Below, piece by piece: positions 1 to 36,942 of a DNA stretch of 36,942 nucleotides. The position numbers were made by a program, and so were the translations under genes. Below the pieces are notes generated by a model that worked only from the letters and a program-made list of their open reading frames with translations, was not told where the DNA came from and did no database searches. Positions within the stretch are counted from its first letter, which is position 1. Every line of letters starts with the position of its first letter. Origin of the DNA: Natronolimnohabitans sp. A-GB9 (GTDB lineage: Archaea > Halobacteriota > Halobacteria > Halobacteriales > Natrialbaceae); assembly GCF_030848565.1 (NCBI RefSeq), contig NZ_JAVDDV010000026.1, positions 1 through 36,942 on the forward strand, in the 5' to 3' direction.

Positions 1-563
1 TAACGAACCAGGATCCACCTTTCTTGGCTCCGAGTGTCTATAGTGATGCGCAACTCTTGTTGATCGGATTACTCTCATATCTTATCCTATAAATCAAGCC
101 ACATTTCAATCTCTGTCCCACACGAACCGATACGACCACGAATGTGTTCGCCGACAACGAGTTCTGGGTTTCAATGCGATACGCCAGCACGTCGTCGACA
201 AGGGAGTTGAGTGCGACGCCGCCGCGGCGAACGAAAATAGAAAGCAGTTGTGATAGTATCGAAAACCTTCATAGAGCGTATATCGCCGCACAGAGACTAC
301 GTCTTCGATCACGATCTGTCGGTCACTCGCGACACTGTCCAGCGGTATCGAGTTCTCGTCGGCGCTGCATCGCCGGTGATGACCGTCCTATGAATCGAAC
401 CAATCGAATAGACACATTATCTACTGTATGATTGTTATACTGACGCGATACACGGTCGTGAGCCACAAACACTCTCGAGACGCTTATTCTCGAAGGAACA
501 AGTCCATCACACTCGAGGGACTCGATCGGTAGCTTTTCGGCGCCCTATCGCCGCGTCTCGTAC
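1..563. other. Intergenic stretch with no convincing gene
   Basis: The first about 120 bases are AT-rich and the rest is mixed. The only open frames here are short, Arg/Ser-rich and lack haloarchaeal codon bias (for example 144-431 on the plus strand), so I call no gene. A TATA-like stretch is present around 80-95 (tatcctataaat), but nothing convincing follows it. The final about 80 bases lead into the Nudix-like gene. Confidence 0.5.
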
Positions 564-1067
564 ATGAAGACGCCACTCAAGCCCGACGCGCTGTGCGATC
601 GCGGGGACGTCGCCGTCGAAACCGAGACCCGAACGGTCACGGACGCCGAGTTCGAGACTGCACGCGACCTCGAGAGCCACGTGACCGTCGGGATCGAAAC
701 CGACGCGGGTGAACTCCTGTTCGTCGCCGCCGGCGCCCGCGGCTGGACGCTGCCCGCCGCCCCCGTCGGCCACGACGAAGAGTGGGCGGCGACCGGACGT
801 CGCGTCTGTGAGTCGCTGACCGGCGTCGCCGCCGAGATCGACGAACCGGTACGCGTTCGACGGGTCGACTTCGAATCGGAGACCGATTCCGGGCGACGAC
901 ACACGACGTACGACGTCCTCGTTCGGACCGAGTCGGTCCCCGGGCGCCCGGTCGCGGAGGAACCGACCGTCGCGGGCGACGCCGTAACGGACGTCGTCTG
1001 GCTCGAGGAGACGCCAGCGGACGGCTCGAGCGGCCTCGAGGCCGACGTGCGGGCGCTTCTAGACTGA
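564..1067 (+). CDS. Degenerate Nudix-domain protein
   Basis: A 167-residue acidic protein with the layout of a haloarchaeal Nudix hydrolase: a beta strand at about residues 39-56 (HVTVGIETDAGELLFVAAG), then a region at 62-87 that aligns with the Nudix box. The canonical REUxEExGU motif reads RVCESLTG (80-87), so the catalytic metal-binding glutamates are replaced and the leading glycines are Ala-Ala. The fold is probably kept but pyrophosphohydrolase activity is doubtful. The ATG at 564 is the only good start. The stop codon TGA is also the first three bases of a 109-bp palindromic repeat. Substrate unknown. Confidence 0.7.
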   Translation: MKTPLKPDALCDRGDVAVETETRTVTDAEFETARDLESHVTVGIETDAGELLFVAAGARGWTLPAAPVGHDEEWAATGRRVCESLTGVAAEIDEPVRVRRVDFESETDSGRRHTTYDVLVRTESVPGRPVAEEPTVAGDAVTDVVWLEETPADGSSGLEADVRALLD

Positions 1068-1175
1068 TACTGTCGGACAGCAGTCAGTGAACCGTCGGTC
1101 GTGAATTCGTGGCTGTCACCGTCGGCGACGGCCACAGTAGCGCGACCGACGGTGAATAGTGCTGTCGGACAGTAT
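1067..1175. repeat. Family 1 palindromic repeat, copy A
   Basis: It runs from ATACTGTCGGACAGCA at the left to TGCTGTCGGACAGTAT at the right, 109 bp. Inner arms also pair (ACCGTCGGTCG with CGACCGACGGT). Each tip contains the small palindrome CTGTC-G-GACAG. The TGA stop of the preceding gene overlaps the first base, giving TGATACTGTCGGACAGCA. It lies between two same-direction genes, so a 3'-end or terminator role is possible. Confidence 0.85.
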
Positions 1176-1287
1176 GACGAAGCTATCGTCTGGTCATCGC
1201 TCGAGACCGTATTACTCCCCGAGACGTCCGTTCTCGAAACCATCAACTATCCTTATTCGTCAGCTCAACTGATTGTCGTACTGTCAT

Positions 1288-2349
1288 ATGACGGGAAACG
1301 ACAGTCCATCGACGCCGCGACGAGCCTTCCTCGCCGGAACGGTCGGGACGGTCGCGTTGAGTACGGTCTCCGGCGCACGAAAGCGAGACGGCCGTGGCAA
1401 GCGAACGAACGGGAACGAAACGGCACCGTGGCAGCCGACTGCCCACGATCTGACGATGGACGACGGCCACCGACTTCGGGTCTGGGAGCGGACGACTGCC
1501 GAGAATCCCGACGAGGCCGTCATCTTCGTCCACGGGATGACCTACGGCGCGGTGCCGATGTTCGATCCACCGGTTGCCGAGGAGTTCGGCTGGTTGCAGT
1601 ACGCAGCCGAGCAGGGCCAGGCCGCGTTCGCGCCCGATATGCGTGGCTACGGGGAGACGGAACTACCCACCGAGTATCGGGCACCGCCGGAGACGAACAC
1701 GCCGCCGCTGTCGTTCGAACGCGAAGCCATGGATCTCCTCGAAATGACGCGATGGCTCCGCGAGGAGCAAGGGTTCGATCGGATCCACTACGTTGGCCTC
1801 TCGGGTGGCACGTGGCGCGGTCGCGCGGTGTACGCACTCGGCGATCCCGACTACGCGACGGTGACCCTCGCCGCGGGCTCGTTCGACACGCTCGAGGTGG
1901 GTGCAGACCCCGACGGGCCGGCATATCTTCCACACGTCCGCGAGGAGTTCGTCGAGGCGTGGACCGGGGAGGTTCCAGCAGACGCCGACCTCGATCGGTG
2001 GATCGGGGGCGACGAGTTCACCGCCGACGAGGTACTGGATGCAGTCTGGCGGGCGATCTTCGAGAGCAACCAGGCCCTCGACGACGATCCGGAGACGGTC
2101 ATCGCCCCGCTCGTGGTCCAAGACCGGGAGTACCATCCGAAACACATCACGGATCCGACGTTCGTCGTCCGCCCATCGAGCGACGAGACCATCTCCCGGG
2201 AGGGCGCGTTGAACCTTTACGACGCCGCCGGTGCCGACGACGCCCGGAAGCGGTACACGGAGATCGCCGGCGGAACGCACTTTATCTTCCTCGAGCGCAA
2301 ACGCGAGGTGTTCTTCGACGCCGTTCGACAGTTCCAGACGCGGTACTGA
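1288..2349 (+). CDS. Tat-exported alpha/beta hydrolase
   Basis: 353 residues starting at the ATG at 1288; an in-frame TTG 15 bp upstream is less likely. The N-terminus is a twin-arginine signal (S-T-P-R-R-A-F-L-A-G, residues 8-17, then an Ala/Val/Thr-rich core to about 30), so the protein is expected to be exported folded. No lipobox cysteine is seen. The hydrolase core shows an HG oxyanion motif (VHGMTYG, 81-87), a nucleophile elbow G-L-S-G-G with Ser172, and a C-terminal GGTHF that supplies the probable catalytic His. An acid near RPSSDE is plausible. Likely an extracellular esterase or peptidase-like hydrolase; substrate unknown. It is flanked on both sides by family 1 repeats. Confidence 0.8.
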   Translation: MTGNDSPSTPRRAFLAGTVGTVALSTVSGARKRDGRGKRTNGNETAPWQPTAHDLTMDDGHRLRVWERTTAENPDEAVIFVHGMTYGAVPMFDPPVAEEFGWLQYAAEQGQAAFAPDMRGYGETELPTEYRAPPETNTPPLSFEREAMDLLEMTRWLREEQGFDRIHYVGLSGGTWRGRAVYALGDPDYATVTLAAGSFDTLEVGADPDGPAYLPHVREEFVEAWTGEVPADADLDRWIGGDEFTADEVLDAVWRAIFESNQALDDDPETVIAPLVVQDREYHPKHITDPTFVVRPSSDETISREGALNLYDAAGADDARKRYTEIAGGTHFIFLERKREVFFDAVRQFQTRY

Positions 2350-2458
2350 TGGTGTCGAACAGCAGTCAGTGACCCGTCGGCCACGACATCGCGGTCGCCA
2401 CCTACGGGGACGCCCGCAGTCGCGTGACCGATCGTCGACTCGTGCTATCAGACAGTAT
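2349..2458. repeat. Family 1 palindromic repeat, copy B
   Basis: A diverged 110-bp copy starting TGATGGTGTCGAACAGCA on the stop codon of the hydrolase and ending TGCTATCAGACAGTAT. Both outer arms carry substitutions, so pairing is weaker than in copy A, but length, position on the TGA stop and the internal CAGTCAGTGA are kept. Confidence 0.75.
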
Positions 2459-2518
2459 GAGACGGCCGTTTTCGATCGCCCGTAACGTTCTCACGACCGG
2501 ATCGTCTACGGTTTCGGT

Positions 2519-2956
2519 ATGAACGATCTCGAGGTTCGCGTCGCCGACACCGAACGGACCCGTGACGATGCCTTCGCGGTACGCCAGGCAGTGTTCGTCG
2601 TCGAGCAGGGCGTCGACCCGGAGATCGAGTACGACGACCACGACGAGACCGCGACCCACTTCGTCGCCTACGACGGCGACGAACCGGTCGGCGCTGCCCG
2701 CCTTCGGGAGGCCGAACCAGGCGTCGGCAAGGTCGAACGGGTCGCCGTCCTCGAGTCACGCCGGGAACACGGCATCGGGCGTGCGGTGATGGACGCCGTC
2801 GAGTGCGAGGCACGAGCGCAGGGACTCGAGTCGCTCAAACTACACTCCCAGACCCGCGCCGCGGGATTTTATCGCAGTCTCGGCTACGAGCGTCGCGGCG
2901 AGGAGTTCGAGGAGGCGGGGATCCCGCACGTCGAGATGCGAACGTCACTCGAATGA
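2519..2956 (+). CDS. GNAT acetyltransferase, ElaA-like
   Basis: 145 residues covering one complete GNAT domain. The N-terminal VRQAVFVVEQGV (about 22-33), the middle strand VGAARLRE, the acetyl-CoA loop motif VERVAVLESRREHGIGRAVMD (R-x-x-G-I-G) and the C-terminal AAGFYRSLGYERRGEEF all fit the ElaA-type acetyltransferases (transfer of acetyl from acetyl-CoA to an amine). Cytoplasmic; acceptor unknown. The stop lies 15 bp from the stop of the convergent membrane-protein gene. Confidence 0.85.
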   Translation: MNDLEVRVADTERTRDDAFAVRQAVFVVEQGVDPEIEYDDHDETATHFVAYDGDEPVGAARLREAEPGVGKVERVAVLESRREHGIGRAVMDAVECEARAQGLESLKLHSQTRAAGFYRSLGYERRGEEFEEAGIPHVEMRTSLE

Positions 2957-2971
2957 CTCTCGTCGAGGTGG

Positions 2972-3334
2972 CTACTCGAGTTGCGTTCCGGGGACGCCGG
3001 CGGCATCGAGCGTCGTAATCTCGGCCATAGCGAGGACGTACAACACCACCATCACGGCGATCCACGCGACCAGCGTGATGCCGGCAGCGTCGATCCAGCC
3101 GCCGGGATACCGTCGCTTGACGACCGCCAGATAGGCGAGCAACACGATCGCGGGACCGAGAAACGGGATCCATCCGAAGAAGAACCCGACGACGCTCCAG
3201 ACGATCGCGCCGAGCAACGCGGTAAAGAACGCGTAGGTGTAGTCGCTGACGTCGGCGATGACGATCGCACCGATGTGAATTCCAAGCGCACCGATCAGGA
3301 GGCTGGCGATAAAGACGACGAGGCTGTCGATCAT
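2972..3334 (-). CDS. Small four-helix membrane protein
   Basis: 120 residues, very hydrophobic. Helices are visible at about 3-27, 34-54, 56-73 and 83-103, with a short Lys/Arg-containing loop (VVKRRYPGG) between the third and fourth. I recognise no catalytic motif. It reads in the same direction as the upstream Nramp-like gene with 69 bp between them, so the two may be co-transcribed. Function unknown; conserved haloarchaeal membrane proteins of this size and layout are common. Confidence 0.7.
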   Translation of the reverse strand: MIDSLVVFIASLLIGALGIHIGAIVIADVSDYTYAFFTALLGAIVWSVVGFFFGWIPFLGPAIVLLAYLAVVKRRYPGGWIDAAGITLVAWIAVMVVLYVLAMAEITTLDAAGVPGTQLE

Positions 3335-3403
3335 GCTCCGTATAATCGTTTCTAGTCCACCGAAAATAGCTATCGCTCGTTTGACCCGCTCTCGCGACCG
3401 TCG

Positions 3404-4777
3404 CTACGTCCCACCGATCCGTTCGCGCACGTACCGCCCGGCGAGACCGACGATCGCGAGCGTCATCGCCGCCGCGAAGGCGACGACGAACGCAGACGTC
3501 GGCTCGGTGACCGTCTCGAGTTCCTCGAGGACGAACTCGCCGGCGAGGACGGTCGCAACGACGAATAAGACGAGTCCACCGACGTTCTCGAGCCACGAGT
3601 TGGTCTCGGGGACGACGTCGGGGTCGTTCAGCAGATAGAGGATCACGGCCAGGGCAAACGGCGTCCCGACGAGGCCGAACGCGAGCATGACGACGAGCAG
3701 TTGGAAGAACGCGCCCTCGAGAAACGCACCGACGGCCGACGCGAGCGCGACGACGACGATCGCACTCCGGTACCGCGAGTCCTCGACCGACCGTTCCCAG
3801 CCGAGTTTGTCCGCCAGCAGGTACGGCGGGACGATCGTGTTCCCGCCGAGCGTTGAGACCGCGGCGCCCCACAGCCCCAGCAGGAAGAGCCACATCGCGT
3901 GTTCGCCGGCGATCGGGCCCAGCGCCTGTGCAGCCTGGATCTCGTCGATCGCCGCAGGGTCCTCGACGGCCCGGGGAAGGACGCTGGCCGCGACGAGAAA
4001 GACCGCGAGACTGAAGATTCCGAACGCGACCAGCATCGAACTCACGACGTCGAACGTCGCGATACCCCGGTCACGCTCGGTCCAATCACGGGCCCGCATC
4101 GTGTAACTTTGCATCGTCAGCAGTGTGATGTGGACCGCGCCGCCGAGGACGCCCGCGGCAACGACCGCGCCACCGACGCCGGGAATCTCGGGGACGAGCC
4201 CGCCGGCTGCGGCGGCCGGATCGATCGGGACCACGAACGCCGAGATGACAAACGCGAGCACGACCAGCGAGACGAGTACCTTCGCGCCGATCTCGGCCAT
4301 CCGGTAGCCGCCTCCGGCAAGTCCCAGCGCGAGGATCGCTGCCCAGGTGACTCCCCAGAGCCGAGGATCGGCGAGTGCGGCGACGCCGACACCCGCGGTG
4401 GCGACGATCGTCGCGCTGACGTCCGCCAGCGTCTTCATGATCACGAGCTGTGCGAGCCCCGCAGCCAGCACGGCGTCGACGACCAACACCCAGGCCCAGA
4501 ACGAACCCAACTGTTCCTCGACGACCGAGACGATCCCGGCCTCCGTGAGCAGCCCCAGCCGCATCGCGAGATACTGGCCGACGGTCCCCAGAAGCGCCGC
4601 GAGGACGACGACCCACAGCAACGTGTACTCGAAACTCGCACCCGCGACGAGCAGGCTGACCATCGTCGCCGGACCCGCGGCGATCGCACCGGCAAGCCAC
4701 GTCGGTCCCAATCGCTCGAGCGACGATACCACGCGTCCGGCCCCCCACGAGTTCGACGAACGCGATTCGGTTGCCAT
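3404..4777 (-). CDS. Divergent Nramp-family transporter
   Basis: 457 residues from the ATG at 4777. That start is preferred over one 19 codons upstream because a TATA element (4799-4806) lies about 25 bp before it, the usual layout of a leaderless haloarchaeal transcript. About 11 transmembrane helices are visible. The GPTWLAGAIAAGPATM segment (24-39) aligns with TM1 of Nramp/MntH metal transporters, and GGAVHITLLTMQS aligns with TM6. The metal-binding DPxN motif of TM1 is G-P-A-T, and the MPH of TM6 is H-I-T. Manganese or iron transport cannot be assumed; it may move another ion (the Nramp-related Mg transporters also change these sites) or work as a sensor. The plasma membrane is the expected location. 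Confidence 0.75.
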   Translation of the reverse strand: MATESRSSNSWGAGRVVSSLERLGPTWLAGAIAAGPATMVSLLVAGASFEYTLLWVVVLAALLGTVGQYLAMRLGLLTEAGIVSVVEEQLGSFWAWVLVVDAVLAAGLAQLVIMKTLADVSATIVATAGVGVAALADPRLWGVTWAAILALGLAGGGYRMAEIGAKVLVSLVVLAFVISAFVVPIDPAAAAGGLVPEIPGVGGAVVAAGVLGGAVHITLLTMQSYTMRARDWTERDRGIATFDVVSSMLVAFGIFSLAVFLVAASVLPRAVEDPAAIDEIQAAQALGPIAGEHAMWLFLLGLWGAAVSTLGGNTIVPPYLLADKLGWERSVEDSRYRSAIVVVALASAVGAFLEGAFFQLLVVMLAFGLVGTPFALAVILYLLNDPDVVPETNSWLENVGGLVLFVVATVLAGEFVLEELETVTEPTSAFVVAFAAAMTLAIVGLAGRYVRERIGGT

Positions 4778-4798
4778 CGACTGTGCTTTCGATCTCGC

Positions 4799-4806
4799 GT
4801 ATATAA
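4799..4806 (-). promoter_or_regulatory. TATA box for the Nramp-like gene
   Basis: On the minus strand this reads GTTATATA, about 25 bp upstream of the ATG at 4777. It supports a leaderless transcript and decides the start. Confidence 0.55.
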
Positions 4807-4892
4807 CCCTGTGGTATCGCCGGGTAAACGGCACTGTGTAACACGGAAAACGGAAGCGGGCGATCGGGCCGGAACCGAGACGGGACCCGTCT

Positions 4893-4975
4893 CAGACGGA
4901 CTGCTGTACCGATGACCCGCCGATCGCCAGCACGGGGTCGACGGTCGGTGGGACGTGACTACAGTAGTCCGTACC
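4893..4975. repeat. Family 2 palindromic repeat, diverged copy
   Basis: The left arm GACGGACTGCTGTA pairs with the right arm TACAGTAGTCCGT. Inner segments (CCCGCCGATCG... / CGGTCGGTGGG) also pair. The arms match the outer arms of the copy at 11339. It abuts family 1 copy C directly, so two repeats of different families sit back to back between the Nramp-like and DoxX genes. Confidence 0.6.
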
Positions 4976-5084
4976 ATACTATCGGACAGCACGAGTCGAC
5001 GATCGGTCGCGGGACTGGGGCCATCCCGCGGGTAACGGCCGCGCGTTCGCGACCGACTGCGCACTGACTGCTGTCCGACAGTAT
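4976..5084. repeat. Family 1 palindromic repeat, copy C
   Basis: 109 bp from ATACTATCGGACAGCA to TGCTGTCCGACAGTAT. Read on the minus strand it begins at the TGA stop of the DoxX gene (stop 5084-5086), reproducing TGATACTGTCGGACAGCA exactly as in copy A. Confidence 0.85.
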
Positions 5085-6493
5085 CAGTCGTCGGACGTCG
5101 CCAGCGACGCGTCGGCGTGTCCCGACGCGGACGTCGTAGACGGACTCGAGACAGCCGCGAGGGCGAGGAGACCGAACGCGATCATGACGAGCGCGACCGG
5201 CCCGGCGACGTCACCGTAGCCGGCCGTGGGATCGATGCCGATCACGGCGGCACCGACCAGCAACGCGACGCTGCTGGCAGCCGCAGGCCGGGCGACTCGA
5301 GCGGGGGCCGTCGGCGGACACACGTCCCGGCCAGCGATCGCGTCGAGACTGGCGTGTCGGCCGGCGAGCGTGGCGGCGACGATCGCACTCGCAAAGACCA
5401 GCGGCGCGAGGCGGACGAGTCCGAGCGCCGTCAACACGGCGAGATAGGCGACGGCGACGGTGCCGGCGAGTCGAGTGCGATAGCCCACGAGCAGGGCGAT
5501 CCCGACGGCAGTCTGGACGGCGGCGAACGCGACCACCCACGCGCTCATCGCGGGGAGGATCGCCAGTTCGATCACCGACGCCATCGGAGCGACGTGGGCC
5601 TCGGCGATCCCCTCGAACACCGCCGTCTGGGCGTCCGCGCTCGCCCACCCTGGCAGGGCGTTCGCGCCGGGTTCGGTCCGAACGACGATCTCCTGGAGGA
5701 AGCGGTAGCCGACGAAGACGCGAAGGGCGTCCGCGACGACCGAAACCGGGTTCGCGCCGCGATAGACGTACGAGCAGCCACCGGCGAGGAGGCCGGCGAA
5801 GACGGTCATCTCGAGCGCCGTGAGATCGACCCGCGTGCCGACCATCTCGGGGATCGTCAGGAGGTAGTAGAGCCCGACGACGGCGACCCCGGCCGCGAGC
5901 ATCGGATACCACTCACGACGGATCGGCAGCGGTGCGTTGACGGCTCTCGTGAGACGACCGAGGACGTCCGGCCGGTTCCAGAGGAGCCCGTCGACGCCGT
6001 AGTAACGGCCGGCGTTTGCGACGAACGCGAACGCGACCGGAACGGTAAACAGCGGCGACGTACGGATCATCCCGAGGTGAAACACCGGCAGGAAATAGAA
6101 GATCGTCACGAGCGCGGCTGGACGCGTCCAGATTCCGACAATCAACGCGAGGGCCCCGCCGATCTGTGCGATCAGCGCGAGGGCCGTCCACAGCTCCGGT
6201 GCGGGGAGCACGACGGCCTCGAGGAGCGCGCCGAACCAGCCGTAGGTTCCCTCCTCGAGGGCCTGGTCGGCGACCGCTTGAACCTCCGTCCCGACCACCG
6301 GACCGATCCCGTCGGCGCCCGGATCGATCCAGTCGGGGTTTGGCCCAGTCGTGAACCACCCGATCTTCCACCACCCCCCGAGCGTGAGCTCGTAGAGGAG
6401 TAAGAAGCCGGCGAAGATCCTGGCGAAGGCGATCCAGGGGCCAGCCCGGAGGTTGAACGACGACTCGTCGACAGCGTTTTTCTTTGCTACCAT
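5084..6493 (-). CDS. Tandem DoxX-like membrane protein
   Basis: 469 residues built of two DoxX/DoxD-like units. The first (about 18-190) begins with FARIFAGFLLLYELTLGGWWK and contains IGGALALIVGIWTRPAALVT. The second (about 255-400) begins with ALRVFVGYRFLQEIVVR and contains AVGIALLVGYRTRLAGTV, mirroring the first. The family includes small subunits of thiosulfate:quinone oxidoreductase and other quinone-linked membrane proteins. No partner large subunit lies nearby, so the role is open. The Ser/Thr-rich C-terminal tail is non-membrane. A TATA-like AATAAGG lies about 25 bp upstream of the start. Confidence 0.75.
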   Translation of the reverse strand: MVAKKNAVDESSFNLRAGPWIAFARIFAGFLLLYELTLGGWWKIGWFTTGPNPDWIDPGADGIGPVVGTEVQAVADQALEEGTYGWFGALLEAVVLPAPELWTALALIAQIGGALALIVGIWTRPAALVTIFYFLPVFHLGMIRTSPLFTVPVAFAFVANAGRYYGVDGLLWNRPDVLGRLTRAVNAPLPIRREWYPMLAAGVAVVGLYYLLTIPEMVGTRVDLTALEMTVFAGLLAGGCSYVYRGANPVSVVADALRVFVGYRFLQEIVVRTEPGANALPGWASADAQTAVFEGIAEAHVAPMASVIELAILPAMSAWVVAFAAVQTAVGIALLVGYRTRLAGTVAVAYLAVLTALGLVRLAPLVFASAIVAATLAGRHASLDAIAGRDVCPPTAPARVARPAAASSVALLVGAAVIGIDPTAGYGDVAGPVALVMIAFGLLALAAVSSPSTTSASGHADASLATSDD

Positions 6494-6911
6494 AGTTAGA
6501 AATTCTGCCTATCCTTATTAATAGAGCAAACTTGATTATTACGAATTTTGGTCGATCGATACGGCTGCGACAGCCGGGCCTGATCTCCCGGTCTCCGACG
6601 TCGTGGTCCTCGATCCATCATCCTGTGAAAGTGACTTTTCTCTATCTAAAGTATAGTTGTTCTCATGTCGTCGGACCAACCCCGACGTATCGGTACGCGC
6701 TCCGTTCACGACGACCCTGCCGGTTGCAGCGCTCTGATTCGAGAGTCCGTCGGCTCCGCATTTGTGTCGAACGCGCTCCAGCACCGTCACGCTCCGAGGG
6801 CGACTACTCCCTCGAGCGGCGGGCCGACGCGAGGCCGCCTCGCTGCGAGATGGGCGACGGATAGCCGGTCGAACCGATGCGTTCAACAGGACAGCACGCA
6901 CACCTCGAGCC
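6494..6911. other. Divergent intergenic region
   Basis: 418 bp between the DoxX gene (leftward) and the zinc-ribbon gene (rightward). The first 40 bp hold the AT-rich DoxX promoter (attaataagg on the minus strand). An AT-rich patch at about 6645-6665 (ctatctaaagtatagttg) could be a rightward promoter. The remaining GC-rich stretch has only frames without haloarchaeal codon bias. I see no repeat or RNA gene. Confidence 0.45.
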
Positions 6912-7436
6912 ATGTACGCGGTCGTCGGCTGTAGCGAGTGTTCGAACCTCTGGATCATCGAGGGACGCTCGGAGACGATCCAGTGTCCCCGCTGTGGCTC
7001 ACGACGGGCCTACGAGAAGCGCAAGAAGTTCGTCGAGACCGAGGACGCGAGCCACGCCCGCGACGTCCGCGCCTCGATGCTCGCCAACCGCCAGGGCGAA
7101 GGTGACGCGTTCGCGAAACTGGACTCGTTCGACGCCCTCGAGGAGGCGGTCGCCGACGGCGTCGTCGACGACGAACAGTATCTCGAGGCGTCGGGGCTAG
7201 ACGTCGACGAAGTCGAGGCCGCGGGCGAGCGCGATCGGCGGGGGCCGACCCGCAGCGGAAGCAAGAAAGAGATCGTCGAGCGAGCGCTCGAGGACCTCGA
7301 GCGGCCGACCGAGGACGAGGTGATCGACTACGCCGGCGAACGCGGCGTCTCGGCGGCGTACGTCCGGGATGCCCTCGAGAAGCTGGTTCGACGCGGCGAG
7401 GTCAGCGAGAGTCGCGGACGGTATCGGCGACTCTAG
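6912..7436 (+). CDS. Zinc-ribbon/winged-helix protein (DUF5817-like)
   Basis: 174 residues from the ATG at 6912; a longer frame upstream is Arg/Ser-rich and is not used. The N-terminus is a zinc ribbon, C7-x2-C10 and C25-x2-C28 (CPRCGS). The middle is acidic and charged. The C-terminus (about 115-174, KKEIVERALEDLERPTEDEVIDYAGERGVSAAYVRDALEKLVRRGEV) looks like a winged helix with a replicative-helicase/MCM-C style wHTH. This matches a conserved haloarchaeal protein of unknown function, likely nucleic-acid binding. Confidence 0.75.
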   Translation: MYAVVGCSECSNLWIIEGRSETIQCPRCGSRRAYEKRKKFVETEDASHARDVRASMLANRQGEGDAFAKLDSFDALEEAVADGVVDDEQYLEASGLDVDEVEAAGERDRRGPTRSGSKKEIVERALEDLERPTEDEVIDYAGERGVSAAYVRDALEKLVRRGEVSESRGRYRRL

Positions 7437-7498
7437 AGACAACCCGCGGAGTCATCGAAGCAGCAAGGCTTTGCGTCCGGACGCCGAACGGGCGGTCG

Positions 7499-7861
7499 AT
7501 GGACGACACGGTCGACGTGCAGATGACGGCGATCGGCGTCGGGACGGTTCCCGCGCTGGCCGTTTTCGCCTACGGGAGATATATCGGCGGGACGATCTTC
7601 GGAATCGACCCGACGACGCTGGCCGTCGGGATATTCGCCACGACGTTCGCCGCCGTCGCCCTCTTACACAACGCGTACGGCCGCCGCGACTTCGCCGCCG
7701 CCCACGCCACCGCGGCCGCCGGGCTGGGTATCATCGCCATCGCCGCGTCCGGCGTACAGTTTCTCGGCGGCTACCTCCTCTTGCTTATCGGTGGCGTCTA
7801 CATCGCAGTGATGACGATTCGGGCGCGAAACGAGGAGCGCGACGTCGCCGATCCGGCGTAG
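7499..7861 (+). CDS. Small membrane protein
   Basis: 120 residues with four hydrophobic segments (about 8-26, 38-58, 69-86, 88-106) and a charged tail (RARNEERDVADPA). No family motif recognised. The stop lies 26 bp from the stop of the convergent HMG-CoA reductase gene, with half a family 1 repeat between them. Confidence 0.65.
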   Translation: MDDTVDVQMTAIGVGTVPALAVFAYGRYIGGTIFGIDPTTLAVGIFATTFAAVALLHNAYGRRDFAAAHATAAAGLGIIAIAASGVQFLGGYLLLLIGGVYIAVMTIRARNEERDVADPA

Positions 7862-7870
7862 TTCGCTATA

Positions 7871-7888
7871 ACTGCTGTCCGACAGTAT
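7871..7888. terminator. Half copy of family 1 repeat between convergent genes (copy D)
   Basis: Only the outer arm is present: ACTGCTGTCCGACAGTAT, containing the small hairpin CTGTC-C-GACAG. On the minus strand it begins at the TAA stop of the HMG-CoA reductase gene. With 26 bp between two convergent stop codons, it could serve as a bidirectional terminator; this is inference. Confidence 0.5.
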
Positions 7889-9114
7889 TACCGACCTAGA
7901 TCTTCGTGTGCGCTCGCCAGATGCCGCGACGACAGCGCCGCGAGCAGTGAGAGTTCGCCGGCCAGCGCGCCGACGGCGATAATCTCGGCCAGCGCGTCGG
8001 CGTTGCTCCCGGCTGGGTCGCCGCCGCCCCGGAGGCCGAGGACCTCGAGTGCCTCGGCCTGGGTCGGCAGTTTCGTCCCCCCGCCGACGGTTCCGACCTC
8101 GAGCGAGGCCAGCGAGACGCTGGCATAGAGATCGGTAGTGCCGTCGTCGCGTTCTCGCGTGTCCATCGACGTGATGGCGTTTGCCCCTTCGACGACCTGA
8201 GCCTCGTCCTGGCCGGTCGCGAGAAACGCTGCGCCGACGACGTTTGCGGCGTGGGCGTTGAACCCGAGGCTGCCGGCCTTGGCGCTGCCGATCAGGTTCT
8301 TGCGGGTGTTGGCCTCGACGATCCCCTCAGCGGTCGTATGTAGTCGGTCCTCGAGGAGGTCGCCGGGGATCACGACGTCCGCGGTGACCGACCGGCCCCG
8401 CCCCTCGACGGCGTTGACGGCGGCGGGTTTCTTGTCCGAACAGAGGTTGCCCGAGAGCGCGACCAGGGAAGCCGGCGTCTCGGCCTCGACGAGCTCGCAG
8501 GCCTCGCCGGTCGCGATGGTGGCCATGTTCATCCCCATCGCGTCTTTCGTGTCGTAGGCAAAGCGTAGGTAGACGGAGTCACCGACGACGTACGGTTCGA
8601 CGTCGATGAGTTCGCCGTGGCTCGTCGTCGATTCGGCCGCCTCGGCCAGCGCGTCGACGTTGTCCTCGACCCACTCGACGGTCTCGGCTGCCTCGGCGAC
8701 GCCGTCGACCTGGAACACCGGCGCGCGGGTCATCCCGTTTTTCGTCACGCGAGCGTCGGCGCCGCCCGCGGCGCGGATCACGGTCAGGCCGCGGTTGACC
8801 GACGCCAGCAGGGCGCCCTCCGTCGTCGCCAGCGGCAGATAGTAGTCGCCGTCGGCCGCCCCACCAGCTACGGGAACGGGACCGACGACGCCCATTGGCA
8901 CCTGCGCGGCGCCGATCATGTTCTCGATGTTCGGCTCCGCGGCTTCGGCCGGGAACGCGTAGTCGCCGACCGCCTCGAGGTCGGTGTCGGTCTCCCGCTC
9001 GAGCAGCAGGCGGCGGGCTGTCGCCGCCGTGTCGTGGTCGGCGTGGTCCTCGAGTTCGTGCAGTCGCAACTCGCCCTCGTCGACCCGTTCGACGAGGTCC
9101 TCGGGGTCTGTCAT
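7888..9114 (-). CDS. hmgA: HMG-CoA reductase (class I)
   Basis: 408 residues, a full-length archaeal HMG-CoA reductase that converts HMG-CoA to mevalonate with NADPH. This is the committed step to the isoprenoid chains of archaeal lipids, carotenoids and quinones. Visible signatures: ENMIGAAQVPMGVVGP (64-79), catalytic Glu99 in TTEGALLAS, NADPH-binding DAMGMNM (191-197), catalytic Lys228 in SDKKP, Asp303 in GQDEAQ, GTVGGGT (341-347) and His403 near the C-terminus (ASAH). All catalytic residues are intact. Cytoplasmic; no membrane segments, as expected in archaea. In many haloarchaea this enzyme is the mevinolin (lovastatin) target. Confidence 0.97.
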   Translation of the reverse strand: MTDPEDLVERVDEGELRLHELEDHADHDTAATARRLLLERETDTDLEAVGDYAFPAEAAEPNIENMIGAAQVPMGVVGPVPVAGGAADGDYYLPLATTEGALLASVNRGLTVIRAAGGADARVTKNGMTRAPVFQVDGVAEAAETVEWVEDNVDALAEAAESTTSHGELIDVEPYVVGDSVYLRFAYDTKDAMGMNMATIATGEACELVEAETPASLVALSGNLCSDKKPAAVNAVEGRGRSVTADVVIPGDLLEDRLHTTAEGIVEANTRKNLIGSAKAGSLGFNAHAANVVGAAFLATGQDEAQVVEGANAITSMDTRERDDGTTDLYASVSLASLEVGTVGGGTKLPTQAEALEVLGLRGGGDPAGSNADALAEIIAVGALAGELSLLAALSSRHLASAHEDLGR

Positions 9115-9196
9115 AGCTCACTCGAGACAGCGGGCGGTCCTAAGGATTGCTGATTCTCGTCGACCTCCCTCGCGGTCGGTCCCGCTGTCGCGGCGA

Positions 9197-9586
9197 TCAC
9201 CGCGTCTGCGTCTGGGTCGGCGTCCCGTCGCTCGTGATCCGGTGCCACCGGAGCAACTCGTAGCAGACGAGCCCGATCACCGCGACGGCGCCGGCGGTCG
9301 CGATCAGTAGATACTGAATCCCGTCGACGTCGCCGGCGAAAGCGACCGCGAACACGGCCGTGCCGACGGTCGCAAACTGGACGCGACTGCGTGTCGATCC
9401 CTCGTCGGTCGCGGCGAGATACAGCTGTGGGACGGCGATGGCGATGCCGGCGAAGACGAGAAACGACAGGAACGGGTACGCCTGGAGTCCGACGCCGAAC
9501 TGCTCCTCGACGACAACCGAGCCGGTAAGAACCAACGCCAGCGCCAGCAGTGATCCGAAGACGACGCGACCGGTTCGATCGAGCAT
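9197..9586 (-). CDS. Small four-helix membrane protein
   Basis: 129 residues from the ATG at 9586; further upstream the frame has no hydrophobic or haloarchaeal character. Four transmembrane helices are visible (about 8-26, 36-56, 69-87, 92-112), followed by a short polar tail (RITSDGTPTQTQTR). No motif recognised. It is divergent from the amidohydrolase gene (start 9752), with about 165 bp between them. Confidence 0.65.
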   Translation of the reverse strand: MLDRTGRVVFGSLLALALVLTGSVVVEEQFGVGLQAYPFLSFLVFAGIAIAVPQLYLAATDEGSTRSRVQFATVGTAVFAVAFAGDVDGIQYLLIATAGAVAVIGLVCYELLRWHRITSDGTPTQTQTR

Positions 9587-9751
9587 ATCGGCGAGTCCAC
9601 GAGCCGGCAGGTTAAGCTTGTGCTCCCGACAGTCTCGAGGCGACTCGTCGGCAGACGCCCGGACTCGAAGCATCACGTCGTGGCGGCGCAAACACCCGCC
9701 GACGCGGCGGTGAACCCAACTGTTTTGCTCCTCGCCGACACCCTCTCGGGC

Positions 9752-11329
9752 ATGACCAGCGCTGCCGACCGCCTGTTCGTGAACGCGGCGGTTCACACCC
9801 TCGCCGAGCCCGATACCGTCCACGAGGCGATCGCCGTCCGCGACGGCGAGATCGTCCGGATCGGCGACACCTACGAGATCGAGTTCCTCGAGGGCGTCGA
9901 GACGGACGTGATCGACTGTGACGGACGGGTCGTCCTGCCGGGCTTTATCGACGCGCACACGCACATGGAGCAGTTGGGCCAACACCTGGTTCACGCGGAT
10001 CTCTCGGAGGCTGGAAGCGTCGGCGACTGCCTCGAGGCGCTACGCGATCACGCCGACACGGCCCCCGACCGCGAGTGGATCCTCGGCTTTGGCTACGACG
10101 AGAGCGAGTGGGACGGCTCGCGGACGCGACCGCTGACGCGGACGGACCTCGATCGGGTCAGCGAGGACCGGCCGGTCGTCGCCATGCGCGTCGATCTCCA
10201 CACCGCGTCGCTGAACTCGGTCGCACTCGAGCGTCTCGCGGACGACCTCCCCAAATCCGGGCTCCGAACGGACGGCGGCGAGCCGACCGGCGTCGCCGTC
10301 GAGGACGCTGCCGAAGCCGTCAGGCGACGGCTGACCGGCGACCGCAAGGAGATGCGCGAGCTGCTTACGGCGGCAGCAGAACACGCCGTCGAGCGCGGCG
10401 TCACGGGCGTCCACGACAAAATCCGAGGATCGGTGGCCCCGCGAGTCTATCGCGAACTGGCGGCCGACGGCGACCTGCCGCTGCGGGTGCGGATCGACTA
10501 CTGGAGCGACCACCTCGAGGCGCTGACCGAGGTCGGCCTCGTGACGAACGTCGGCGACGATCGGGTGCGGACCGGCGCGATCAAGTCCTTCTCCGACGGC
10601 AGTTTCGGGAGCCGGACGGCGAAGCTCCGGGAGCCGTACGTAGACGGGAGTGACGGCGACGAGACGGAGACGTCCGGCGACGACCGCGGCCAGTGGGTCG
10701 TCGACCCCGACGACCTCGCCGCTCTCGTCGACCGGGCCGACGGCGCCGGCTATCAGGTCTGCGTTCACGCCATCGGCGACGCGGCGATCGAGGAGACGCT
10801 CTCGGCGTTAGAGGAGACGCCGGATCCCGACGATAGGCGCCACCGGATCGAACACGCCGAGCTGGCGACCGACGACCAACTCGAGCGCATGGCCGAGGCG
10901 GGTATCGTCGCGTCGATGCAGCCGAACTTCCACCGCTGGGCCGACGCCGATGGGCTCTACGACCGCCGACTCGGGCGGGAGCGACGAACGCGGACGAACC
11001 CACTGGGCCGTGTCCTCGAGGCGGGCGTCCCCCTCGCGTTCGGTTCGGACTGCATGCCGCTGGATCCACTGCTGGGGGTCCATCACGCCGTCAACGCCCC
11101 CACCGAGGCCCAGCGGCTGTCGGTGACGGAAGCGCTGCGGGCCTACACCCACGGGGCGGCTTACGCCGGCTTCGACGAGGACCGACTCGGTACGCTCGAG
11201 GTCGGCAAGCGAGCGGACCTGACCGTTCTCGAGGCATCCCCGTGGGACCAGCCCGACCGGATCGACGAGATCGAGGTTGCGATGACGGTCGTCGACGGCG
11301 AGATCGTCTTCGACGGTCGCGACGCCTGA
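9752..11329 (+). CDS. YtcJ-type amidohydrolase
   Basis: 525 residues from the ATG at 9752. A metal-dependent amidohydrolase of the amidohydrolase 3/YtcJ group, a TIM barrel with flanking beta-sandwich halves. Visible: N-terminal strands ending in VVLPGFIDAHTHME with H69 and H71 as metal ligands, the segment TGAIKSFSDGSFGSRTA typical of the group, later histidines in VHAIGDAA and RIEHAEL, and GSDCMPLDPLLG with the catalytic Asp. The C-terminal GKRADLTVLEASPWD closes the beta-sandwich. Members hydrolyse amide or formamide bonds; substrate unknown here. A family 2 repeat follows 9 bp after the stop. Confidence 0.85.
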   Translation: MTSAADRLFVNAAVHTLAEPDTVHEAIAVRDGEIVRIGDTYEIEFLEGVETDVIDCDGRVVLPGFIDAHTHMEQLGQHLVHADLSEAGSVGDCLEALRDHADTAPDREWILGFGYDESEWDGSRTRPLTRTDLDRVSEDRPVVAMRVDLHTASLNSVALERLADDLPKSGLRTDGGEPTGVAVEDAAEAVRRRLTGDRKEMRELLTAAAEHAVERGVTGVHDKIRGSVAPRVYRELAADGDLPLRVRIDYWSDHLEALTEVGLVTNVGDDRVRTGAIKSFSDGSFGSRTAKLREPYVDGSDGDETETSGDDRGQWVVDPDDLAALVDRADGAGYQVCVHAIGDAAIEETLSALEETPDPDDRRHRIEHAELATDDQLERMAEAGIVASMQPNFHRWADADGLYDRRLGRERRTRTNPLGRVLEAGVPLAFGSDCMPLDPLLGVHHAVNAPTEAQRLSVTEALRAYTHGAAYAGFDEDRLGTLEVGKRADLTVLEASPWDQPDRIDEIEVAMTVVDGEIVFDGRDA

Positions 11330-11338
11330 TCCGGACCG

Positions 11339-11433
11339 CTGATACGGGTTGCTGTAACGATTTACCGGCGCAACCGCGACCCGGGCTGCGGTTGCGCCGG
11401 TAACGACTTACAGTCGTCCGTATGAGACGCCGC
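11339..11433. repeat. Family 2 palindromic repeat, type copy
   Basis: The central stem TTACCGGCGCAACCGC pairs with GCGGTTGCGCCGGTAA around a GACCCGGGCT loop: a near-perfect 16-bp stem. Outer arms also match (TGATACGGGTTGCTGTAACGA against TCGTTACAGTCG-type sequence, ending CGTATGA). Length about 95 bp. The strong GC stem at a gene 3' end would fit RNA-level function. Confidence 0.8.
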
Positions 11434-11496
11434 TCTCCTGTCCCGTGGTGTTCGGAAACCGACACAATTATCGGTTCCAGCCGCGACGTCCGACCG

Positions 11497-12243
11497 ATGT
11501 TCGATGCGTTATTCGTCGGCGTCGGCATCGCGCTCGTCGCGGTCGGCTGCTGGAAGCTCCGGCCGGCCTACCACGTCTACCGCGGCGACACCGACGACGT
11601 CGTTTCGATCGAGCGGGCCGACGGCCCGGTCGAACTCGAGGGCACCGCGAGCCCGATCGATCGGACCATCTCTGCGCCGTTGACTGGAACGGATTGTCTC
11701 GCCTACGAGTACGAGGTCGAAGAGCTCCAGTCGAGCGGGAAGAACTCCTCGTGGAATACCGTCGACGAGGGAGTCGGCGGCGTTCCCTTCCGCCTCGAGG
11801 ACGCCACCGCGAGCGTCCGTGTCGAGCCGGCCGGGGCCGACCTCGCGCTCTCGACGGAAGCGTCGATCGAGGTCGACGGCGGCGAACCCGAACCGGAGCC
11901 GATCAAGGCGTTCCTCGAGACCGAATCCGACCTCGAGTCCGAGAACACCTCGCTGGATCTCCGCGTCGTCGAGATCGCAACCGGGAACGACAGGCGATAT
12001 CACGAACGGCGACTCGAGCCGGGCGAGGACGCGTACGTCTTCGGCCAGTCGCGTTACGACGTCGACGCACGCGAGACGATGCGCGACGTCAGTGCGGTAA
12101 TCGAAGACGGGCCGGACACGCCGGCGTTCGTCGTCGCGGACGCCACCCAGGACGTCGCCGCTCGGCGGCTGGCGAAACCGGCGGCCGTCTGGATCGCACT
12201 GGGCATTCTGGCAGCGGGGATCGGCCTCGTCTCGACGATGTAG
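11497..12243 (+). CDS. GIDE-domain membrane protein
   Basis: 248 residues from the ATG at 11497, with a transmembrane helix at each end (about 3-20 and 229-246). The middle resembles the GIDE domain known from the MUL1/MAPL mitochondrial E3 ligases and found in many archaea and bacteria: VELEGTASPIDRTISAPLTGTDCLAYEYEVEE (45-76), then VPFRLEDATASVRVEP (96-111), with the conserved small-residue and Cys-Leu-x-Tyr pattern. There is no RING domain, so ligase activity is not implied. The domain faces one side of the membrane between the helices. Function unknown. Confidence 0.7.
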   Translation: MFDALFVGVGIALVAVGCWKLRPAYHVYRGDTDDVVSIERADGPVELEGTASPIDRTISAPLTGTDCLAYEYEVEELQSSGKNSSWNTVDEGVGGVPFRLEDATASVRVEPAGADLALSTEASIEVDGGEPEPEPIKAFLETESDLESENTSLDLRVVEIATGNDRRYHERRLEPGEDAYVFGQSRYDVDARETMRDVSAVIEDGPDTPAFVVADATQDVAARRLAKPAAVWIALGILAAGIGLVSTM

Positions 12244-12304
12244 TCCCTACCGATGGATTGACACGACCTACGGACTTTTGGCAGTGGGCGTTCATCCAAC
12301 TGGC

Positions 12305-13288
12305 ATGAACGTTGGTCTCATGGTAACGTCGTTCGGTGACATCGACCTCGCCGACGTCGCGGTTCGCGCAGAGGAACTATCCTACGACGCCGTCTGGGTC
12401 GGCGAGCTCTGGGGCGAAAGCGGCGTCGTCCAGCTGACCGAGATGGCCTGTCGAACGGACGAAATCGATCTCGGGAGCGCGATCCTGAACGTCTACTCGC
12501 GGTCGCCGGCCGTTCTCGCGATGACGGCCGCGTCGCTTCAGCGGGCCTCGGACGGCCGTTTTACCCTCGGTGTCGGCACGAGCACGCCGAAGGCCGTCGA
12601 GGACCTCCACGGGATGGCGTTCGATCGGCCCGTCCGGCGGGCCCACGAGACGATCGAACTCGTCCGCGAGTTCACCGCGGCCGACGGCGGGCGGGTCGAC
12701 TACGACGGGCAACTGCTCGAGGCCGCCGACTTCCCCGCCCTCGAGACGCCGGTGTCGATCTATCACGCCGGGCTCGGTCCCGCCAATCGTCGCGTCGTCG
12801 GCCGTCTCTGTGACGGCTGGATTCCACACAACATCCCCTTCTCGCAACTCGACGACGCCTTCGAGGAGGTCGCAGGCGCGGCTCGAGAGCGCGACCGCGA
12901 CCCAAGCGAGATCACGATCGCACCCTACGTGCCGGCGGCAGCCAGCGAGGACGCCACCGAGGCCCGCGAGACGCTGTGCCAGCACGTCGCCTACTACGTC
13001 GGCAGCGGGGAGGGGTATCGCCGGGCGGTTTCGATGGCGTACTCGGAACGGGCAGACCGCATCGCCGAGGCCTGGCGCGACGGCGACAAACGCGAGGCCA
13101 CGGAGCTGGTCACCGACGAGATGCTCACGGATCTCGGCGTCGCAGGGACCCCCGAGGAGGTCCGCGAGCAGTTCCGAACGCTCGTCGACGAGACGGGGAT
13201 CGATCACCCGATCGTCGTCGTCCCGGAGCCTGCCTCGGAGGACGTGATCGAGACGACGATCGAGGCGCTCTCCCCGGAACGACTGTAG
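12305..13288 (+). CDS. LLM-class flavin/F420-dependent oxidoreductase
   Basis: 327 residues from the ATG at 12305. A luciferase-like monooxygenase fold (TIM barrel binding FMN or coenzyme F420). Visible: MNVGLMVTSFGDIDLADVAVRAEELSYDAVWVGELWG (strand 1, helix 1 and the E/W active-site face), GSAILNVYSRSPAVLAMTAASLQRASDGRFTLGVGTSTP (the conserved phosphate-binding segment) and PVSIYHAGLGPANRRVVGRLCDGW. Haloarchaeal members of this group are usually F420-dependent (5,10-methylene-H4MPT reductase-like). Substrate unknown. It stands alone between the GIDE protein and a DUF2267 gene. Confidence 0.85.
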   Translation: MNVGLMVTSFGDIDLADVAVRAEELSYDAVWVGELWGESGVVQLTEMACRTDEIDLGSAILNVYSRSPAVLAMTAASLQRASDGRFTLGVGTSTPKAVEDLHGMAFDRPVRRAHETIELVREFTAADGGRVDYDGQLLEAADFPALETPVSIYHAGLGPANRRVVGRLCDGWIPHNIPFSQLDDAFEEVAGAARERDRDPSEITIAPYVPAAASEDATEARETLCQHVAYYVGSGEGYRRAVSMAYSERADRIAEAWRDGDKREATELVTDEMLTDLGVAGTPEEVREQFRTLVDETGIDHPIVVVPEPASEDVIETTIEALSPERL

Positions 13289-13423
13289 ACCCGGTCCACT
13301 CGAGCGGTCTCGTCGGAGCCGTCGATCAGTCGAATAACAGTTTTTCGACCCTGAAAATCCCGGTACGACGCTTTTGGAGCGACCGGTCGACAGTCCCGAC
13401 GAGGAGTCGTCCTCGGATTCCAT

Positions 13424-13894
13424 ATGTCGGAGCCAAAGACGAACTACACGGACTTCATCGGTGAGGTACAGCATCGCATCGAAGCGGGAACGCAAGCCGA
13501 GGCCGTCCGCACGACGCGGGCCGTCCTCGAGACGATCGGCGAACGCGTCGACGAGGGTGGCGCGACCGACATCGCCAGTCCGCTGCCCATGGAAATCGAC
13601 CGGTATCTGTTGCACGTCGATCACAGCCAGCAGTACGACTTCGACGAGTTCGTCGAACGGGCCGTCGACCGGATGAACTACGACGATCTCGACCTCGAGA
13701 CGGCGTACGGAAAACCGTCGGGCATCGACGAAGCCGAGGCCGTCTATCGGATCAAGGCCGTGACCGCACTCCTAAGCGAGACGGTTCCCGGCGGCGAGAT
13801 CGCCAACGTCGAGGCACAGTTCCCCGAGGAGTTCGAGGAAATCTTCGAACTGGTCGACGCCGAGACCCAGCCCTGGGAGCACCAGGAGACGTGA
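13424..13894 (+). CDS. DUF2267 protein, copy 1
   Basis: 156 residues. The core, NYTDFIGEVQHRIEAGTQAEAVRTTRAVLETIGERVDEGGATDIASPLPMEIDRYL, matches DUF2267, an all-helical acidic protein of unknown function. The C-terminal half (VYRIKAVTALLSETVPGGEIANVEAQFPEEFEEIF) is also typical. A paralogue lies at 28699-29088 in this window. Compared with that copy it has an insert of about 16 residues (RMNYDDLDLETAYGKPS) between the two halves. DUF2267 genes often sit near UspA-type stress genes, but this copy does not. Confidence 0.85.
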   Translation: MSEPKTNYTDFIGEVQHRIEAGTQAEAVRTTRAVLETIGERVDEGGATDIASPLPMEIDRYLLHVDHSQQYDFDEFVERAVDRMNYDDLDLETAYGKPSGIDEAEAVYRIKAVTALLSETVPGGEIANVEAQFPEEFEEIFELVDAETQPWEHQET

Positions 13895-14062
13895 CGGCAC
13901 GGACGTCGCGGACGACCGACGTGGCGGTGACGTTCGCCTTCTCGAGTCGCCCTCCATCGACGCTCGATTCGACGATCTGTCGGTCGAACGCGCCGATCGG
14001 TCGGCGACACCGTCCTATGATCGGACGGGTTTTTACCCTGACGCAAGATATTAGATCAACGT

Positions 14063-14070
14063 ATTTATAC
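14063..14070 (+). promoter_or_regulatory. TATA box for the ATP-grasp gene
   Basis: ATTTATAC lies about 38 bp before the ATG at 14108 within an AT-rich patch, in an otherwise GC-rich gap. The expected transcript would begin near 14090-14096 with a short leader. Confidence 0.45.
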
Positions 14071-14107
14071 TATCGATTTTATGTCCGATAGCGCTGGATA
14101 GGTTCGT

Positions 14108-15400
14108 ATGCAAGAGCGCGGCCAGGAGAGTGTCGTCGTTCCCGCAATCGCGCCGAGTTCAGTCGCGTGTATCCGGTCGCTGAGCCGTCGCGGCGTTCGA
14201 ACGATCGCAGTCTCCGAAACCGAAACCGCTCCCGAGTTCGCCTCCCGCTACTGCGACGAGTCGTACGTGGTCCCCGACCCGGCGGACGATTTCGTCGGCT
14301 ACAGGGACGCGCTGCTCGGACTCGCGAAGCGATCCGACGTCGCAGCGATCGCGCCGATTCGGGACGAAGACGTGTGGACGCTCTCGCGATATCGCTCGGC
14401 GTTCGCCGACCACCTCAGACCACTCTGGCCGACGCTCGAGACGCTACGGACGGTCTACGACAGAACGCAGTTGATCGAGGCCGCGTCTACAGCGGGCGTC
14501 GCAGTTCCGGAGACGCAGCCACTCGAGGCGGTCGACGACTGGAACCGCGAGTCGATCGTCAAACCCCGATACGTCGTCCTCACCGACGAGTTCGTCGACG
14601 GCGTGTCACCGACGGAGCTCGTCCACCCGGGGTCGGTGCGCTTTCTCGAGCCTGGCCGCGAGCCGGACCGGGACGCGATCCGTGAGGAGCTGGGCCACGA
14701 GCCGATCGTCCAGGAGTACGTCTCGGGGCCGGAGTACGCACTCTGGGCACTGTACGACCGCGGCGACCCAGTCGCGACGTGTCAGAAACGCCAGCTCCGC
14801 GGGTATACGTACGCCGGAAACACGAGCGTCGCCCGACAGACCACGTCGATCCCCGCCCTCGAGCGGGCCGGACGGGCGATCCTCGACGCCCTCGACTGGC
14901 ATGGGCCCGCCTCGGTGCAGTTCGTCAGGAACGAAGCGACCGGCGAGTTCACCCTCCTCGAGATCAATCCGCGGTTTTGGGTGTCGGTGTCCTGTCCCGT
15001 CCAGGCTGGCGTCGACTTCCCGTACTACTTCTGGCAACTCGCTCGCGAACAGCCAGTTTCGACGCCCTCGACGTACGAGACCGACGTCGCGACACACCTG
15101 ATACGCGGCGAGTTGCTCCACGTATCCAGCGTTTTGCGGGAGGACAACCCGTTGGTCGAGCCGCCGCCGCTGTCGGCCGCGATCTGGGAGGTCGCGACGT
15201 CGATCGCCCGCCAGCCGAACTTCGATTACCTCCGCGCCGAGGATCCGCTCCCCTTCGTCTACGACACCTACAACACCGTACGCGAGGGACTCTCGCTCCT
15301 CGCCGACGTCCCGTCGTCGTGGAGCCTCCCGGCTCGACGAGACGAACGGACGACCGACGAGGAACGCGACGAGCGCACCGAGACTCGCGTGGGGCGATAA
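14108..15400 (+). CDS. ATP-grasp protein (CarB-like ligase)
   Basis: 430 residues. The N-terminal Rossmann-like part (10-100: VVVPAIAPSSVACIRSLSRRGVRTIAVSE, then AIAPIRDEDVWTLSRY) precedes an ATP-grasp domain (about 115-310) with SIVKPRYVVL (ATP-binding Lys), EPIVQEYVSGPEYALWALYD, KRQLRGYTYAGNTSVARQTTSIP and the metal-binding FTLLEINPRFWVSVSCPVQAGVDFP. This layout fits the carbamoyl-phosphate-synthase-like ATP-grasp ligases that join a carboxylate and an amine through an acyl phosphate. Substrates unknown. The Arg/Glu-rich last 25 residues look disordered. No partner gene is seen beside it. Confidence 0.8.
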   Translation: MQERGQESVVVPAIAPSSVACIRSLSRRGVRTIAVSETETAPEFASRYCDESYVVPDPADDFVGYRDALLGLAKRSDVAAIAPIRDEDVWTLSRYRSAFADHLRPLWPTLETLRTVYDRTQLIEAASTAGVAVPETQPLEAVDDWNRESIVKPRYVVLTDEFVDGVSPTELVHPGSVRFLEPGREPDRDAIREELGHEPIVQEYVSGPEYALWALYDRGDPVATCQKRQLRGYTYAGNTSVARQTTSIPALERAGRAILDALDWHGPASVQFVRNEATGEFTLLEINPRFWVSVSCPVQAGVDFPYYFWQLAREQPVSTPSTYETDVATHLIRGELLHVSSVLREDNPLVEPPPLSAAIWEVATSIARQPNFDYLRAEDPLPFVYDTYNTVREGLSLLADVPSSWSLPARRDERTTDEERDERTETRVGR

Positions 15401-15527
15401 CCCGATCCGCGACCGATTTCGACCCATCGTTCGAAAGTTATCGGTAGGCACAGACAACGTACGTGCCGTTTTCGAAAATCAGATCAGTCAGTGGTATTCC
15501 GCCATGTTCGAGTATCGAAGGAAAAAG

Positions 15528-15538
15528 TTATTCAATAC
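15528..15538 (+). promoter_or_regulatory. TATA region of the nad operon
   Basis: TTATTCAATAC, preceded by a purine-rich GGAAAAAG that could be the BRE, lies about 40 bp before the nadA ATG. It places the transcription start near 15555-15565. Confidence 0.5.
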
Positions 15539-15550
15539 GCCCCTGTGATG

Positions 15551-15564
15551 TGTGGTCAACCACA
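15551..15564. promoter_or_regulatory. Candidate operator of the nad operon
   Basis: TGTGGTCAACCACA is a 6+2+6 inverted repeat sitting at the expected transcription start, between the TATA region and nadA. A second pair, CCTGTG (15542-15547) and CACAGG (15561-15566), overlaps it. Position and symmetry fit a repressor that responds to NAD status; no regulator gene is recognised nearby. Confidence 0.5.
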
Positions 15565-15575
15565 GGTGACGTAAG

Positions 15576-16709
15576 ATGGTCAAAATGGAAACGGCAGAGC
15601 TGGAAACCGATCTAAGTCTGTTCAAATACGACAATCTCGAGCAGCTACCGCCCCGATACCGGGACCTCGAGGCCGAGGAGCGGACCGAACGTATCGAAGC
15701 GGCACTCGAGGAACTCGGCGACGACGTCGTGATCCTGGGACACAACTACCAGCGACGCGAGATCGTCGAACACGCCGACTTCGTCGGCGACTCCTATCAG
15801 CTCTCGAAGGAAGCAGCCGAAGCCGATGCCGAGTACGTGATCTTCGGCGGTGTCACGTTCATGGCCGAGAGCGCCGATATCATCACGGACGACGACCAGA
15901 CGGTGATCCTCCCGAGCATGGAGGCGTCGTGTCCGATGGCTGGAATGGCCGAAGCACTGCAGGTCGACAGCGCGTGGGCCGAGATCACGGCGGCGGCGCC
16001 CGACGCCGACATCATCCCGATCACGTACATGAACTCCTATGCGGACCTGAAGGCCTTCTGTGCGAGCCAGGGCGGACTCGTCTGTACCTCCTCGAACGCC
16101 CACAAGGCCTTCGAGTACGCCTTTGAGAAGGGCGATAAGGTCCTCTTTCTCCCGGACAAACACCTCGGAGAGAACACCGCACACCGACTCGACATGGAAG
16201 ACGAGATCGTCCAGTGGGACCCGTGGGACCCCGAGGGCAAAGACGCCGACGAGGTCGCCGAAAGCGACATCATCCTCTGGGACGGCTACTGCCAGGTCCA
16301 CGAACGGTTCCAGGTCGAGCACATCGAGGCGATTCGCGACGAGCACCCCGACGTGAACGTCGTCGTCCACCCCGAGTGTCGCCGCGAGGTCGTCGAGGCC
16401 GCCGACGTCGTCGGCTCGACCGCGACGATCTGTGAGACCGTCGAAAACGCCGACCCAGGCGAGAAGTGGGCGATCGGCACCGAGATCCACCTCACCAACC
16501 ACCTCCAGCGCTGGCACCCCGAAGTCGAGGTGCTGCCGCTGTGTGGCGACGCCTGCATGGACTGCAACGCTATGCGCCAGATCGACCCCAACTACCTCAC
16601 CTGGGTGCTGGAGGAACTCGTCGAGGGACGCGAACGGAACGTAATCGAGGTCGCGCCCGAGGAGAAAGAACTCGCGGAAGTCGCCCTCGATCGCATGCTC
16701 GAGATCTAA
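15576..16709 (+). CDS. nadA: Quinolinate synthase
   Basis: 377 residues. NadA condenses iminoaspartate with dihydroxyacetone phosphate to quinolinate using a [4Fe-4S] cluster. Visible family segments: VVILGHNYQRREI, DFVGDSYQLSKEAA, FGGVTFMAESADI, MEASCPMAG (Cys ligand), TYMNSYADLKA, VCTSSNAH, FLPDKHLGENTAH, WDGYCQVHERF, VVHPECRREV (Cys ligand), GSTATICETV, IGTEIHLTNHLQ and CGDACMDCNAM, which contains the last Cys ligand. First gene of nadA-nadB-nadC; nadB starts 4 bp after its stop. A second ATG 9 bp downstream is also possible as the start. Confidence 0.97.
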   Translation: MVKMETAELETDLSLFKYDNLEQLPPRYRDLEAEERTERIEAALEELGDDVVILGHNYQRREIVEHADFVGDSYQLSKEAAEADAEYVIFGGVTFMAESADIITDDDQTVILPSMEASCPMAGMAEALQVDSAWAEITAAAPDADIIPITYMNSYADLKAFCASQGGLVCTSSNAHKAFEYAFEKGDKVLFLPDKHLGENTAHRLDMEDEIVQWDPWDPEGKDADEVAESDIILWDGYCQVHERFQVEHIEAIRDEHPDVNVVVHPECRREVVEAADVVGSTATICETVENADPGEKWAIGTEIHLTNHLQRWHPEVEVLPLCGDACMDCNAMRQIDPNYLTWVLEELVEGRERNVIEVAPEEKELAEVALDRMLEI

Positions 16710-16713
16710 GCCA

Positions 16714-18243
16714 ATGACCGAACCACGACCCCACGACACGACGGACGTCCTCGTCGTCGGCAGCGGCATCGCGGGCTGTGCGGCCGCGCTAGCTGCCGCA
16801 CGCGAGGGCGCAGAGGTACTGCTGGTGACCAAAGCAAAGCGTCCCGACGACGCCAGCACCGACTGGGCTCAGGGTGGGATCTCGACCACCCGCGGCGATC
16901 CCGACTCGCTGAAGCGGGACATCCTCGAGGCCAGCGACGGCACCGCCGATCCCGACGCCGTCGACGTCCTCGTCGAAAACGCCGACGACGCCGTCGAGGA
17001 CGTCCTCCTCGAGACACTCGGGATCGACTTCGACGAGACGGGCGAAGGCGAGTTCGACTACACGCGGGAGGCCGCCCACTCCGACTACCGCATTCTCCAC
17101 GTCGACGCCGCGACGGGCACCCACATCCTGCGGCCGTTTCTCAACTACGTCGACGGCCACGACCGGATCGAGGTGCGCCAGGATACGGCCGCACTCGAGT
17201 TGCTCACCCACGAGGGGCGCGTCCACGGCGTGCTGACCGACGGTGCGGAGACGGGGAAGCCGATCTACGCCGGCGCGACGGTCCTCGCCACCGGCGGGAT
17301 CGGCGCGCTCTACACCCGCTCGACGAACCCCGACGACGCGACCGGCGACGGCATCGCGATGGCCGCTCTCGCCGGGGCCGACGTCGCGGACCTCGAGTAC
17401 GTACAGTTCCATCCGACCGCCTACGCCGGTGAGGACCCCTTCCTGCTGTCGGAAGCGCTGCGCGGTGAAGGGGCCGTCCTCCGAAACGGGGACGGCGACC
17501 CGTTCATGGACGACTACCATCCACAGGGCGACCTCGCCCCGCGGGACGTCGTCGCCCGCGCCGTCGAGGCTGAACGCGAGGAGACCGGCGCGGTCGTCCT
17601 CGACGTCGGGACGCTCGAGGGCGAGTTCGAAGCCGACTACCCTGCCATCGCCGAGAAGTGTCGCGAACGCGGCGTCGAGGGCGAGGAGATTCCCGTCGCA
17701 CCCTGCCAGCACTTCCTGTGTGGCGGTATCGACGTCGACGACCGTGGCCGGACCACTCTCGATCGGCTCTACGCCGTCGGCGAGTGTGCCCGAACGGGCG
17801 TCCACGGCGCCAATCGGCTGGCGAGTACCAGCCTGCTCGAGGGGCTGGTCTGGGGGCTGCGGGCCGGCGAGGACGCCGTCGGCACGGAACCCGCAGTCGT
17901 CGAGGCATCCGAACTCCGCGACAGCGACCCCGACCTCCCCGAGCGTTTCGCCGCCGAGAAGTTCACCCGACTGCGACAAACGATGGACGAGTATCTCGGC
18001 CTCGAGCGCGATCCCGAAGCGATCGCCCGCGCCAGCGCCGTCCTCCGGCGGCTCAAGGGAGAAGTCGACGCCTACATCCGCACCCGGACGGCTCGTGACC
18101 TCTACGAACTGCGCAACGCAAGCGTCGTCGCCTTGCTGATCGCGCGTGCGGCGAGTGAGAATACCGACTCTACGGGCTGTCACTACGTCGTCGACGACGC
18201 CGACGAACCGACGGCGGAACCCGAACCCCCCGCCGACGACTGA
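16714..18243 (+). CDS. nadB: L-aspartate oxidase
   Basis: 509 residues. This FAD enzyme oxidises L-aspartate to iminoaspartate, the substrate of NadA. The N-terminal FAD-binding fold shows DVLVVGSGIAGCAAALAAAREGAEVLLVTK. The succinate dehydrogenase/fumarate reductase-type flavoprotein signatures follow: TDWAQGGIST, HPTAYAG, SEALRGEGAVLRNGDGDPFM, DLAPRDVVARA, CQHFLCGGIDVD and GVHGANRLASTSLLEGLVWG. The C-terminal helical domain (about 400-490) is complete. The acidic, Pro-rich last 15 residues are a haloarchaeal-type tail. Co-transcribed with nadA (4 bp gap) and nadC (2 bp gap). Confidence 0.96.
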   Translation: MTEPRPHDTTDVLVVGSGIAGCAAALAAAREGAEVLLVTKAKRPDDASTDWAQGGISTTRGDPDSLKRDILEASDGTADPDAVDVLVENADDAVEDVLLETLGIDFDETGEGEFDYTREAAHSDYRILHVDAATGTHILRPFLNYVDGHDRIEVRQDTAALELLTHEGRVHGVLTDGAETGKPIYAGATVLATGGIGALYTRSTNPDDATGDGIAMAALAGADVADLEYVQFHPTAYAGEDPFLLSEALRGEGAVLRNGDGDPFMDDYHPQGDLAPRDVVARAVEAEREETGAVVLDVGTLEGEFEADYPAIAEKCRERGVEGEEIPVAPCQHFLCGGIDVDDRGRTTLDRLYAVGECARTGVHGANRLASTSLLEGLVWGLRAGEDAVGTEPAVVEASELRDSDPDLPERFAAEKFTRLRQTMDEYLGLERDPEAIARASAVLRRLKGEVDAYIRTRTARDLYELRNASVVALLIARAASENTDSTGCHYVVDDADEPTAEPEPPADD

Positions 18244-18245
18244 CC

Positions 18246-19061
18246 ATGATCACCGACACGCAGATCGAACGCTGGCTCCGCGAGGACGTCGGCCACCACG
18301 ACGTCACGAATCAGGTCCCCGGCGAGACGACTGGCCGACTCGTCGCGAAGGAGGGAGGCGTCGTCGCCGGTCTCGAGGCCGCGACGGCCGTCTTCGACTA
18401 CCTCGGGGTCGACGTCACCGAGCGCCTCGACGACGGGACGACCGTCGAGTCGGGCGACGTGGTCCTCCGCGTCGAGGGGCCCGCACGCGAGGTCCTCCGG
18501 GGCGAACGCGTCGCCGTCAATCTCGCGGGCCACGCCGCCGGGATCGCGACTCAGACGAGCGACGCCGTCGACCGCGCCCGCACCGAAAGCGACGACGTCC
18601 GCGTCGCCGCGACCCGCAAAACCACACCCGGCCTGCGGGGCCTCGAGAAGCGCGCCGTCGTCGCCGGCGGCGGCGACACCCACCGGCTCGATCTCTCTCA
18701 CATGGTGATGGTCAAGGAGAACCACATCGAAGAACTCGGCCTCGAGGGGGCGATCGAGCACTTCCAGGCGCAGACGTCGTTCGCGACGAACGTCGACGTC
18801 GAGGTCGAGACCGTCGAGGACGCCCCGCGGGCGGCCGCGGCGGGCGCCGACGTCGTCCTCCTCGATAACATGACGCCCGAAGAGACGCGCGAGGCCGTCT
18901 CGCTGCTTGCGGAGTACGACGACGTGTTAGCCGAGGCCAGCGGCGGGATCACGGTCGAGACCGTCGCCGACTACGCCGCGACCGGCGTCGACGTCGTTTC
19001 GATGGGATCGCTGACTCACTCGGCGCCGTCGCTTGACCTCTCGTTTCGGACCGGCGAGTAG
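18246..19061 (+). CDS. nadC: Nicotinate-nucleotide pyrophosphorylase (carboxylating)
   Basis: 271 residues. NadC converts quinolinate and PRPP to nicotinate mononucleotide, CO2 and pyrophosphate. Visible: N-terminal WLREDVGHHDVTN, then GERVAVNLAGHAAGIATQT, VAATRKTTPGLRGLEKRAVVAGGGDTHRLDLSHMVMVKENHI (quinolinate/phosphate-binding Arg, His and Lys) and a C-terminal barrel with DVEVETVEDA, VVLLDNM, EASGGI and GVDVVSMGSLTHS. All active-site residues expected of the type II phosphoribosyltransferases are present. Last gene of the nad operon. Confidence 0.97.
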   Translation: MITDTQIERWLREDVGHHDVTNQVPGETTGRLVAKEGGVVAGLEAATAVFDYLGVDVTERLDDGTTVESGDVVLRVEGPAREVLRGERVAVNLAGHAAGIATQTSDAVDRARTESDDVRVAATRKTTPGLRGLEKRAVVAGGGDTHRLDLSHMVMVKENHIEELGLEGAIEHFQAQTSFATNVDVEVETVEDAPRAAAAGADVVLLDNMTPEETREAVSLLAEYDDVLAEASGGITVETVADYAATGVDVVSMGSLTHSAPSLDLSFRTGE

Positions 19062-19386
19062 CGCTCACGTCGTCGTCACTGATATCTCGCCGACCCTGTT
19101 TGGCGATCGGCGGGACAGCGCTCCAGCAGTCCGTCTCACTCGAACCACGAGAGCAACCGACCCCAACTCCAGACGACCAGGACAGCGACCGCGACGACGA
19201 GCAACGCGTACAGCGGCACCGCGTCGGCCGCGGGACCGTGTTCCGGCAGAAACGGAAGTGGGCTCGAGCGACGTAGTCGACGGAACGAGACGGAAGCGTC
19301 GTCCCAGACGGACTACTGGAAACCAGTCCCGGCACAACCCCGTCCCGGGCTGTGGTTGCGCCGGGAAATCGGTCCAGGGATCCGTA
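19062..19386. other. Intergenic stretch with a possible degraded small gene and a family 2 repeat
   Basis: On the minus strand a frame from about 19290 down to the stop at 19136-19138 reads ...PLPFLPEHGPAADAVPLYALL then a single hydrophobic helix and ...GRLLSWFE. This looks like a small haloarchaeal membrane protein, but no ATG, GTG or TTG lies at a suitable place, so I do not call it a gene. The right part holds a family 2 repeat. Confidence 0.4.
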
Positions 19387-19391
19387 TCAGC
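19308..19391. repeat. Family 2 palindromic repeat at the response-regulator 3' end
   Basis: The stem CCCGGCACAACC pairs with GGTTGCGCCGGG around a CCGTCCCGGGCTGT loop. Outer arms are GACGGACTACTGGA and a matching ...CCAGGGATCCGTATCAG. On the minus strand it begins TGATACGG at the stop codon (19387-19389) of the receiver-domain gene, the same stop-codon junction seen in family 1. Confidence 0.75.
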
Positions 19392-19854
19392 CGTCGTTGT
19401 GTTTGACGATCGCGAACCAAAACTCCTCGATCTCCTGGACGAACTCGATGAACTCCTCGGGTTCGACCGGCTTGCGGATGTACTCGTCCGCCTCGAGGTC
19501 GTGTGACTTGACGATTTCCTCGCCGACCGTCGAACTCGTGAGCACGACGACTGGAATCTCACACAGCGCGGGCTCGTTGTTCAGTTCGGCGAGGACCTCC
19601 ATCCCGCTCGTTCCTGGCAGTTGTGGCTCGAGCAGCACGATGTCCGGCTGGGGTGTGTCGTCGTATTCGCCGCGCTGGTAGACGAAATCGAGCGCGTCTT
19701 CGCCGTCGACGACGGCGTGGATCGTGTTCACGAGTTTCGCATCCCTGAAATTCTCCGTAAAGAGCCGGGTGTCCCCGGGGTTTGGCTCGACAAGTAAGAT
19801 ATCGACCGTTTCGCAACGGTCGTCGCTCGAGTCGGCTGCTGGCGTCATACCCAT
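19387..19854 (-). CDS. Receiver-domain protein with altered phosphorylation site
   Basis: 155 residues, a stand-alone Rcp1/CheY-type receiver domain. It resembles the haloarchaeal receivers that read LLVEDNPGD...PDLILLDLNLPG, but the phosphoacceptor position is Glu76 (PDIVLLEPQLPG) and the second acidic pocket residue is Pro24 (LLVEPNPGD). Thr106 (VVLTSS) and Lys128 (YIRKPV) are kept. Glu at the acceptor site could mimic the phosphorylated state, so it may act without a kinase. No output domain or neighbouring histidine kinase is present. A start two codons downstream (MTPAAD) is possible. Confidence 0.85.
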   Translation of the reverse strand: MGMTPAADSSDDRCETVDILLVEPNPGDTRLFTENFRDAKLVNTIHAVVDGEDALDFVYQRGEYDDTPQPDIVLLEPQLPGTSGMEVLAELNNEPALCEIPVVVLTSSTVGEEIVKSHDLEADEYIRKPVEPEEFIEFVQEIEEFWFAIVKHNDG

Positions 19855-19975
19855 ACATAAAGCCCCACGGGGAAAACAGCAACTCTCACATCAGCGAGAG
19901 GGTTCGAAAGTCGACAGTATCAACGCCGACGAATTGTCCGGTCAACTCGTCGCTCACGGACTATTCGAAATCCAC

Positions 19976-20034
19976 GAACGTAGTCGCCGCTCACGAGTTG
20001 TTCGCGGCGACATGCGAGGGTTGGGATTTGAACC
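19976..20034. repeat. Duplicated tRNA-Leu 3' end plus hairpin (copy 1)
   Basis: 59 bp identical to 20093-20151. It contains the last about 21 bases of the tRNA-Leu (T arm and acceptor strand, minus strand) followed by the hairpin GTCGCCGC/GCGGCGAC (13-base loop). The tRNA body is missing here, so this is a fragment. It looks like an attachment-site scar or a small tandem duplication; spacing between copies is 117 bp. Confidence 0.85.
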
Positions 20035-20092
20035 ACGCGAAGACGATCACCTCGCTTCGCTCGGTGCTGCGACTTCTCTGATTCAAATCCAA

Positions 20093-20151
20093 GAACGTAG
20101 TCGCCGCTCACGAGTTGTTCGCGGCGACATGCGAGGGTTGGGATTTGAACC
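20093..20151. repeat. tRNA-Leu 3' end plus hairpin (copy 2, in the intact tRNA)
   Basis: Second copy of the 59-bp repeat. Here the tRNA part belongs to the intact tRNA-Leu. The hairpin GTCGCCGC (20100-20107) / GCGGCGAC (20121-20128) begins 2-3 bases after the tRNA 3' end and may act in termination or 3' processing. Confidence 0.85.
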
Positions 20152-20213
20152 CAAGGACCCCTACGGGAGCGGGTCTTAAGCCCACCGCCGTTGGCCTGCT
20201 TGGCTACCCTCGC
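20130..20213 (-). tRNA. tRNA-Leu(TAA)
   Basis: 84 bases without an encoded CCA end. The acceptor stem GCGAGGG pairs with CCCTCGC, with discriminator A. The anticodon loop CTTAAGA gives anticodon TAA. The variable arm is long (CTCCCGTAGGGGT), as expected for a class II leucine tRNA. The T arm reads TTGGGTTCAAATCCCAA. No intron seen. The first 21 bases on the plus strand are duplicated 117 bp to the left. Confidence 0.96.
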
Positions 20214-20275
20214 TCAGAAGCGCAGTTAAATGTAGGGGCCCATTAGGAATGTGCGTTTCGATGTTGCCTCGAGGA

Positions 20276-20611
20276 CTACCAGTCGACGCTCAGCGTTCCG
20301 TCGCCGTGGGGATCGGGGGCGACCTCCTCGTCGGTTCGCCGGTCGACGACGTGGATACAGCCGTCGCCTTTCTTTGCCGGGCAGACGTCCGCCGCACGGA
20401 CGTTGTGCGCGAGGTCGTCCTCGTCGATGAAGTACGTCCGGGGCTGGGCGATGCCGGAATCGATTGACATCTCCCAGTTGTCACTGACCTCGGCGCATTT
20501 GCCCGCGCCGAAGCACTTGTTCGCCTCGAAGATGATCTTGTAGGGCTTTTCTTCGATCGGAGGCGCATCCGACGATCCGACGTCGCTCGCGTGCTGGATA
20601 CCGTCGCTCAT
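20276..20611 (-). CDS. Ferredoxin-like protein, probable 3Fe-4S type
   Basis: 111 residues. A single-cluster ferredoxin with C33-F-G-A-G-K-C39 and C77-P-A-K-K-G-D-G-C85. In [4Fe-4S] ferredoxins the first motif reads C-x2-C-x2-C; here the middle position is Ala36, which leaves three usual ligands and suggests a [3Fe-4S] cluster, or that C85 serves as a ligand. The N-terminal 20 residues are a polar extension. Probably an electron carrier in the cytoplasm for an oxidoreductase such as a P450. It does not overlap a partner gene. Confidence 0.8.
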   Translation of the reverse strand: MSDGIQHASDVGSSDAPPIEEKPYKIIFEANKCFGAGKCAEVSDNWEMSIDSGIAQPRTYFIDEDDLAHNVRAADVCPAKKGDGCIHVVDRRTDEEVAPDPHGDGTLSVDW

Positions 20612-20643
20612 TGGCAGGTGATTCGGCCGCGTCCCCTTTCACA

Positions 20644-21606
20644 TTACGGTCGGGAGGGGGTTTCGGCCGCCGACACCGGCGTCTTCGGCTCGGGGAGATC
20701 GTACGTGACGCCAGTCAGTTCGCTCGAGACCGCCCACAGCCGATGGGCCGTCTCGCGATCGTACGACCGATCCGAGGAGGCCAGGCGTTCGGGCGGACCG
20801 CGCATGTTTCCGAGCCCACCAGGCCCGTAGTAGGCGCCCCCCTCAGCGTCGGGCGCAGTGGCAGCGTACAGCGTCGGGAGCGCTCCGCGTTCGGGAGACT
20901 GGGCCAGCACGGCGTTCATGAGCCGGCGGGCGGCCGTCCGCAGCCACGTCCCCCGACCCTCGACGCCGCGAAACTGTAGTCGGGTGTCGGCATAACCCGG
21001 GTGGACGACGATGCTCTTGGCGTCGACGCCCGCGGTGAGAAAGCGACGCTCGAGGTCGTATGCAAAGAGAACGTTGGCGAGTTTCGACTGCGCGTAGGCG
21101 TCCCACCGGTCGTAGGACCGTTCGCCGTGGAGATCGTCGAAGTCGATCTCGCCGCGTTCGTGGAGGGCACTCGAGACGGTGACGACGCGTGCGGCGGGCC
21201 CCTCGAGTACCTGCTCGAGTACCAGGCCGGTCAGCGCGAAGTGGCCGAGGTGGTTGACCCCGAACTGGGTCTCGAACCCGTCGTCAGTCTCCCGGCGCGG
21301 GATCGCCATCGTTCCGGCGTTGTTCACGAGGACGTCGATCGGGTCGTCGAGGCGGTCGGCAAAGGCGTGGATCGACTCGAGACTCGCCAGGTCACAGGCC
21401 TCAACACGCAGGTCAGCGTCGGGAACGTCCTCGCGAACGTCGGCTGCGGCCCGTCGACCGCGGTCGGTGCGCCGACAGGCCATGACCACGCTGGCGCCGT
21501 TGCGCGCGAGTTCGCGGGTCGTCTCGAGACCGATCCCGCTGTTCGCTCCAGTGACGACGATCGTCCGCCCTTGCTGGTCGGGAACGTCGTCGGCCGTCCA
21601 GTCCAT
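20644..21606 (-). CDS. Short-chain dehydrogenase (retinol-dehydrogenase-like)
   Basis: 320 residues, a classical SDR of the WWOX/retinol dehydrogenase group. The Rossmann motif is TGANSGIG (19-26), with ACRRTDRGRRAA suggesting NADP preference. NNAGTM marks the active-site strand, Ser is in VTVSSALHE, and the catalytic pair is YAQSK. VVHPGYADTRLQ is the usual PG segment. The C-terminal extension is longer than in short SDRs. Substrate unknown. It lies 32 bp upstream of the ferredoxin gene on the same strand, so electron-transfer coupling is conceivable but not shown. Confidence 0.88.
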   Translation of the reverse strand: MDWTADDVPDQQGRTIVVTGANSGIGLETTRELARNGASVVMACRRTDRGRRAAADVREDVPDADLRVEACDLASLESIHAFADRLDDPIDVLVNNAGTMAIPRRETDDGFETQFGVNHLGHFALTGLVLEQVLEGPAARVVTVSSALHERGEIDFDDLHGERSYDRWDAYAQSKLANVLFAYDLERRFLTAGVDAKSIVVHPGYADTRLQFRGVEGRGTWLRTAARRLMNAVLAQSPERGALPTLYAATAPDAEGGAYYGPGGLGNMRGPPERLASSDRSYDRETAHRLWAVSSELTGVTYDLPEPKTPVSAAETPSRP

Positions 21607-21685
21607 ATCCGGACCCCAACGCCGACGATCCTAATACTAGCGTCCACCGGCTCGAGAACGACGGGTCGACGGACCGCTCGCGTCG

Positions 21686-22399
21686 TCAGGGTCGCTCCTC
21701 GAGGTCGGGAATGGCGTTTGCGACCTCCGCACGCTGCAGGTCGCGTTCGAAGAAGTCCCGTCGCTGGCGCATCGTCTCCTCGTCCCACTCCCACCACTCG
21801 AGTTCGAGGAGCCGTTCCCGGACGTCACGTGGGAACCGCCAGCCGATCCGTTCGGCCGGGACGCCGGCGACGATCGCGTACGGCTCGACGTCCTCGGTGA
21901 CGACCGAGCCGGCGCCGACGATGGCGCCGTCGCCGATCGTCACGCCGGAGAGGACCGTCACTCGCGTCCCGATCCAGACGTCGCTGCCGACCGTGATCGG
22001 CCCCTCCTCGGCCGGCGGAAGATCGCTATCGAGGACTTCCTCGTAGAAGCGGATCTGCTGGGATGGCTTCGACGTCTCGTGGTTCGTCTGCTGGAAACTC
22101 GTCCGTCTGGCGATCGCACAGTAGTTGCCGATCTCGACGTCGCCGATGAGATCGCAGTTTGGCTCGAGGTTCGTCCGCCTGCCGATCGTCACGTCGCCGC
22201 CGGCGACACAGCCGCGACTCAAGCGCGTGTACGGACCGAGATCGACCTGTCCCCGGAGTAGACACCCCATCGCGATGCGGGCCGAAGGCGCGATCTCGAG
22301 ATCTGCCGCGTCGAGATACCGGTTCGCCACTCCGTGGGTTACGGACGGATACCCCAGTACCGATAGCCCCCGTTCCAGCAGCGTTTCGGGTAACTCCAT
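21686..22399 (-). CDS. Hexapeptide-repeat acetyltransferase (CatB/xenobiotic type)
   Basis: 237 residues. Left-handed beta-helix repeats run from about 34 to 165 with the I/V-G-x-x pattern (VDLGPYTRLSRGCVAGGDVTIGRRTNLEPNCDLIGDVEIGNYCAIARR, later ITVGSDVWIGTRVTVLSGVTIGDGAIVGAGSVVTEDV). The sequence FQQTNHETSKPS includes the catalytic His of the CatB-like group. YAIVAGVPAERIGWRFP is the typical end of the helix. The C-terminal 50 residues form an acidic helix with Trp and Arg residues (EWWEWDEE). Likely O-acetylation of a sugar or polysaccharide with acetyl-CoA; substrate unknown. Confidence 0.85.
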   Translation of the reverse strand: MELPETLLERGLSVLGYPSVTHGVANRYLDAADLEIAPSARIAMGCLLRGQVDLGPYTRLSRGCVAGGDVTIGRRTNLEPNCDLIGDVEIGNYCAIARRTSFQQTNHETSKPSQQIRFYEEVLDSDLPPAEEGPITVGSDVWIGTRVTVLSGVTIGDGAIVGAGSVVTEDVEPYAIVAGVPAERIGWRFPRDVRERLLELEWWEWDEETMRQRRDFFERDLQRAEVANAIPDLEERP

Positions 22400-22548
22400 A
22401 CTGGAGCCTCGAGCGACTCCCTAAAAGCAATCTGTCAGCTACACTGCACAGTCAGGGCAACAAATTCCTGAAAGACGATACTACCGGTTTCAGTTGGCGG
22501 ATACAGGCCCGATAACGGAGACAACGCGACGTTATCGTGCCAAACGGA

Positions 22549-23067
22549 TCACTCGTAGTCGACCGAGACCGACTCGAGGACGACGTCCTCTTTCGGTCGG
22601 TCGTTGGCGTCGGTGTCGACGGAACCGATTTCGTGGACGACGTCCATGCCATCGGTGACCTTGCCGAAGACGGAGTGGCGGTCGTCTAAGTGTGGCTGGG
22701 CATCGAGCGTGATGAAAAACTGCGAGCCGTTGGTGTTCGGTCCGGAGTTGGCCATACTCAGGATGCCCTCGTCGTCGTGGCGCAGTTCCTCGTGGAACTC
22801 GTCGTCGAACTGGTAGCCGGGGCCGCCGCGACCGGTCTCGGTCGGGTCGCCACCCTGGATCATGAAGCCCTCGATGACGCGGTGGAACGCGACGTCGTCG
22901 TACAGCGGCTCGCCTTCGACCTCCTCGCCCGTCTCGGGGTCGGTCCAGGTCTTGCCGCCGGTCGCGAGGCCGACGAAGTTGTCGACGGTGCGCGGTGCGC
23001 GCTCGTCGTAGAGTTCGACCTCGATATCGCCTTTGTTCGTGTGGAGTGTCGCAGTAACGTCTCCCAT
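22549..23067 (-). CDS. Cyclophilin-type peptidyl-prolyl isomerase
   Basis: 172 residues, a complete single-domain cyclophilin that isomerises Xaa-Pro bonds in the cytoplasm. Visible: [51 protein letters not shown], the substrate-groove segment [17 protein letters not shown] and a C-terminal strand [11 protein letters not shown]. The catalytic Arg is in FHRVIEGF. It is divergent from the M14-type gene (start 23195), with 127 bp between them. Confidence 0.95.
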
Positions 23068-23194
23068 ACACCCCGAGACGGCGGGCCGACGGAAAACGAT
23101 AGTGGTCTCGAGTCACGACGGGCAGAGAGCAATGTGGAGACGAATGGCAGCAGGCGGCCGCAGGTACATACCGCGGGACGTAGAACATCGGGCT

Positions 23195-24166
23195 ATGACC
23201 GCCGGCACGCACACGGCCGACGACGTGGTGCTCGCACGACTGCCCTCGAGCGTCAATATCACGACGACGGTACATACCTATCGTGGCGCCGACGAGGGAC
23301 CGACGCTGTACGTGCAAGCGGCCCAGCACGGCCGCGAAATCAACGGTACCGAGACGCTCCGACGATTTCACGACCAGTTACCTCTCGAGGAACTCTCGGG
23401 AACGATCGTCGCGGTACCCGTCGCGAACCCGTTGACCTTCGATCTCGTCACGTATACCACGCCGGAGAAGCTCGACAGCGTCAACCCCAACATGAACCGG
23501 GTCTGGCCGGGCAACGAAGACGGGAGCCTCCACCAGCGGATGGCCGCGACGCTCTGGACGGAGATCGAGGCGGCCGACGCCATCGTCGACCTCCATACGG
23601 GGAGCCCCGACATGCTCCCCCACGTCGTCTATCGGGAGGGCGACGAAACCGCACGCGACCTCGCCGAAGCGTTCGGAACGGAGCTGTTACTCTCGGAGGA
23701 GGCCGACGACGACGCCGACGAGGAGTGGCACCGCCGCGGCTTCGCCGGCAAACTCCGCGTCGCCGCCGCCGAGGAGGGGATTCCGTCGATTACGCCCGAA
23801 CTCGCGTACAACAAGCAGATCCTCGAGGGCGCTGTCGAGATCGGCGTCGACGGTCTACTAAACGTCTGTCGACACCTCGGGATGCTTCCCGGCGAGATAC
23901 CCGACCACGATCAGACGATCGCCCGCAACCACCTCGGACAGGTTACCGCCGAGACGGGCGGCCTGTTCCGGCCGAAGCCGTCGCTCGAGGTCGGCCAGCG
24001 GATCGAGAACGGGACGTGGCTCGGAACGGTGTACGACCCGATGACCTACGAGCCGCTCCAGGAAGCGACGGCGGACCGCGACGGCATCCTCTATACGCTC
24101 ACCCAGGAGTCGACGGTCGTCGGCGGGGACAAACTCGCCAGCGTCGCGCTGCTCCGCGAAGAGTGA
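23195..24166 (+). CDS. Succinylglutamate desuccinylase/aspartoacylase-family hydrolase
   Basis: 323 residues from the ATG at 23195. A zinc carboxypeptidase-fold (M14-like) deacylase: H45-G-R-E48 supplies two zinc ligands (QAAQHGREINGTE) and His134 in IVDLHTGSPD the third. NPLTFDL, NPNMNRVWPG and PSITPELAYNK (catalytic Glu) follow the family. The C-terminal beta domain (about 230-320) begins GLFRPKPSLEVGQRIENGTWLGTVYD, like AstE/AspA proteins. It probably removes an acyl group from an N-acyl amino acid; substrate unknown. Cytoplasmic. Confidence 0.85.
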   Translation: MTAGTHTADDVVLARLPSSVNITTTVHTYRGADEGPTLYVQAAQHGREINGTETLRRFHDQLPLEELSGTIVAVPVANPLTFDLVTYTTPEKLDSVNPNMNRVWPGNEDGSLHQRMAATLWTEIEAADAIVDLHTGSPDMLPHVVYREGDETARDLAEAFGTELLLSEEADDDADEEWHRRGFAGKLRVAAAEEGIPSITPELAYNKQILEGAVEIGVDGLLNVCRHLGMLPGEIPDHDQTIARNHLGQVTAETGGLFRPKPSLEVGQRIENGTWLGTVYDPMTYEPLQEATADRDGILYTLTQESTVVGGDKLASVALLREE

Positions 24167-24243
24167 CCGACAGCGGATCCCGAGACGATCACGGAGACGA
24201 AGAACGTCGAAGCACCGACGGGACGTGACGACAGGAGACCGTA

Positions 24244-25314
24244 TCAGAACGCCCGCAGGTCTTCGAGGACTGCCACTGCACTGCCGTCGGCGATGACGTC
24301 GCGGGCTCGCTCGAGGCCGTCCGCGAGACTGTCGACGTCGTCGCGGGCGTACATGCGGACCGCGCCGTTTAGCGCGATGGCGTCGGCGAAGTGATCGTCA
24401 CGCTCGCCGGCGAGAACTGCTTCGGTGATCGTCGCCGAGTCGGCGGTGACGTCGTCGACCTCGAGATCCTCGGCTTCCATCTCCATCCCGTACTCGGCGG
24501 TCTCGATCTCGTAGTCCTCGAGTTCGTCGTCGCCCCGGTTCCACTCGGCGACCTTCGTATAACCGGGCCGGATGTCGTCGTAGCCTTCCATCCCCTGGAA
24601 GAAGATCGCCCGCGAGACCTCGAGTTCCGCGCTCTCCTGGAGCAGCGAGACCAGTTTCTTGGCGAACGCGAGGTGGTAAAACGAGCCGAGATGAACGTCG
24701 GCGTCGGCGGGGTTGGCGACGGTTTCGATGGTGTTTACGAACGTGCGAACACCCATCTCGTCGCGCCGGTCGTAGAGGCTGTGGATGCCGGGATTGAACG
24801 CGGGCTGGTAGTAGAAGCCAAAGCCCGTTTCGTCGACCATATCGGCGCTTTCGGTGGGCTCGAGTTCGGTTCGAACGCCGAGTTCGTCGAGGACGTGTTT
24901 GTACGCCGTCTCCTTCTGTGTGGGGACGCGATCGCCGGAGTGGACGACGACGGGCGTGCCCGCAGCGGCGGCGACGAGACCAGCGCCGACACCCAGTAGG
25001 GCCGAGGAGTGTTTGCCGTCGTAGTTCGCACCGCAGTCGACCGGGTCGGCCTCGGGCTGGGCAGTCACGACCGACTCCTCGCGCATGACGTCGGTGTAGC
25101 CGGCCAGCTCCACGGGAGTGTTTCGCTTCCAGCGATTTGCCAGCCAGAACGCACCGAGAGTGGTCTCGTCGGGTTCGCCGGCGAGAATACGCTGTAGGGC
25201 TTCGCGAGCCTGGGCCCGCGTCATGTCGTCGGCCGACTTCGGGCCGGAGCCGACGACCGCCGTCAGCAGCCGTTTGAGCGGCCAATCGCCGAACGTATGA
25301 GATGGCGTCGTCAT
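24244..25314 (-). CDS. TrpD-like phosphoribosyltransferase homologue
   Basis: 356 residues from the ATG at 25314. Similar to the anthranilate phosphoribosyltransferase (TrpD) and YbiB/TrpD2 family: the N-terminal helical domain has DMTRAQAREALQRILAGEPDETTLGAFWLANRWKRNTPVELAGYTDVMRE. The PRPP region reads DCGANYDGKHSSALLGVGAGLVAAAAGTPVVVHSGD rather than GTGGDG...NIST, and later parts carry acidic insertions. Because the PRPP motif is altered and no trp genes lie nearby, this is more likely a TrpD2-type nucleic-acid-binding homologue than a tryptophan enzyme. Confidence 0.75.
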   Translation of the reverse strand: MTTPSHTFGDWPLKRLLTAVVGSGPKSADDMTRAQAREALQRILAGEPDETTLGAFWLANRWKRNTPVELAGYTDVMREESVVTAQPEADPVDCGANYDGKHSSALLGVGAGLVAAAAGTPVVVHSGDRVPTQKETAYKHVLDELGVRTELEPTESADMVDETGFGFYYQPAFNPGIHSLYDRRDEMGVRTFVNTIETVANPADADVHLGSFYHLAFAKKLVSLLQESAELEVSRAIFFQGMEGYDDIRPGYTKVAEWNRGDDELEDYEIETAEYGMEMEAEDLEVDDVTADSATITEAVLAGERDDHFADAIALNGAVRMYARDDVDSLADGLERARDVIADGSAVAVLEDLRAF

Positions 25315-25406
25315 GGCTGGAGTTGCGGTCGGCCCTCGCAAAAGACTCCCGTTTCCGGCGATGTCAGCGGCTATCGATGACGTCGCCGGCGATCGACGGC
25401 TGGAGA

Positions 25407-26168
25407 CTACAGTTCGATCGCCATCATCACCTCGTCGATGTACTCGTCGCCGAGTTTGTAGTGGTCTTCACGGACGGCTTCGATCGTCCAGCCTCGATCC
25501 TCGAAGAACTCGATCGCTGCCTCGTTCGTCGAGGGGACGCTCTGATAGACTTTCTCGTGGCCTCGCGAGCGGACCCACTCGAGGGCGCGATCGAGCAGTT
25601 CGCTCCCGATTCCCATCCCGCGATATTCCTCGAGGACGCCGAGTGTGAGTTCGGCAGTGTGGCCGAGTTTCTCGAGGTTCGGCAGGTGGAGATGCGCCCA
25701 GCCGACGACCTCGTCGTCGACGGTCGCGACGAAGAACATCCGCGACTCGTACTCGTTGCGCCGCAGGAGGACGTCCTCGTGGTCGAGTTCGTCAGCGACC
25801 GTCTCGGCTTCGATGTAGGTCATCTCCTCGACGACCTGACGCATCGCGCCGATGATCCCCGAGAGGTCCTCCTGGCGGGCCGACCGGATCGTGACCTCGA
25901 TATCGTCGGCCGTAATCTCCGATCGTTCGTCTTCGACGTCGATCGCGATACGAAGCGTTCCGTCGTCGTCTTCCTCGAGATAGCCGTCGCGCTTGAGGAT
26001 CGCGACGTCGTGTCTGAACGCCCGCGAGTGTTGGGGGTCGCCGGGCGGATCGTCCGGGAACAGCTCCCTGCGGACCCGTTCTCGAGAGACGGCGCCGTGG
26101 GCTTCGACGTACTCGTAGATACTCGTTCGCTCGGTGTCGTCGATCGCCGCTGGTTCAGCCATTCCCAT
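25407..26168 (-). CDS. Winged-helix-GNAT fusion acetyltransferase
   Basis: 253 residues from the ATG at 26168; a start two codons downstream at 26162 is possible. Residues 9-70 (ERTSIYEYVEAHGAVSRERVRRELFPDDPPGDPQHSRAFRHDVAILKRDGYLEEDDDGTLRI) form a helix-turn-helix-type domain. Residues about 88-253 form a GNAT domain with VVGWAHLHLPNLEKLGHTAELTLGVLEEYRGMGIGSELLDRALEW and the end NEAAIEFFEDRGWTIEAVREDHYKL. The acetyl-CoA loop is intact (YRGMGIGSEL). The fusion suggests DNA binding combined with acetylation, or sensing through the GNAT domain. Confidence 0.85.
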   Translation of the reverse strand: MGMAEPAAIDDTERTSIYEYVEAHGAVSRERVRRELFPDDPPGDPQHSRAFRHDVAILKRDGYLEEDDDGTLRIAIDVEDERSEITADDIEVTIRSARQEDLSGIIGAMRQVVEEMTYIEAETVADELDHEDVLLRRNEYESRMFFVATVDDEVVGWAHLHLPNLEKLGHTAELTLGVLEEYRGMGIGSELLDRALEWVRSRGHEKVYQSVPSTNEAAIEFFEDRGWTIEAVREDHYKLGDEYIDEVMMAIEL

Positions 26169-26967
26169 GGTTGGTGATAACGCCTGCCACAATAATAATC
26201 GTTTCAATGGTCGGCTCCGGCGGACTATTCGAACGCGAGACCAGTCGGACGAACGTACGTTCCGAACGCTCCGTGTCGGTAGCAGCGAACCCACGTGTGG
26301 GAAGCAACTCGAGGCGTCGCTCGAGAGACGACGCATCGAGTCGAGTTGCTCGACCCCGCGTGAGGTGGCGAAGACGGGTGCGCAGAGTCGAATGCCAAGG
26401 CCGCCGTTCTGGTGGGTACTGTCGGACAGCAGTCAGTGAAACGTCGGTCGCAAATTCGCGACCGATCGTCGAATCGTGCTGTCCGACAGTGTGAGTAGTC
26501 GACGGGGGAGAGGGCCCGTCGACCGCCGAGTGGGGGGAGTGGGTGCTGGTCGTGATCGGGTCGGCCCGTCGACCCACGTGCGCTCCGTCGATCACCGTCC
26601 GAATCGGACGGCATTCGCCTTTCAGCGTCCCACGGCACAAACGACATGCCTTACTAGTTGGGTCTGTGGGAGTGATCCGGACCGCCCGAGTCGAACTGCC
26701 TACTCGAGACCCTCATAAAGTATATGATGCGATACGAAATCGAGCAATCCGATCACGACTGCCGGTCGAGATTGCTGTTCGGAGCGCTGCACTCCCTCGA
26801 TCGATTGTTGATTTGACCGTGGAGCCTGCAGGCGGGACGGTCAGTTACACCAGCGGGTGACGAGAGCGGGACGTCTCCCTCGAACCACCGCCCGAGAAGT
26901 GGCTCTGGCTTTATTCCGGTTGCCATCGAAGACGACGGCAGGCGGGCGACGCTCGCCACGGACCACT
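26169..26967. other. About 800 bp divergent intergenic region
   Basis: Between the GNAT fusion (leftward) and the UspA gene (rightward). The first 50 bp are AT-rich (cacaataataatcg) and are probably the leftward promoter. A short family 1 repeat lies at 26416-26492. An AT-rich patch at about 26720-26745 (cataaagtatatgatgcg) and one at 26908-26915 (ctttattc) could be promoters for UspA. The open frames are Arg/Ser-rich and lack codon bias, so I call no gene. It is the longest gene-free stretch in the GC-rich part. Confidence 0.5.
26416..26492. repeat. Family 1 palindromic repeat, short form (copy E)
   Basis: 77 bp: GTACTGTCGGACAGCAGTCAGTGAA to ...TGCTGTCCGACAGTGT. The inner arms ACGTCGGTCGC and GCGACCGATCGT pair directly around AAATTC, so the middle about 32 bp of the full element are missing. 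This is the only full-ended copy not lying on a stop codon. Confidence 0.8.
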
Positions 26968-27852
26968 ATGCCACGACACGTCCTCGTTCCAGTCGACGGA
27001 TCGGTCCACTCGTTCGGTGGACTCGAGTACTGTCTCCAGTCGTTTCCGGACGCGACGGTCACCGCGGTCTACGTCGTCGATCCGGCACACGATCACGAAG
27101 CAAGCGTCGGATCGTCGGCGTCGACGGCCGACAGCGCCGACGACTACGGCGAGCGAGTGCTCGATCGCGCGGTCGATCACGCCGAACAACACGACCGCGA
27201 GATTCAGACGTATCTCCGGACCGGAACCCCGCATACGGAACTGCTCGCGATCGCCAACACCGACGTCGACCACGTCGTCATGGGCAGCCACGGCGAATCG
27301 CCGATCGTCCGACCGTTCCTCGGTCGCGTCAGCGAGGCCGTCGTTCGGCGCTCGCCCGTCACGACGACGGTCGTCCCCGAGCCGGCGACGGACGTCCGCG
27401 ATCGTGAGCTCCCTGGGACGGTCCTGGTCCCACTCGACGGCTCCGAACAGGCCGAAGCCGCACTCGCCTATGCCCTCGAGACGTTTCCCGACGGCGAGTT
27501 TACCGCGTTTCACGCGCTCTCGCTCCCGTTCGACCGGCCGCGAGACGACGTTCAGGGAACCTACCTCGAGGAGATCATGGACGACCGCGAGCGCCGCGCC
27601 GAAGCGATCTTCGAGTCGGCACAGGCCATCGCCGACGAGCACGACGTGAGCCTCGAGACGGAAACGGACGGGGACTCGCCGTCGAACGCGATCGTCGAGT
27701 ACGCCGACGAAAACGACTACGACCAGATCGTTATGGGCAGTCACGGCCGCTCGCTTGCGGCCCGGCTGGTCACGGGGACCGTCGCCGAGCGAGTCGCGCG
27801 GCGCTCGCCCCAGACGGTCACGCTGGTCCGGGGAGCGCCCACGGAGGACTGA
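26968..27852 (+). CDS. Tandem UspA-domain stress protein, copy 1
   Basis: 294 residues from the ATG at 26968. Two UspA domains in series: 1-135 (RHVLVPVDGSVHSFGGLEYCL ... VVMGSHGESPIVRPFLGRVSEAVVRRSPVTTTVV) and 150-290 (GTVLVPLDGSEQAEAALAYAL ... IVMGSHGRSLAARLVTGTVAERVARRSPQTVTLVRG). Both retain the ATP-binding G-x2-G-x9-G-S/T type motif (for example GSHGRSLAARLVTGTVAE). Universal stress proteins bind ATP or nucleotides and protect cells under stress. The TGA stop is also the start of a family 1 repeat. Confidence 0.9.
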   Translation: MPRHVLVPVDGSVHSFGGLEYCLQSFPDATVTAVYVVDPAHDHEASVGSSASTADSADDYGERVLDRAVDHAEQHDREIQTYLRTGTPHTELLAIANTDVDHVVMGSHGESPIVRPFLGRVSEAVVRRSPVTTTVVPEPATDVRDRELPGTVLVPLDGSEQAEAALAYALETFPDGEFTAFHALSLPFDRPRDDVQGTYLEEIMDDRERRAEAIFESAQAIADEHDVSLETETDGDSPSNAIVEYADENDYDQIVMGSHGRSLAARLVTGTVAERVARRSPQTVTLVRGAPTED

Positions 27853-27960
27853 TACTGTCGGACAGCACGGTTCACCGTCGGTTGCACGACTGCGGCCGTC
27901 TCCAACGGTGACAGCCGTGACGTCGCGACCGACGGCTCACTGACTGCTGTCCGACAGTAT
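27852..27960. repeat. Family 1 palindromic repeat, copy F
   Basis: 109 bp, ATACTGTCGGACAGCA to TGCTGTCCGACAGTAT, starting on the TGA stop of the UspA gene (TGATACTGTCGGACAGCA) and ending 13 bp before the stop of the convergent methyltransferase. The inner arms (ACCGTCGGTTGC/GCGACCGACGG) pair well. Confidence 0.85.
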
Positions 27961-27973
27961 GATCGCTCGGACG

Positions 27974-28702
27974 TCACGCGGGCCGACAGCGGACGATTTC
28001 GACCGGAAACCGCCAGACCGTTCCCGTCCGCGTCTCGAGGTCTCGAAAGCCGGCCTCGAGAAGTGTCTCCCGAAGGTAGATCGGCCGACAGTCGACGTAC
28101 GTCGGCGCGAGTTCGTGGACTGTTTCGTACACCCACGTAAGGGGACCGTCACCCCGACGGGAAAGCGAGACGACACAGAGTCGCCCGGCTGGGTCGAGGA
28201 CGCGGTGCCACTCCTTGAGGACGCGCATGATCGCGGGCGTATCGAAGAGTTCGAGGACGAAACTCGCGAAGAGTGCGTCGAATACGTCGTCACTGAACGG
28301 CAGCGTCGTCGCGTCGCCGGCGATCACGGTACCGGTCTCGAGGCCAGCGTCGGCAAGCGCCCGCCGCGAGACGCGACACATCCCCTCGGCGATATCGATT
28401 CCGACGGCCGTCCCCGACGGACCGACGGCTCGCGCGAGTTCGACGAGGGCCCGACCGGTTCCACAGCCGACGTCGAGGACGCGTTCGCCCGGACTCGCAT
28501 CGAGGACCTCGAGCCCCGCCGCTCGCGGCTGCGCCTCGAAGGGGTCGGCGACGACGTCGTACCAGCCGCTGAGTGTATCGTACCAGTCCCGGGCGGCCGT
28601 CTCGGGTCTGGTGACGGGGGCGATCGGTCCCGGTGGGTCGGCCGACGGGTCGTCCGAGCGCCGGGGAGACGAGTCGGTGGCCGCCGGGTCGTCGTCGGTC
28701 AC
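27974..28702 (-). CDS. Class I SAM-dependent methyltransferase
   Basis: 242 residues from a GTG at 28702. This GTG overlaps the TGA of the upstream DUF2267 gene as GTGA, a typical coupled start. Motif I is ERVLDVGCGTGRALVELA (about 73-90), motif II is in VGIDIAEGMC, and the segment AGDATTLPFSDDVFDALFASFVLELFD (motifs III-IV) and RVLDPAGRLCVVSLSRRGDG (motif V) follow the UbiE/Methyltransf_11 pattern. It transfers a methyl group from SAM; substrate unknown. The Asp/Pro/Ser-rich first 30 residues look disordered. Confidence 0.85.
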   Translation of the reverse strand: MTDDDPAATDSSPRRSDDPSADPPGPIAPVTRPETAARDWYDTLSGWYDVVADPFEAQPRAAGLEVLDASPGERVLDVGCGTGRALVELARAVGPSGTAVGIDIAEGMCRVSRRALADAGLETGTVIAGDATTLPFSDDVFDALFASFVLELFDTPAIMRVLKEWHRVLDPAGRLCVVSLSRRGDGPLTWVYETVHELAPTYVDCRPIYLRETLLEAGFRDLETRTGTVWRFPVEIVRCRPA

Positions 28703-29088
28703 TCGGTCGCCAGTTCGACTCCCTCGAACAACGGGTCGAAGTCGTCGGGGAGCTGGTTTCGGACCTTCTCGATGTTTCCGGCCGGGACGATCTCGGCGAC
28801 GATGGCGAGTAGCTGCTGGGCGTGGTAGTTGGCGTCGGCCCGATCGACGCCCTCGCGCTCGGCGACTCGATCGAGGAACTCCTGATAGTCGAACCGCTGG
28901 CCGTGGTCGGCCTCGGTGAGGTACCGATCGATCTCCATCGGTAACGGACTGGCGAGATCCGTCGCTTCGCCCTCGTGGAGCCGTTCGCCGAGCGTCGTCA
29001 GGACCGCTCGGGTCGACCGCACCGCCTGCCCGAACTGTGCGTACTCGAGTCTGTGCTGGACCTGGCCGATGAATTCCTTGTAGTTCAT
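28699..29088 (-). CDS. DUF2267 protein, copy 2
   Basis: 129 residues, paralogue of the gene at 13424-13894 (NYKEFIGQVQHRLEYAQFGQAVRSTRAVLTTLGERLHEGEATDLASPLPMEIDRYL). It is shorter, lacking the 16-residue insert and tail of copy 1. Its stop overlaps the start of the methyltransferase gene by 4 bp. Together with the UspA genes on both sides, this suggests a stress-related unit; the function of DUF2267 is unknown. Confidence 0.85.
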   Translation of the reverse strand: MNYKEFIGQVQHRLEYAQFGQAVRSTRAVLTTLGERLHEGEATDLASPLPMEIDRYLTEADHGQRFDYQEFLDRVAEREGVDRADANYHAQQLLAIVAEIVPAGNIEKVRNQLPDDFDPLFEGVELATE

Positions 29089-29257
29089 GGTCGTGTTCGT
29101 GGGTCGGAGTCCGTGTTCGTCTGTTGCAGTCCATGTGAGACGGCCATCCGGGAATCGGACGGTCGACGTCTCGAGGCGAGCACGACGCTCTCCCGGGCCG
29201 AATGACGCCGTCGAGCCCGATAGCTGTACGTGTGGACGCACGGACCGCTCAGATCGT

Positions 29258-29327
29258 TTTCGGCGCGAGCGCGACCCGTCGGGCGGTCGCGCCGGGATAT
29301 CGCTACAGGATTTCGTATCGAGGACGG
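29258..29327. repeat. Family 2 palindromic repeat near the sulfatase 3' end
   Basis: The stem CGGCGCGAGCGCGACCCG and CGGGCGGTCGCGCCGG pair with a short GT-type loop. The right arm GATATCGCTACAGGATTTCGTAT matches the CTGTAACGATT..ATACGG pattern of the family 2 type copy in reverse. It lies 6 bp past the sulfatase stop (29333-29335, minus strand). Confidence 0.6.
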
Positions 29328-29332
29328 TCGAA

Positions 29333-30688
29333 TCACCCCTCGTCTTCGTGTGCCCACGTCGTGATCGTCTCGTAGTCGCCGGGTGGAACGGGACCATCGA
29401 GCAGTGGATCGTCGGTCTCGACCATCCACTCGTGTAGCTGTCGGGCGAGGTCCGTCCGGACGTCCTGATACGTCGGTTCGAAGACGACGTTGTCGTCCTC
29501 CTGTGGACTCTCGTGGAGATCGTACAGCTCCTCGTAGGGCCGCGTCGGAACGCCGTCGGTTTCGCGGACCGTTCGGCCTGCCTCGCTCGCGAAGATGTCT
29601 TTCGTGAGATACACACTCGGAAGATGCCAGAAGTTGCGGACGTACTTGTACCGCTCCGTCCGGATCGCACGGACCGGATTGTACATGTCGTGCCAGGTCA
29701 TCCCGGCGAAGATCCGGTCGCGTTCCCGATACTCGTCGCCGTCGGCCAGCAGTGGCCGAAAGCTCCGGCCGTCTATGTCGTCCGGAACGTCGACGTCGAC
29801 GATCTCGAGCAGCGTCGGCAGGACGTCGACGTTGCTGAGCAGTTCGTCGTACCGTGTTCCGTCGTCGGCAACGCCGGGATAGCGAACGATCAACGCCGCT
29901 TCGATCCCGGGATCGTAACAGCTCCCCTTGGCCCGGGGGAACGCGATCCCGTGTTCAGTCGTGAAGACGATGAGCGTCTCATCCTCGAGGCCGGCCTCCG
30001 ACAACGTCTCGAGGATCGTCCCGATCGCGTCGTCGACGGCGGACACCATCCCGTGCATCTCCGCCAGATCCTGTCTGATGCCACGGCGATCGGGGAGGTA
30101 TGGAAGCGGTCGGACTGCGTCGGGATCGTCGGTCTCGTAGTGGTCGCTGTCGAACCCGAACCGACCGTTGTCCTCCTCGACGCGGTGGAGTTCGAAGAAG
30201 CCGATCGACGCGAAAAAGGGTTCCTCGAACGCGTCCCGCTCGAGAAAGCCCGAGACGACCGACGCGACGGTCCGCGCCCGATTCGCCTGGTGAACCGACG
30301 GCGCGACGCCGGGATAGAGGTTCCCCTCCGAGTGGACGTAGTCGTAGCCGAGTCGATCGGTGTCCTGGGTGATGTGCTGGAGACCGAACAGGTGGGTCTC
30401 GTAGCCGACCTCGCTGAGATAGTGCGGGAGGATTCGTTCGCCTTCGTGTAGTTCCCAGTCGCCGTGTGCAAGCCCCATCAGCCCGTTGACGTGGGGATGT
30501 CGGCCGGTCATGAGACTGCCTCGGCTGGGCGAGCACTGTGGCGCCGTCACGAAGTGGTTCTCGAAGAGGGCCCCGTTTTCGGCAAATTCGTCGATGTGTG
30601 GCGTCTCGATATCGACACCGTAACAACCGAGATACCGTCCGAGGTCGTGACACGTGATCAGCAGGAGGTTCGGGCGCGAATCGTCCAT
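29333..30688 (-). CDS. Type I sulfatase (SGSH-like arylsulfatase family)
   Basis: 451 residues from the ATG at 30688. A sulfatase with the formylglycine motif C52-S-P-S-R (APQCSPSRGSLMTGRHPHVNGLMGL). N-terminal PNLLLITCHDLGRYLGCYGV aligns with the metal-binding segment, where the usual D-D pair is H-D. A second metal segment is TTEHGIAFPRAKGSCYDPGIEAALIVRYPG, and a third region is the C-terminal WHDMYNPVRAIRTERYKYVRNF, like SGSH-type sulfatases. Hydrolyses sulfate esters or sulfamates; the substrate may be a sulfated glycan. No signal peptide seen, so cytoplasmic or the start may differ. Maturation needs a formylglycine-generating enzyme encoded elsewhere. Confidence 0.85.
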   Translation of the reverse strand: MDDSRPNLLLITCHDLGRYLGCYGVDIETPHIDEFAENGALFENHFVTAPQCSPSRGSLMTGRHPHVNGLMGLAHGDWELHEGERILPHYLSEVGYETHLFGLQHITQDTDRLGYDYVHSEGNLYPGVAPSVHQANRARTVASVVSGFLERDAFEEPFFASIGFFELHRVEEDNGRFGFDSDHYETDDPDAVRPLPYLPDRRGIRQDLAEMHGMVSAVDDAIGTILETLSEAGLEDETLIVFTTEHGIAFPRAKGSCYDPGIEAALIVRYPGVADDGTRYDELLSNVDVLPTLLEIVDVDVPDDIDGRSFRPLLADGDEYRERDRIFAGMTWHDMYNPVRAIRTERYKYVRNFWHLPSVYLTKDIFASEAGRTVRETDGVPTRPYEELYDLHESPQEDDNVVFEPTYQDVRTDLARQLHEWMVETDDPLLDGPVPPGDYETITTWAHEDEG

Positions 30689-30776
30689 AGCCAGTAGCGC
30701 ATTCCACCACGACCGCCCGGATAACGGTTGTGCGCTCGTCACTCGACGGAAGCCGACGCTGCGTCGGCGCCGCCGG

Positions 30777-31601
30777 TCATTCGAGTGTCCTGACGGTCAG
30801 TACCGGAACCGCCGCGTTCGGAACGACTCGTTGTGAGACGCTCCCGACGACGAGTCGCTCGAGGTTCGACTTGCTCTCGGTCCCCATCACCAGCAGATCG
30901 ACGGCTTCGTCGGCGACGTACTCGAGAATGACGTCGGTAGACGGGCCACGCATGACCGCCTTCGTCGTCTCGATTCCACGGTCGGCCGCCCGCTCGGCGA
31001 CGCCCGCCGTCGTCTGCTCGCCGTGTTTCACGAACGCCTCGCGGAGCTCCGCACTCGGGGAGTCCATGTCGACGGCGTACAGCGCGTGAAGCTGTGCGTC
31101 ACAGGCGTCGGCGAGGTCGATCGCGTTCTCCGTCGCCGCCGTCGTCCCCGTCGAGCCGTCCGTCGCGAGACAGACGTCGTCGATGCGGTCGTCGTCCCAC
31201 GAGCCGTCCACACCGACCGTGAGCACTGGTCTCCGTGCCTCCCGGATCACCTCGAGGGCGACGCTTCCCAGTAGCGCCTGTCGCAGCCCGGTCCGGCCGT
31301 GGGTGCCGACGACGATCGCGTCGACGTCCGCCTCGTCGGCGTAGGCGAGGATTTCGGTCGCCGGACGGCCCGAGCGGACGACGGCGTCGGCGCTACAGCC
31401 GGCCTCGAGCGCCCGGGACGCGACCGATTCCGCATCCGCCTCCCGCCGTTCGTGGCGTTTCGTCTCGTCGCCCCGCCGATCCTCGGCGACTGACAGGGCG
31501 TGCACCGTCGCCTCGAGCGTTCGGGCGAGCGAGATCCCCGCGGTCGCGGCGTCGGTCGCCACGTCGCTGCCGTCGGTCGCGATGAGTACGTCGTCGTACA
31601 T
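30777..31601 (-). CDS. Tandem UspA-domain stress protein, copy 2
   Basis: 274 residues from the ATG at 31601. Two UspA domains: 1-130 (YDDVLIATDGSDVATDAATAG ... VVGTHGRTGLRQALLGSVALEVIREARRPVLTV) and 138-274 (VCLATDGSTGTTAATENAIDLA ... LVMGTESKSNLERLVVGSVSQRVVPNAAVPVLTV). The first domain has a complete nucleotide-binding motif G-T-H-G-R-x-G...G-S-V; in the second the corresponding segment reads GTESKSNLERLVVGSV, without the first His-Gly pair. It is divergent from the E1-like gene at 31695, with 93 bp between starts. Confidence 0.88.
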   Translation of the reverse strand: MYDDVLIATDGSDVATDAATAGISLARTLEATVHALSVAEDRRGDETKRHERREADAESVASRALEAGCSADAVVRSGRPATEILAYADEADVDAIVVGTHGRTGLRQALLGSVALEVIREARRPVLTVGVDGSWDDDRIDDVCLATDGSTGTTAATENAIDLADACDAQLHALYAVDMDSPSAELREAFVKHGEQTTAGVAERAADRGIETTKAVMRGPSTDVILEYVADEAVDLLVMGTESKSNLERLVVGSVSQRVVPNAAVPVLTVRTLE

Positions 31602-31694
31602 ACGGCTCCGTACAGCGACCACGGCCTTTGCTCTGTTGGCGGTTCCCGCAGCTGTGGACGATCCGTTAACTGGGTCGCCGTGGAGGGATCACGT

Positions 31695-32504
31695 ATGGGT
31701 GACTCGCTCGACTCGCGCCAGCGCGAGCAGTATTCGCGCCAGCTCATGATCGATTCGATAGGGGAGTCCGACCAGCAGCAACTGCTCTCGAGTCGTGTCC
31801 TCGTCGTCGGTGCTGGCGGGCTCGGCTCGGCAGCGATCCAGTATCTCGCGGCAGCCGGCGTCGGGACGATCGCGATCGTCGACGACGGACACGTCACGCG
31901 CTCGAACCTGCAGCGACAGATCGTCCACACCCTCGACGACATCGGCGAACCGAAAGTCGACAGTGCAGCCCGGTTCGTCGAAGCGCGCAATTCCGACGTC
32001 ACGGTCGAACGACACGCCACCCGGATGACAGTGGACGTCGCCGAGTCGCTGTTCGAGGAAGCCGACGTCGTCGTCGACGCCGTCGACGGGTTCCCGACGC
32101 GATTCATCCTCAACGACATCGCTCGGCTCGCCGGCATCCCGTTCGTCCACGGCGCGGTGTACGCCTTCGAGGGGCAGCTGACGGTATTTCGCCCCGGCGG
32201 TCCCTGCTACCGGTGTCTCCTTCCAGCAGTTCCGGACGCCGACGTGGCACCGTCGGGCGAGCCGATGGGGATCTTTCCGACGGTCCCCGGGACGATCGGC
32301 TGTCTCCAGGCAACCGAAGCGCTCAAACACCTCCTCGAGGTCGGCGAACCCCTCGACGATCGGCTGTTGCGCTACGACGCGACGGACGAGACGGTCCTCC
32401 GGACGCCCCTCGAGCGCGATCCCGACTGTCCCGTCTGTGGACCCGATGGGATCGACTCGATCGACGACCTCGAGTACGACGACCGGTATCGCATCGAGCG
32501 CTGA
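31695..32504 (+). CDS. UbaA/MoeB/ThiF-type E1-like adenylyltransferase lacking the catalytic Cys
   Basis: 269 residues, nearly the length of haloarchaeal UbaA. Visible: ATP-binding VLVVGAGGLGSAAIQYLAAAGVG (G39-x-G-G-x-G44), IVDDGHVTRSNLQRQ, GEPKVDSA, VVVDAVDGFPTRFILND, VHGAVYAFEGQLTVF and two zinc-binding pairs (C171-x2-C174, C245-x2-C248). The adenylation core is intact. UbaA and MoeB carry a Cys in the segment before GVLG...PG; here that stretch reads APSGEPMGIFPTVPG, with no Cys. C203 (GCLQATEA) is a different, structural position. It may adenylate a SAMP-like partner without forming a thioester. The ATG at 31695 is the best start. Confidence 0.85.
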   Translation: MGDSLDSRQREQYSRQLMIDSIGESDQQQLLSSRVLVVGAGGLGSAAIQYLAAAGVGTIAIVDDGHVTRSNLQRQIVHTLDDIGEPKVDSAARFVEARNSDVTVERHATRMTVDVAESLFEEADVVVDAVDGFPTRFILNDIARLAGIPFVHGAVYAFEGQLTVFRPGGPCYRCLLPAVPDADVAPSGEPMGIFPTVPGTIGCLQATEALKHLLEVGEPLDDRLLRYDATDETVLRTPLERDPDCPVCGPDGIDSIDDLEYDDRYRIER

Positions 32505-32563
32505 CGGACGACGCCCCAGGAGACGTCTCATCGAGAGAGAATTTTGCTCATTTTATTGACATA

Positions 32564-32575
32564 TTTTTATTATAC
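32564..32575 (+). promoter_or_regulatory. TATA region for the PPOX-like gene
   Basis: The AT-rich TTTTTATTATAC is centred about 25 bp before the ATG at 32595, so the transcript is probably leaderless or nearly so. It would also drive the downstream beta-like gene, which starts 2 bp after the PPOX stop. Confidence 0.6.
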
Positions 32576-32594
32576 TCCCGGGAAAAAGCGCAGT

Positions 32595-33041
32595 ATGTCC
32601 AGTGAGAAATACGGCGTCGTAATGGACGAGGATGAGATAGCTGACTTTTTGGAGGCGCAAGGAATCGGAACGCTGTCCATGGGGAACGAAACGGGCGGAT
32701 ACGGGATTCCGATGTCGTTTGGATACGATCGCGCCGGGGATCGGTGTCTCCTGAACCTTTCGTTCGGGGGCGACGACACGAAATCGGAGTACCTCAAAGA
32801 GGGCAACCAGGTGACGCTTTCGACGTACGAGTGGCACGACGTCGACGAGTGGCGAAGCGTCGTCGTTCGTGGCACACTCGAGGAGGTTTCGATAGCCGAA
32901 AACCCCCACGTCGCAGGGATTTTCGCGGCGTATTCGAAGCTCGCTTCGCGAGACGTGTTCCAACAACCGCTCGAAGAACTCGACTTCGAGTGGTACGAGT
33001 TGCAGATCGAGGACGTACACGGACGACAGGCCGTCGAGTAG
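32595..33041 (+). CDS. Pyridoxamine 5'-phosphate oxidase-fold flavoprotein
   Basis: 148 residues from the ATG at 32595, preceded by a strong TATA element. A split-barrel flavin-binding protein of the PPOX-like group: MDEDEIADFLEAQGIGTLSMGNETGGYGIPMSFGYDRAGDRCLLNLSFGGDDTKSEYLKEGNQVTLSTYEWHDVDEWRSVVVRGTLEEV. The segment GIGTLSMG...GYGIPMSF is the flavin-contacting strand pair. Haloarchaea have many such proteins that bind FMN or F420. Its substrate is unknown. The beta-like gene follows 2 bp after the stop. Confidence 0.85.
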   Translation: MSSEKYGVVMDEDEIADFLEAQGIGTLSMGNETGGYGIPMSFGYDRAGDRCLLNLSFGGDDTKSEYLKEGNQVTLSTYEWHDVDEWRSVVVRGTLEEVSIAENPHVAGIFAAYSKLASRDVFQQPLEELDFEWYELQIEDVHGRQAVE

Positions 33042-33043
33042 TC

Positions 33044-33703
33044 GTGCCGGCGACAGCCACGTACTGCGGACGAAGGGGTGACCGGAACTATCGGACCGAC
33101 GGAGGAACGGACGGCGGTGTCCTCGTCGGCGTTCGAACGACGGCGGTGGTCCTCCTCGCAGCGGACACGCGGACGAGTCGCGGCGGAGTGGTGACGAGCG
33201 ACGAGACGCGAAAACTCGAGGCGGTTCATCCGTCGGCCGCCATCGGTTCACCCGGTGCGCTCGGTGACACCGCGTCGGTCGTCAGGGAACTCCGTGCCGA
33301 AGTCGATCGCTACGAGGACCGTCACGGACACCGGATGCGCGTCCCCACCCTCGCGACGGTCGCCGGTCGGAAACTCCGATCGAGGACCCCACCGGGTGCG
33401 ACCTTCGTTCTCGGCGGCGTCGACGAGACCGGATCGTACGTCTTCACCGTCGGCGGCGAGGAGGGGGTCCTCGAGGCCGACTACGCCGCCGAAGGGAGCG
33501 GGCGGGAGGCCGCCGCTGGCGTTCTCGATCGGCGTTACGAGGAGTCGCTCTCCCTCGAGACCACACGATCGATCGTCGCCGATGCCCTCGAGAGCGCCGT
33601 CGAACGCGACGCCCGGACCGGCCCCGCAGTGGATCTCGCGGAGATCCGCGAGGGAGGGGTCACTGGAAAGCGATACGACTCGATCGACGCTATCAGACCC
33701 TGA
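33044..33703 (+). CDS. Proteasome beta-like protein lacking Thr1
   Basis: 219 residues from a GTG at 33044, 2 bp after the PPOX stop. Residues 25-210 align without gaps with archaeal 20S proteasome beta subunits (GVLVGVRTTAVVLLAADTRTSRG; EAVHPSAAIGSPGALGDTASVVRELRAEVDRYE; FVLGGVDETGSYVFTVG; DYAAEGSGREAAAGVLDRRYEES; ALESAVERDARTG). Asp41, Arg43 and Lys57 match Asp/Glu17, Arg19 and Lys33 of the active site, but the catalytic Thr1 position is Gly25, and no G-T cleavage site exists there. A Thr three residues earlier (Thr22) is out of register. It may be a non-catalytic ring subunit or a regulator. Confidence 0.8.
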   Translation: MPATATYCGRRGDRNYRTDGGTDGGVLVGVRTTAVVLLAADTRTSRGGVVTSDETRKLEAVHPSAAIGSPGALGDTASVVRELRAEVDRYEDRHGHRMRVPTLATVAGRKLRSRTPPGATFVLGGVDETGSYVFTVGGEEGVLEADYAAEGSGREAAAGVLDRRYEESLSLETTRSIVADALESAVERDARTGPAVDLAEIREGGVTGKRYDSIDAIRP

Positions 33704-33722
33704 CGAGACACCGTGGGATCGG

Positions 33723-34172
33723 TCAGCCGACGGGCACCGTCAGCACCGGGACATCGACCGTTCGGACGACTCGCTCGGTCGTACTGCCGAGGAGATACCT
33801 GGGCAGTCCACGCCGTCCGTGGGTCCCCATGACGATCAGGTCGGCCTCGATTTCGTCGGCGTACGCGACGATCGTCTCGTCGGGTGCTCCCTCGCGGACG
33901 ACCGTGATCACCTCCACGTCGTCCAGTCGACGGGCGCGTTCGTCGACGGTCGTGACCGCGCGTTTTGCCTCCGTCTCGAGGGGTTCGATCGTCGCCTCGA
34001 AGTCGTCGCGGTCGCCGACGTAGTCGACCTCGAGCAGTTCGGCGACGTCGATTACAGACAGTGCGTAAACGGTGGCATCGTACTGCCGTGCGAGGTCGAG
34101 GCCGTAGTCGATCGCCCGCTCTGCCGTATCGCTCCCGTCGGTCGGAATGAGGATCGTATCGTACATGTTCAT
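33723..34172 (-). CDS. Single UspA-domain stress protein
   Basis: 149 residues from the ATG at 34172 (a start two codons on, at 34166, is possible). A complete UspA domain: MYDTILIPTDGSDTAERAIDYGLDLARQYDATVYALSVID, then LIVMGTHGRRGLPRYLLGSTTERVVRTVDVPVLTVPVG with the full nucleotide motif. A TATA-like ACTATAT lies about 35 bp upstream of the start. The stop is 19 bp from the convergent beta-like gene. With the genes at 26968 and 30777 it makes three UspA proteins within 7.2 kb. Confidence 0.92.
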   Translation of the reverse strand: MNMYDTILIPTDGSDTAERAIDYGLDLARQYDATVYALSVIDVAELLEVDYVGDRDDFEATIEPLETEAKRAVTTVDERARRLDDVEVITVVREGAPDETIVAYADEIEADLIVMGTHGRRGLPRYLLGSTTERVVRTVDVPVLTVPVG

Positions 34173-34264
34173 GGCAGGTGTGGTCGGAAAAACGGCCTCG
34201 AAACGGATATAGTACCAACTGAGAGAGTGGCAGAACAATTCATAGTTTTCTTTGAGGGCTCTTC

Positions 34265-34373
34265 ATGCTGTTGGACAGCACGATTCGACGATCGGTCGCA
34301 CGACTGCGGCTGTCCCGACGGTGACGGCCGCGAGTTCGCGACCGACGGCTCACTGACTGCTGTCAGACAGTAT
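34265..34373. repeat. Family 1 palindromic repeat, copy G
   Basis: 109 bp: ATGCTGTTGGACAGCA to TGCTGTCAGACAGTAT. Right half and inner arms closely match copy F (GACTGCGGCTGTCC... / GCGACCGACGGCTCACTGACTGC). It is not at a stop codon; it lies upstream of the UspA gene. Confidence 0.8.
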
Positions 34374-34426
34374 CAGGGACTGACAGATATGTGGTGGTGA
34401 ATAGCGGACGCGAATGTGGCACAGAC

Positions 34427-34508
34427 TACTACTTCCGGACAACACGATGCACACACCGATCGCACTCGAGACGCGATCGGGTGTGTACTGACTGTTGTCC
34501 GGTAGTAT
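34427..34508. repeat. Variant palindrome related to family 1 (copy H)
   Basis: 82 bp. The outer arms read ACTTCCGGACAACA and TGTTGTCCGGTAGTAT; the inner stem is ACACACCGATCGC / GCGATCGGGTGTGT around a short ACTCGAGAC loop. Compared with family 1, GCTG/CAGC has become GTTG/CAAC in both arms, so pairing is preserved while the sequence has moved. The flank TGACTGTTGTCCGG still shows the family layout. Confidence 0.65.
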
Positions 34509-34580
34509 AAGGAGCTATCAACGGGGGAAGTCAACACTCACTGCGTTCCAAACAATTCCCAATGTGTCTCGGAGGTCGTA

Positions 34581-34590
34581 ATTTTTATTC
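34581..34590 (+). promoter_or_regulatory. TATA box for the DUF6498-like gene
   Basis: ATTTTTATTC lies about 27 bp before the ATG at 34614, suggesting a near-leaderless transcript. Confidence 0.5.
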
Positions 34591-34613
34591 TATGTAGAGG
34601 CTAAACACAGCAA

Positions 34614-34968
34614 ATGAAATTCTATCTCATTGCATTAATCAATGTTCTCCCGATAGGATTGCTCTACTTTGGTTTCAGTGCGGAAGAAGTGTTGTTCGCC
34701 TTCTGGTTGGAAATGGTTGGTTTTGTGGTTATATATTCACTACTTTGTCTTTTCGTACCTCCTGAGCGTGAAGACGAAGAACAAGAATCCACCCCTCTCA
34801 CAATCTCAGTGCCATTTGTCTCCAGTCGCGTTGGATCAGCCCAGCCTTTTGATCGCATCCCACCGATTTATTTCGAGAGCGTAAAGTACACTACAGGAGG
34901 AATTTTTCTTGGAGGCGCATTCTGGGCCGTTTCGGGCACAATCCTCATCGATTATTCAACGCCAACAA
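34614..34968 (+). pseudogene. DUF6498-like membrane protein, N-terminal part (disrupted)
   Basis: Residues 1-118 of a membrane protein: KFYLIALINVLPIGLLYFGF, then AEEVLFAFWLEMVGFVVIYSLLCLFV (the FWLE pattern of DUF6498) and a third helix FLGGAFWAVSGTILIDYSTPT. At 34969 the frame runs into an insertion and stops 17 codons later at 35021. The rest of the gene reappears in the same register at 36770 after the insertion; joining the two across one copy of the 10-bp target gives ...IDYSTPTTQIDGGRFD... The gene is AT-rich compared with its GC-rich neighbours, so it belongs to the island. It is presumably non-functional, although the truncated N-terminal part could still be made. Confidence 0.85.
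34959..34968. repeat. Target-site duplication, left copy
   Basis: ACGCCAACAA directly left of the insertion, identical to 36770-36779. It is the only place where the two flanks agree, and it keeps the host reading frame when one copy is dropped. Confidence 0.9.
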
Positions 34969-35117
34969 TAGCCTGTCATACAATAGCTCTCGATCGGTCC
35001 ATTTCGCGCGTTCATCTTTGAACAGAAACTGAAATGCGGTGTTCCCTGAATCAGGCGTGAGATGAAGCAGTCAAAATCACTGCGTGGAGGGTGTGAGTCG
35101 TATTCTATGACACGCTG
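34969..35117. repeat. 149-bp terminal repeat, left copy (MITE-like)
   Basis: Non-coding, with ends TAGCCTGTCATACAATAG and the reverse of CAGCGTGTCATAGAATAC as inverted repeats. It differs from the right copy at only two positions (g/a in CTC[G/A]ATCGG and in ATCA[G/A]GCG). The interior has no open frame of note. Confidence 0.9.
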
Positions 35118-35353
35118 TCAATGATTTCATAGATAAGAATAGGATCGAATTTGGATCAGTTCGAGAATCTGTCCCGTAAGAATCAATCGGCAGCGCGTAT
35201 CCACGCCCTAAAAAACGATGGTATTGTGCCGGATTATCATATAATAAACCACCCTCTGGTGACATGTTCATTTGATGCTGATTATCTTATAATCTGAATA
35301 CTCGATCAAGAATTAAATTATTCTTTCCACCTACTAATGACCAAAATGCAGTA
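35118..35353. other. Cargo leader with a possible gene remnant
   Basis: A plus-strand frame from a TTG at 35151 to a stop at 35295-35297 encodes 48 residues, MDQFENLSRKNQSAARIHAL then ...PDYHIINHPLVTCSFDADYLII. It has no ATG and could be a fragment of a larger gene. The following about 55 bp are AT-rich (GAATTAAATTATTC near 35312) and probably hold the promoter of the Tat-exported protein. Confidence 0.35.
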
Positions 35354-36169
35354 ATGGATCGAAAAACCAGACGCTCAATCTTGAAGACAAGTGGCATAGC
35401 ACTAGCAGGAACAGCACTCACAACGTCCGTTTCCGCAAATGGACAGAACGGTGAATTCCCTGATGAGCTGGACGAGGACGACCTTGATGATGAAGATCTC
35501 GAGGACCTCCGGAAGTTGGAAGATGGAGAACTTGGGTCTCGGAGTCCAGACGACGACGAGATCAGCCTTTCAAGTGAGACCATCTCTCCACTAAGCACGA
35601 GTGACGTCAACACTGAAAACCTCACGTACATAGACAGCCTCGAAGATGGTGGAGAAATCGAGTCAGATCAAACCGGGATCACCCTCGGTTACTCAGACCA
35701 CTTCCTCCACTTCTACCGTGGGGATGAGACGGACGACAACGGGAACTACCTGTACTACTTCGTCTTCTACACCCAAGGAGACCCACGTACTATTGCTGGA
35801 GTCAACCATCTCGAACATGAGATTGAGCTAGATGACAGTGATTGGAACATCACTGAATTCGCCCCTGACAGTACAGTGGGCGATGACTGCCAAACAACCA
35901 CTCTTGAAGTTGGTCTTGAATACGAGGGTGTCGGAATGAGTGCAGCAACAGACATTGAAGTCTGTACTGGAGAACTGTCCCCTCACAGTGGCATCAGCCT
36001 CAATGAATGGGGCTTCGAATGGACCACCCCGACTTGGGGACATGGTGGATGGGGCACCAATCAATATGCAAAAGGCGTAGCCCACTTCCGAGCTGACGAA
36101 CTCCTGGGCGAATTCGACCTCCAGACCAGTATTGATTGGGACCCATATGCAGAAATGATCTCAGCATAG
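35354..36169 (+). CDS. Tat-exported acidic protein, cargo of the insertion
   Basis: 271 residues. N-terminal Tat signal: R3-K-T-R6-R7-S-I-L-K, then GIALAGTALTTSVSA with likely cleavage after about residue 28. A very acidic linker follows (35-70, DELDEDDLDDEDLEDLRKLED). The rest (about 85-271) shows alternating strands and aromatic residues and ends near TWGHGGWGTNQYAKG. Only two Cys are present (C179, C204) and could form a disulfide outside the cell. I recognise no known family. It lies 54 bp upstream of a four-helix membrane gene in the same orientation. Being moved with that gene and exported makes a secreted effector (halocin-like) plausible, but nothing proves it. Codon use is AT-richer than in the chromosome. 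Confidence 0.75.
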   Translation: MDRKTRRSILKTSGIALAGTALTTSVSANGQNGEFPDELDEDDLDDEDLEDLRKLEDGELGSRSPDDDEISLSSETISPLSTSDVNTENLTYIDSLEDGGEIESDQTGITLGYSDHFLHFYRGDETDDNGNYLYYFVFYTQGDPRTIAGVNHLEHEIELDDSDWNITEFAPDSTVGDDCQTTTLEVGLEYEGVGMSAATDIEVCTGELSPHSGISLNEWGFEWTTPTWGHGGWGTNQYAKGVAHFRADELLGEFDLQTSIDWDPYAEMISA

Positions 36170-36223
36170 AACAGCCAAGCAATATCGACAGATTATTACC
36201 GCTCGCTCTCCATTTTTCAAAAC

Positions 36224-36583
36224 ATGAAAATATTTACTAAATTATCTATTTGGTGTATAGTATTAACAGTATCTGTAGCGTTCTATATCTTATCCGACCC
36301 GCTATTATTCGTATTCACTCTCGGTATTGGGATCGTTGCACTAATAGGGGTCAAAATCATCTACACCATCCCTGCTGATCTGAGGGTTAAAGTTGGAACA
36401 GTAGCTGCGCTGTGTGTTGTAGGTGCAGGTGTATTCTCCCCCGTCGCAATTCAAGAAGCTGCAAACTATTGGGAACTCAGTGCAGAACTGGCCCTATCCA
36501 TAACAGCAGTCGCTATTGTTGGTATTCTTGGGGCCTCTCTCGAAACCATTCGCCGCCTCCTCCCGCAAAACGGAGTGGCCTAA
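36224..36583 (+). CDS. Four-helix membrane protein, cargo of the insertion
   Basis: 119 residues from the ATG at 36224. Four transmembrane helices at about 8-24, 26-48, 55-74 and 86-107, with a short basic end (ETIRRLLPQNGVA). No motif of a known transporter or enzyme is seen. It follows the Tat-exported gene in the same orientation by 54 bp. Small membrane proteins next to secreted antimicrobials are often immunity proteins; that is inference here. Cys11 and Cys64 are within helices. Confidence 0.7.
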   Translation: MKIFTKLSIWCIVLTVSVAFYILSDPLLFVFTLGIGIVALIGVKIIYTIPADLRVKVGTVAALCVVGAGVFSPVAIQEAANYWELSAELALSITAVAIVGILGASLETIRRLLPQNGVA

Positions 36584-36620
36584 CCCAAGCGAATGGTCAT
36601 GGGCCAGGTCGCTAGCCTTT

Positions 36621-36769
36621 TAGCCTGTCATACAATAGCTCTCAATCGGTCCATTTCGCGCGTTCATCTTTGAACAGAAACTGAAATGCGGTGTTCCCTG
36701 AATCAAGCGTGAGATGAAGCAGTCAAAATCACTGCGTGGAGGGTGTGAGTCGTATTCTATGACACGCTG
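36621..36769. repeat. 149-bp terminal repeat, right copy (MITE-like)
   Basis: Two mismatches from the left copy and the same orientation. Its outer end CAGCGTGTCATAGAATAC (minus strand) is the right terminus of the insertion. The inner edge follows GCTAGCCTTT with no target duplication. Confidence 0.9.
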
Positions 36770-36779
36770 ACGCCAACAA
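36770..36779. repeat. Target-site duplication, right copy
   Basis: ACGCCAACAA, immediately right of the insertion. It restores the frame ...S-T-P-T-T-Q-I-D... of the disrupted gene when one copy is removed. Confidence 0.9.
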
Positions 36780-36942
36780 CCCAGATTGATGGCGGTAGAT
36801 TTGATCAACCTATAGCTGGCTACATTTCAACACTTACCGATACTGTTACTGCAGAAGGATTCCTTATTGGCTTGTTGCTATTTATGTTTCAGCTGATGTT
36901 TGCAATATGGTTCCTGAGAAAAGATATAGAACTCCTTTCAGG
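36770..36942 (+). pseudogene. DUF6498-like membrane protein, C-terminal part (disrupted, runs off the window)
   Basis: Reads TPTTQIDGGRFDQPIAGYIS then TLTDTVTAEGFLIGLLLFMF, with a hydrophobic helix and the end FLRKDIELLS, in the register expected from the N-terminal part. It has no start codon of its own nearby. The gene continues past 36942, so its true end is unknown. Confidence 0.8.

Follow-up and report, generated by a model that had tools for sequence, protein, structure and literature searches.

The question raised by this locus is what a proteasome beta-like protein does once its catalytic threonine (Thr1) has been replaced by glycine. The gene for such a protein, hereafter the Gly1 gene, lies in the 36,942-nucleotide stretch of Natronolimnohabitans sp. 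A-GB9 DNA that was analysed as a whole (the window), together with the following features.

30777–31622, minus strand: universal stress protein of 281 amino acids on the other flank; an orthologue lies beside the E1 or Gly1 genes in L051 and L040.
31695–32504, plus strand: paralogue of the SAMP-activating E1 UbaA (NF047750, 359 bits; cut-off 450).
32565–32574, plus strand: TATA-like AT-rich element, spotted by eye, 21–30 nt upstream of the ATG of the PPOX-like gene.
32595–33041, plus strand: PPOX-like protein (pyridoxamine-5'-phosphate-oxidase-like, PF12900).
33044–33703, plus strand: Gly1 gene, a beta-type proteasome subunit paralogue (GTG start, TGA stop, 219 amino acids).
33044–33115, plus strand: N-terminal tail of the Gly1 protein (24 residues), predicted to be disordered, with D19-G20 conserved and the Gly-Thr autocleavage site absent.
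33723–34151, minus strand: universal stress protein, convergent neighbour; in L051 and L040, its orthologue likewise adjoins the Gly1 gene.

The boundaries of the Gly1 reading frame were exactly those of the original prediction. The encoded protein matched PF00227 with 109.2 bits (gathering score 22.4; E = 2.6e-31) over profile positions 4–189 of 189, that is, over the full length, and matched beta chains in the PDB at E = 4.5e-21; its score against the archaeal beta family TIGR03634 was 134.9 bits and did not reach the equivalog cut-off of 224 bits. The host genome contains three PF00227 genes, namely psmA, an ordinary psmB (…NKTGTTTIG…) and the Gly1 gene, whose product is 39% identical to that of psmB; since psmA and psmB are present separately, the Gly1 gene is an additional gene. 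The best of five AlphaFold2 models, computed from seven sequences, had a pLDDT of 75.7 and a pTM of 0.76 (the other four were poor, 39–46) and showed a beta-sandwich with helices H1–H4, with low confidence at residues 1–22, which are predicted to be disordered, and at 45–57. Foldseek matched this model to 20S subunits at E about 1e-13. These matches show a genuine member of the proteasome family that is closest to the beta subunits of archaea, and the proposal of a beta-like protein with Gly in place of Thr1 held, the PF00227 match, the fold model and the register all agreeing.

The proposed gap-free register, which places Gly25 on Thr1, was reproduced against beta subunits of the same and related genomes and in a 12-member orthologue alignment: D41, R43, K57, S152 and D189 correspond to D17, R19, K33, S129 and D166, respectively, and T192 stands at S169. 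A search for orthologues in 391 genomes of the class and 125 of the family yielded 12 members including the window, all of them within the 125 family genomes, and Haloterrigena sp. H1 contributed one more, making 13; the named members are Natronorubrum bangense, Natrinema limicola, Natrinema hispanicum (two strains), Halobiforma haloterrestris and Haloterrigena sp. H1. Scanning contigs with the alignment as query recovered six named loci, and with a single protein as query none. Whether Gly is conserved at the Thr1 site could thus be read from the homologues, and it was present in all 13 (the window protein and 12 others), as were unchanged D17, R19, K33, S129 and D166 and a Thr at Ser169. The Gly at the oxyanion position Gly47 was kept in the window protein only, the others having Asp (9), Ala (2) or Thr (1). 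A sequencing or assembly error, or a frameshift, in an ordinary psmB is refuted by the 12 independent Gly1 orthologues and by the genome's own separate psmB; nothing was found in favour of such an error, and we regard its probability as negligible.

Four mature-numbered positions, T1, A20, V49 and S169, which never vary among the active beta subunits sampled, were never matched in the Gly1 clade. They lie mostly around the active site. Catalysis by Gly1 proteins is thus very unlikely, whereas the remainder of the pocket is constrained. A still-active hydrolase with another nucleophile might be proposed, because 10 of the 13 orthologues carry Gly-Thr-Leu-Val (GTLVG motif) at the N-terminal site, with Thr at position 2, and Lys33 is retained; Ser129 would be a further candidate. 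However, the window (GVLVG), G407 (GVVIG) and G387 (GILVG) have Val or Ile at position 2, a shift by one residue would flip the direction of the side chain in strand S1, and the oxyanion Gly47 is gone in 12 of 13, so that this reading is highly improbable. Exposure of an N-terminal Thr, either Thr22 or one created by another start, was also considered and rejected: Thr22 is unconserved and the residue after Gly1 in the window is Val26, and a shifted Thr therefore cannot be the nucleophile. The absence of a fitting pro-peptide cleavage site was likewise borne out, as the Gly-Thr autocleavage site is missing and all 13 proteins have Gly at Thr1. The suspected loss of proteolysis is strongly supported by the conserved Gly1, the loss of Gly47 in 12 of 13, and the failure to find any Thr-bearing orthologue or alternative start. 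The Gly-Thr-Leu-Val pattern reads as if GTTTVG had lost one Thr codon, and the loss of Thr1 is most simply explained by one event in the ancestor of the clade.

When 392 genomes of the order were searched with a profile, the clade stood clearly apart: its members scored 319 bits or more, whereas no other beta subunit exceeded 214 bits. No clade members were found beyond the window's family in the 391 class and 392 order genomes sampled. All non-clade beta loci inspected, including the next-best matches, contained Gly-Thr1. The Gly1 clade was monophyletic (support 100/100); its stem measured 0.87 changes per site, and the clade was placed among haloarchaeal PsmB rather than on a separate deep branch. 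Rates within the clade were about 10 times those of the canonical beta subunits of the same genomes; dN/dS was 0.26–0.55, well under 1 in all pairs, compared with 0.07–0.21 for canonical psmB, the canonical values being approximate because those ORFs included as many as 60 codons upstream. No internal stops were present in the 13 frames. In G365 (L083, 287–568, minus strand), a truncated remnant of the Gly1 gene with an internal stop directly follows the E1 paralogue, which points to an ancestral E1–Gly1 pair that can be lost. Selection on Gly1 genes is relaxed but purifying, and some lineages have lost the gene. The patchy occurrence, the G365 remnant and the relaxation of dN/dS relative to canonical beta would suit a decaying duplicate without present function, but 13 open frames in several genera with dN/dS well below 1 in every pair, and five pocket residues invariant in 13 of 13, which argues for long selection after Thr1 was lost, make mere decay improbable. 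Several relatives (L067, L069, L074) have a second adjacent pair of alpha and beta proteasome genes; in G388, G321, G085, G291 and G399, 40–50 kb separate this pair from the Gly1 gene. The window's genome is without the second pair.

In the window, the E1 paralogue, the PPOX-like gene and the Gly1 gene follow one another in this order, all flanked by universal stress protein genes. The stop codon of the PPOX-like gene lies 2 nt ahead of the Gly1 start codon (GTG), which makes co-transcription of the two probable, and the TATA-like element is a possible promoter for both; a PPOX-like gene was not found at the equivalent place in related islands. The order is Usp281–E1–Gly1–Usp171 in Natronorubrum bangense (L051) and Usp281–Gly1–Usp171, without E1, in G293 (L040), and an orthologue of the 281-residue stress protein adjoins the E1 paralogue in L082, L083 and L086. 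Universal stress protein genes adjoin the Gly1 gene in five genomes, and three of these five islands contain a paralogue of the proteasome chaperone PAC2, about 5 kb from the Gly1 gene in G407, G387 and G293 (L051, L039 and L040; coordinates L039:4688–5464). The PAC2 orthologue of the window's genome is on another contig (L090:8085–8759), with UspA genes around it. DUF2267 proteins are encoded in the window at 13424–13891 (plus strand) and 28714–29148 (minus strand), as well as in L039, L051 and L053. In the stress islands of relatives, they occur alongside PRTases and CBS-domain proteins. The C-terminus of the CBS protein weakly resembles the ribosome-hibernation factor S30AE, and the combination suggests a gene cluster of the dormancy type.

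The UbaA/MoeB-type E1 paralogue was found in 10 of the 125 family genomes (window, L051, L082–L089). All 10 copies lack the catalytic Cys of UbaA, a PSGEPMG-type segment replacing PDCATTG, and retain the ATP-site and zinc-Cys motifs; an ordinary UbaA-like gene is also present in all 10 genomes. A fixed E1–Gly1 operon proved only partly true: both genes are intact in two genomes, where they are adjacent or nearly so, and no remnant of the Gly1 gene was found beside the E1 paralogue in G404. PADLOC did not match the Gly1 protein and gave only generic ThiF-domain matches for the E1 paralogue.

In a second subclade (Natrinema, Haloterrigena sp. H1 and G247), the gene immediately upstream of the Gly1 gene encodes an AdoMet synthetase paralogue, and this neighbour, being neither a stress nor a proteasome gene, counts against a role in proteasome rings under stress. 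The AdoMet synthetase paralogue (L042:8323–9480, with equivalents in L041, L043, L046, L052 and L059) is on the same strand, about 30 bp upstream, and the pairing is retained in G247 despite different wider surroundings. These two kinds of neighbourhood, the long stem and high rate, the retention of D17, K33, S129 and D166 without a nucleophile, and the E1 paralogue that is adjacent in G000 and G407 and precedes the remnant in G365, would all fit a protein acting outside the 20S particle, alone or in its own ring, with a binding or scaffold role (for example with the E1 or AdoMet synthetase paralogue) in which the old active-site cleft binds. However, the protein has no extra domain and the ordinary size and fold of a beta subunit, and the only clade-specific invariant residues, Gly25, Ser69 and Thr192, all lie in or close to the former active site, so that no new binding surface is evident; we give this role a lower, though not small, probability.

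The Gly1 protein descends from haloarchaeal PsmB, has the beta fold and has lost the nucleophile, and its gene has been retained. At about even confidence, we propose that it is a dedicated non-catalytic beta-type 20S subunit that would be mixed into beta-rings, or would modulate their assembly, under stress. This proposal draws on the three PF00227 genes, the active-site pattern in 13 proteins, the monophyly, the profile gap, dN/dS, the fold, the vicinity of PAC2 and archaeal precedent. Unable to autoprocess, the protein would keep its short N-terminal tail or have it trimmed by neighbours; under stress, it may join the beta-ring with ordinary PsmB, possibly helped by the PAC2 paralogue of the stress island, and the mixed ring would then have fewer active sites, or assembly would be blocked or altered, similar to the effect of inert beta subunits in Sulfolobus and eukaryotes. 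Identity to canonical beta in the interface helices was 44% (H1), 31% (H2), 36% (H3) and 40% (H4), no better than in the rest of the protein, and thus neither supports nor excludes ring entry. The fast evolution relative to canonical beta, the patchiness (12/125) and the G365 pseudogene mean that the protein may act elsewhere or be vanishing. In a broader and rather speculative extension, which we rate as a long shot, the stress island would be a silenced copy of the tagging and degradation machinery, in which the Gly1 subunit, the Cys-less UbaA-type E1 and the PAC2 paralogue jointly divert or brake SAMP-directed proteolysis in stress or dormancy.

Archaeal proteasomes are usually taken to contain homomeric beta-rings with 14 active sites. 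In eukaryotes, the non-catalytic subunits beta3, beta4, beta6 and beta7 have the beta fold and no working nucleophile; as in the Gly1 protein, for which ring membership is our proposal, there is no self-made active site, and the origins are independent. Compared with archaeal PsmB (TIGR03634), the Gly1 protein is alike in fold, length of the mature part, D17, R19, K33, S129 and D166, and the shared GSG motif, but differs in lacking Thr1 and the Gly|Thr autocleavage site, in the loss of Gly47 in most members, in S169T, and in its score far below the equivalog cut-off. A seemingly catalytically inert beta subunit, Saci0662, has been reported to share a mixed ring with a catalytic subunit in Sulfolobus acidocaldarius (PMC4569737); Saci0662 is the major structural subunit of its ring, whereas the Gly1 protein, from another lineage, is an accessory beside a complete canonical alpha/beta set. 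Proteasome-like homologues outside the standard 20S particle, such as Anbu, BPH and connectase, have characteristic active-site residues (PMC8665760), and the Gly1 protein differs from them in nesting among haloarchaeal PsmB. Archaeal cells can raise alternative proteasome subunits when conditions change (PMC13022661), and PbaB, a PAC2 homologue, activates the 20S particle in Pyrococcus (PMC3605417).

A literature search limited to open-licence papers found no published description of the haloarchaeal Gly1 clade; dead beta subunits as such are already known. If it is indeed a dead beta paralogue beside an active set, it would represent an independent start on the path by which eukaryotes reached mixed rings with few active sites, and because the hosts are culturable, the idea is testable. 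If the Gly1 protein acts together with the island's E1 and chaperone paralogues, these archaea would regulate proteolysis through silenced versions of its components.
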